Source of the DNA: Candidatus Tayloriibacteriota bacterium
Lineage (GTDB): Bacteria > Patescibacteriota > Minisyncoccia > Phycocordibacterales > SIBU01
Assembly: GCA_009695005.1 (NCBI GenBank)
Contig: SIBU01000007.1
Location: 1 to 44,654 of the forward strand
DNA: 44,654 bases
Direction of reading: 5' to 3'
Part shown: piece after piece, positions 1 through 44,654 of the stretch
Position numbering within the stretch: position 1 is the first letter of the stretch
Layout of the letters: every line of letters starts with the position of its first letter
Notes under the pieces: generated by a model
Seen by the model: the letters and a program-made list of their open reading frames with translations, nothing else
What the model was told of the DNA's origin: nothing
The model's database searches: none
Program-made: the position numbers and the translations under genes

Positions 1-184
1 CCACACCCCCCGCCGAGGAAAATAAGAAAGGTAAGGAAAATTTTTGGGTTTTGCTCCCGCGACCGAAGGGAGCGGACGAGGCGCGCAGATTAGTTTTCGT
101 CCAGATTAGTTTGGTAAAAAGTTCGGATTTTGTTCAGGAGACACAGCCACAAAGTAGAATTCGGTTTTTCGCCAAAATTCGGAG

Positions 185-265
185 CGTCGCAAATGGAAAA
201 GCAGGGGTTTGGGGAGGAATTTTCCATTTGTTCCTCTTTTTGTTTTGGCGGAATTCGGGGCGGAC
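185..265 (+). repeat. Left copy of ~80-bp inverted repeat bracketing the cassette
   Basis: gcaaatggaaaagcaggggtttggggaggaattttccatttgttcctctttttgttttggcggaattcggggcggaca is near-identical to the reverse complement of 5731-5813. Confidence 0.85.
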
Positions 266-322
266 ATGTATGCATTATACTGCACTCTTGCAAAAGAATG
301 CACGTTTTCCTATTATATATCT

Positions 323-526
323 ATGTCATCAGGTAAAAAACTTGGGGAAAACTTAAGAAAGCTACGATTGAAAAAGAATATGTCGCAAGGAGACCTTGCG
401 ACTGCTTTGAATGTTGATCGAGCGTATATCAGCAACATTGAGAATGGTCGTATGAACCCCACTCTTTCGACTTTGGAAAAGATCGCTAATGCGTTGGGTA
501 TTTCCAGTAGCGAACTTTTGAAATAA
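323..526 (+). CDS. Short XRE-family HTH transcriptional regulator (67 aa); likely start at 323 rather than 209
   Basis: ORF 209..526; MSSGKKLGENLRKLRLKKNMSQGDLATALNVDRAYISNIENGRMNPTLSTLEKIANALGIS is a classic HTH_3 motif; the upstream ORF part lies in repeat/promoter DNA. Confidence 0.85.
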   Translation: MSSGKKLGENLRKLRLKKNMSQGDLATALNVDRAYISNIENGRMNPTLSTLEKIANALGISSSELLK

Positions 527-530
527 ATTT

Positions 531-2057
531 ATGAAAACTATTATATCACTTTTTCAAAAAAATGTTTCTAAAAACCCATCAAAAATTGCACTTGTTTTTG
601 ATGGGACTGAAGTTTTATATTCTGACTTAGAACAAATATCAAATAAATGTGCCGATATACTTAAAAAGTATGTGTCTAAGGGTGATAGAATAGGTATTTG
701 TTTTTCAGAAAATCCACTTGATATTATTGTTAGCATTCTAGCTATATTAAAAATCGGTTGTATATATGTCCCCCTTGATCCCAAAAACCCAATCGAAAGA
801 ATGCAATATTTACTTCAAGCTTCTAAACCTAAAATAATTATCGGTGACAATAATTCTCCCGGGATAATTAAAAATTACGACAGATTCTTTTTTATTAACG
901 ATTTTAAAAATAGTTCTAATAATTCTAGTATTCGTGAACCAACTGAGATCCATGAAAATGATATCGCGTATATAATTTTTACATCTGGATCTACCGGAAT
1001 GCCAAAGGGTGTTTCAGTTTCGCATGGAAATTTAGTCTCAGCATATTTTGCATGGGAAAAATCATATAACTTAAAAGAAATCAAATGTCATTTACAAGTC
1101 GTTGCGTATTCCTTCGATGTTTTTTCAGGTGACTGGATTAGATGTCTCTGTTCTGGTGCTAAATTAGTGATGTGTCCTGAAAGTGTCTCTAAAAATCCAG
1201 AACAACTTTTCAATTTAGTTCAAGATAATAGGGTTGAGTGTGCTGAATTTTTACCTGTCTTACTTAGAGGTTTGTTTGGTTATTTATCTGATAAAAAACA
1301 AAAACTTACCACACTAAAAATCTTAATTTGCGGTTCAGATAAGTTTTTTGTATCTGAATATAACAATTTTATAAATTTTTTATCACCAAATACAAGACTG
1401 ATAAATTCATACGGTACATCTGAAACAACCATTGACACTTCTTATTTTGAATTTACAAAAGAAAACACTTTCCTTCAAAATGAAACGATTCAAGTTCCTA
1501 TTGGTAAGGCGTTTTCAGGAATGGAAATCGTTTTACTGGACAATAACCTTAAAAAAGTTGAGAAGGGCCAGGCCGGAGAAATTTTTATTGGTGGATCTGG
1601 TGTTTCGTTGGGATATATAAATGCTCCCGAACTCAACAAAGAAAAATTTGTAAAAATTAATACCGAAATGTATTTCCGTACAGGAGATTATGGTAAGTAT
1701 TTATCTACCGGCGACATAGAATTTTTAGGAAGAAAAGACAATCAAGTTAAATATAGGGGCAAGCGAATTAGTCTGGCAGAAATTGAAAATGTACTAGTCA
1801 CACATTTTTCTATCTCTGACTCAGCAATTATTTTATTTGAAAATAGTGATCATGAGGATCTAGCGGCTTTTGTGGTTTCAAAGGATAATTCGCAGGAAAG
1901 TTTAAAAAGTACTTTAAAGGAAAACATTTCCAAATATCTACCAGATTATATGTTGCCAGATAGATATTTTTTTGTTGATAAGTTACCGACTAATTTAAAT
2001 GGAAAAGTTGACAAAAAAATATTATTAAATGATTTAATAAATAAAGTTTATGAGTAA
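531..2057 (+). CDS. Stand-alone amino-acid adenylation (AMP-binding) enzyme, NRPS A-domain-like, no carrier domain
   Basis: YIIFTSGSTGMPKGVSVSHGN (A3), NSYGTSETT (A5), YFRTGDYGKY (A7), GRKDNQVKYRGKRISLAEIE (A8), NLNGKVDKK (A10); ends right after A10. Confidence 0.88.
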   Translation: MKTIISLFQKNVSKNPSKIALVFDGTEVLYSDLEQISNKCADILKKYVSKGDRIGICFSENPLDIIVSILAILKIGCIYVPLDPKNPIERMQYLLQASKPKIIIGDNNSPGIIKNYDRFFFINDFKNSSNNSSIREPTEIHENDIAYIIFTSGSTGMPKGVSVSHGNLVSAYFAWEKSYNLKEIKCHLQVVAYSFDVFSGDWIRCLCSGAKLVMCPESVSKNPEQLFNLVQDNRVECAEFLPVLLRGLFGYLSDKKQKLTTLKILICGSDKFFVSEYNNFINFLSPNTRLINSYGTSETTIDTSYFEFTKENTFLQNETIQVPIGKAFSGMEIVLLDNNLKKVEKGQAGEIFIGGSGVSLGYINAPELNKEKFVKINTEMYFRTGDYGKYLSTGDIEFLGRKDNQVKYRGKRISLAEIENVLVTHFSISDSAIILFENSDHEDLAAFVVSKDNSQESLKSTLKENISKYLPDYMLPDRYFFVDKLPTNLNGKVDKKILLNDLINKVYE

Positions 2058-3525
2058 ATCATTATCTAATAATAAAATTGTCGGTATTGTTGGTTTTGGT
2101 GCAGGCGGACTATCGTATCTTGTTCAACTTATAGACTCATGCATAGAAAATAATAAACATGTAGATATCAGTATTTTTGAAAAAAATAAACTCCCTAAAG
2201 GTTTGGCTTATGGTGGTATATCTAATTATCATATTCTTAATTTAAATACTCATGTTATGAGTGTTTCTCACACTAAACCAGACAACTTTTATGAATGGTT
2301 ACAAAAAGAAAAATCTCAGTGGACTAAAAAATATGATGGAATAATTATTGACGATCTATATCCTCCAAGACCTTTGTTCGGTGAATATCTTGAGGATGTT
2401 TTTTTGCAGTACATGAAGATCGCAGAAAAACATAACATTAAGGTTAATATTTATAATACTGAAATTATCGATCTAGCTTTTGTTGAAGAAAATAGAATTA
2501 ATCTTAAAGACAGAAAAAAGACTTATTTTGTAGATACCGTGATGCTTGCTTTAGGTAATTTTGATTCTGATAAATATACTGAATTAAACGACAAAGAGGG
2601 CTACTATAATTCACCTTGGGAAAAATTAAATTTAAAAACCAAAGAACCTGTTGTAATTTTAGGAACAAGACTTACAGCTATTGATACTGCTCTGTACTTG
2701 TTTGGTGAAAAAAAATTTAATAATAAAATATATTTGGTGTCTAGATCAGGTGCACTACCTAAAATAATAGGCCTATCAAAGCCATACTTACTGTCATTTT
2801 TAAATGAAACAAATATTAAAAAAAATAAAAACATAAATTTAGATAAATTGGGTCAATTATTCAAAAAAGAAATTGAAAAAGCCGAGGGGAAAAAATTAGA
2901 CTGGGAAAAAATCATTAATATTGAACCGAGCACACTGGATGCATTAGATGAGGAAATAAAAATTGTTGAGGAAAATAAACTCAGACCATGGCAATCTGTA
3001 TTAATTTCACTGTATCCGCTAGTGCCATGGATATGGAGTTTACTAAAAAATGAAGAGAAGGAAATTTTTATTAAAAAATATTTCAGCTCTTGGCTCACTT
3101 ACCTAGCTGCATTTCCATTAAAAAATGCTAAGAAAATAAAAGGATTCATTGAATCTGGTTCAATTGAAATTGTTGGCGGACTAAAAGAGGTTAAATATAT
3201 AAATGGTAAGTATGTCCTAAGGTTTACCAAAAACAATACTATTGTTACACGCACAGTAATTAATGCTACTGGTTCGGGACATAACTATACTCATTCAAAA
3301 TTGTTGATGAATATGATAGAAGGTAACCTAATAAACCAAAGTAATCTTGGTGCTCTTGATATAGATACAAAAACTTGTCGTCTAATTTTGAACAATCCTT
3401 TTACTAAAAAAGATGTTTTTGCAATTGGCGAGATAACTTTTGGTTCTTGGTTGGCAACAGCAGATCTCGGTCAAATCTCTCGACAGGCTGAGATTGCCAT
3501 TAATGACTTACTAAATAAAATATAG
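2050..3525 (+). CDS. FAD/NAD(P)-binding protein (NAD_binding_9-like flavoprotein)
   Basis: N-terminal GIVGFGAGGLSYLVQL dinucleotide-binding motif, GLAYGG, YPPRPLFGEYL, VINATGSG; 8-bp overlap with the preceding CDS. Confidence 0.75.
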   Translation: MSKSLSNNKIVGIVGFGAGGLSYLVQLIDSCIENNKHVDISIFEKNKLPKGLAYGGISNYHILNLNTHVMSVSHTKPDNFYEWLQKEKSQWTKKYDGIIIDDLYPPRPLFGEYLEDVFLQYMKIAEKHNIKVNIYNTEIIDLAFVEENRINLKDRKKTYFVDTVMLALGNFDSDKYTELNDKEGYYNSPWEKLNLKTKEPVVILGTRLTAIDTALYLFGEKKFNNKIYLVSRSGALPKIIGLSKPYLLSFLNETNIKKNKNINLDKLGQLFKKEIEKAEGKKLDWEKIINIEPSTLDALDEEIKIVEENKLRPWQSVLISLYPLVPWIWSLLKNEEKEIFIKKYFSSWLTYLAAFPLKNAKKIKGFIESGSIEIVGGLKEVKYINGKYVLRFTKNNTIVTRTVINATGSGHNYTHSKLLMNMIEGNLINQSNLGALDIDTKTCRLILNNPFTKKDVFAIGEITFGSWLATADLGQISRQAEIAINDLLNKI

Positions 3526-3527
3526 CT

Positions 3528-4382
3528 ATGCACCCAAAACAAGCCGTAAAAAAAATTTATACTCTAGCAAAGAATCAAGCGGTTTCTTTTTTTGGAAGTA
3601 GACTAATTTCGGTGTATCTGATTGGTAGTTTAGCGCATGGTGGATTTTCTGAAGTATCAAGTGATATCGATATTGCATTTATTTTAGATAACAAAGACAT
3701 ACTAGAAGAAGACTGGGATATGGTTAATAATATCAATAAAGATATAAAAGCTACAGGATTGGAATTTTCAAAAAAACTTTCTATTTTTTGGACTAATGTA
3801 ACTACCATTTCTAATAAAATAACATCTGGAGGATTTCCGCCCCCTACAAAAAAGGATGGTCTTTTTCCACCTTTTGATATTTTAGATTTATACCAAAATG
3901 GAGTTCTAATTTATGGAAAAGATATTAAGTCTAATATTTTAGTTCCCAATGAGGAAAATCTTTTTATTGCCGGTACTGAATTTCTATTAAGTTATGTTGA
4001 TAATAAAAAAAGAAACGAGTGTCTCAGTAATGTGGATATATTTTTAGAGCTTAATCCGGTAGACATATCGAAAAATATTCTTTTCCCTATAAGATTATTA
4101 TTCACATTATTTACAAGTAAAATTGGAAGTAATGGCGACGCGGCTTTGTATTTTCTAAGTAAAAAAGATACATCCGAAAAACTAAAGGAGTTAATTAATC
4201 AGGCTATCTATATTAGAAATAGTGCTCAATATCACACCGAGACTTTAAAAGAACTTTTTCCCAATTTAAACAGTTTATATATAAATTTAATTGATTTACA
4301 CATAAAAAAAATGGAAGAATTGCAAAATTTAACATATGTCCAAATGTTGAAGGATTGGAGGAGTAGAATTTTAATAATTTAA
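3528..4382 (+). CDS. Nucleotidyltransferase-fold protein (MNT/AadA-like)
   Basis: YLIGSLAHGGFSEVSSDIDIAFIL matches the GSxxxG...DxD pol-beta NTase signature; starts 3 nt after the upstream stop. Confidence 0.7.
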   Translation: MHPKQAVKKIYTLAKNQAVSFFGSRLISVYLIGSLAHGGFSEVSSDIDIAFILDNKDILEEDWDMVNNINKDIKATGLEFSKKLSIFWTNVTTISNKITSGGFPPPTKKDGLFPPFDILDLYQNGVLIYGKDIKSNILVPNEENLFIAGTEFLLSYVDNKKRNECLSNVDIFLELNPVDISKNILFPIRLLFTLFTSKIGSNGDAALYFLSKKDTSEKLKELINQAIYIRNSAQYHTETLKELFPNLNSLYINLIDLHIKKMEELQNLTYVQMLKDWRSRILII

Positions 4383-4395
4383 TTATAATCTTAAA

Positions 4396-5334
4396 ATGAA
4401 CGGACGTATGACAACAAAAGAAAACATATACGTAGGTGGCAAAATCTTTTTTCATCTAAAGGATCGCCTTATGGGTGGAAAGGTATTTAGTAGTGATGAT
4501 AAAAGTGAATATTTGAGAACTGCTACTCCTGCTGAGATAGCCGGTGAGGTAAATTTAACGAGGGACTTATACACACGAGGTTTTCCTGTTCCGGAAGTAA
4601 TCACAAGTGGAGAATTAGAAAACGGTATAGCTTATTACACTGAAAAATCAATAGGTTCGAGAGTTTTCGGTGAAATTTTTACAACTGATACAAAAAATAG
4701 TGGTATCGTGAGCGAAGAATCTTTTGATTCATTAGTTCAAACTATAAAAAGATATTGTGAGGCGCAATTTAATCAAAAAAATTTTGTTCCACAAGACAAA
4801 AACACACTTTCTAGTATGGTAGTTTTCGCAGAAGTCATGGAACATCACCCACCCTCATTAGAAATGCAAGGTTTATTCACTGAGGCTTACGAGAAAATAA
4901 GTCAAAAAATTATGTCTCTACCGTGGGGTTACGTTCAGTCTGATTTAAATGCATTTAATATTTTGCCTAATGGTATTATTGATTTTGAATTAGTAGGATT
5001 TGGTCCTATTGGATATGATGTTATTACAAATGTGTATTTTGGTAGAATGTGGCCCAAAAATCGTACCGCGTATATTTTAACAGATGATCAAATATCAAGA
5101 TATGTTTCGGAAGTAGATCAAATAGCACAGAAAAAAAATTTGCCAATTATTAGTTCGTATCTTGATGAATTTCTTGTTTTAAAAGCAATTTGGGCAACAG
5201 GAAAAGCAAAAGGTTCGGATAGCGCTGATTTTTTACAATGGCGTGTCAAAGTGCGAGATTGGTGTATAAAAGAATATTTAAAAGGAAATAAAATTGATAC
5301 GATGCAATTTGAGTATCAAGGAACAAAGGGATAA
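4396..5334 (+). CDS. Aminoglycoside phosphotransferase/choline kinase-fold protein with atypical catalytic loop
   Basis: GYVQSDLNAFNILPNGIIDFELVGFGPIGYDV resembles APH H-G-D-x4-N ... IDF(D/E), but the H is replaced by Q (QSD). Confidence 0.7.
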   Translation: MNGRMTTKENIYVGGKIFFHLKDRLMGGKVFSSDDKSEYLRTATPAEIAGEVNLTRDLYTRGFPVPEVITSGELENGIAYYTEKSIGSRVFGEIFTTDTKNSGIVSEESFDSLVQTIKRYCEAQFNQKNFVPQDKNTLSSMVVFAEVMEHHPPSLEMQGLFTEAYEKISQKIMSLPWGYVQSDLNAFNILPNGIIDFELVGFGPIGYDVITNVYFGRMWPKNRTAYILTDDQISRYVSEVDQIAQKKNLPIISSYLDEFLVLKAIWATGKAKGSDSADFLQWRVKVRDWCIKEYLKGNKIDTMQFEYQGTKG

Positions 5335-5360
5335 ATTCCACATTGTCTTTCTGTATTTGA

Positions 5361-5643
5361 GCCTCGGGCATTTCCGCTAGGGCGTCCGTGACGAAGGGGT
5401 GAGCGCCGTCGTAAGACGGAGGCGCTAACATCTAGCAGCGAAAGCGACAAGGAAAAACTCACTAATGGAAACGAGGAAGGGGGTTGTGCGCCTCCGGTCG
5501 GCCAAGCCCTGTTCTGCTCTGCAGAATGCGCCTTGTTTTACCTAGGAGTCCGTGACGACGGTAAAACAAGGACGCACGAGGCGAGGAGATGCGCCAAACC
5601 TAGACATCTAGGCGCGAGTAGCCCTAGCAGAAATGTCCGAGGC
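5361..5643. ncRNA. Candidate highly structured RNA or DNA element closed by a 23-bp imperfect stem
   Basis: gcctcgggcatttccgctagggc (5361-5383) pairs with gccctagcagaaatgtccgaggc (5621-5643); internal hairpins include ccttgttttacc/ggtaaaacaagg, ccgtc-gtaa-gacgg and ttctgc-tct-gcagaa. Confidence 0.5.
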
Positions 5644-5730
5644 GAATGCCGAGGATGGACCCCTTTAGATCATGACGCAAAAATAGTAGAATGGTAGAGG
5701 CACAATATCGAATTTGTATTTTCAGTTTTT

Positions 5731-5813
5731 TGTCCGCCCCGAATTCCGCCAAAACAAAAAGAGGAACAAATGGAAAATTCCTCCCCAAACCCCTCCTTTT
5801 CCATTTGCGACAT
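5731..5813 (-). repeat. Right copy of ~80-bp inverted repeat
   Basis: Reverse complement matches 185-265 with few mismatches. Confidence 0.85.
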
Positions 5814-5926
5814 CCAAATTAAAAAACAAATGAGCCGAAGTTTTGCAAAATCCTTTCCCCAAAAAATAGTTTTGCCAAAACTTCGTCCGCATTGTTCCGC
5901 AACCTGCCCGAATACTTGGAGGGCAG

Positions 5927-6014
5927 AACACCGAAGAAAAATGTCCTTTCCTTTTTCAAGAAAAATTTCACCACCGCCACATCAGGAAAGCAAGGAACAT
6001 TTTTCTTCGGTGTT
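5927..6014. repeat. Inverted repeat, 18-bp perfect arms
   Basis: aacaccgaagaaaaatgt (5927-5944) and acatttttcttcggtgtt (5997-6014). Confidence 0.85.
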
Positions 6015-6062
6015 GCCGAGTGAAGCGAGGCAGTGGCGGAACGATTCATTCCACATCGGGAT

Positions 6063-6110
6063 TTTGTTGGAAAAAAGTTCGGATTTTGTTCAAGAGACAC
6101 AGCCAGCAAA
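6063..6110 (+). repeat. Partial direct copy of the 5' part of the left repeat (about 110-155)
   Basis: aaaaagttcggattttgttcaagagacacagccag versus aaaaagttcggattttgttcaggagacacagccac. Confidence 0.8.
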
Positions 6111-6264
6111 AATAAATATCTCCTTCGGCCTATTTTTGCTGAATGTGGGAAGTGAGTGACCGAATTCACTCGCGTCTTGGAATCGAACGCCGGAATATAA
6201 AATTTTCAGGAGAAAATTTTTTGAGGCGGTGACCAGACAAACATGAACGACGGTAAATATTTAG

Positions 6265-6480
6265 TCGAGGGAGATAAGTGTACTCACGGTCCAAATCCCG
6301 CAGCCAGTTTGAGCAATCAACTAATTCTAGTACTAGATTGAACGGAGAAGCTATTGAAAACTCTAGCCTTTTTCCATTTACTGTCGGGTTCTGAAGTACG
6401 TAATCCAAAAATTCACGTTTTCCTGCAATATCAGAACTATTCTCAAAAATAGTCTTTGCTCTACGTGCTACAGAAAGCAC
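6265..6480 (-). pseudogene. C-terminal remnant of a large serine recombinase
   Basis: AKTIFENSSDIAGKREFLDYVLQNPTVNGKRLEFSIASPFNLVLE...WLRDLDRE resembles the C-terminus of the intact recombinase at 42619..44247 (AREAFVSGDLDTKKEILSALGQNYTLKDRKLVILPNEWLKPI...RGWPDLNR). Confidence 0.5.
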
Positions 6481-6721
6481 TGTTACAAGAGTTGTTCAAT
6501 AGTCATGGTCTGGCTTTCTATGTTCAGACATTTCAATTTCCAAAGTTTGTGTTTGATACTGATACTCTTAATGTTCTTTGACGTAGACTGCCAGAGTAAT
6601 TCACACTACTCGATTTTTTATTCGGTGTAAGAGGATCTGGAAGGATTGCTCACGGGATTCGAGGATGAGAAAATTTTCGACTCATATGTAAGGCCTTCTC
6701 GTGTTATAGTAGAACGTATTT

Positions 6722-8500
6722 ATGAAAAATATCCTGAACAGTCCTGTAGTATATCTGTGGCGCAAAATGTATTTTTATGCTGAACATAGGCGTAAGAATA
6801 TAATAGGAGCAACTACTCTATTTATTTTCGCGAACATAGCTGATGCGGCTCAACCGCTTTTTTTTGGATATTTTTTAAATTACATTCAGGAAAATGGAAT
6901 AACAAAGGAAAATCTAACACACTTATTCTTGATACTATTGCTCTTTCTTGCATCGGAAGTTATTTTTTGGATATTTTGGGCACCGGCTAGAATTATTGAG
7001 CAAGAAACAGCTTTCGCAACAAAGAAAAATTACAAAGAGTACCTACTGCACGGAACGATGGCCTTGCCCCTTTCTTGGCATACTGATCATCATTCAGGAA
7101 ATACGATAGATAAAATCGAAAAAGGTACGAATGCTATATTTTCTTTCTCTGAGGAAACTTTTATGTTCATACAAGCATTTGTTCGGTTAGTTATTTCTCT
7201 TGGAGCATTAATATATTTGGACTTATACGCTTCCTTAATGGTAATAATAGTATCTGCCTTTATTTTTTACATAATGTTTATTTACGACAAACAATTAATA
7301 CCTGGATACAGTGTGGTTAATAGCATGGAAAATAAAATATCAGCAAAAGTTTATGACGTGATTAGCAACATTACGACGGTCATTATACTGCGCATAGAGC
7401 ATCTTGTTTTTAAAGCCATCAGCAAGTCTATTGATACACCATTTTCGCAGTTTAGAAAAAATATTATAAATAATGAAATGAAATGGGTTTGGGCAGCCAC
7501 CTTAGGACAGCTTTCGGTTATTTTAACAATAGGAATTTATCTTTTTACCAACGTAAGTAAAGGAAATGTCATTTTAATCGGTTCTATTTATATATTATAT
7601 AGCTATGCTTCGAAAGTCAGGGAAACATTTTTTAGCTTCGCTCAACTTTATAACAATGCTGTAAAATGGCGATCTAACATCTCAAACGCTGAAGAAATAT
7701 CAGCGGACTTTATGAATATAGCATTATTAGAAAATAGGTATTTGCCAAAAAATTGGTCTACAATTTCTATTAAAAATTTATCTTTTTCCTATCACAACGA
7801 AACCGATGCTGATCTGCATCTAGACAATGTAAATATTGATTTTAAAAAGGGCGATAAAATTGCGGTAATTGGTGAAAGTGGTGGTGGAAAAACTACCTTC
7901 TTAAAAATCTTTCGTGGGCTTTATCTTCCAAAAAGAATAATTCTTTGTGTTGACGATAAAGAATGTGGAAATGATTTAAATATAATAAGTGATTCTATTT
8001 CTTTGATACCACAAGATCCAGAAATTTTTTCTACAACAATTCGAGAGAATATTACGCTTGGTGTGGATTACGAAGATAGGGAGATAAAAAAATTCACTAA
8101 CATGGCTTCATTCACAGAAGTAGTTTCCCGGTTGCCTAAAGGTTTAGAATCCAACATCGTAGAAAAGGGAGTCAATTTAAGCGGAGGTGAGAAACAACGT
8201 CTAGCACTTACGCGTGGGCTTCTAGCTTCTAAAGACAAAGACATTATTCTTTTAGACGAACCAACAAGTAGTGTGGATTTTCATAACGAACTTAAAATAT
8301 ATGAAAATATATTTACAAGTCTGCCAGATAAGACTATTATTTCCTCTATTCACAGACTGCATTTACTTTCACTTTTCGATCATATTTTCTTTTTCAAAGA
8401 TGGCAAAATAGTCGCCAAAGGGAATCTTGATCAGCTAAAAGAAAAATCAAAAGATTTCAAAAAACTCTGGGCAAAATATATAAAAACTCAAAATCAATAA
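6722..8500 (+). CDS. ABC transporter, fused permease and ATP-binding protein (MsbA/exporter type)
   Basis: N-terminal TM helices; Walker A GESGGGKTT, LSGGEKQRLALTRGLL signature, IILLDEPTSSVD Walker B. Confidence 0.92.
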   Translation: MKNILNSPVVYLWRKMYFYAEHRRKNIIGATTLFIFANIADAAQPLFFGYFLNYIQENGITKENLTHLFLILLLFLASEVIFWIFWAPARIIEQETAFATKKNYKEYLLHGTMALPLSWHTDHHSGNTIDKIEKGTNAIFSFSEETFMFIQAFVRLVISLGALIYLDLYASLMVIIVSAFIFYIMFIYDKQLIPGYSVVNSMENKISAKVYDVISNITTVIILRIEHLVFKAISKSIDTPFSQFRKNIINNEMKWVWAATLGQLSVILTIGIYLFTNVSKGNVILIGSIYILYSYASKVRETFFSFAQLYNNAVKWRSNISNAEEISADFMNIALLENRYLPKNWSTISIKNLSFSYHNETDADLHLDNVNIDFKKGDKIAVIGESGGGKTTFLKIFRGLYLPKRIILCVDDKECGNDLNIISDSISLIPQDPEIFSTTIRENITLGVDYEDREIKKFTNMASFTEVVSRLPKGLESNIVEKGVNLSGGEKQRLALTRGLLASKDKDIILLDEPTSSVDFHNELKIYENIFTSLPDKTIISSIHRLHLLSLFDHIFFFKDGKIVAKGNLDQLKEKSKDFKKLWAKYIKTQNQ

Positions 8501-8793
8501 ACGGCATAATTTAACCTCGAGGGTCTCACACCAGCCGAAAAAAGCGTACTGAAACAAAAATATCCTAAGTTTTTAATTGAGTAAACTTAGAATGAAAAAA
8601 TTTACATTATTATTCCACCCACCCAGAACCAAACCTTCCCTATCCCCCTTTCAATAACAAACCACTCTAGAGTTCTGAACTCGCTCAACAGAAATGCGAA
8701 AGCTGTAACTCCTGAATTTGATCTATTCGACCAAAATATAGTTCAGTTTATCTAAGGAAACAAGGTGGTCATCCTTCTATAGGATGAACTGTA

Positions 8794-8830
8794 AACAAAA
8801 CCGCGCAGCCAGCCGAAGCTAACTGCGCGT
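8794..8830 (-). terminator. Intrinsic terminator downstream of 8838..9656
   Basis: minus strand CGCGCAG-TTAGCTTCGGCTGG-CTGCGCG followed by GTTTTGTTT. Confidence 0.7.
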
Positions 8831-8837
8831 AGTGATC

Positions 8838-9656
8838 TCAAGATGGCAAGGGCTCTTCCTCCATCAGGCATTTGAGCGCCTTGTCCCACCGCTTGCCGAT
8901 GTTGTTGAAGAACAGAACCTTCTTCCCATTCACGATAGTGCCTTTGATACGATCGAACATCGCCGATACCCAGCCCTCGTGGTGATTACCGTCGGTCACG
9001 ACCGCCACAGGCATTCCCCGTCTGGTCATTTCCAGAACGACTGCGAAGCCGTACTGGATCTTCTCATCAACCGCATAGTGATCGAGGTTGAGTGATGAGT
9101 AATACTTGTCCGGAGGCATATCCATGTCGGTGAGGACTGCGTCGAAATAATTTTCACCAAGTTTGAGCATGGCATCTTGGAATGATCTGGCAACCACCAC
9201 AGAATGTTTCCCAAGGACAGCCTCGGCGATACGAAGATTCTGTTCCTGGTCATCAATGACCAGAACCAAGTAGCTTTTATCGAAGGTGGGAACGTCCGAG
9301 AACTTCGGAAGTTCCACATTGGAAGCAACGCTTTCGGTCTTGGTTGCCTTGAGCTTGTCGATCTGCGCAAGAAGAAGCTGGATGCCCTTATCACCATCGA
9401 AGAGCATCCGGGTATCGATCAGGCAAACATTCTCCGGTTGATTCGTAGCAACGCGCTGTCCGGAAGTCTGGAGAACGCAGAATATCTGTTCCTTGTTGTA
9501 CAAAGCACGGAGATCATCCGTTCCCGTGAGAAGGACCATGTCAGCACACGTTTGATCGGTGACTTCGACCAGTTTGGCGTCGGTCAGACCAACAACTTTC
9601 AGGAAGGCCTTGCTCAATGGCCCCGATTTGTGAGCGTAGATGTTGATATTGTTCAT
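8838..9656 (-). CDS. Response-regulator-receiver-like protein with uncharacterised N-terminal domain
   Basis: YLVLVIDDQEQN ... FDAVLTDMDMPP ... VAVVTDG receiver-like motifs in the C-terminal half. Confidence 0.55.
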   Translation of the reverse strand: MNNINIYAHKSGPLSKAFLKVVGLTDAKLVEVTDQTCADMVLLTGTDDLRALYNKEQIFCVLQTSGQRVATNQPENVCLIDTRMLFDGDKGIQLLLAQIDKLKATKTESVASNVELPKFSDVPTFDKSYLVLVIDDQEQNLRIAEAVLGKHSVVVARSFQDAMLKLGENYFDAVLTDMDMPPDKYYSSLNLDHYAVDEKIQYGFAVVLEMTRRGMPVAVVTDGNHHEGWVSAMFDRIKGTIVNGKKVLFFNNIGKRWDKALKCLMEEEPLPS

Positions 9657-10267
9657 ATTTATATTTAAAGGAGTCTGCCACTATTTTACACTTTTCTAGC
9701 TGATTGTCAAGTTTCTATTGCAAGTCCTCAAGCATAATGAACAGAATCTTTTTAAAGAATGATTTCACTAACAAGAGTAACCTTATGGGATATAATTGGA
9801 CCACGTGAAAAAATAAACAATTGTTATAGCTGTGCTGCAGCAAACAAACAAGATTTTCCAATTTGGAACCAAATAGTAGACAAAAGTTCAGTTGAAGAAT
9901 GCTAGAATCGGGGTCAGCACCGCACAATTAAGGAAACCTTGACTAGACCCCGTACAAAGGAGTAAATATATTGCATAATTGCTAAATGTTTCTAAACCAC
10001 CAAAGTGACGCTGTTACCGCCACACCCAAAGTTCACAAAGCGATTTTTGAGAGTAAAAAATCGAGTCTTGGACTTAGTTGTACCGAAAGGCAACAAAAGT
10101 AGCTCGCATTAGCAACAAAAAATATGGGCCACGTTTTGAATTCAGGAAATCTCCGCTTCACCTTGCCAGACGGCACGGTAAAAGATATTGGGCGCCTTTT
10201 AGTCGTAATACCCACGACTTAGCATAGAGTTTCGAAAGAAGTCGTGGAAATGAGATATAATGCTTTT

Positions 10268-10903
10268 ATGAAAAAAATATATTTTGTTCGCCACGGCATA
10301 ACAGGTGGAAATGAAATTAATGCCTATCAAAAGATGGACACCCCCCTTTCAGAAAAAGGGCGTTCTCAAGCAAAGTTTTTGGCAGAGAGATTTTCAAAAA
10401 TAACTTTTGATGTGCTTATCGCAAGCACCATGGAGCGTACCCAAGAAACAGCTCGTATTATTGCTCAAAAAACAGGTCATGATGTTATAGCCGAAGCATT
10501 GTTCCACGAGATACTAAGACCTAGTAACGTACGCGGTAAAGTTTGCACTGATCCAGAAGTAATTGAAACAATGAAAATTACTAAGTCCTATTGGAGAGAT
10601 GAAGAAAAAAGACACTCTGATGAAGAAAATTTTTACGATCTCAAAAACCGAGCCATCAAAGCACTCGACTATCTTATTTCCCGTGATGAGGAAACGGTAG
10701 TTGTAGTAACACACGGCACCATTCTTAAAATGATGGTTGCGGTAATGATGCGGGGTAAAAATCTACAGCCTGATTTTTGGGATGAAATTGATGAATTTTT
10801 CTTTCCTGAAAATACTGGAATTACTTGGGTTGAGTACGATAATAAATACCACCCGAAGCATTGGCAACTCATTAGCTGGAATGACCATGCTCATTTAGGA
10901 TAG
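10268..10903 (+). CDS. Histidine phosphatase family protein (phosphoglycerate-mutase-like)
   Basis: KKIYFVRHGITGGNE RHG motif, ASTMERTQETARI, VVVVTHGTILKMM; start at internal Met 10268. Confidence 0.88.
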   Translation: MKKIYFVRHGITGGNEINAYQKMDTPLSEKGRSQAKFLAERFSKITFDVLIASTMERTQETARIIAQKTGHDVIAEALFHEILRPSNVRGKVCTDPEVIETMKITKSYWRDEEKRHSDEENFYDLKNRAIKALDYLISRDEETVVVVTHGTILKMMVAVMMRGKNLQPDFWDEIDEFFFPENTGITWVEYDNKYHPKHWQLISWNDHAHLG

Positions 10904-11075
10904 AACGTACTTTTAACTTTCTACTGCCAAAATACGTTTACCACATCTTAAAAATAGGGACGATTAATAAAATATTGCAAGGTGAAATTTGCCAAGCATT
11001 TGATATGGACAGAGCATACATGACCGCGATAAATATAAATACTGTGAGAAAAATTTACGCAATTTTTAAATAAAA

Positions 11076-11693
11076 ATGAAAAATATAATTTTTGATTGGT
11101 CAGGAGTAGTGAAAGACGCAGTTACTACTCAGTGTTGGATAATTAATAAAATATTTAATAGACACGGACTTCAAACACTCTCTGTAGAGGAATTTAAGAA
11201 TAACTGGGAACAACCTTACTGGCTTTTTTATAATAAATACTTACCAAATATTTCTCTTGAAAAAGAGAACCGAGATTATATGGAAGCCATACTTAGCGTG
11301 GATTGCCCTAAATCGCAATCTTGCCCTGGTGTAGTAGAGTTAATTAAAAGCCTAAAAAATAAAGGGGTCTTTCTTGCTGTAGTAAGTTCAGATCATCCAG
11401 AAACAATCTTAGATGAAATAAAAGAATACGGCTTGGAAAATGTTTTCGCTGAAGTAATTACGAAAGTGCATGACAAGTTTGACTCAGTGAACGACTTAGT
11501 GAAAAAGTACAATTTGCCCTTAATTGAAACATACTTCGTTGGCGATAGTAATCATGAAATTGATGTGGCTAAACGGATCGGCATAAAAAGTGTTGCCGTC
11601 ACGTAGGGGCTTTGCAGCGAACAAAGATTAAAATCTCTCAATCCCGATTTTTTGGTTAAAGATGTGAAAGACTTAGAAAAAGTCCTACTATAA
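11076..11693 (+). pseudogene. HAD-family hydrolase interrupted by an in-frame TAG (or truncated at 11606)
   Basis: IIFDWSGV, VVSSDHPE, FVGDSNHEIDVAKRIGIKSVAVT; after TAG (11604-11606) the same frame reads GLCSEQRLKSLNPDFLVKDVKDLEKVLL*. Confidence 0.7.
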
Positions 11694-11832
11694 AACGAAT
11701 GCAAAACACAAGGAACAGTTAAATATTATGATTGATATAATTACAACACGAAATGTTCTATAATAACGACGTACCTTGTTAGTTCCCATTAATTTGTTTT
11801 AGAAGAGTCAAAACAATCATATATAGCGTTTT

Positions 11833-12126
11833 ATGAAACTCAAAAATGATAGATACAAAAAGACCCGCGGAGGTCGTTCTCGCCTTCTGCAAATAAGTTG
11901 CCAGAAATGTACCTCCCCGCTTTGCTTGTATCAAAAAGATGGACCAGGAAACCTTCGTCGAATGTATATGGACAGAATAATTGAACCTAATGTATCTCTT
12001 GCCAGAAAAGATTTTACCTGTGAAAACGGCCACCTAGTTGGAGTAAAAATAATTTATGAAAAAGAGAGGAGACCCGCTTTTAGATTATTTGTTGATTCTG
12101 TAATTAAGAAAATAATTAAAGCTTAA
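11833..12126 (+). CDS. Small hypothetical protein with Cys-pair motifs
   Basis: ISCQKCTSPLC ... FTCENGHLVGV; possible zinc ribbon. Confidence 0.6.
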   Translation: MKLKNDRYKKTRGGRSRLLQISCQKCTSPLCLYQKDGPGNLRRMYMDRIIEPNVSLARKDFTCENGHLVGVKIIYEKERRPAFRLFVDSVIKKIIKA

Positions 12127-12156
12127 TATATAATTCAAATATGTTATCATATTTTT

Positions 12157-12633
12157 ATGGAAACCCCGGTAACAAAAGAAAATATTCCGATAGAAATAGT
12201 AGAGGCCTCCGAAGCCGACATACCAACACTTCTTGATCTTGAAAATTCTGTTGCAAATACAAAAACTTATTCTGCTATGCTAGAGGAAAATGAGTGGAAA
12301 GAAGAACTAAAAAAAGGCAAAGTTTTTATAATTAGAAAAAACAATGAAGTAGTTGGAAATTTTTCATACGAAAGAGAGGGAGATGACCGAGTTTACATTA
12401 GCGGACTTGTAATAAATCCTGCTTTCCAAGGACAAGGAATCGGTCGTGAGGTTTTAACAAAATTTCTAAAAGAATTTGAAGGCGTAAAAAGAGTGGACCT
12501 TGTCACTCACCCTGACAACAAGAGTGCTCTTAAATTATATGAGTCACTAGGTTTCGTTGTTGAATCCAGAAGGGAGAATTACTATGAAGGTGAAAATGAA
12601 CCAAGGTTAATACTAGTACGAAAAAATACTTAG
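12157..12633 (+). CDS. GNAT-family N-acetyltransferase
   Basis: VYISGLVINPAFQGQGIGREVLTKFL and NKSALKLYESLGFVVESRRENYY. Confidence 0.92.
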   Translation: METPVTKENIPIEIVEASEADIPTLLDLENSVANTKTYSAMLEENEWKEELKKGKVFIIRKNNEVVGNFSYEREGDDRVYISGLVINPAFQGQGIGREVLTKFLKEFEGVKRVDLVTHPDNKSALKLYESLGFVVESRRENYYEGENEPRLILVRKNT

Positions 12634-12634
12634 A

Positions 12635-13510
12635 GTGAAAATCGAATTCAACAAAGAAACTTGGCGCTCAAAATTACTTGCCCTAATTATATTTCTGGCT
12701 CTGCCATTTTGGGGGTTATATTTATTTACAAAATATATCGAAGCCAAAATTGAAATATTACAAGCCAATTTTTTGGTAACAAAAAATCAGACGACCGAAC
12801 TCTATCAAAGTCCTACTTTAGACTCTACAAATAAACTAAATGAAATCGTAAAAATCGGAGACAAACTTGGAAAAATGACCGTATTTGACGTAAAACCTTA
12901 TAACCCCGAAGCCGGCGAAATCTCAATTGAAAATATCAAAGTTTTACTTTACGGACCAATTACCGTTACGGGAAAGTACAAACACGAGAGTTCTGCTATC
13001 GGTTTTGACGGATACTGCATGTCAAATTTTGACAAAGCGTCCCTCAAAATTTTACCCTCCTTGCCCGGAGAGAAAACACCTCTCTCTTATTGGTTCTGTT
13101 TTCGTAACTACGAAATAGCGAAAAAATTGCTTGGCGAAACTGAGAGAATTGTCAGCGTAACCATAAACAATTATGAACTAAATTCATACCCATCTGAGGT
13201 TGTCGATTGGGCCGATATTACTTATAGCAAAGCTGATACTCAAGATTTAACTTCTTTTTCAACAGCAGAAAAAGACCGGATGTTTGAATCCGCTAGAAAA
13301 TTTGTGACTGAAAACAGTGTACCCGAAATAAAATTTGATCTTATTTTCGACTGGAAAAAAGGTAACTGGGTTCATTTTTCGGTTGTTCCAAAAAATGTTG
13401 AAACTGACAATGCACAACTTTTCATGGAAAAAGTAAATGGTGAATGGCAACTTCAAGGTTTTGGTACAGCTTTTCCAGATTTATACGAGCAACATCCAGA
13501 ATTGTTCTAA
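12635..13510 (+). CDS. Membrane-anchored hypothetical protein (GTG start)
   Basis: One N-terminal TM segment, long ORF 1 nt after the GNAT stop. Confidence 0.65.
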   Translation: MKIEFNKETWRSKLLALIIFLALPFWGLYLFTKYIEAKIEILQANFLVTKNQTTELYQSPTLDSTNKLNEIVKIGDKLGKMTVFDVKPYNPEAGEISIENIKVLLYGPITVTGKYKHESSAIGFDGYCMSNFDKASLKILPSLPGEKTPLSYWFCFRNYEIAKKLLGETERIVSVTINNYELNSYPSEVVDWADITYSKADTQDLTSFSTAEKDRMFESARKFVTENSVPEIKFDLIFDWKKGNWVHFSVVPKNVETDNAQLFMEKVNGEWQLQGFGTAFPDLYEQHPELF

Positions 13511-13570
13511 ACACCACTCTCCCCATCTATTTCACTGACACTTGGCATGTTACACTTATGTGGAATATAA

Positions 13571-14662
13571 ATGCCAAAAACTTCGCATCACAAACACAAA
13601 AGTTACTTTGCGGTTGGAAAACTGTTTTTTTATATTACAGGAGCATCATTCCTGCTTTTATTAATCTCCTATACGATAAGTTGCAATGACTTATTTTCAA
13701 TTAAGTATGACTCGTCCAAAATTGTAATCAAGACCGCTCCCCCAAAGCCAAAACTCAACAAAATTCTTTACGATAGAAAATTATATGAAATGGCCAATAC
13801 AGGACTACCTATGGCCACAGCCAGTGCCTCAACGACTCCTGAGCTTTGGCCAGTAAAGACCGCTTACCCAAAGGCTGGAGCTATTCTCCCATTCAAACGT
13901 ATCATTGCCTTTTATGGTAATTTTCTTTCAACGGGCATGGGAGTCTTAGGGCAGTATCCAAAAGAAGTTGTGCTGGAAAAATTAAGAGAAGAAATGTCAA
14001 AGTGGCAAAAAGTATCCTCGACTACTCCGGTTGTACCCGCCATTGATTACATCGCAATCACCGCACAAGAAAGTTCTGGTATTGATGGAAAATACAGATT
14101 GCGTATGTCAGATTCGGAAATTCAGAAAGCACTATCAATGGCAAAGGAGATAGATGGAATTGTTTTTCTAGATATTCAAATAGGATTGAGCACACTTCAA
14201 ATCGAATTGCCTCTCCTTGAAAAATATTTAAAATTACCACAAGTTCATTTGGCCATAGATCCAGAATTTTCCATGAAAACGGGCGCACGCCCCGGTACAG
14301 TCATCGGCTCTTTTGATGCAAGTGATATCAATTACACCACAGAATATCTCGCAAAACTTGTGCGTAACAACAACCTTCCTCCAAAACTTCTTGTCATTCA
14401 CCGTTTTACCAAACCAATGGTGACAAACTACAAAAATATTCAACCTCTTCCTGAAGTGCAAATAATAATGGACATGGACGGCTGGGGCACACCTGGGAAA
14501 AAATTCGGAACTTACAACGCAGTGATTTATCCCGAGCCGGTGCAGTTTACAGGCTTTAAGTTATTTTACAAAAATGACCTTCTACCTCCGAGTACTCACA
14601 TACTAACCCCAGAAGAGCTTTTGAAATTAAAACCTCAGCCGATGTACATTCAGTACCAATAG
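13571..14662 (+). CDS. Membrane-anchored hypothetical protein
   Basis: N-terminal TM segment; IIAFYGN, LDIQIG, IDPEFSM, IMDMDGWG barrel-like motifs. Confidence 0.65.
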   Translation: MPKTSHHKHKSYFAVGKLFFYITGASFLLLLISYTISCNDLFSIKYDSSKIVIKTAPPKPKLNKILYDRKLYEMANTGLPMATASASTTPELWPVKTAYPKAGAILPFKRIIAFYGNFLSTGMGVLGQYPKEVVLEKLREEMSKWQKVSSTTPVVPAIDYIAITAQESSGIDGKYRLRMSDSEIQKALSMAKEIDGIVFLDIQIGLSTLQIELPLLEKYLKLPQVHLAIDPEFSMKTGARPGTVIGSFDASDINYTTEYLAKLVRNNNLPPKLLVIHRFTKPMVTNYKNIQPLPEVQIIMDMDGWGTPGKKFGTYNAVIYPEPVQFTGFKLFYKNDLLPPSTHILTPEELLKLKPQPMYIQYQ

Positions 14663-14684
14663 TGCTGTAATTACAGTATTAAAA

Positions 14685-16508
14685 ATGACCGGCCGAACAA
14701 AAAGCAATCTCGGATTATTCTTTACTGTCCTTGTCGGTGTCACGGCTGGATTTACCATTGCTTATCTTCCCCACCCTCAAAAGTATATAAAAACGGACAC
14801 TTCATCTTGTCCTACAGATTTTCACTATTCATACTTCAGTACCAAATCGTTTTATGACAAGGCCTATGAAAAAGCCAACAAAGTTCCACCGAGAAATTCA
14901 AGCATTAAAGGTGCTTTGGTAAATCATCACTTGTTAGCCCCTCACCTCATAGCGGAAACTTTAAATACCGTCGCGACAGACAAACCCCTGACAGTGGTGC
15001 TGGTAAGCCCAAATCATTTTTACGCCGGTCAAAGTAAAATTATTTCCTCCACTTACCAGTGGGATACTCCATACGGAACTTTACAGAGCGACTGCGAAAC
15101 AATAATGAAGTTGGAAAATAACAGCATCCTTAAAATTGAGGAGACGCCATTTATCAAGGAACACGGTATTTCTGGAATTGTGCCATTCATTAAAAAATCT
15201 TTACCCCACGCGAAAATCATTCCCCTTATTGTCAAAGACAATTTAAAGCAAAGCGACCTAGAACAATTTATTGAAACTCTTCACAAAACACTTGGTGATA
15301 ATGTATTGGTAATTGGCTCCTTCGACTTTTCGCATTATCTTTCCGATGTCGCTGCGCAATTCCATGATGATAAAAGTTTAGCTGTCATCAGTAATTTTGA
15401 CTATATCGGTTTACAAACCCTGGACACAGACTCGATTCCTGGTCTTGAAATAGTTATGAAATACATGGAAAAAGAAGGCGCGCTTCAATTTAACCTTCTA
15501 GCCCACACTAACTCATCGGAAGTAATCCGTGATTCAACAATTGATGAAACCACAAGTTACATTAATGGTACTTTTTCTATAGGAGAAAAAACAAAAAACG
15601 ACACAGCGACAATTCTAGCTTTCGGAGACATGATGCTTGATAGAACAGTGCGAAAGAAAATGAACGAAAATGGAAACTTATACCCTTTTAACTTTATAAA
15701 ACGCTTTCTCATAGGAAGCGACATCGTGGTGGCAAACGCAGAAGGCACTTTTACAAATTTTCCTTCAGTAACAATGGTGGCAAAAAGCGACATTTTAAGA
15801 TTTACTTTTGACCCCAATCTCTTGCCGGAATTGAAACGTCTCGGCTTCACTCTTTTTAGCCAAGCAAACAACCATACACTAGATTTTGGTGAAGAAGGAC
15901 TGGAGGAATCTGAGAATTTAATTAAAGAAAATGAAATAGACTGGTTTGGCGATCCGAAAAATTTAAAGCCTCACACTTTCTACAAAACCATTCGCGGACA
16001 AAAGATCGCCTTTGTTGGATACCATCAATTTTCTGGACAAGGTTTCGATACAGTAATCAACGAAATAAAATCGGCCAAGGAAAGTGACTCCTTCGTCATC
16101 GTCTATCCTCATTGGGGAAATGAATATGAAAAAGAAGCAACCCAAGCTCAAATAAAAATTGGCCACGCTTTCATTGACGCTGGGGCAGATGCAGTTTTAG
16201 GCAGTCATCCTCATGTCATAGAACCGATTGAAATTTACAAAAACAAGGTAATTTTTTATTCTTTGGGCAATTTTATTTTCGATCAATCATCTTCTGGGCC
16301 GACCAGCGAGGGATTATCAGTTGGCCTTTCCATAACTCCCAAAAAAGTTACCTACTACCTGTTCCCTTTCGATATCAAAAAATCTCAAGCAAAATTGATG
16401 TCTTATGAAAAACGTGTTAAAGTGCTTAATGAAATATCTGAAAATTCTACCGACCTCGGTTGGGTAAAAAATGGCATTATTAAAGGCTTATTTAGCTTAA
16501 ATAGATAG
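14685..16508 (+). CDS. Fusion of AmmeMemoRadiSam system protein B (MEMO1)-like domain and CapA-like metallophosphatase domain
   Basis: N-terminal GALVNHHLLAPHLI...VLVSPNHF...VLVIGSFDFSHYL; C-terminal ILAFGDMMLDR...NAEGTF...QANNHTLDFG...HWGNEYE...VLGSHPHVIEP...SLGNFIFDQ. Confidence 0.85.
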   Translation: MTGRTKSNLGLFFTVLVGVTAGFTIAYLPHPQKYIKTDTSSCPTDFHYSYFSTKSFYDKAYEKANKVPPRNSSIKGALVNHHLLAPHLIAETLNTVATDKPLTVVLVSPNHFYAGQSKIISSTYQWDTPYGTLQSDCETIMKLENNSILKIEETPFIKEHGISGIVPFIKKSLPHAKIIPLIVKDNLKQSDLEQFIETLHKTLGDNVLVIGSFDFSHYLSDVAAQFHDDKSLAVISNFDYIGLQTLDTDSIPGLEIVMKYMEKEGALQFNLLAHTNSSEVIRDSTIDETTSYINGTFSIGEKTKNDTATILAFGDMMLDRTVRKKMNENGNLYPFNFIKRFLIGSDIVVANAEGTFTNFPSVTMVAKSDILRFTFDPNLLPELKRLGFTLFSQANNHTLDFGEEGLEESENLIKENEIDWFGDPKNLKPHTFYKTIRGQKIAFVGYHQFSGQGFDTVINEIKSAKESDSFVIVYPHWGNEYEKEATQAQIKIGHAFIDAGADAVLGSHPHVIEPIEIYKNKVIFYSLGNFIFDQSSSGPTSEGLSVGLSITPKKVTYYLFPFDIKKSQAKLMSYEKRVKVLNEISENSTDLGWVKNGIIKGLFSLNR

Positions 16509-16511
16509 TTT

Positions 16512-18233
16512 ATGAATAAAAACAACTTAATCATCATTTTAATGTTAACCCTGGCCATCGTCACGGGTTACTGTATTGGTCTACTTACTACCGGACAATA
16601 CAATACACAAGAAATCTCAATTTCTACCGAGCCCTACATAACTCCATACACTGAATTTCCTACTTCACCTGTGGCAACAAACTATGAAGAACCTCAGACT
16701 ATCATCGAAGAAAAAATAGCAACATACCCAATCAACATAAATTGGATCAAACCAATTCCTTCTAAAGGCTTCGGCATTTTCAAAAAACCAACAAGCATTG
16801 AAAACGCGGAGCCCGACCGAGAAGTTTCAGCTAAATATTACAAAATCGGGACGGTTATCGATGGTAAATATAAAGATGGTGAATTGTACATGGCCATCAC
16901 AGTCTCAACTGACCCAGGAGGAGAAGGTCTTAGACAATTAATAAACCGGAGTGGAAAAATCACAATCATTAATTTAACCAGTGACGACCTAAGCCAGGTA
17001 AATAGAAGTTACTTAGAAAATAGTTATTTTGATAAGAACAAAGTTTCATTTGATTATTCTGTAATTTTGCCAGAGCTAGATTTTCCCAAACAACTCACGA
17101 ACGATAATAATAATTATAGTCTCGAGTGGGGTGGCTACTCAATCGATCTTTTTGACGTAAAATATAAACCAACGGATTTAAAATTGGCATTTACAGACTC
17201 TAAATTTGGAAAGTTCTACTTAGAAGCTTCGGAGGAAAAAAATTCTGATGGTTCAATCAAAAAAAATGGTTTTTACGTAAAAGCTCCTGACGGTACTATC
17301 CGCGTTTACTCTCTAGATATTGCTTTTTATGACAAAAACCACCACGTACCACAAATAACCTGGAACAATGGCGAAATAAATACTTCAGAATACATATACA
17401 CTGATGCGGGTGGTTGTGGCGCAAGAAATCTAGCCTCGGTTATACCAAACATATTAATTGAAGATTTAAAAATTTCAGGAAAAACTACCTTCGGTGACAA
17501 TATTTACGAACTCAGAGATACGAACAGTTCTATTCTTAAAAAAATATATGAGAACGACTACAACCCTTATGACGCTCCTAAAAAATCTTATGCTGAATTC
17601 ATAAAATCCCAACCGGCCTTTTTCTGGTTTGACCAATTTGAACGCTTGATCAAATTCCAAAAAATGGAATTCATTCCACAGGCTGAATGTGGAAAACCTG
17701 TCATCTATTTGTATCCAACAAAAAAAACTGATATCTCTGTAAAAGTAGAGCCAAAGGGAGGCTTCAGTAAAACCGAACCTGAATATGGCGAAGGTTGGAA
17801 TGTTAAAGCCACACCAGAGGGCATTTTGACTGAAATTAGCACAGGAAAGACCTACCCTTACCTCTTCTGGGAAGGTAGTGGCGGAATCTACGAGACACCC
17901 AAGAAGGGCTTCGTAATTGCCAAAAACGAAGTACATAATTTCCTTGTAGAAAAATTAACCAAACTTGGACTAAACAACCAAGAGCAAAAAGATTTTATGG
18001 AATTTTGGGAACCTCGCATGACTGACGCTCCATATTTTTTTGTCACTTTCCTAGGCAACAAACAAATGGATATTCTTGCTCCTCTCACCATCTCTCCTAA
18101 ACCAGACACTACCATAAGAATTTTAATGGATTTCTCACCACTTCAGAAACCAGAGCAAGTGGAGGGATTTGAAATTCGCACACCCGAAAGAAAGGGCTTT
18201 ACTGTTGTTGAATGGGGCGGAGTTGTCAGATAA
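16512..18233 (+). CDS. Hypothetical exported/membrane-anchored protein
   Basis: N-terminal TM, long ORF; CGKPVIYLYPTKKTDISVKVEPKGGFSKTEPEYGEGWNVKATPEG. Confidence 0.7.
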   Translation: MNKNNLIIILMLTLAIVTGYCIGLLTTGQYNTQEISISTEPYITPYTEFPTSPVATNYEEPQTIIEEKIATYPININWIKPIPSKGFGIFKKPTSIENAEPDREVSAKYYKIGTVIDGKYKDGELYMAITVSTDPGGEGLRQLINRSGKITIINLTSDDLSQVNRSYLENSYFDKNKVSFDYSVILPELDFPKQLTNDNNNYSLEWGGYSIDLFDVKYKPTDLKLAFTDSKFGKFYLEASEEKNSDGSIKKNGFYVKAPDGTIRVYSLDIAFYDKNHHVPQITWNNGEINTSEYIYTDAGGCGARNLASVIPNILIEDLKISGKTTFGDNIYELRDTNSSILKKIYENDYNPYDAPKKSYAEFIKSQPAFFWFDQFERLIKFQKMEFIPQAECGKPVIYLYPTKKTDISVKVEPKGGFSKTEPEYGEGWNVKATPEGILTEISTGKTYPYLFWEGSGGIYETPKKGFVIAKNEVHNFLVEKLTKLGLNNQEQKDFMEFWEPRMTDAPYFFVTFLGNKQMDILAPLTISPKPDTTIRILMDFSPLQKPEQVEGFEIRTPERKGFTVVEWGGVVR

Positions 18234-18247
18234 TATTTATTACCAAA

Positions 18248-19159
18248 ATGAAATATATAAAAATATCTTATCTTCTGTTCATAGTAGTTCTTAGCTTTTC
18301 TATCATGGCGCCTTCCCCGTTTGCCAAGGGTGAAACTGTAACTTCGATAAGAGCCAGCAGTGAAGCTGACCAAGACTTTCATATTGATAAAAATGGTGTA
18401 GTAATAATGAACCAAAGCAAAGTTATGCAGACAGCCGGCACAACATTTTATACAAGATACTACATTGGACAAGCCTTCATCAGAGTACTTGTTAAAACTG
18501 ACGTAACCACAAAAGTACGGAGAAGGTATGGTGACCAAATTACGCTTAAGGAAATAAATGACGGGGACAACATTAATGTTGTGGGAAAAATGGAAACTGG
18601 TGCCGACACCCTAAGTGTTGTGGCAACAGAAATCGTAAATTTCTCCAACCAAAAAGAAATAGCCGGATTTAAAGGAACAATTGTGGGTACAGGAACTACC
18701 ACCAGCACACTAATCCTAAAGACAGCCGATCAAACCACCATCACAATAAACACTTCTGGGAGTACCCAGATCAGAAAGGGTACTCGGTTTCTAACAGCCG
18801 ACAAAGTAATAAATGGTGACAAAATTATAGACACTGTTGGCACCTTTGATCGTTCAACAAACACACTTGAAGCCAATGTGCTTGTGGTATATACCGATAT
18901 GAATGTTTACAATGAACGTAATTTCCAAGGAACACTAAAAGCATTAACTACTGGAAATGAACCGACAATGACTGTCACTATTGAAAACAAAGATTACAAA
19001 ATCTCCCTCACTCCAAAAACAGAAATTCTAAATAACAAGAGAAAAAATATTTCTCTACAAAGATTTGTGGTTGGAGATACTTTAAGAATTTATGGAAACT
19101 TCAGAGAAGTTGATGAACCAATCATCGACGCACAGCTCATAAGAAATCTTAGCCTGTAA
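18248..19159 (+). CDS. Exported beta-rich protein (DUF5666-like)
   Basis: Signal peptide; repeated ...GTIVGTGTTTSTLILKTADQTTITINTSGSTQIRKG and GDxIxVxG modules; start at internal Met 18248. Confidence 0.6.
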   Translation: MKYIKISYLLFIVVLSFSIMAPSPFAKGETVTSIRASSEADQDFHIDKNGVVIMNQSKVMQTAGTTFYTRYYIGQAFIRVLVKTDVTTKVRRRYGDQITLKEINDGDNINVVGKMETGADTLSVVATEIVNFSNQKEIAGFKGTIVGTGTTTSTLILKTADQTTITINTSGSTQIRKGTRFLTADKVINGDKIIDTVGTFDRSTNTLEANVLVVYTDMNVYNERNFQGTLKALTTGNEPTMTVTIENKDYKISLTPKTEILNNKRKNISLQRFVVGDTLRIYGNFREVDEPIIDAQLIRNLSL

Positions 19160-19316
19160 TACCAGCTAAAACTATTGCGGACAATACTGCCACTACAAGG
19201 CCGAGCTTTTGGTGTACATCAAATTTTTCTTTGTTTACAGCAAGACCTAAAAGTACAGCCACAATAATATAACTTTCAGACAAAGCGACAGCTACGCCTA
19301 TAGGTGCGTAAACCAT
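19149..19316 (-). pseudogene. C-terminal fragment of an EamA/DMT-type transporter
   Basis: minus frame MVYAPIGVAVALSESYIIVAVLLGLAVNKEKFDVHQKLGLVVAVLSAIVLAGITG*: typical last two DMT helices, no upstream ORF. Confidence 0.5.
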
Positions 19317-19319
19317 TAA

Positions 19320-19922
19320 CTAGTAGACATTTAAATCTCTATTAACTAGCAATCTCAAAGCATCCACAATAGACCGTGCATCATTTAATCCATCATGGCC
19401 TTGTCTAGAAACTTTACCTCCGACCGCCTCCACGATTGTACTACTCATATAACCCTCAGTTTTAATTCCATTACTTACAAAAATATCCCTTACATCTTTA
19501 AATCTTTCATTTGCAAAAGGAAAATTCAGGCCAAGAATCCGACAATTATCCAAAACTTCATCGCTATCTAGGCCCCAAGAATACAAGGTATCGCCGTGAC
19601 TCCATTCGTAAAAATTTCCAACTCCCTCTTGAAGTGTCTTTCCTTCTTGTTCAACCTTATTTTGGGTTATCTTAGTTAGATCAATAAAATATTGTGAAAG
19701 AAGAGGATTTTTTATTGGCTTAATATAACAAACAAAAGAATCTAGCTCTCGTAATTCTTTTGTTTCAGTTTCAACTCTAACAGCCCCAATTTGCACAATT
19801 TCTTTGTACTCGTTCGGACCACTCCAATTTCGAGCCATAGCGCCCTCCCAGGTCGTCAACTCAGTGTCAAACGCGATAATAGTTTTAGGGAGATTTAACA
19901 TACAAATTTCACACGACAACAA
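19320..19922 (-). CDS. DnaQ/ERI-1-like 3'-5' exonuclease family protein
   Basis: IIAFDTELTTWEG (DxE), EIVQIGAVRV, GHDGLNDARSIVDALRLL. Confidence 0.75.
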   Translation of the reverse strand: MLSCEICMLNLPKTIIAFDTELTTWEGAMARNWSGPNEYKEIVQIGAVRVETETKELRELDSFVCYIKPIKNPLLSQYFIDLTKITQNKVEQEGKTLQEGVGNFYEWSHGDTLYSWGLDSDEVLDNCRILGLNFPFANERFKDVRDIFVSNGIKTEGYMSSTIVEAVGGKVSRQGHDGLNDARSIVDALRLLVNRDLNVY

Positions 19923-19962
19923 GACTACTACAATGTTTTGGAGAACATTGGAATATACTAAA

Positions 19963-21621
19963 TTACTTTTTTTTTGATCTCTCGACTACAGCCTTTATAA
20001 AAGCGGTAAACAGAGGGTGTGGGTTAAGAGGTCTAGCCTGAAGCTCAGGATGAAATTGAGTACCAAGAAAGAACGGGTGCACTTTTTTTGGCAACTCAGC
20101 AATTTCCATTAAAATACCATCTGGTGAAGTGCCGGAAAATACAAGACCTGCCTTTTCAAGATGTCCGATATATTCTGGGTTCACCTCATAACGATGACGA
20201 TGACGTTCCTCAATTACATCCTTTCCGTAAACCTCTCTCGCAATGGTTTTAAATTTTAGATGAGCCGGATATACACCAAGACGCATTGTTGCCCCGTATT
20301 TCCCATCTGCAAGAAGTTTTTTTTGTTCCGGCATGATGTCAATAACTGGATAAAGAGTATTTTTATTTATTTCGGTTGTATTTGCCTCTGCCAACCCGAC
20401 TACATTTCGGGCATACTCAATACAAGCAAGTTGCATACCATAGCAAAGTCCGAAATAAGGAATTTTATTTTCTCTTACATATCGAATGGCCAAAAGAATA
20501 CCCTCGATACCACTTTCACCAAAACCTCCAGGAACCAAAACACCATCGAATTCTTTGAGGATAGAAACATCCATCGTCCCCTTTTCAAATTCCTTTGAAT
20601 TAATCCAGGTCAATTTTGGCTTTCGTCCAACCTTATACGACGAAATCTTGACCGCCTCAATAACAGAAAGATAAGCGTCGGAAAGCACAAAGTCACCGGT
20701 ATCAAAATATTTTCCAACAACCGCAATTTTAACCTCCTCTGTAGCGGCATGAACACTTCCAGCAAATTTCTTCCATGTAGCTAGACCATCCTTCTTAACT
20801 CTGGTAGTTAAGCGAAGAGTTTTCATCAAAATATCGCCCATCTTTTCCTTTTCAAAATTAATCGGCACATCATAGATGCTACTGATATCAGGAGCAGAAA
20901 TAACATTCTCTTCGGGAACCGAGCAAGAAATAGAAAGCTTTTCCTTCCGCTTTTCATCAAGAGGTGAAGCGCTTCTCGCAATAATAATATCGGGCTGAAC
21001 ACCGTAAGAGTTAAGTTGACGAACGGCGTTTTGCGTCGGCTTGGTCTTCATCTCTCCAATATTTCCCGGAACTGGCAAATACGAGACAAGAATAAAAGCG
21101 ACATCATCTGGATTTTTCAAATTCAGAATACGCGCCGCCTCAATAAACATCATGTTCTGATAATCACCGACAGTACCACCGATTTCCACAACGGTAATAT
21201 CCGAACCACTAACCTCCGCTGAACGAGTAAATCGCCTACGAATCTCCTCTGTCACATGAGGAATTGCCTCCACACACTTACCCTTGTACTCAAGAGCACG
21301 CTCCTTTTTCAAAACAGTAAGATAAACTTGACCACTTGTCATATAATCCTCTGAAGACAAATCACGGTCCAAAAACCTCTCATAATTACCCATATCTTGA
21401 TCCGTTTCAAGACCGGACTTTAAAACAAAAACCTCACCGTGCTCTGTGGGGTTCATAGTTCCAGCATCAACATTTAAATAGGGATCCACCTTAACCAAGT
21501 TAACAGAAAAACCCTTTGCCTGAAGAAGATAACCGATGGAAGAAGTAGCAATACCTTTACCAACGCCCGACATCACACCACCTATTACAAAAATATACTT
21601 ATGATTTTTTTTTCGCGCCAT
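19963..21621 (-). CDS. pyrG: CTP synthase
   Basis: KYIFVIGGVMSGVGKGIATSSIGYLLQAKGFSVNLVKVDPYLNVDAGTMNPTEHGEVFVL; GATase FGLCYGMQLA; FHPE. Confidence 0.98.
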   Translation of the reverse strand: MARKKNHKYIFVIGGVMSGVGKGIATSSIGYLLQAKGFSVNLVKVDPYLNVDAGTMNPTEHGEVFVLKSGLETDQDMGNYERFLDRDLSSEDYMTSGQVYLTVLKKERALEYKGKCVEAIPHVTEEIRRRFTRSAEVSGSDITVVEIGGTVGDYQNMMFIEAARILNLKNPDDVAFILVSYLPVPGNIGEMKTKPTQNAVRQLNSYGVQPDIIIARSASPLDEKRKEKLSISCSVPEENVISAPDISSIYDVPINFEKEKMGDILMKTLRLTTRVKKDGLATWKKFAGSVHAATEEVKIAVVGKYFDTGDFVLSDAYLSVIEAVKISSYKVGRKPKLTWINSKEFEKGTMDVSILKEFDGVLVPGGFGESGIEGILLAIRYVRENKIPYFGLCYGMQLACIEYARNVVGLAEANTTEINKNTLYPVIDIMPEQKKLLADGKYGATMRLGVYPAHLKFKTIAREVYGKDVIEERHRHRYEVNPEYIGHLEKAGLVFSGTSPDGILMEIAELPKKVHPFFLGTQFHPELQARPLNPHPLFTAFIKAVVERSKKK

Positions 21622-21786
21622 ACAGTTTTGCTATCAATAAAATAACAACCTTTTAAATCTGAAGCATCAAATAAAATACGAATTTAACTCGCAAATTATA
21701 AACCAAACAAACAGGCTAGTCCCCTGTTTGGAACCCAAAATCTATGGTTTAAATATTATCAAAATTTCAAATCAAAATTTGCCACT

Positions 21787-22713
21787 CTACATCCTTAAAT
21801 ACCTTCTGACTGCCAAATAACTGGAAACCGAACCGAGCACTATTCCGCAACCAATGATGATAACAAAAATTTGAGCGAAGTTAACAACGTAATAGTGAAA
21901 AACATTGATGCCATTGAAAAAATTAGCAGTTGAGGTACCAAGGTAATACGTTAAAGGATAGAAGGTACCCAAAGTAAGGGCCGACGCCACAAGACCATAG
22001 AGAATTCCGGAAATCACAAACGGTCCACGGATGTATTTATTGGAAGCCCCAACGAGCTTCATTACTGAAATTTCGTCACGTGAAGTATAAATTACTAATC
22101 TTATAGTATTGAAAGTAATAATGATTGAAATGATAATCAGCGCAACAGTGGCAGCGAGTCCAAACTTTTTTGCTGAATTGATAATTTTTGATAAAACCGT
22201 AATTGCAGTCTTGTTGTCATCGTAATTTATTTTAGAAATTATTGCCTGCTTATCGGCAGAAAGAGCGTTATCGCTTCTTAAAAAGTTTGCGACTGTTTCA
22301 TACTGACCAGGTTCCTTGGCAACAATATTTAAAACGGCACTCAAGGGATTCTCAGAAAGTTCCGCTAAAGCGTCCAAAGTTGGAGCATCATTTTCGTGAC
22401 GTTTTTTAAAATTAACCAAAGCTTGCTCGCGGGTGACATACTCAACCGACTTTACCTCGGGCATAATTTTAAGTGATTTCTGAAGAGCTAAAATGTCAGC
22501 CTCAAGAGCGGAAGTCGAAAGATACACGTTTACATCAACCTTGCTTTTTAAATCCCTGAGCGAAGCATCCAAAGTGGCCAACAGAAAAAGCACAGACCCA
22601 ATAACCGAAAGAGTTACAGTCATAATAAGAATTGAAGAAAGCGAAACAAAACCGTTTCTCCAGAAACTTATAAAACCGGCCTTTATTACCCTTTTAATAT
22701 TGGTAAAAAACAT
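21787..22713 (-). CDS. ftsX: Cell division protein FtsX
   Basis: FtsX-type TM topology; KSVEYVTREQALVNFKKR, SRDEISVMKLVGASNKYIRGPFVISG; adjacent to ftsE. Confidence 0.93.
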   Translation of the reverse strand: MFFTNIKRVIKAGFISFWRNGFVSLSSILIMTVTLSVIGSVLFLLATLDASLRDLKSKVDVNVYLSTSALEADILALQKSLKIMPEVKSVEYVTREQALVNFKKRHENDAPTLDALAELSENPLSAVLNIVAKEPGQYETVANFLRSDNALSADKQAIISKINYDDNKTAITVLSKIINSAKKFGLAATVALIIISIIITFNTIRLVIYTSRDEISVMKLVGASNKYIRGPFVISGILYGLVASALTLGTFYPLTYYLGTSTANFFNGINVFHYYVVNFAQIFVIIIGCGIVLGSVSSYLAVRRYLRM

Positions 22714-22744
22714 AACTGAATTATACTTTGATTATATATTAACT

Positions 22745-23425
22745 TCAAAGAGAATACTTACCGCTTTTATCGTCGCGCACAATCTTTCCGTTTTCCATAG
22801 TCACCACCCTCTTGCCCAAAGAGTCAATCACCCCTTTGTTGTGGGTGGTCAGAACAATAGTAGTTCCTAAATCATTAATTTTTTTAAGAATCTGTATCAC
22901 ATCATAAGTATTTACTGGATCCAGATTGCCGGTTGGTTCATCGGCAATAATAATGTCGGGCTGATTAACAATCGCTCGGGCTATAGCCACTCTTTGCTTT
23001 TCCCCACCGGATAATTCATGCGGAAAACTCCAAATTTTCTTACCCAATCCAACTAAATCCAAAACATGTGGCACGTCCGACTCAATTTCTTCATCAGTTC
23101 GTCCGGCCGCCTCCATAGCAAAGGCGATATTTTCATATGAAGTTTTGTTAGGTAGAAGGCGGAAATCCTGAAAAATAGTACCAATTCTTCTTCGCAACTG
23201 ATTCATTTGTCGCTTCTTTAAAGAATGAATATCAAATGCCTCAAAAAATATTTTTCCGCTTGTAGGTTTTTCTTCAGCTAAAATCATCTTGAGCAAAGTA
23301 GTCTTCCCGGCTCCGGAGTGACCCACAATAGAAACAAACTCCTTCGGCTTTACCGTAAAAGTAACATCCGAAAGTGCCACGAAATCGTCCGAATAAATTT
23401 TGGAAACATTATCGAAAAAAATCAT
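22745..23425 (-). CDS. ftsE: Cell division ATP-binding protein FtsE
   Basis: GHSGAGKTTLLKMI, FQDFRLLPNKTSYENIAFAMEAAGR, LSGGEKQRVAIARAIVNQPDIIIADEPTGNLD. Confidence 0.95.
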   Translation of the reverse strand: MIFFDNVSKIYSDDFVALSDVTFTVKPKEFVSIVGHSGAGKTTLLKMILAEEKPTSGKIFFEAFDIHSLKKRQMNQLRRRIGTIFQDFRLLPNKTSYENIAFAMEAAGRTDEEIESDVPHVLDLVGLGKKIWSFPHELSGGEKQRVAIARAIVNQPDIIIADEPTGNLDPVNTYDVIQILKKINDLGTTIVLTTHNKGVIDSLGKRVVTMENGKIVRDDKSGKYSL

Positions 23426-23486
23426 AAAAAACTGTTTGAATAGGCCTAATTATATAGTATTTTTACATCTGAATCAAAAGGAAAAG

Positions 23487-24371
23487 TTATAAATCCTTTT
23501 CAGCATCAATAAATTCGTCCAGATCACCAGCAAGAACATTATCAACTTGTGAAGTTTCCATTCCAGTTCGATGATCTTTAACCATTTTGTACGGATGCTG
23601 TACATACGAACGAATCTGATTTCCCCACTCCACACTCGTGGTTTTTGAAATATACATCCCTTTCTCCTTCGCCTTGCGTTCATCCTCCTGCAATCTATAT
23701 AATTTTCCACGAAGAATGGAAAGTGCTTGCTCCTTGTTTTGAGCAAGACTTCGCTCAGTTGTAACATGAACAGAAAGTTTTGTTGGAACATGAACAATAC
23801 GAACCGCAGTTTCTCGCTTATTTACATTTTGCCCTCCAGGACCGCCAGCCTTTGCGATTGAAATTTCCAAATCTTTATCAAGAATTACAATTGAATTTTC
23901 ATGAATTTTTTCAAATTTAGGAATTATTTCAACCATAGAAAAAGAAGTGTGGCGTTTCTGTTGCGCATTAAAAGGTGATACCCGTACCAAACGATGAACA
24001 CCACTTTCATTTTTAAGTGAACCGTAAACATTCTTTCCGTGAATTTCCACTGTTATGTTTCTAAAGCCTCCATGATCATTACTATTTTGATGAATCATTA
24101 TAATTTTCCACCCTCTGTTTTCAAAATACTTTCTATACATTGAAAAAAGCATAGCTGAAAAATCTTCAGCGTCATCTCCTCCGGCACCGGAAAAAATTGT
24201 CATAACAGCATCGCCTGCATCATACGGGCTTCCGCCTTTTGCTTCAATTTTAAGCTCTTGAAGCTCTTTGATGGCAGCTTGCGCCCGATTTTTGTCCGCC
24301 CAAAAATCGGGCGCATTCATAGCCTCTTCAAGCTCTTTTATTCTATTTTGCCTTTTTTGCTTTTCGTCCAT
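23487..24371 (-). CDS. prfB: Peptide chain release factor 2 with shortened domain 1
   Basis: GGQ motif AGGPGGQNVNKRETAVRI, SPF motif VRVSPFNAQQKRHTSF, APDFWADKNRAQ N-terminus. Confidence 0.93.
   Translation of the reverse strand: MDEKQKRQNRIKELEEAMNAPDFWADKNRAQAAIKELQELKIEAKGGSPYDAGDAVMTIFSGAGGDDAEDFSAMLFSMYRKYFENRGWKIIMIHQNSNDHGGFRNITVEIHGKNVYGSLKNESGVHRLVRVSPFNAQQKRHTSFSMVEIIPKFEKIHENSIVILDKDLEISIAKAGGPGGQNVNKRETAVRIVHVPTKLSVHVTTERSLAQNKEQALSILRGKLYRLQEDERKAKEKGMYISKTTSVEWGNQIRSYVQHPYKMVKDHRTGMETSQVDNVLAGDLDEFIDAEKDL
24258..24345. repeat. 88-bp direct repeat, copy 1 (inside prfB 5' end)
   Basis: Identical to 25922-26009 by reading. Confidence 0.95.
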
Positions 24372-24379
24372 TTTTAATA

Positions 24380-26059
24380 TCAGATTTTGAATATCTCAAG
24401 CCAACTGTTTTTATCTTCTTCACTTATAATATACGCGTACGGTTGAGAAATAAATACTCGCACCGGATTACCGTAAGTAGAAACCCCCGCGGTACCATAC
24501 AAATAAGATTGGTCATCAAACTGAGTAGCGTCAAATATCTGAAATATTTTTGATGGGTAGTCAACAGAATACACATTTCCGCCTGAAGAAAACAACCACA
24601 CTGGCCTTGCTGGGGTAACACCAAGCCTGCCTTGAGGCGGTCGGTTTGGATTTGATATATCTAGAGCCAGAATTTGTCCTTGAGCGGCTGAGATTGTCAC
24701 ATATAGATATTTACCAGAAAGAGCGAGGGAAACTGAATCTGGTCCAATATATGTATTACTGACAAGCGAAGGTTCAGTAGGGATCGATACATCAAGAATT
24801 TGCAAATCTCCTGAATTATGACTGAGCACATATGCGTAATGGCTGTCTACGGCAACATCTACTGGGTATTCACCGACAACCGTCTGACCGACAGGCAAAG
24901 GCTTAATCGGATTAGAAATATCAATGACTTGCAGATATCCATTTTCCTGTTTTGGGAAACCGAGATATGTTTTTACATTAGCTGCCCCGACTGATGTTAT
25001 GTAGGCGTATTTTCCTTGCACCACGATCGAACGGGGTCTTAGGAGTGTAGATACTTCAGCAATGCGCACGGGTTTCGATGGGAGTGATATGTCAAAGATT
25101 TCTAGAAGACTATCAGCAACGTCTACTATATAGGCAAACTTTCCTGAAACAGCGATAGCCTGTGGGCCGTGTTTAAGCAATGTCGTATGTAAGAGGAGCG
25201 GTTTACTCGTATCTGATACATCAAAAACCTGTAATGAACCCCCTGCTTCACGATCCGGCCCGTAGGACACGACATAAACATACTGTTCTGAAACTGCGAT
25301 TGATATCGCGTCGGGAGGTAGAGAGATTCGTGCCGCCAAACCAATACTTGGTCGCGGGAGTGAACACTTAGTTTTCTGAGAAAGTAACGTAAATAAATTT
25401 CCCGCATCAACCGAGCTATCAAACTGAGTACCGTCAGGAAAAACCCACACGGGATATTTGATTGTGGGGTCGCTTTTGAACATACAAAAATCAAACTTGC
25501 TTTTTGTTACATCGGTCTCATCCGTAGTGCAGGTGGCAAAAGGCAAATCATATGACGCGACACCGAATAATGACTTCTCCGCCACCGACTCCATATTCCC
25601 ATTTTCATAAAAAGATGAGCCCGAATCTCTAAGACAAGTGACAAAATTTGCTATCACATTTTGAGTAACGACAGGTTTTACATTTGCGGTTTTATCGGAA
25701 ATATTTTTTGAAATAAGAGGTACTGAGGATTTTTGATCCAAAAAAAGAAAGATCGATAAACCGAACAAAGCTACACTAGCCAGAATAAGCACTCCAACAA
25801 TATTTTTCATACTACGAAACGTTGCAAAGGAATTGGAAACCGAACTAATGTCAGCTGCAGTTTCACGAACCGGTACGGCTGTTACAGACTGATCATAACT
25901 TTCAATTTCAACCTTAAGGTTTTGAAGCTCTTTGATGGCAGCTTGCGCCCGATTTTTGTCCGCCCAAAAATCGGGCGCATTCATAGCCTCTTCAAGCTCT
26001 TTTATTCTAATTTCCTTCTGTTTAGCATCCATAAGAATATTCCTCAACAACAAAGCCAC
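24380..26059 (-). CDS. LVIVD-repeat beta-propeller protein with TM anchor and RF2-derived N-terminus
   Basis: Repeats such as YVYVVSYGPDREAGGSLQVFDVSDTSKPLLL, YLQVIDISNPIKPL, DLQILDVSIPTEPSL; N-terminal RIKELEEAMNAPDFWADKNRAQAAIKELQ identical to PrfB; TM NIVGVLILASVALFGLSIFLF. Confidence 0.8.
   Translation of the reverse strand: MALLLRNILMDAKQKEIRIKELEEAMNAPDFWADKNRAQAAIKELQNLKVEIESYDQSVTAVPVRETAADISSVSNSFATFRSMKNIVGVLILASVALFGLSIFLFLDQKSSVPLISKNISDKTANVKPVVTQNVIANFVTCLRDSGSSFYENGNMESVAEKSLFGVASYDLPFATCTTDETDVTKSKFDFCMFKSDPTIKYPVWVFPDGTQFDSSVDAGNLFTLLSQKTKCSLPRPSIGLAARISLPPDAISIAVSEQYVYVVSYGPDREAGGSLQVFDVSDTSKPLLLHTTLLKHGPQAIAVSGKFAYIVDVADSLLEIFDISLPSKPVRIAEVSTLLRPRSIVVQGKYAYITSVGAANVKTYLGFPKQENGYLQVIDISNPIKPLPVGQTVVGEYPVDVAVDSHYAYVLSHNSGDLQILDVSIPTEPSLVSNTYIGPDSVSLALSGKYLYVTISAAQGQILALDISNPNRPPQGRLGVTPARPVWLFSSGGNVYSVDYPSKIFQIFDATQFDDQSYLYGTAGVSTYGNPVRVFISQPYAYIISEEDKNSWLEIFKI
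25922..26009. repeat. 88-bp direct repeat, copy 2
   Basis: Identical to 24258-24345. Confidence 0.95.
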
Positions 26060-26097
26060 TTTATCAAAAAATCGGAGCCAAGGAAAGTTAAATTACT

Positions 26098-26490
26098 TTA
26101 CGCTCCAAACACAATTTCGAACGGGTACATCCCCATACCGCATGTTCCGGACAATGTTCCTTTAGGTTGTGCTCCCAAATCAATTTCAGTGGTCCCAGTC
26201 GCAGGTAAAATCTTACTTATACCCAAACTAGGAATTCGTACAGACGACGAACAATCAAACGTACCATCGGTATTTAAGCGAAGCACTGTTGGCACACCAG
26301 ACTTTGCGCTACTTGTTCTGGGGGCGAAACCTCCTTTGGCTCGAAGTTCAACCACCTGCTTTCCTTGCTCCATACTTACATTATGTACATTCGCAACTGG
26401 TTGATTTGAAGTACTAGAGCCACCGATTAAAACTATAGCGCCTCCAATCATTATTGCGGCAATAATCACAGAAACTGCGGTTGAATTCAT
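26098..26490 (-). CDS. Membrane-anchored cupredoxin-like protein
   Basis: VELRAKGGFAPRTSSAKSGVPTVLRLNTDGTFDCSSSVRIPSLGIS...GTLSGTCGMGMYPFEIVF; N-terminal TM; next to copper genes. Confidence 0.7.
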   Translation of the reverse strand: MNSTAVSVIIAAIMIGGAIVLIGGSSTSNQPVANVHNVSMEQGKQVVELRAKGGFAPRTSSAKSGVPTVLRLNTDGTFDCSSSVRIPSLGISKILPATGTTEIDLGAQPKGTLSGTCGMGMYPFEIVFGA

Positions 26491-26494
26491 AATA

Positions 26495-27523
26495 TTATAA
26501 ATTAAATACTGGTCTTATTAATCCAACGATAACTAAAGAATTAACAATATTGAGGATCGCAAACATTATAACAATTAGTCCAGCAGACTTAAAGAATGCC
26601 CCTGAATACCGACTATCCTTAACACCGGAAGAACTGAAACTAAGTATCGCAAGTACCGGCAATGTACCGAGCGCAAAGGAAAGCATGGTCAGTGCTCCCG
26701 CCCAAAAACTTCCGGTTCCTAAAGCGTAAACTTGCATAGACTGGGTAAATCCGCACGGTAAAAAGAAAGTGGCAGCGCCCAAAAGTAAGGGCGTCATTGT
26801 ATGATTTATTTTTGCCAATCCAAAAGTTTTACTCGAAATAAATTTCGGCATATAAAATCCGAAACGTTTCAATTTTGGAAAAACATCGAGCAGATTAACC
26901 CCAAGCATCAACATAACAATTCCTATGGTAAAACTTAGGGCAAAAGTGGCAAAGGTACTGAGTTGAAAAGCCGAACCCAAAGCCCCTATCACACCGCCCA
27001 ATACAAAGAAAGATACCAATCGGCTACCGTGAAAAAATAATTGAGGTCGCCACTTATCACCTTCTTTAGCAAAAGTAGCAGACATGGAAAGTAACAGACC
27101 CCCCACAACCGCCATACAAGAGGACAGTGAAGCCACGATTCCTATTACAAAAGCCGTGCCATATGACATTGTGCCAGTATTGATCAAATTAACTACGCCC
27201 ATTTTTTGCAATAGGACAAACAAAAATATAAAGCCGAACGCGACAGGAACCGCAATACGAAATTCCTCCCACTTTACAAATCTTTTTTCTGGCTCAGTTT
27301 TAAGTGAGTGTTTTGAAAGCACTCCAGAAAGCTCCCGTGCCACATCTTCAAGTGTCATATCGCCGAAATCTCCGAAAACTTCAACCGTCTTAGAATGTAA
27401 ATTCGACTTTACTGAGACCACTTTGGAATGCTCTTTGAGTTCCACATCAGTCAAAAGAACGCAGGCCTCACAGTGCATTCCATGAACGTGCAAAACATGT
27501 TTCTTGTGATTTTTGTTTTCCAT
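26495..27523 (-). CDS. HMA-domain plus TauE/SafE- or DsbD-like membrane protein
   Basis: N-terminal HVHGMHCEACV HMA motif; multi-TM with SLSSCMAVVGGLLLSMS and LPCGFTQSMQVYALGTGS. Confidence 0.8.
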   Translation of the reverse strand: MENKNHKKHVLHVHGMHCEACVLLTDVELKEHSKVVSVKSNLHSKTVEVFGDFGDMTLEDVARELSGVLSKHSLKTEPEKRFVKWEEFRIAVPVAFGFIFLFVLLQKMGVVNLINTGTMSYGTAFVIGIVASLSSCMAVVGGLLLSMSATFAKEGDKWRPQLFFHGSRLVSFFVLGGVIGALGSAFQLSTFATFALSFTIGIVMLMLGVNLLDVFPKLKRFGFYMPKFISSKTFGLAKINHTMTPLLLGAATFFLPCGFTQSMQVYALGTGSFWAGALTMLSFALGTLPVLAILSFSSSGVKDSRYSGAFFKSAGLIVIMFAILNIVNSLVIVGLIRPVFNL

Positions 27524-27527
27524 ATAT

Positions 27528-29822
27528 TTATAATTTTACACTTCTAAGACGAAGTGAGTTACCCACAACCGACACACTGCTAAACGCCATAGCAAAACCC
27601 GCAAATACCGGACTAAGCAACCAACCAAAAATGTGATAAAACAAACCGCCAGCCAGAGGGATCCCTATTATATTATAGAAAAATGCCCAAAAAAGATTTT
27701 GCTTGATTCCTCTCATGGTAAATCTTGAAAGATGAATCGCTTTAACCAATTTTGAAATATCTCCATGCAAAAGAGTAATACCAGCAGTTTCTATAGCTAC
27801 GTCAGTCCCGGTTGCCATGGCAATACCAACATCTGCCTGAGCCAAAGCCGGCGCATCATTAACTCCATCCCCCGCCATCGCAACAATTAAACCCTTAGCC
27901 TGAAGTTCTTTTATTTTGTTTAACTTATCTTCCGGCATGACTCTAGAAACAACTTCATCAATTCCAACCTGTTTAGCAATATATTTTGCAGTATTTTCAT
28001 CATCACCTGTAAGCATCACAACCTTAATACCGAGCTGATGAAGACTGGTAACGGCCTCAACAGCTTTCGGTTTAATTGCATCGGCAACCATCACAATACA
28101 TAGCACTTTTTCTTTAGTGGCCAAAATGACGGGAGTTTTTCCTTCTTTTGTTTCCTTTTCCAAAACTGAAATATCAAATGGTAATTTTAAATCGTGTGCA
28201 ACCTTAGGACTGCCGACCCAATACTCTACACCCAAGACAAACCCTCTAATCCCCTTACCCTTTATTGCTTCAAATTTTTCAACATCAACAAGATTGATAT
28301 TTTTCTCTTTCGCACAAGAAACAATCGCGTGAGCAATCGGATGTTCCGATTTATTTTCAAGTGAAGCAATTATAGAAATAATTTCATTTTCGCTTTTTCC
28401 TGACATGTTTTGGATTGAAACGAATTCAGGTTTACCTCGCGTCAAAGTTCCTGTTTTATCAACGACCACAACATTTACTTTATGTAATTTCTCCAGCGTT
28501 GCCGCATCTTTAATTAAAATTCCTTCACGGGCTCCCTTGCCAACCCCAACAACTATTGCAGTCGGAGTCGCCAATCCAAGCGCACAAGGACAGGCAATCA
28601 CCAAGATTCCTACAAACGAAACAAGACCGTACGAAAGTGCCTGAGAAAAACCTAAATATCCTGATCCAACAATCAACCAAGCACCTAGCGCAACAAACGC
28701 CAACACCAAAACAATCGGCACAAAAATTCCGGAAATCTTATCGGCCAAAGCTTGTATCGGCGCTCTGCTACCTTGTGCTTCCTCAACCATTCTAACGATA
28801 TTCGCCAGTAAAGTTTCCGAACCAACTTTTGTAGCCTTGAAAACAAACGATCCGCTCGTATTTATGGTACCTGACACAACAGTGTCTCCTATTTTTTTTG
28901 AAACTGGCATTGGTTCACCCGTTACTGAAGCCTCATCAACGTAAGAGGAACCCTCGGTAATAACACCATCAACAGGAATTTTTCCAGCAGGTTTAACCAC
29001 AATCAAATCTCCATGAGCAACCTCGTTTATCGGTATCTCAATCTCCTTTCCATCACGTACAACCAGAGCCGTCTTTGCTTGAAGATTTAAAAGTTTCTCA
29101 ATCGCATCTCCGGTTTTTAATTTTGATTTTGTCTCCAAATATTTTCCAAGAGTAATAAAAGTTATAACAATAATCGTCACATCAAAATATGTATTTGAAA
29201 CATTAGGAAAAGATTGCAATAACGTTTCCTCAAAAGCGCTCACAATAAAACTGTAAAGATAAGCAACAGAGGTACCGAGTCCAATAAGCGTATCCATGTT
29301 TGCCTTACCATATCTCAAAAATCTATAAAATCCTTGTAAATATGGTTTACCAACCACAAAAAGCATATATGTCGCCAAAAGTGGGAGAAGATGGTGAAAA
29401 AGTTCCTTCCAAACCAAAGGCATGACGGAAACAATTTTCATTTGATCAAAAATATCCCAAGCCATAACAAAAATACTAATGACGGCTAAGGGTATAGACG
29501 AAATTACTTTAATTCTCATTTCCTCCAATTCAGCCAGTTTTTCTTTTTTTGATTGGTTCACGCCGGAATATTTAGAGTGACCAGCTGGAGACATACTCAT
29601 TTCTTCTGCCGTTGGAATCACCAATGTGTACCCCAAATGTTCGATATGTTTAGAAATAATTTCAGGATTTGTTTTCGAAGAGTCAAAAGATAATTTTGCC
29701 TTCTCTGTACCGTAATTAACTTCCACCGACGCCACACCAGAAACTTTTTTTAAAGTCTTTTCTATAATCGCAGAACATGAAGCACAATGCATTCCTTTTA
29801 CTTTGTAGACTTCAGTATGCAT
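27528..29822 (-). CDS. copA: Copper-translocating P-type ATPase
   Basis: GMHCASC HMA, ACPCALGLATPTA, DKTGTLTRG, MVADAIKP, MLTGDDENTA, AGDGVNDAPALAQAD. Confidence 0.96.
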   Translation of the reverse strand: MHTEVYKVKGMHCASCSAIIEKTLKKVSGVASVEVNYGTEKAKLSFDSSKTNPEIISKHIEHLGYTLVIPTAEEMSMSPAGHSKYSGVNQSKKEKLAELEEMRIKVISSIPLAVISIFVMAWDIFDQMKIVSVMPLVWKELFHHLLPLLATYMLFVVGKPYLQGFYRFLRYGKANMDTLIGLGTSVAYLYSFIVSAFEETLLQSFPNVSNTYFDVTIIVITFITLGKYLETKSKLKTGDAIEKLLNLQAKTALVVRDGKEIEIPINEVAHGDLIVVKPAGKIPVDGVITEGSSYVDEASVTGEPMPVSKKIGDTVVSGTINTSGSFVFKATKVGSETLLANIVRMVEEAQGSRAPIQALADKISGIFVPIVLVLAFVALGAWLIVGSGYLGFSQALSYGLVSFVGILVIACPCALGLATPTAIVVGVGKGAREGILIKDAATLEKLHKVNVVVVDKTGTLTRGKPEFVSIQNMSGKSENEIISIIASLENKSEHPIAHAIVSCAKEKNINLVDVEKFEAIKGKGIRGFVLGVEYWVGSPKVAHDLKLPFDISVLEKETKEGKTPVILATKEKVLCIVMVADAIKPKAVEAVTSLHQLGIKVVMLTGDDENTAKYIAKQVGIDEVVSRVMPEDKLNKIKELQAKGLIVAMAGDGVNDAPALAQADVGIAMATGTDVAIETAGITLLHGDISKLVKAIHLSRFTMRGIKQNLFWAFFYNIIGIPLAGGLFYHIFGWLLSPVFAGFAMAFSSVSVVGNSLRLRSVKL

Positions 29823-29823
29823 A

Positions 29824-30096
29824 TTATTTTCTTTTTAGTTTATAAACTTTGAGAATTTCCTCCTTTGCCTTTTTTGTTTGTCCAGATTTTATTTGATCCA
29901 AAATACAACCGCTCAAGTGTCTTTCGAGTAATAAATCTTCGACATTCGACAGACCCTGTTTTACCGCCGATGTCTGAGTTATCACGTCTATACAATACAC
30001 TCCCTTTTCAACCATTTCTTGAAGTCCGCGAATTTGCCCCTCAAGAATTTTAAGCCTACGAGTAATTTTTTGATTATTGTTTTCGGAATGTTTCAT
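29824..30096 (-). CDS. CsoR/RcnR-family metal-sensing repressor; likely start at 30096, not 30153
   Basis: RRLKILEGQIRGLQEMVEKGVYCIDVITQTSAVKQGLSNVEDLLLERHL; the extended ORF start would span the operator palindrome. Confidence 0.88.
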   Translation of the reverse strand: MKHSENNNQKITRRLKILEGQIRGLQEMVEKGVYCIDVITQTSAVKQGLSNVEDLLLERHLSGCILDQIKSGQTKKAKEEILKVYKLKRK

Positions 30097-30106
30097 ACTG
30101 AATATG

Positions 30107-30128
30107 CTATACCCCCTAGGGGGTATAG
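30107..30128. promoter_or_regulatory. Probable CsoR-type operator: 22-bp perfect palindrome
   Basis: ctataccccctagggggtatag, about 10 bp upstream of the proposed csoR start. Confidence 0.8.
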
Positions 30129-30182
30129 TCAAGTCGTAAACATGTGTGGACAACTTTTAACTTAAAGAATTTAAATTGCTGA

Positions 30183-30254
30183 GCCACTTCTCGGGATCGA
30201 ACCGAGGACCCCCACTTTACGAAAGTGGTGCTCTACCAACTGAGCTAAAGTGGC
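30183..30254 (-). tRNA. tRNA-Thr (CGT)
   Basis: GCCACTT-TA-GCTCAGTTGGTAGAGC-A-CCACT-TTCGTAA-AGTGG-...-GGTTCGATCC-...-AAGTGGC cloverleaf on minus strand. Confidence 0.93.
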
Positions 30255-30256
30255 AA

Positions 30257-30664
30257 TTATTTCGAGAAATATTTTTCAAGTGCCTTGAAATGACCCCCTC
30301 TATCGTCAACGTCATCATAAGTAGCCTTATCTACCCATTGAAATGAATCATGTTCATTACTAAGCTTAACCTCACCTGAAACAAACTCACATCGATAACC
30401 AACAAGAAAAACTTGCTTTCCTGCATTACGATGACCAGATTTAAATTCAAAATACCAAGTCACAAAAGGATCTCCGATTTTAATCTCAAGCCCCGTCTCT
30501 TCACGCACTTCGCGCCTCAGAGATTCCTCAAAATCATTTTCGCCAATCTGAATCTTTCCACCAGGAAAGTCCAATTTACTATTCGGATCATTCAAAACAG
30601 GAACACTCCCGCTCTTATTTATAAATGCTTTTTGACCAACATAAAATAACTTATCATCCGCCAT
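30257..30664 (-). CDS. NUDIX hydrolase
   Basis: Nudix box GGKIQIGENDFEESLRREVREETGLEI. Confidence 0.9.
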   Translation of the reverse strand: MADDKLFYVGQKAFINKSGSVPVLNDPNSKLDFPGGKIQIGENDFEESLRREVREETGLEIKIGDPFVTWYFEFKSGHRNAGKQVFLVGYRCEFVSGEVKLSNEHDSFQWVDKATYDDVDDRGGHFKALEKYFSK

Positions 30665-30665
30665 G

Positions 30666-30738
30666 AGCCGTTGATCGGGATTGAACCGATGACCTCGTCA
30701 TTACCAATGACGTGCTCTACCAACTGAGCTACAACGGC
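30666..30738 (-). tRNA. tRNA-Thr (GGT)
   Basis: GCCGTTGTAGCTCAGTTGGTAGAGCACGTCATTGGTAATGACGAGGTCATCGGTTCAATCCCGATCAACGGC on minus strand; anticodon loop TTGGTAA. Confidence 0.93.
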
Positions 30739-30798
30739 TTATTAAATTCTCAACTCCCAAAGAGTATTACATTTTAATGTTTTTTTCAATCTCTTAAT

Positions 30799-30838
30799 AA
30801 AAATCACCCAGAAGCCCGTGGGCTCCTGGGTGATTTTT
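30799..30838. terminator. Bidirectional intrinsic terminator
   Basis: aaaaatcacccagaagcccgtgggctcctgggtgattttt hairpin downstream of 30849..31568. Confidence 0.8.
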
Positions 30839-30848
30839 AAAGTGCAGA

Positions 30849-31568
30849 CTATTGAGTTGTAGTTGTAATAGTTGAGGTAGCTGAAGGAGCCGCGGTTTTA
30901 ACAGCCGGTGCTGGCTTAGCAGCAATTTCAGCCTGCTTAAATGCATCATTTGCTGCCTTTACAGAAACATTATAAGCGTCTCTGGCAGCTTGTGCGGCAG
31001 TCTTGTATGCATCCCTGGCAACCTGTACAGCCGCCTTATTCGCATCACGTGCAGCCTTTTCAGCCTCTACTGAATTATTAGTCTTTGCAGCGGTCATTGC
31101 AGTATTCATGACATCTTTAGCTGACTTTAGAGCTGTGTCTCTTGTCGCGGTAGCAGAATCAAGCGCCGCCTTCATTGCAGTTCTAGCTGTCTCCAAAGCA
31201 GTTATCCGAGTTTTTCTTGCGGCCTCCATAGCTTCCTTTCTTGCCTCTTGAGTAGCTTTAACGGTTTCTTTAACCTGCATTCTGGATTGTTCTTTCGTCT
31301 CTCTTAGTTGCTCTCTCGTATCTTTAATTTGCTCTTTAGCCTTATTTTTTATTTCTTTGATCTGTTCTTTAGAATTTGAGACTGCCTCCTTGCGAACCTC
31401 TACCGCTTCTTTACGCGCCTCACTAATAGCCTTTACGGGCCTTACGGTTGGAAGTGGCTTTGGAGGAGGAACGTTACCTACTGAAGGAGCTTGTGCAAAC
31501 GCAAAAGTCGCAGAAAACAACATAACTCCCGATGCCAAACTAACTGCTAATTTTTCTTTATTTATCAT
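30849..31568 (-). CDS. Exported Ala/Lys-rich coiled-coil protein
   Basis: Signal peptide SLASGVMLFSATFAFAQAP; heptad-like repeats AAKTNNSVEAEKAARDANKAAVQVARDAYKTAAQAARDAYN. Confidence 0.75.
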   Translation of the reverse strand: MINKEKLAVSLASGVMLFSATFAFAQAPSVGNVPPPKPLPTVRPVKAISEARKEAVEVRKEAVSNSKEQIKEIKNKAKEQIKDTREQLRETKEQSRMQVKETVKATQEARKEAMEAARKTRITALETARTAMKAALDSATATRDTALKSAKDVMNTAMTAAKTNNSVEAEKAARDANKAAVQVARDAYKTAAQAARDAYNVSVKAANDAFKQAEIAAKPAPAVKTAAPSATSTITTTTQ

Positions 31569-31629
31569 ATTTTAATATTTTAATGCTTATAATCTAACGC
31601 TTTAAAGTATAGCATATTATCCTTTTTTT

Positions 31630-32403
31630 TTAAACAATCGTTTTAAGTAACTTTCTGTGTATAACTGCATTAGAACTCATAAGAAAATTCCCATTAAAAT
31701 CATTTTTTTCTGACGTTCCATTCAAATCAGTAACCACACAGCCGGCCTCCTTTGCAATAAGCTTTCCGGCAAGAAAATCATGCAATTCGGTATTCAAATT
31801 TATTAATGTTTCAATTTTTCCAGAGGCCAATAAACATATATCAGAGGCTACAGACCAACTGACAAGCACTCGCTTCATCTTTGTAGTCATACTACTTAGG
31901 AATTTTATGATAACTGGCTTCGGACAGTGATAGCCACAGACAAAAGCACTAGTACTTCTATCAAGCGTAACCTCAACAGACGGTTTTAGTTTTTGATTAT
32001 TACAAAAGGCTCCCTCTCCCTTAACTGCCCGATACACCAAATCATGTAATGGTAAATAAACCAGTCCAAATATGGTTTCCGTACCTTTTACTAAGGCGAT
32101 TGAAACTGAAAAATTTGGAATACCCAAGGCAAAATTGTTTGTACCATCGAGAGGATCGATATAAAAAGTATAATCGGATTTTTTATCGATAAACCCACAC
32201 TCCTCCGAGAAAATATTGTATGTTGGAAAAGTCCTCTCCAAAATTGCCAATATCGCCTTCTCTGAACCAATGTCTGCTTCAGTTCTAAAATCCGCAGCGA
32301 CACTTTTCTCAGTAATTGTTAGAGTTTTCCCAAAATAGCTTTGAATCACTTTTCCTCCGGCTTTGGCCGCCCGGACAATTGATTGTTGATCTTTTAATTT
32401 CAT
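31630..32403 (-). CDS. Inositol monophosphatase family protein
   Basis: DFRTEADIGSEKAIL, SEECG, YIDPLDGTNNFALGIPNFSVSIAL, SWSVASDICLLASGKIE. Confidence 0.92.
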   Translation of the reverse strand: MKLKDQQSIVRAAKAGGKVIQSYFGKTLTITEKSVAADFRTEADIGSEKAILAILERTFPTYNIFSEECGFIDKKSDYTFYIDPLDGTNNFALGIPNFSVSIALVKGTETIFGLVYLPLHDLVYRAVKGEGAFCNNQKLKPSVEVTLDRSTSAFVCGYHCPKPVIIKFLSSMTTKMKRVLVSWSVASDICLLASGKIETLINLNTELHDFLAGKLIAKEAGCVVTDLNGTSEKNDFNGNFLMSSNAVIHRKLLKTIV

Positions 32404-32605
32404 AAATTGAATCGTAACACAAAAAGCCCTTTTGGAGGTTTTTGCTGTGGAACTTACTGGACGACATCAGAAATGATGTTTAAGAAAAAAAACACTACAA
32501 TCTATATTCCAACATTTTCCCTGCGGTGCGATTCATTTATTATCTACTAATAAATGTACTGAACTTTTTCTTCACTTTCTTTTCTAAACACCTAGACATC
32601 AAATT

Positions 32606-33670
32606 TTAATGCGTACTTACATATTCTAATACATCATTGACAGCGTTTTTTATTTCAATACTTTTAAAGGGTTCCTTATTAAAAATAACCTTTTTTACTA
32701 AATCTACAGAATCTGTGTCACGCATTTTTAACAGCAACGATTTAACCAACGGAGCATAACTTGCGTCTCTACCCTTTGCCCAATCGATAATTTCTTTAGT
32801 CGCAATAGAGCTACCCATGGCTGCAAGTGTTTTTGCACATATTATCAATTCTAAATTACCCACTTCTTGATCTCGAAGGCCTTTTGCTAATACTGCGATT
32901 GCTCTAGGATTTCTTGTTTTCAAAAGCGCAAACCGAGCAGAATTTGAAGGGCCTTCTCCTTTTTTTATAGCATCCTCTAACAGTAAAGCTATTCCGGTTG
33001 GTGCACCGATACCTGCGAGAGTTGAAGACAACGTCCAAACATTTGTGTTATTACTTTTAACACTATTTTTGTAAGCAGCTTCAAGAATGGGCGATAATTC
33101 TTCGTTAAATCTATCCCCCCAACGCATGTCGGCGCTACGGCTAATTGCTTGTTGATATTCTGCAGTTAATTTACTATCTGTATCAGTTAGCAAATTTTCA
33201 ATTATGATTTTTAAAGCGCCAGTGGTCGCGGTATCTCCCAATACTCTAATGAGACTAATTTTAATGTCTCTATCAATTTTGGGGTCATGAAGAGCTGAAG
33301 CAAACTTGGAATAAATTGGTGATATTTTTTGCTCGGAATCAGTTTGTAATTTGGAACTTATGATTGGGCCAATATCTCTTGGGTTTTCTCCACTCAATAG
33401 TCTATCAAGCAAACCACTAAGGTTAGACGTCTCTAGGTTATCATTAGTTTGTCTGCTCTCAGCTAATATCTTATTTCGTTGGTCGACAGACAGTGAAGAT
33501 AAAGAAGGCGTAGTGTATGTATTGTTTACTTGTTGAGTATCGCCTCCAACCGCTTGAGGAATTAGAGCATTTTGAATCTTTTTTGAATAAAAATATACAC
33601 CACCCAAAATAGATAAAATGACGAGAATTACTAATAGTAGAGTAATTAAACTTTTCTGTGTATTTTTCAT
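32606..33670 (-). CDS. Membrane-anchored HEAT-repeat-like protein
   Basis: N-terminal TM; helical repeats ISLIRVLGDTATTGALKIIIENLL, RFALLKTRNPRAIAVLAKGLRD. Confidence 0.65.
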   Translation of the reverse strand: MKNTQKSLITLLLVILVILSILGGVYFYSKKIQNALIPQAVGGDTQQVNNTYTTPSLSSLSVDQRNKILAESRQTNDNLETSNLSGLLDRLLSGENPRDIGPIISSKLQTDSEQKISPIYSKFASALHDPKIDRDIKISLIRVLGDTATTGALKIIIENLLTDTDSKLTAEYQQAISRSADMRWGDRFNEELSPILEAAYKNSVKSNNTNVWTLSSTLAGIGAPTGIALLLEDAIKKGEGPSNSARFALLKTRNPRAIAVLAKGLRDQEVGNLELIICAKTLAAMGSSIATKEIIDWAKGRDASYAPLVKSLLLKMRDTDSVDLVKKVIFNKEPFKSIEIKNAVNDVLEYVSTH

Positions 33671-33873
33671 ACAATGAAATTATACCAAGTTAGACCCAAT
33701 AAATCCCTCGGTTAAGGGATTGGATGAGTGAATTTAATTGGCTCGGACTAGCGGACGGCTTTGTTTACCCATGAACAAAGACAAAAAATGCCCTGTGGTG
33801 CGACACAAGAACCAGCTTTGAGATGAGAAATAATGCTACTATCCACATTCCTATATTTCACCCTACCTTGTGT

Positions 33874-35136
33874 TTATAAAGATTTTACTCCTATATCCTT
33901 CCTAAATTGCATTCCTTTAAAATCGATAGTATTAACTGCTTTATAGGTTTTATTCAAAGAATTTTTCAAAGTCCTACCAGTAGACGTCACATTGATAACT
34001 CGCCCACCATTAGTTACAAATTTATTTTTAACTTTTTTAGTGCCGGCATGAAATACAAAAACACTAGTGCCTTTGATATCACTTATCCATTTAATTGATA
34101 AGCCATTTTTATATTTTCCTGGATATCCGCCTGAAGCAAGCACGACACAAGAAGCACTTTCCTTTTTCCATTTAATTTTAGTTTTAGATAACCTCCCCTC
34201 AATACAAGAAAACAAAATGTCCAGCAAATCATTTTCTAATAGTCTCATGTACACTTGAGTCTCTGGGTCGCCAAACCGAGCATTAAATTCAATTACCTTT
34301 GGACCTTGTTTTGTGACCATAATTCCTGGATAAAGAACTCCTACAAATTTTCTATTTCTTTTCTCTAATCCTTTGATTGTAGGTTTAACAATTTTTTTAT
34401 GAATCTCCAGCATCAATTTTTTAGTTACCCAAGGTAAGGGTGAAATGGTTCCCATTCCTCCTGTATTTGGACCACTATCACTATCAAAAATTCTCTTATG
34501 GTCTTGCGACGACGGAAATAATTTAGTTGTTTTTCCATCAGAAAAAGCGTGAATAGAGATTTCTTTTCCCGTTAAGTATTCCTCAATTACTACCCGACTT
34601 CCAGCATTGCCATAAATCTTCTTCTTCATCATTTCCTTTAAAGCAGACTCTGCTTCAAGAAATGACTTAGCAATAACAACTCCTTTTCCTGAAGCTAAAC
34701 CGTCAGCCTTTATTACTAAAGGAAATTTCTGCTTTTTTATGTAGCTATTAGCTTTTTCAAAATTATTAAATATTGCAAATTTTGCCGTAGGAATGCCTTC
34801 CTCAATCATAAATTGTTTAGCAAAAGACTTTGACCATTCAATTTCTGACGCAATCTTTGTTGGACCAAATACCTTTATATTTTTCTTTTGCAAACTATCA
34901 GCAAGTCCCTCTGCTAGATATTGGTCGGGACCAATAACAACAAGGTTTATTTTGTTTTTCTTTGCCCAGGATCCTACCTTTTGGTGGTTTGAGTTATCAA
35001 TCTGTATGTTCTTTCCGATCAAACTTGTTCCTCCGTTTCCAGGAGAAAAATATATTTTCTTTACTTTCTTTGATTGTTTTAATTTCCATCCAATAGAGTG
35101 CTCTCTTCCTCCACCACCAATAATTAGGATTCTCAT
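33874..35136 (-). CDS. purD: Phosphoribosylamine-glycine ligase
   Basis: MRILIIGGGGREHSIGWKL, FPLVIKADGLASGKGVVIA, SGPNTGGMGTISP, FNARFGDPETQVYM. Confidence 0.96.
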   Translation of the reverse strand: MRILIIGGGGREHSIGWKLKQSKKVKKIYFSPGNGGTSLIGKNIQIDNSNHQKVGSWAKKNKINLVVIGPDQYLAEGLADSLQKKNIKVFGPTKIASEIEWSKSFAKQFMIEEGIPTAKFAIFNNFEKANSYIKKQKFPLVIKADGLASGKGVVIAKSFLEAESALKEMMKKKIYGNAGSRVVIEEYLTGKEISIHAFSDGKTTKLFPSSQDHKRIFDSDSGPNTGGMGTISPLPWVTKKLMLEIHKKIVKPTIKGLEKRNRKFVGVLYPGIMVTKQGPKVIEFNARFGDPETQVYMRLLENDLLDILFSCIEGRLSKTKIKWKKESASCVVLASGGYPGKYKNGLSIKWISDIKGTSVFVFHAGTKKVKNKFVTNGGRVINVTSTGRTLKNSLNKTYKAVNTIDFKGMQFRKDIGVKSL

Positions 35137-35359
35137 GAAAAAATTATACCAGTTCTTAAGTTCAATCAGTATACAGAAAAAGAACCATATTTCTATGGCT
35201 CTTTTTCTATGTACAGATTAGTGAATGACCTTGTTTACTTATGAGTAAAGCAAACTAGAAAACAAGAAATGCCCTTGTGGTGCGAAGTCGGAACTGCCAT
35301 AAGACAGCATAGTGGTTATATCTATATATCAATTTAAGCAGCTTCAAATCTTTTACTAG

Positions 35360-35896
35360 TTATTTCATTAATTCATTTAATTTTCTCACTGTATTTATAC
35401 TTCGCACTGTTATTTGTTTTGACAACTTACCATTGGTAAATTTGTATACGGTGTCCTTGCTCCAATACTTTAACTCCACATTCCACAGTATTGCACCGGG
35501 AACATATTTCACCTGATCTACTTTTAGATTAACACCTACTAACTTCAAAATATCGGGGTAATCTATATCTGCCCACAGAAAAGCAACATGTGGGCGCATG
35601 CCAAGTTCGCTTATCCAAGATACGGGTATATTATCCAAAATCTTTTCTATGTTTTTTATATCACGCACCATGACCCTTATCTCAAGTTTAAATTCTTTTA
35701 AAATTTCTTTTTCTATTTTATCAGTAATATTCTTTACGTTTTTACTAGTGTCTGAAAAAATAACATTTCCTGAATTTAGATAAGTAGACACATTTGAAAA
35801 TTCTAAAGATTCAAAAGATTTCTTTAGTCTCACCATCTCTACTTTATTATTTCCACCAATATTAACACCACGAAGGAAGGCTACGTATTTGATCAT
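35360..35896 (-). CDS. DUF1697 family protein
   Basis: IKYVAFLRGVNIGGNNKVEMVRLKKSFESLEFSNVSTYLNSGNVIFS. Confidence 0.9.
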   Translation of the reverse strand: MIKYVAFLRGVNIGGNNKVEMVRLKKSFESLEFSNVSTYLNSGNVIFSDTSKNVKNITDKIEKEILKEFKLEIRVMVRDIKNIEKILDNIPVSWISELGMRPHVAFLWADIDYPDILKLVGVNLKVDQVKYVPGAILWNVELKYWSKDTVYKFTNGKLSKQITVRSINTVRKLNELMK

Positions 35897-36136
35897 ATTT
35901 CTATATATTTTATTTATTCTTATATTGCTCTAGACCCGGATTTTTCTCGGCATCCTTCAGCAAACACAAATACAAATACAAATACAAAAATACCAGTTAT
36001 TGCCAAACCTAGATAGAGATACGCTGTTATCCTGGTATCAGTTAAAAATTAATTCGATTCATATTTTTATTATACCAGTTCCCCATCCAACCCCCTTGCA
36101 TAAAAAAAGAACCATATTTCTATGGTTATTTTTCGA

Positions 36137-36152
36137 TGCGCGGCTGGCCGGA
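36137..36152. repeat. 16-bp direct repeat matching the tRNA-Asp 3' end (candidate left attachment site)
   Basis: tgcgcggctggccgga identical to 44219-44234. Confidence 0.5.
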
Positions 36153-36293
36153 GTTTTGCCTCCGACTTTTTCCTCGTCGCCACTCAGAAAAGTCTAGGCG
36201 CCGACTCGCGGTCCCGCTTGCTAGCTGGAGCCCTCGCTCCGGCGTTCAAATCCGGACGTGAGACGCGCAGGCGTCTCACTCCAGCCACACAGC

Positions 36294-36318
36294 AAAAAAG
36301 CCCCGAAGGGCTTTTTTG
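36294..36318. terminator. Bidirectional intrinsic terminator
   Basis: aaaaaagcccc-gaa-ggggcttttttg-type hairpin (agcaaaaaagccccgaagggcttttttgt). Confidence 0.7.
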
Positions 36319-36431
36319 TCTGCGCGGACTGGTGGACGATGTTAGAACCAGCTTTGAACGAGGAAATAACACTCTTATCTATTTTCCAACACTTTTGAGA
36401 GTATAGTGCCACACTTGCTCCCCATAATTTA

Positions 36432-36923
36432 TCAAAATCGTCTTTTGGCTTTCTTACGAAAATCACCTTTATCTGTATCATAGTGAGATTCTCGGGTGGC
36501 GATTAAATAAAAAGTCTTGTCTTTCACAAGTGAAAAGTAAAAGAGTCGCACATCAATACTTTTATTGTGATGCACATATTTTATTTCCTTTATTTCAGCA
36601 TCTTCCCCTAAACCCCGAAATAAAGTCTTGTATTCACCATCACAAGTAACCTTTTTGATTTCTGCCTTACCTGAATTGGCTGAATAATTGTCCTCACTGG
36701 TAAAGTAAATACCAACGTCTCTTAAAGTTGTAAGAACTACTTTAGCGTTGTTAGGGTTCATTCCGTCCATTTGACATTCATCTTGTTTATAGCGCGCAAA
36801 AGAAATCCGATAGCGTTTGGCTTCGGGGTCTTCATCTTCTTGAGGAAGAATGGGGACAGTTTCAGGTATGTCTTGGGTACCTTTCTGAACTTCCCCAGAT
36901 TCTGGGGTAGGAATAAGAGACAT
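36432..36923 (-). CDS. Hypothetical protein; candidate toxin partner of the Panacea protein
   Basis: 5-bp gap downstream of 36929..37423; C-terminal IDVRLFYFSLVKDKTFYLIATRESHYDTDKGDFRKKAKRRF resembles RelE/HigB-like ends. Confidence 0.5.
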   Translation of the reverse strand: MSLIPTPESGEVQKGTQDIPETVPILPQEDEDPEAKRYRISFARYKQDECQMDGMNPNNAKVVLTTLRDVGIYFTSEDNYSANSGKAEIKKVTCDGEYKTLFRGLGEDAEIKEIKYVHHNKSIDVRLFYFSLVKDKTFYLIATRESHYDTDKGDFRKKAKRRF

Positions 36924-36928
36924 TTTAT

Positions 36929-37423
36929 TTAAGAACTAGGAGCAAGCTTCTGTTTGTAGAAATTTCGCATACTTTCAAAAGTGATTTCATTTTCAGAAAC
37001 AATATGCGGTTCAAGGCCTTGTCTAGCTTTCTGCCACGGTTCCTCTGAGTGAGTTAAGTACTCCAAATACGGTGCATCATACTTAGAATAAATTGACCAG
37101 ACTTGGTCAATAATAGAAGTGGCCTCCTTCGGAAGACCTTTCACCATTTCAGAGGTAACATTTTTGACAATGGGTTCAGCCCCAAACTCTTTGTATGCAA
37201 GATAAACGGATTTCACGGCTGGTCCATGTATCCACGCCTCTATTCTGTCATCAAACAGTTTCTTATTTTGAAGTGCGGCGGACCACGCTTGCGTATAGTA
37301 AAGCAATTTCTGTAACTTCTTATTGGTTATCGGCTTACCTTCCTGCTTGGCTTTAAGCAGAATATAGTCCGCAACCATCAAAGCATTTATTGGTTTTTGA
37401 GAGGTCATAGGTTGCATATACAT
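36929..37423 (-). CDS. Panacea-domain (DUF4065, SocA/GepA-like) protein, probable antitoxin
   Basis: ALMVADYILLKAKQEGKPITNKKLQKLLYYTQAWSAALQNKKLFDDRIEAWIHGPAVKSVYLAYKEFG. Confidence 0.9.
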   Translation of the reverse strand: MYMQPMTSQKPINALMVADYILLKAKQEGKPITNKKLQKLLYYTQAWSAALQNKKLFDDRIEAWIHGPAVKSVYLAYKEFGAEPIVKNVTSEMVKGLPKEATSIIDQVWSIYSKYDAPYLEYLTHSEEPWQKARQGLEPHIVSENEITFESMRNFYKQKLAPSS

Positions 37424-37491
37424 TATAGCCGAATCATCTTACATTTACTTACCGAATTGTCCACACCCCCCCCCATATACCCCCCGCTGTT

Positions 37492-37809
37492 TTAAGAGCG
37501 AATTGGCAAGGATTTGGGGAGTTTTTCATGCGCCTTATAAACACACGCAAGGTCAGCATCATAAATACGAACATCATAGCCTGCATCCCATTCATACCAT
37601 TCTGGTTGCGTTTTAGCGTTGGGGTTCAAAGCCCCAAACAATCTATCTGCCAAAGCAACAACCTTTTCGTAACTACTATAGGGGGCATACCCTCCAGTGA
37701 GCCACGCATACCGCCACTCATCTTCAAAGAAGTCTGCGTAGTGGTACGCGTCAAACAAATCTATGATTGCCAGTTTGAAAGGTGGTTTTCCATCTTTTCT
37801 TGTTTCCAT
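37492..37809 (-). CDS. Hypothetical protein (likely start METRKDGK at 37809)
   Basis: ORF 37492..37866; IIDLFDAYHYADFFEDEWRYAWLTGGYAPYSSYEKVVALADRLFGAL. Confidence 0.5.
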   Translation of the reverse strand: METRKDGKPPFKLAIIDLFDAYHYADFFEDEWRYAWLTGGYAPYSSYEKVVALADRLFGALNPNAKTQPEWYEWDAGYDVRIYDADLACVYKAHEKLPKSLPIRS

Positions 37810-37886
37810 TGTAATTTTTATTAGTCTTTTGCCTGTTATCGTAATAATCGCTGTTATTTTTAACAACCCGACACAAAGAACAGATG

Positions 37887-38462
37887 TTATTTAATTCTTT
37901 CAAGGGCCTTTGTCATGCCCTCCAAATCATCCGCCAGAGGGGTTTCAAGCCAACCCCCCAAAACAGCCCGTAGCACCCCAAGATAATTCTTGACCAGTTT
38001 TTCCTTCGGCGCGTTGAAGTTGGCAAAGACTTTTTCGCCATACCTTGCGTAATCATCAAGAAGTTCGGAAACATTGCTGATAGTGTCTGCGGACTTTACC
38101 AAGAGAGCGTCATGGGAAAAGGTTTTGATATGCTCGAGAGCTTCCTTTTTTCTTTCTTCCCAAGATAGAGCTTTGTTTTGTTCGGTTACGTTCAAAACAA
38201 GGTCCGCCACATTTTTACCAAATTTTTCAGTAAGCATTTCTGGCGTTACCTTCTTTTCCGAAGAGCTGTCCTCAATGGTATCGTGAAGAATACCCGCAAT
38301 CACAACATCCTCGTTTACCCCTGCTAGAGCCAAAATAAGGCCCACAGAAAGCGGATGCGTGATATACGCTATGTCTTTTCCTTTGCGTGTTTGTTTCTGG
38401 TAAACCTCGTGGGTTTTCGTGGCGAACTTAATCGCATCTTGTATTTTTTTAGTGTAAATCAT
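37887..38462 (-). CDS. HD-domain hydrolase, RelA/SpoT-hydrolase-like (small alarmone hydrolase type)
   Basis: AYITHPLSVGLILALAGVNEDVVIAGILHDTIEDSS; ALLVKSADTISNVSEL; likely start at internal Met 38462. Confidence 0.85.
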   Translation of the reverse strand: MIYTKKIQDAIKFATKTHEVYQKQTRKGKDIAYITHPLSVGLILALAGVNEDVVIAGILHDTIEDSSSEKKVTPEMLTEKFGKNVADLVLNVTEQNKALSWEERKKEALEHIKTFSHDALLVKSADTISNVSELLDDYARYGEKVFANFNAPKEKLVKNYLGVLRAVLGGWLETPLADDLEGMTKALERIK

Positions 38463-38494
38463 ATTTTTTGTTTGTAATCTGCTAATGCCCCCAG

Positions 38495-38675
38495 AGCTTT
38501 CGTTGCGGACTAGACAAACAAAAAAGCGACTAAGAGATTTAATCGAGCTCGACAGCTCCATGAAATCTCCCAACCGCTTTAATGGTCAGTCGTTTATATC
38601 TTGTGGTTCCTTACAGATTTCCCAAGTCGCCTACCCTTGCGGGAGACATAAACGGTCCGCATTAAGTGCGCGGAC
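38495..38675 (-). ncRNA. Candidate structured leader with terminator-like hairpin upstream of the HD gene
   Basis: minus strand GTCCGC..GCGGAC hairpin, CGTTTAT..ATAAACG pair, GAGATTT..GAGCT-GTCG-AGCTC..AAATCTC..CGC then TTTTTT. Confidence 0.5.
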
Positions 38676-38806
38676 TACAAGTTGATAACTCAATGAACTA
38701 CTTACATAGTATAGCATAATTTACGACATTCTGCTAGTTTGTGTTAGCTAAATCTAACAGGATATTTTCTTTTATACCTGGATTAAACTGGTCCGTCTCG
38801 GTCTGG

Positions 38807-39154
38807 CTAAACTTCAAGATTGTTAGGTAATTCACCCCGAATAATATTCTCAAGTTCAATTAGTTGTTGTTGGAGTTCTTCAAAACTTGAGCAATTTGCG
38901 ATTTTTTTAGTTAAAACCTGCGAGAAATCGCCCTCCTTGAAAAACCATCCATGCAAATATTTCGCATCTTGATTATATATGGCCCAAATTAAATTCTTTG
39001 TATTAAACATTTGTAGGAAGCTACTGTCTTTGTGCAATTTCCATACCCTTATTTTATTAGCTAGACCATTTTGGTACTTAACAAAAAGGCGAATATCAAA
39101 ATCAGAGAAACTGATAATTGACTGGTGAGGTGTTTGTCGTTTGACGGTAGCCAT
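38807..39154 (-). CDS. Hypothetical protein
   Basis: Coherent 115-aa ORF. Confidence 0.5.
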   Translation of the reverse strand: MATVKRQTPHQSIISFSDFDIRLFVKYQNGLANKIRVWKLHKDSSFLQMFNTKNLIWAIYNQDAKYLHGWFFKEGDFSQVLTKKIANCSSFEELQQQLIELENIIRGELPNNLEV

Positions 39155-39321
39155 TTTTGGTTAAGCAAAATCGGGAACGAGGGGGATGTAAATTTGTTAT
39201 GAAATTTCTTTGACAGTACGGACAATATTCTCTTTCTTGTCCATTTTCGCAACTGCGACAAATGAGGATTTCGGGACCAAGACGAGCAACGCAATAATTA
39301 TTTTTCTCATATTAAAAAATT

Positions 39322-39531
39322 TTAATGCCAACCAAAATAAAAAGTTGGTAACGCACCACTAAACCGAGCAAAGATGAGCCCGCCCAGGAAAACTGCAACT
39401 ACCACAATCCCAACCATAGAGGTTAGAATCTCAAACCAATCTCGAACGGTAGCAGGTTTCGATTCAAAAAGCTCCTTGTTTGCTTTCTCAAAAAATTTAT
39501 TTACCTTTTCTTTTGTTTTCAGTTTTTGCAT
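39322..39531 (-). CDS. Small single-TM hypothetical protein
   Basis: MVGIVVVAVFLGGLIFARFSG TM segment. Confidence 0.45.
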   Translation of the reverse strand: MQKLKTKEKVNKFFEKANKELFESKPATVRDWFEILTSMVGIVVVAVFLGGLIFARFSGALPTFYFGWH

Positions 39532-39549
39532 ACAAAAAGCCCACTACCA

Positions 39550-39642
39550 GGTGAAGTCTTACGACTCCCATACAAGTTTCCCTGTATGACGCACGATACG
39601 CACCCTGATAATGGGTTTTTTGGTATCGTGCGATTTTTCACC
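39550..39642 (-). ncRNA. Candidate four-way-junction structured RNA (5' leader of 39322..39531)
   Basis: closing GGTGAA/TTCACC; CGCACGATAC/GTATCGTGCG with inner CCC/GGG; CATACA/TGTATG; GTC-GTAA-GAC. Confidence 0.55.
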
Positions 39643-39817
39643 ATGCCAGAGATTATTCCCTAGTTTAGGCTACTTGGCTTATTAAATTGTACCTAAACAT
39701 TACCACGGTATTTCTTGTTTTGAAAGGCTAGTAATTTAGCCCTACCTCCCATTTCACTTGTTCAGTTTTTGATTGTAAAATCGACCCATAAAGAGTAGAT
39801 TTAGGGGATAAATTAGT

Positions 39818-40528
39818 ATGAAAATTAAAATGAAAAAAACTAACAAAAACCTCGAACTTTTCTTTACAATATCCACAACCGAGGACTTTCAAAATAAAAT
39901 AGAAATCATAAGAAAAAAGTTTAATATGCCTTCCCGAGGATTTAAGAGCTTAGAAGAACTCATGAAGTGGTTGACCATCGATAAGGTTGGGACGATGCTA
40001 CAAAAACACCATGACGGTCTTCCTCTTGGAGAAGCGGACGATTATTCCGAAATTACAAACGCCTCTATACAAATTGCCGAACACTTTAAGCTACCGCTCA
40101 AGTTTGACGAGTTCATAAAAGATTATATTTTCTTCAATAAGATTATTTATACAAAGGGAAATGAGTTGTTCGGTTGTTTTTTGCTAGATGAGAGAAGCAA
40201 CCCATATAATTTCGAATTTCTATTCAGAAGAGTTTCTGAAAAATGGCCTGTACTAATTATTCATCCGCGCGCCTCCCAACGGGACGTGATTAGTTACATA
40301 AAGAAAATGTGGCGTTATTTTCCAAACCGTGAGATGCGACAAAAACGAATCAGGAAGAAGATTTATAAAGGACGGGACAGCAAGATTTATGAAAAACATC
40401 TTGAAAAGAAAGATGAGTATGTGATTGCGCGCGAACTTCGGGAGGAAGGTTTCCCATCGATTAACCCCGACCACATCAGAAAAATAATCGGCGTGGAAGG
40501 AAAAAGACGAAAGAATAAGAACTTTTAA
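39818..40528 (+). CDS. Hypothetical protein of the mobile region
   Basis: 236-aa ORF; basic C-terminus KDEYVIARELREEGFPSINPDHIRKIIGVEGKRRKNK. Confidence 0.6.
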   Translation: MKIKMKKTNKNLELFFTISTTEDFQNKIEIIRKKFNMPSRGFKSLEELMKWLTIDKVGTMLQKHHDGLPLGEADDYSEITNASIQIAEHFKLPLKFDEFIKDYIFFNKIIYTKGNELFGCFLLDERSNPYNFEFLFRRVSEKWPVLIIHPRASQRDVISYIKKMWRYFPNREMRQKRIRKKIYKGRDSKIYEKHLEKKDEYVIARELREEGFPSINPDHIRKIIGVEGKRRKNKNF

Positions 40529-40607
40529 TGAGCCGCAAATAGAGTAGTTTTTTAAACGCTCGTTTCTCTTTAGACTGCAATCATCAAGATTGTGGTTTTT
40601 CATTTTG

Positions 40608-40871
40608 ATGAATATGACAATAGAAAGCCTAAACAATAGTGATTTTTTCAGTACGGCAGACCTCGCTTTGGCGGCTGGCATTTCCCTTTCCTATCATCTC
40701 GAGGCAATAGATAAAAAGAATCTACGTAAAGCATATTTTCTGTTTCGGCGTGAAACTGGCTTAGATAAGTTAGTTCAGGCGTTTTGGGCACATGAGCTAA
40801 AGGTCGACCCCCTGCTTTACTTCAATGCCCTGAAGGAAATTAAGACCCGTTTGTACCAACAGGCGGAGTAG
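40608..40871 (+). CDS. DUF5659-like small protein
   Basis: MNMTIESLNNSDFFSTADLALAAGISLSYHLEAIDKKNLRKAYFLFRRETGLDKLVQAFWAHELKVDPLLYFNALKEIKTRLY. Confidence 0.65.
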   Translation: MNMTIESLNNSDFFSTADLALAAGISLSYHLEAIDKKNLRKAYFLFRRETGLDKLVQAFWAHELKVDPLLYFNALKEIKTRLYQQAE

Positions 40872-40878
40872 TTTTGCT

Positions 40879-41055
40879 ATGCAGATTTCGGACCAACATT
40901 TGGACGAGTTCATTGAACTGTACCGAAAAAACCTTGGTATAACCATTGACCGCGCCACCGCACTGGAAAAAGGAATGAAATTGGTCCGACTCATGCAAAT
41001 CACTTATCAATCACCTATTCAAAAAGAATATGAGAAGCATACAAAGACGATTTAA
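40879..41055 (+). CDS. Small mobile-element hypothetical protein (58 aa, absent from the supplied ORF track)
   Basis: MQISDQHLDEFIELYRKNLGITIDRATALEKGMKLVRLMQITYQSPIQKEYEKHTKTI*; starts 8 nt after the previous stop. Confidence 0.65.
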   Translation: MQISDQHLDEFIELYRKNLGITIDRATALEKGMKLVRLMQITYQSPIQKEYEKHTKTI

Positions 41056-41287
41056 TAATTTTCAGTCAAAGAATCCGAAAATGAGCAGTTACATAAACTT
41101 TGCGAAGGCTGTGAAGGTCCAAAGATTTACCAGAGAAATAATTGCCCGTTGGTTCAATAAATTGGTAGAAAGAGACGACTATGACAGGGGGGACAAAAGG
41201 AGCATTCTTGCCCGTCTCACAGAATTATCAAACCCTATTGAGGACAACGATAAACAAGCCCAAACGGCATCGCCATTACAAGATTAA
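41030..41287 (+). CDS. Small mobile-element hypothetical protein
   Basis: FQSKNPKMSSYINFAKAVKVQRFTREIIARWFNKLVERDDYDRGDKRSILARL. Confidence 0.6.
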   Translation: MRSIQRRFNNFQSKNPKMSSYINFAKAVKVQRFTREIIARWFNKLVERDDYDRGDKRSILARLTELSNPIEDNDKQAQTASPLQD

Positions 41288-41297
41288 CGCCTGACAA

Positions 41298-41639
41298 GTG
41301 ATTATTACAATGAAAATTAAACTAGACGAGATTGAGTTGAAAATCAAAATTTTAGAGGACAAAAAAACGAAGGCGATAATTGGGCTTGATTTTGGGGATT
41401 TTGTAATCAGAGGTTTTCGGATAACAGAATCAAAGTTCCCCAACATGAACGGGGAAATGTTGTGGTTCATGCCCCCCTCTTATTTAGGAGGGGGAAGATA
41501 CCACCCGATATTTTTTCTGCCAGATAAAGAGCTGTGGCAAAAACTGGAAAAACGAGTGTGGATTGAGTACAAAGGGGCATTGAACACCCAACACAAAAAG
41601 AAGTATGGACTTAAAGACGGTGAATGGGAGGGCCTATAG
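41298..41639 (+). CDS. Hypothetical protein
   Basis: 113-aa ORF co-oriented with neighbours. Confidence 0.6.
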   Translation: MIITMKIKLDEIELKIKILEDKKTKAIIGLDFGDFVIRGFRITESKFPNMNGEMLWFMPPSYLGGGRYHPIFFLPDKELWQKLEKRVWIEYKGALNTQHKKKYGLKDGEWEGL

Positions 41640-41727
41640 TTAATTATATATAGTTAACAATATAGAATAACTTAATGATAGTTAACTCTTATGTAACATA
41701 ATAGATTTCCTATTAAGTAAGGTTAAC
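41639..41727. promoter_or_regulatory. Cluster of four (A/G)GTTAA(C/T) boxes
   Basis: gttaat 41639, gttaac 41653, 41681 and 41722 in an AT-rich gap. Confidence 0.35.
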
Positions 41728-41880
41728 TATATGCTCCCCAAATAATAGAGAAATGAATTTACTATATTCAATTGTGTTCCCATAATTTCCAACACCGTGC
41801 CTCTACAAATATCATAATTTTTAAGAATTTGAGAAATTAAAAGCACCTGAATCTCTAATGATTTCGGCCAATTAGAACTT

Positions 41881-42474
41881 ATGGCAAAACAAGAAGCAGA
41901 ATGGAGTAATAGATTGGGAATTTTTTGGCTAAAAAAGCACGGCTATCTTGATGGTGGTTGGCGGTTTGGAGGTATTAAATGGGCTTATGGCGGCAACAAA
42001 AGCAGTATTAGTTTTACCGTTTGTACCAATGAAGAAACAGGCGACAATATCACATTGCAGTATAGGCACACAAATCATGCGACGGAAGAAAAGGAAAGTA
42101 TGGATTATAAGGTGGAACTCACTGCTACCCCCTGCAATTATGGCAGTAAGCGATACTGGTTTATCTGCCCGTTAAGCAAGAACGGAAAGTATTGTGGGCG
42201 GCGGGTGGGGGTACTTTTCAGTATTGGCAAATGGTTCGGTTGCCGACATTGCGGGAACGTTGCCTATACCTCTCAAATGCAGGGTGGAAGAAATAAGGGT
42301 TTTATATCCATCCCTGATATAGAACGGGCGGAAAAGGAAGTAAAGCGATATTATTACAAAGGCAGGCCAACAAGAAAATACAGGCGACTAATGAGGCTAA
42401 ATAAGAGATTAGAGATGGGTTGGATAATGATGGCGTCAAAGTTTGATAAGAGTTTTGGTAACCATAAAAAATGA
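41881..42474 (+). CDS. Zinc-ribbon-containing mobile-element hypothetical protein
   Basis: YWFICPLSKNGKYCGRRVGVLFSIGKWFGCRHCGNVAYTSQ. Confidence 0.7.
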   Translation: MAKQEAEWSNRLGIFWLKKHGYLDGGWRFGGIKWAYGGNKSSISFTVCTNEETGDNITLQYRHTNHATEEKESMDYKVELTATPCNYGSKRYWFICPLSKNGKYCGRRVGVLFSIGKWFGCRHCGNVAYTSQMQGGRNKGFISIPDIERAEKEVKRYYYKGRPTRKYRRLMRLNKRLEMGWIMMASKFDKSFGNHKK

Positions 42475-42488
42475 TGTATAATACTTGT

Positions 42489-42612
42489 GTTGTCCCGCCT
42501 GCCAGTATTCCGAGGAGTTTTTTATTGCCTTGCTACCCTAAAGGGGCGGTCTGCCAGCAAGGCTACTCTTCGGAGCAAGCGGGTTGGGACAACCAGACCG
42601 TCCCTTTAGGGT
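42489..42612 (+). ncRNA. Candidate pseudoknotted/alternating structured leader of the recombinase
   Basis: Interleaved pairs: gttgtccc 42489-42496 with gggacaac 42586-42593, and accctaaaggggcggtct 42535-42552 with agaccgtccctttagggt 42595-42612; gccttgct 42527-42534 with agcaaggc 42556-42563. Confidence 0.6.
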
Positions 42613-42618
42613 TTTTAT

Positions 42619-44247
42619 ATGAATAAAGAAAACGAAAAAATTAAATATTTTCTCTACGTTCGCAAATCAAGCGAGGGAGAAGAAAGACAGGTCCAATCAA
42701 TTCCCGACCAGACAGACCGCTTGACCAAACTCGCGGAGGAAATGAAGTTTGAAATTGTAGAAATACTCCCTGAATCAAAATCGGCCAAGAATCCAAATAA
42801 CCGACCCGTGTTTGATAAAATGCTTGAACGCATTGAGAACGGTGAAGCAGACGGTATCCTCTGCTGGGAAATCAATCGCCTTTCGCGCAATCCCGTTGAT
42901 AGTGGAAAAATACAGTGGCTACTTCAACAGAGCGTCATTAAAATCATACGGACTATAAACCGCGAATACAGACCAGATGATAATGCCCTGCTCTTGAGTG
43001 TTGAGAGCGGGTCAGCTAATCAATTTATTTTGGACTTAAAGAAAGGAGTAAAGCGAGGTATTGATAGCAAACTAGTGAAAGGTATGGCTCCTATACTAGC
43101 TCCACTTGGCTACCTAAACACTAAAACAGAAACACGGGGCGAAAACTACATTGTAAAAGACCCAGAACGCTTCCCTATCATCCGCAAGATGTGGGACCTT
43201 ATGCTTTCTGGAAACTATACCCCTCCCAAGATACGCGACATTGCGAATGACGAATGGGGTTTACGGACACGCAAGACGAAACGTAAAGGAGGAAAACCAA
43301 TCTCCCGAAGCACTATTTATCGCATCTTCACCGACCCTTTCTATGTTGGACTTTTTGAATATGGTGGCAGAACCCATCAAGGCACACACGAACCGATGGT
43401 TACATTTGAGGAATATGACAGAGTACAAATTATGCTCGGAAGAGAAGGCAAACCACGCCCTAAAACGCATCATTTTGCTTTTACAGGCATGATTCGGTGC
43501 GGAGAGTGTGGATGTGCTATTACCGCCATTGAAAAGCCAAAAATCATTAAAGCGACAGGAAAACTGAAAAACTTTACTTACTATTTCTGTACTCGTAAGA
43601 AAAATGGAGTGCCCTGTTCGCAAAATAAATACCTTTCATCCGAGATGCTGGAAGAACAGATTGAATCCGAACTCGGCAACATCACTATTTTGCCAGAATT
43701 CAAAGATTGGGCATTAACAATCTTGCGGGAAAACAATGATAACGAAATTACAGAGCGAACGGCCGTGTACGAAAACCAACACAAAACTTTGACTGCTACG
43801 CAACGGCAATTAGATGCACTCACAAAAATGCGCTACAGTGAGCTCATAAGCGATGAGGAGTTTGTAAAAGAGCGTAAGAGCCTACAAAACCAAATTGCGG
43901 TCCTCACAGAGCGTGTGCGGTCAACAGAAGTACGCGCCGTCAACTGGCTTGAACTTACAGAAAAGACTTTTGAGTTTGCTTGCCACGCGCGGGAGGCATT
44001 TGTGAGCGGCGACCTCGATACTAAAAAAGAGATACTGTCGGCACTTGGTCAGAACTACACGCTCAAGGACCGAAAACTCGTTATCTTGCCTAACGAATGG
44101 CTAAAACCCATCATTGAACGCTATCCTGCGATGGAAAAAGAATATAATCGGTTAGAACTGACGAAATACAAAGACCCACAAAGACGAAAGGAGGCTTTCG
44201 CCTCCTTAAGTCCCATCTTGCGCGGCTGGCCGGATTTGAACCGGTGA
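42619..44247 (+). CDS. Large serine recombinase (resolvase, recombinase and zinc-ribbon domains)
   Basis: YFLYVRKSSEGEERQVQSIPDQ, DGILCWEINRLSRNP, IRCGECGCAITA...YFCTRKKNGVPC, coiled coil; ends RGWPDLNR across a tRNA 3' end. Confidence 0.95.
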   Translation: MNKENEKIKYFLYVRKSSEGEERQVQSIPDQTDRLTKLAEEMKFEIVEILPESKSAKNPNNRPVFDKMLERIENGEADGILCWEINRLSRNPVDSGKIQWLLQQSVIKIIRTINREYRPDDNALLLSVESGSANQFILDLKKGVKRGIDSKLVKGMAPILAPLGYLNTKTETRGENYIVKDPERFPIIRKMWDLMLSGNYTPPKIRDIANDEWGLRTRKTKRKGGKPISRSTIYRIFTDPFYVGLFEYGGRTHQGTHEPMVTFEEYDRVQIMLGREGKPRPKTHHFAFTGMIRCGECGCAITAIEKPKIIKATGKLKNFTYYFCTRKKNGVPCSQNKYLSSEMLEEQIESELGNITILPEFKDWALTILRENNDNEITERTAVYENQHKTLTATQRQLDALTKMRYSELISDEEFVKERKSLQNQIAVLTERVRSTEVRAVNWLELTEKTFEFACHAREAFVSGDLDTKKEILSALGQNYTLKDRKLVILPNEWLKPIIERYPAMEKEYNRLELTKYKDPQRRKEAFASLSPILRGWPDLNR

Positions 44248-44570
44248 CCTCTCCCGTGCACTTATCCAATATTTTCATAAAGGCGTGGACTATATCTTCA
44301 CCATAGGAGTGTGAGCCTTATGCCGACTTGTAAGTCGGCATAAGTGTTCACTTTGTTCCCTTAGGTGCTCTGGTATCTAGTCTCTACGGCGCCCCTTCTC
44401 TTTACTCATTTATTATGAAAGTAAAATTGTGGAAGGGTTCCCTCGGTATTCGCATATTCGTCTCAAACGAACTTAGCCTTCACCGATATCCCAGAGAGTT
44501 TCAAACTGCCATTTCGACAGAAAGCTGCATATCTACAGGGGAGCGCTCTAACCAGCTGAGCTACAGCCGC
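44221..44570 (-). tRNA. tRNA-Asp (GTC) interrupted in the anticodon loop by an intron (exons 44535-44570 and 44221-44258)
   Basis: Spliced: GCGGCTGTAGCTCAGCTGGTTAGAGCGCTCCCCTGT|CACGGGAGAGGTCACCGGTTCAAATCCGGCCAGCCGCG; 7-bp acceptor stem, CTCCC/GGGAG anticodon stem, loop CTGTCAC, G73. Confidence 0.85.
44259..44534 (-). other. Group I intron (about 276 nt, ORF-less)
   Basis: P1: exon CTGT| pairs with intron GCAG (U.G at splice site); P7-like GACTA (44378-44382) / TAGTC (44288-44292) within GAAGATATAGTCC; terminal G before 3' exon; 13-bp peripheral hairpin 44317-44344. Confidence 0.82.
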
Positions 44571-44654
44571 AAACTCATATATTTCTCGAAAACAGACTTT
44601 TTTCGTTGTAAAAAAAGACCGGCCTCTAGAATACGACTATTATACATAAAATCA

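Follow-up and report, generated by a model that had tools for sequence, protein, structure and literature searches.

A repeat-bracketed five-gene cassette in a Candidatus Tayloriibacteriota genome and its possible carrier-protein-independent ornithine pathway

Ultra-small bacteria are thought to have lost nearly all luxury metabolism, and amino-acid-activating pathways comparable to the one discussed here normally need carrier-protein machinery. As for the flavoproteins of the NAD_binding_9 family (PF13454), they include many proteins lacking an assigned activity. Among the closest described systems, the ornithine-activating adenylation domain (A-domain) of Streptomyces albus bears the ornithine signature DVGEIGSIDK (PMC3992020), small-molecule biosynthesis by lincosamide synthetase involves stand-alone A-domains for amino acids (LmbC/CcbC, PMC4351081), and the amide bond synthetases McbA, NovL and CouL work without carriers (PMC6282839). 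Concerning the flavoproteins, the nitrosuccinate used in N-N bond pathways comes from NAD_binding_9 enzymes of the FzmM/CreE type (PMC10404684).

The locus described here lies in a window of 44,654 bp, i.e. the whole stretch of DNA that was analysed (contig SIBU01000007.1), from a Patescibacteria-like genome of ~0.8 Mb whose assembly (0.79 Mb) is 89% complete. Five co-directional ORFs on the + strand, with gaps of 4, -8, 2 and 13 bp, encode, in this order, an XRE regulator, an A-domain, a NAD_binding_9 flavoprotein, a nucleotidyltransferase (NTase) and an APH-like kinase. All five were confirmed at the positions given in the initial annotation, as was its statement that no carrier or condensation domain is present inside the cassette. 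The block is bracketed by two inverted-repeat arms of 81 bp (186..266 and 5731..5811), the left being 99% complementary to the right, i.e. 99% identical when inverted, and it thereby has the terminal inverted repeats of a mobile cassette. No third copy of the repeat, no transposase inside the cassette and no second cassette copy were found in the genome assembly. Just outside the right repeat lies a 3' remnant (6166..6516, - strand) of a gene for a large serine recombinase; with 63% identity over 65 aa, it matches the C-terminus of a recombinase from a genome of the same genus. The intact serine recombinase at 42619..44247 was tested as the source of this remnant and ruled out. The contig begins 186 bp before the left repeat, and the left neighbourhood lies beyond its start. 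The four enzyme ORFs have a GC3 of 0.211-0.224 vs. 0.256-0.379 in 14 neighbouring genes (Mann-Whitney p = 3e-4), or, in summary, 0.21-0.22 in the AT-rich cassette vs. 0.33 in its neighbours. Given four long enzyme ORFs that overlap or abut, their distinctly low GC3 and the bracketing repeats, the arrangement is beyond chance, and a horizontally acquired, repeat-bracketed cassette is the best reading of these sequence features.

The regulator (323..526, + strand; 67 aa from the ATG at 323; HTH_3, 73 bits) resembles restriction-modification (R-M) control proteins in PADLOC. It is preceded by a putative XRE operator, TGCA-N6-TGCA-N4-TGCA-N6-TGCA (271..302), whose half-site positions are perfectly symmetric and which shows 0 mismatches over its 16 fixed bases, vs. 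0.12 expected by shuffling at <=3 mismatches for a pattern that was defined post hoc, after being seen. A consensus scan placed a putative sigma-70-type promoter, TTGCAA-17-TATTAT (288..316, + strand), overlapping this operator; since 18 such sites occur in the region vs. 26.8 expected, the motif is weak alone and its position is the argument. It ends 6 nt before the XRE ATG, and the transcript is probably leaderless. The XRE protein may autoregulate the operon via the four half-sites. Neither the 81-bp inverted repeats nor the palindromic operator or the foreign composition had been mentioned in the initial annotation.

The second gene (531..2057, + strand) codes for a stand-alone NRPS-type A-domain of 508 aa, with matches to AMP-binding (217 bits), AMP-binding_C (41 bits) and TIGR01733 AA-adenyl-dom (325.8 bits, above the curated cut-off of 317.4). 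Core motifs A3, A5, A7, A8 and A10 are intact, the A10 lysine included, and Asp235 is present. Read on 1AMU numbering, which was verified against the PDB chain, the pocket is D235 V236 G239 E278 I299 G301 S322 I330 D331 K517, or DVGEIGSIDK; I299/G301 come from the standard ungapped placement, whereas the raw MAFFT placement shifts these two positions (L299/C301) and leaves an 8/10 match to the ornithine code. The closest A-domains, 40-42% identical, belong to cyanobacterial NRPSs, and their pockets are identical to this one or nearly so. The enzyme has all ten pocket residues and all core motifs in common with the S. albus domain. From its pocket it is predicted to be specific for L-ornithine, which sharpens the earlier and otherwise supported proposal of an A-domain standing alone. 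Unlike the NRPS ornithine A-domains, it is without thiolation, condensation or thioesterase domains and without a genome-detectable carrier. The lincosamide synthetase A-domain likewise stands alone, but that pathway depends on a carrier protein and on amino-sugar/mycothiol steps, neither of which the cassette has. McbA, NovL and CouL, also of the ANL superfamily and without carrier or condensation domain, represent the mode that we infer here, although their substrates are aryl acids and they fall into other ANL subfamilies.

Searches for a carrier (PP-binding, PF00550) and a phosphopantetheinyl transferase (PPTase, PF01648) gave no match in the 0.79 Mb, 89% complete assembly, while control matches were obtained in 11/14 and 10/14 genomes, respectively. 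No PF00550 match over cut-off was found in three same-genus genomes either. Other A-domains, from Patescibacteria-like genomes of the same class, adjoin a recognisable carrier and AcpS, so the search is able to detect carriers. These negatives strengthen the earlier proposal that the activated acid would be passed to a small acceptor; given the completeness of the assembly, a carrier or PPTase could sit in the missing part.

The flavoprotein (2050..3525, + strand; 491 aa) matches NAD_binding_9 with 102 bits and has both dinucleotide motifs intact. Its AF2 model (pLDDT 76.6) has as best PDB fold match the aspartate N-hydroxylase FzmM (E 2e-23, TM 0.77), followed by SsDesB, PvdA, KtzI, SidA and DfoA, all amino-acid or diamine N-hydroxylases. 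A profile of eight relatives finds FzmM at 4.5e-16; FzmM is itself a PF13454 member, and the fold match partly reflects this family membership. The 'oxidoreductase-like' label of the initial annotation therefore stands, narrowed by model and profile to an N-monooxygenase-type fold of class B with two dinucleotide-binding domains, for which N-hydroxylation is predicted. Besides family and fold, three features link the protein to FzmM/CreE: an insertion of helices that separates the dinucleotide domains, the aromatic residue in contact with the flavin (Tyr54, corresponding to Trp51 of FzmM) and the Asn proposed to be catalytic (Asn64, corresponding to Asn62 of FzmM). It is, however, ~110 residues shorter, and its partner is an ornithine-type A-domain instead of a nitrosuccinate lyase. 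From the Asp-binding cluster (Arg13, Arg276, Arg416, Arg577), Arg13 is replaced by Gly19 and Arg577 by Gln475, the positions of Arg276 and Arg416 not being alignable; the loss of these two substrate-binding arginines argues for a substrate other than Asp. PvdA, SidA, KtzI and DesB resemble the model in fold and presumed reaction type, but they belong to another Pfam family (Lys_Orn_oxgnase, PF13434) and are 10-16% identical in sequence. The cassette flavoprotein gave no PF13434 match up to E = 1, and one of its relatives scores 18.1 against a cut-off of 21.3. The relatives found are 27-29% identical and lie in TetR-HPP-4OT-like-cupin-CoA transferase operons without an A-domain. A flavoprotein alignment of five sequences proved too divergent for use as a query.

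As for the last two genes, the NTase (3528..4382, + strand; 284 aa) is a loosely ANT/AadA-like protein of MNT fold, weakly assigned by NTP_transf_2 (22.7 vs. a cut-off of 21); its GSx11DxD site (residues 33-48) is intact. Over 56 aa, its N-terminus shares 41% identity with an AadA_C-type protein of the same order; AadA_C itself was not found in it at E up to 5, the ANT_9 model gives 22 bits vs. a cut-off of 340, and a single-sequence AF2 model (pLDDT 46) is too poor to use. The APH/choline-kinase-like phosphotransferase (4396..5334, + strand; 312 aa), also a weak family assignment (APH 34.4 vs. 23.2), has catalytic D183, N188 and D196 in QxDxxxxN...DFE, with Gln in place of the usual His. Both proteins have the catalytic folds and, apart from the Gln for His in the kinase, the motifs of the antibiotic-modifying ANT (AadA/ANT9) and APH enzymes but lie under every named-family cut-off, the NTase moreover without detectable AadA_C. 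All four profiles called for earlier (AMP-binding, PF13454, NTP_transf_2 and APH) gave matches, that of NTP_transf_2 being weak. A LicA/LicC-type kinase/cytidylyltransferase pair was dropped, since the fold of LicC is not the MNT fold.

The initial annotation had not recognised this enzyme combination, and no matching characterised cluster was found. It had also looked to co-occurrence in other genomes: the set was found once only, with no second occurrence in 379 other genomes of the phylum, 396 other genomes of the order, or the plasmid, phage and viral-contig collections. The flavoprotein had itself as sole match in the 380 genomes of the phylum and the 397 of the order. Viral contigs scanned with the flavoprotein and the NTase as single queries, scans with alignments of the APH and of the flavoprotein, and a tblastn of plasmids with the NTase likewise gave no relatives. 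An NTase beside an APH homologue on Streptomyces plasmids was rejected as a counterpart, as it is not alignable with the cassette NTase. With a single occurrence, co-evolution lends no support to the four enzymes as one pathway, and, by the yardstick set in the initial annotation, conservation cannot back it.

The reading that we prefer, with somewhat less than even confidence, is that of an acquired operon, bracketed by repeats, for a carrier-protein-independent ornithine pathway with NTase/APH tailoring or self-protection. The A-domain would convert L-ornithine, or N5-hydroxy-L-ornithine, into an acyl-AMP, and the flavoprotein, as a class-B FAD/NADPH N-monooxygenase, would hydroxylate one of that substrate's amino nitrogens. 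As no thiolation partner is present, direct capture of the acyl-AMP by an amine or hydroxylamine is proposed, in the manner of McbA/NovL-type amide bond synthetases; it would take place intramolecularly or with a small acceptor. Intramolecular capture would give a six-membered ornithine lactam or the cyclic hydroxamate 3-amino-1-hydroxy-2-piperidone. The NTase and kinase would then move nucleotidyl or phosphoryl groups onto product or acceptor, for tailoring or self-protection. Substrate, order of steps, carrier-free capture, product and NTase/APH roles are all predictions from these comparisons, and so would be a secondary-metabolite, signal or self-immunity role. A stronger version, unlikely in our view, is a complete and self-contained carrier-free pathway on the mobile segment, in which the A-domain and the PF13454 N-monooxygenase would yield a cyclic hydroxamate or a different N-oxygenated derivative of ornithine, subsequently nucleotidylated and phosphorylated to serve as chelator, signal or antimicrobial. 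If true, it would mean a specialised metabolite made by very few genes through NRPS-type activation without detectable carrier or PPTase, an ornithine-directed activity within the FzmM family, a PF13454 N-monooxygenase family no longer confined to aspartate, and a carrier-free amide-synthetase mode that also takes in NRPS-type amino-acid A-domains.

Enzymes for aminoacylation, oxidation, nucleotidylation and phosphorylation might also have been gathered on a mobile segment as an antibiotic-resistance cassette and not as one pathway. The ANT/APH folds, the resemblance of the NTase N-terminus to an AadA_C-type protein, the mobile-element hallmarks (inverted repeats, recombinase remnant) and the resistance genes described as common in CPR genomes in the title of a reference cited in PMC9927545 point that way. 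Such a cassette is nevertheless unlikely, considering the tight operon with overlaps, the NTase and APH that reach no named resistance model, and the nature of two of the four genes, one for an A-domain of defined amino-acid specificity and one for a protein resembling N-monooxygenases. We know of no resistance cassette with either of the latter. Quite unlikely, too, is a fragment of a carrier-dependent NRPS or siderophore-like system, whose ornithyl-AMP would be loaded on a carrier from the unassembled genome or from a host or partner: the A-domain is of the NRPS subfamily with multimodular cyanobacterial NRPSs as nearest relatives, the assembly is incomplete with the left flank beyond the contig start, and in other genomes of the class A-domains are accompanied by AcpS and a carrier, or A-T-C NRPSs occur, yet the PF00550/PF01648 searches of the assembly and the PF00550 search of the same-genus genomes were negative, and the cassette, closed at either end by the inverted repeats, contains no carrier.

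Five intact ORFs with complete catalytic motifs (save the Gln for His in the kinase), and an elaborate promoter/operator, all kept by a genome that is being strongly reduced in size, make a non-functional passenger quite unlikely, even though the singleton distribution and foreign composition would suit a recent chance transfer with decay yet to come. An N-N bond or nitro/nitroso pathway, in which the flavoprotein would over-oxidise an amine and the ANL enzyme form an N-N or diazo group, draws on FzmM as nearest solved structure and on nitrosuccinate supply by FzmM/CreE-type enzymes; it ranks low, as very unlikely, because the Asp-binding Arg13 and Arg577 and a nitrosuccinate-lyase gene (aspartase/fumarase-type) are missing, and the A-domain moreover carries Asp235 and the pocket of enzymes that activate alpha-amino acids. 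Finally, an XRE-controlled signal or defence module, based on small-molecule synthesis or MNT-type nucleotidylation, appears highly improbable: the regulator is of R-M control-protein type and the NTase N-terminus matches PADLOC PDC-S09 (31 bits), but PADLOC gave no defence system, the A-domain, flavoprotein and APH match no PADLOC model, and effector, nuclease and pore proteins are all missing from the cassette.

The last gene is followed, ahead of the right repeat, by a GC-rich element (5345..5650), for which no Rfam family was found; the sole Rfam match, to a hairpin at 5927-6014, was set aside as a chance miRNA match. Folding predicts for this element a strong, long-stem multibranched structure, the 356-nt fold (5345-5700) having an energy of -150.6 kcal/mol (z -5.7), with 0/100 shuffles equally good.

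The five ORFs delineated in the initial annotation were borne out in the window at their coordinates, all on the forward strand: an XRE regulator (323-526), an A-domain (531-2057), a flavoprotein (2050-3525), a nucleotidyltransferase (NTase, 3528-4382) and an APH-like protein (4396-5334), with intergenic spacings, in gene order, of 4, -8, 2 and 13 bp. Pfam/NCBIfam support is strong for the first three, moderate for the APH-like protein (34 bits vs. a cut-off of 23) and weak for the NTase (22.7 bits vs. 21). All readable catalytic motifs of the enzymes are kept, the sole oddity being a Gln replacing the first His of the APH-like HxDxxxxN.

Two 81-bp inverted-repeat arms, 99% complementary (186-266 and 5731-5811), enclose exactly these five genes plus one structured element, a GC-rich stretch between the genes and the right arm (5345-5650) whose computed fold, multibranched with long stems, is very stable (z -5.7) and which has neither an Rfam family nor a further copy in the assembled genome. 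The GC3 of the cassette genes (0.211-0.224) is lower than that of each of 14 neighbour genes (0.256-0.379; p = 3e-4). By these features, the five-gene block reads as an acquired cassette. No transposase was found between the repeats, no second cassette copy was seen, and the 81-bp repeat is found nowhere else in the assembled genome. Just beyond the right arm, a large serine recombinase has left its 3' remnant on the reverse strand (6166-6516; 63% identity across 65 aa with a same-genus recombinase); this 3' end is adjoined by a dispersed repeat of ~98 nt (6179-6276), with three copies at 80-84% in the same-genus genome G512 and fragments elsewhere. Since this repeat also occurs in same-genus genomes, the contig belongs to the same genus; it also carries bacterial genes and signals (FtsEX, a sigma-70-like promoter, a serine recombinase). 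The contig, C16 of the source assembly (793,660 bases in 24 contigs, 89% complete), begins 186 bp left of the left arm; the phylum-mate genomes listed range from 0.5 to 1.4 Mb and are near-complete for the most part. Together with the bacterial genes, these small sizes are not known to fit any group other than Patescibacteria, the probable affiliation. A 46-nt direct repeat (89%) was seen outside both arms, at 104-149 and 6060-6105. An ABC exporter with a moderately low GC3 (0.278) lies downstream, outside the repeats (6722-8500); conceivably, it could export the cassette product.

Upstream of the XRE gene, a candidate operator, TGCA-N6-TGCA-N4-TGCA-N6-TGCA (271-302), has zero mismatches; 0.12 sites are expected in the window with up to three mismatches, for a pattern set after its sighting. 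It is overlapped by a putative promoter, TTGCAA-17-TATTAT, ending 6 nt upstream of the XRE ATG, and the transcript is probably leaderless. The XRE protein resembles R-M control proteins in a PADLOC comparison, and the operon would be autoregulated in a similar arrangement.

As for distribution, the recurrence of the four-enzyme set, named as a test in the initial annotation, was not observed, the set being a singleton in the genomes searched. Searches of 380 genomes of the phylum and 397 of the order gave the flavoprotein in the source genome alone, an NTase orthologue is absent from 297 order genomes, and no close relatives were found in viral or plasmid records. In the 380 phylum genomes and 384 from the class, two sets that overlap in part, four other genomes carry an over-cut-off A-domain, each with different gene neighbours. 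A combination earlier described as unrecognised, the set is indeed unmatched by any described cluster found; each enzyme class is already known.

The A-domain exceeds the TIGR01733 cut-off and is thus an NRPS-type amino-acid adenylation domain. With GrsA/1AMU numbering, checked against the PDB chain and then aligned with the A-domain, its pocket reads D V G E I G S I D K, taken as an ornithine signature in PMC3992020; the standard placement without gaps puts I/G at positions 299/301 and that of MAFFT puts L/C, the other eight being unaffected. Its closest relatives (40-42% identity) are cyanobacterial NRPS domains, with an identical pocket apart from position 299 in two of three, whereas other A-domains of class or phylum genomes are just 25-32% identical; these identities fit a gene acquired from elsewhere than this group.

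The flavoprotein was modelled with AF2 from eight relatives (pLDDT 76.6), and the model has as its top fold match the aspartate N-hydroxylase FzmM, a PF13454 member (E 2e-23, TM 0.77), followed by SsDesB, PvdA, KtzI, SidA and DfoA, with thioredoxin-reductase-like proteins ranking lower; the family profile reaches FzmM at 4.5e-16. Tyr54 is the counterpart of FzmM Trp51, the aromatic stacked on the flavin, and Asn64, invariant among relatives, that of the mobile, possibly catalytic Asn62, while the Asp-binding Arg13 and Arg577 are replaced by Gly19 and Gln475. Because of these matches, the kept Tyr54 and Asn64 and the missing arginines, the modelled scaffold is of N-monooxygenase type and the substrate probably other than aspartate. 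Ornithine or a derivative would be the most economical substrate, since the predicted ornithine activation is encoded in the same operon. The flavoprotein's nearest relatives by sequence share 27-29% identity, come from Alteromonas, Pseudoalteromonas, Cedecea, Marinobacter, Litchfieldella and Thioclava, and stand in a different operon, and a conserved proteobacterial one (L032-L037, L041 and L003) runs TetR - HPP - 4-OT-like - cupin - CoA-transferase-like - PF13454 flavoprotein. PF13454 flavoproteins were also seen in an apparent biosynthetic cluster on a Streptomyces sp. NBC_00435 plasmid (L031, 1-13428), with an adenylate-forming enzyme, a 4-hydroxyphenylacetate 3-hydroxylase-like protein and chorismate-pathway genes, and in a 163-kb unannotated 'phage' record (OR844993.1, Staphylococcus phage SA 1306 Kay), perhaps host DNA.

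Taken together, the cassette could encode a carrier-free pathway, the most likely reading, though held at somewhat under even odds. Ornithine would be N-hydroxylated and activated, the acyl-AMP would be caught by a small acceptor or by its own delta-N, the latter closing a six-membered lactam or cyclic hydroxamate, and the product would then be nucleotidylated and/or phosphorylated. McbA, NovL and CouL provide precedent for carrier-free capture (PMC6282839). A main rival is a carrier-dependent pathway with its carrier unseen. Searches of the assembled genome, which is 11% short of complete, gave no PP-binding domain and no PPTase, with controls matching in 11 and 10 of 14 genomes, and no PP-binding domain exceeded the cut-off in three same-genus genomes. 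The search does detect carriers in this group: the A-domain of G796 adjoins a carrier (25 bits) and AcpS (67 bits), that of G835 adjoins AcpS, and G973 has one A-T-C protein.

The other main rivals are a resistance cassette and a passenger island. By family, the NTase and the APH-like protein would be small-molecule enzymes: the former has the GSx11DxD site and, over its first 56 residues, shares 41% identity with a same-order protein of AadA_C type, the AadA_C domain itself being undetected in it, and the latter has 26% relatives on Streptomyces plasmids. One locus on a Streptomyces anulatus plasmid (L007, 8127-11903) holds a row of histidine phosphatase, unknown protein, APH-like kinase and overlapping NTP_transf_2 gene; this pairing recalls that of the cassette, although the two NTases are unrelated by BLAST.

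Among the other A-domain loci, L082 (G796:C14, 1581-3629) combines the A-domain with a dedicated AcpS and a carrier protein, and L081 (G835:C4, 9202-11039) with a dedicated AcpS, both in apparent surface-polysaccharide or sugar clusters by sequence, while L084 (G973:C3, 7515-10628) lies in a genome of ~0.9 Mb and encodes an A-T-C nonribosomal peptide synthetase of 1037 aa. No PP-binding domain was found in G356, which shares with G839, a genome of a different family, another A-domain mini-cassette (n = 2; L075, G356:C19, 3354-7521, and L083, G839:C23, 4349-9934). It comprises an unassigned protein of ~230 aa that looks methyltransferase-like by eye, together with an A-domain and PLP oxoamine-synthase-like enzymes, to which G356 adds a formyltransferase, a PNP_UDP_1 (nucleosidase-like) protein and serine recombinases.
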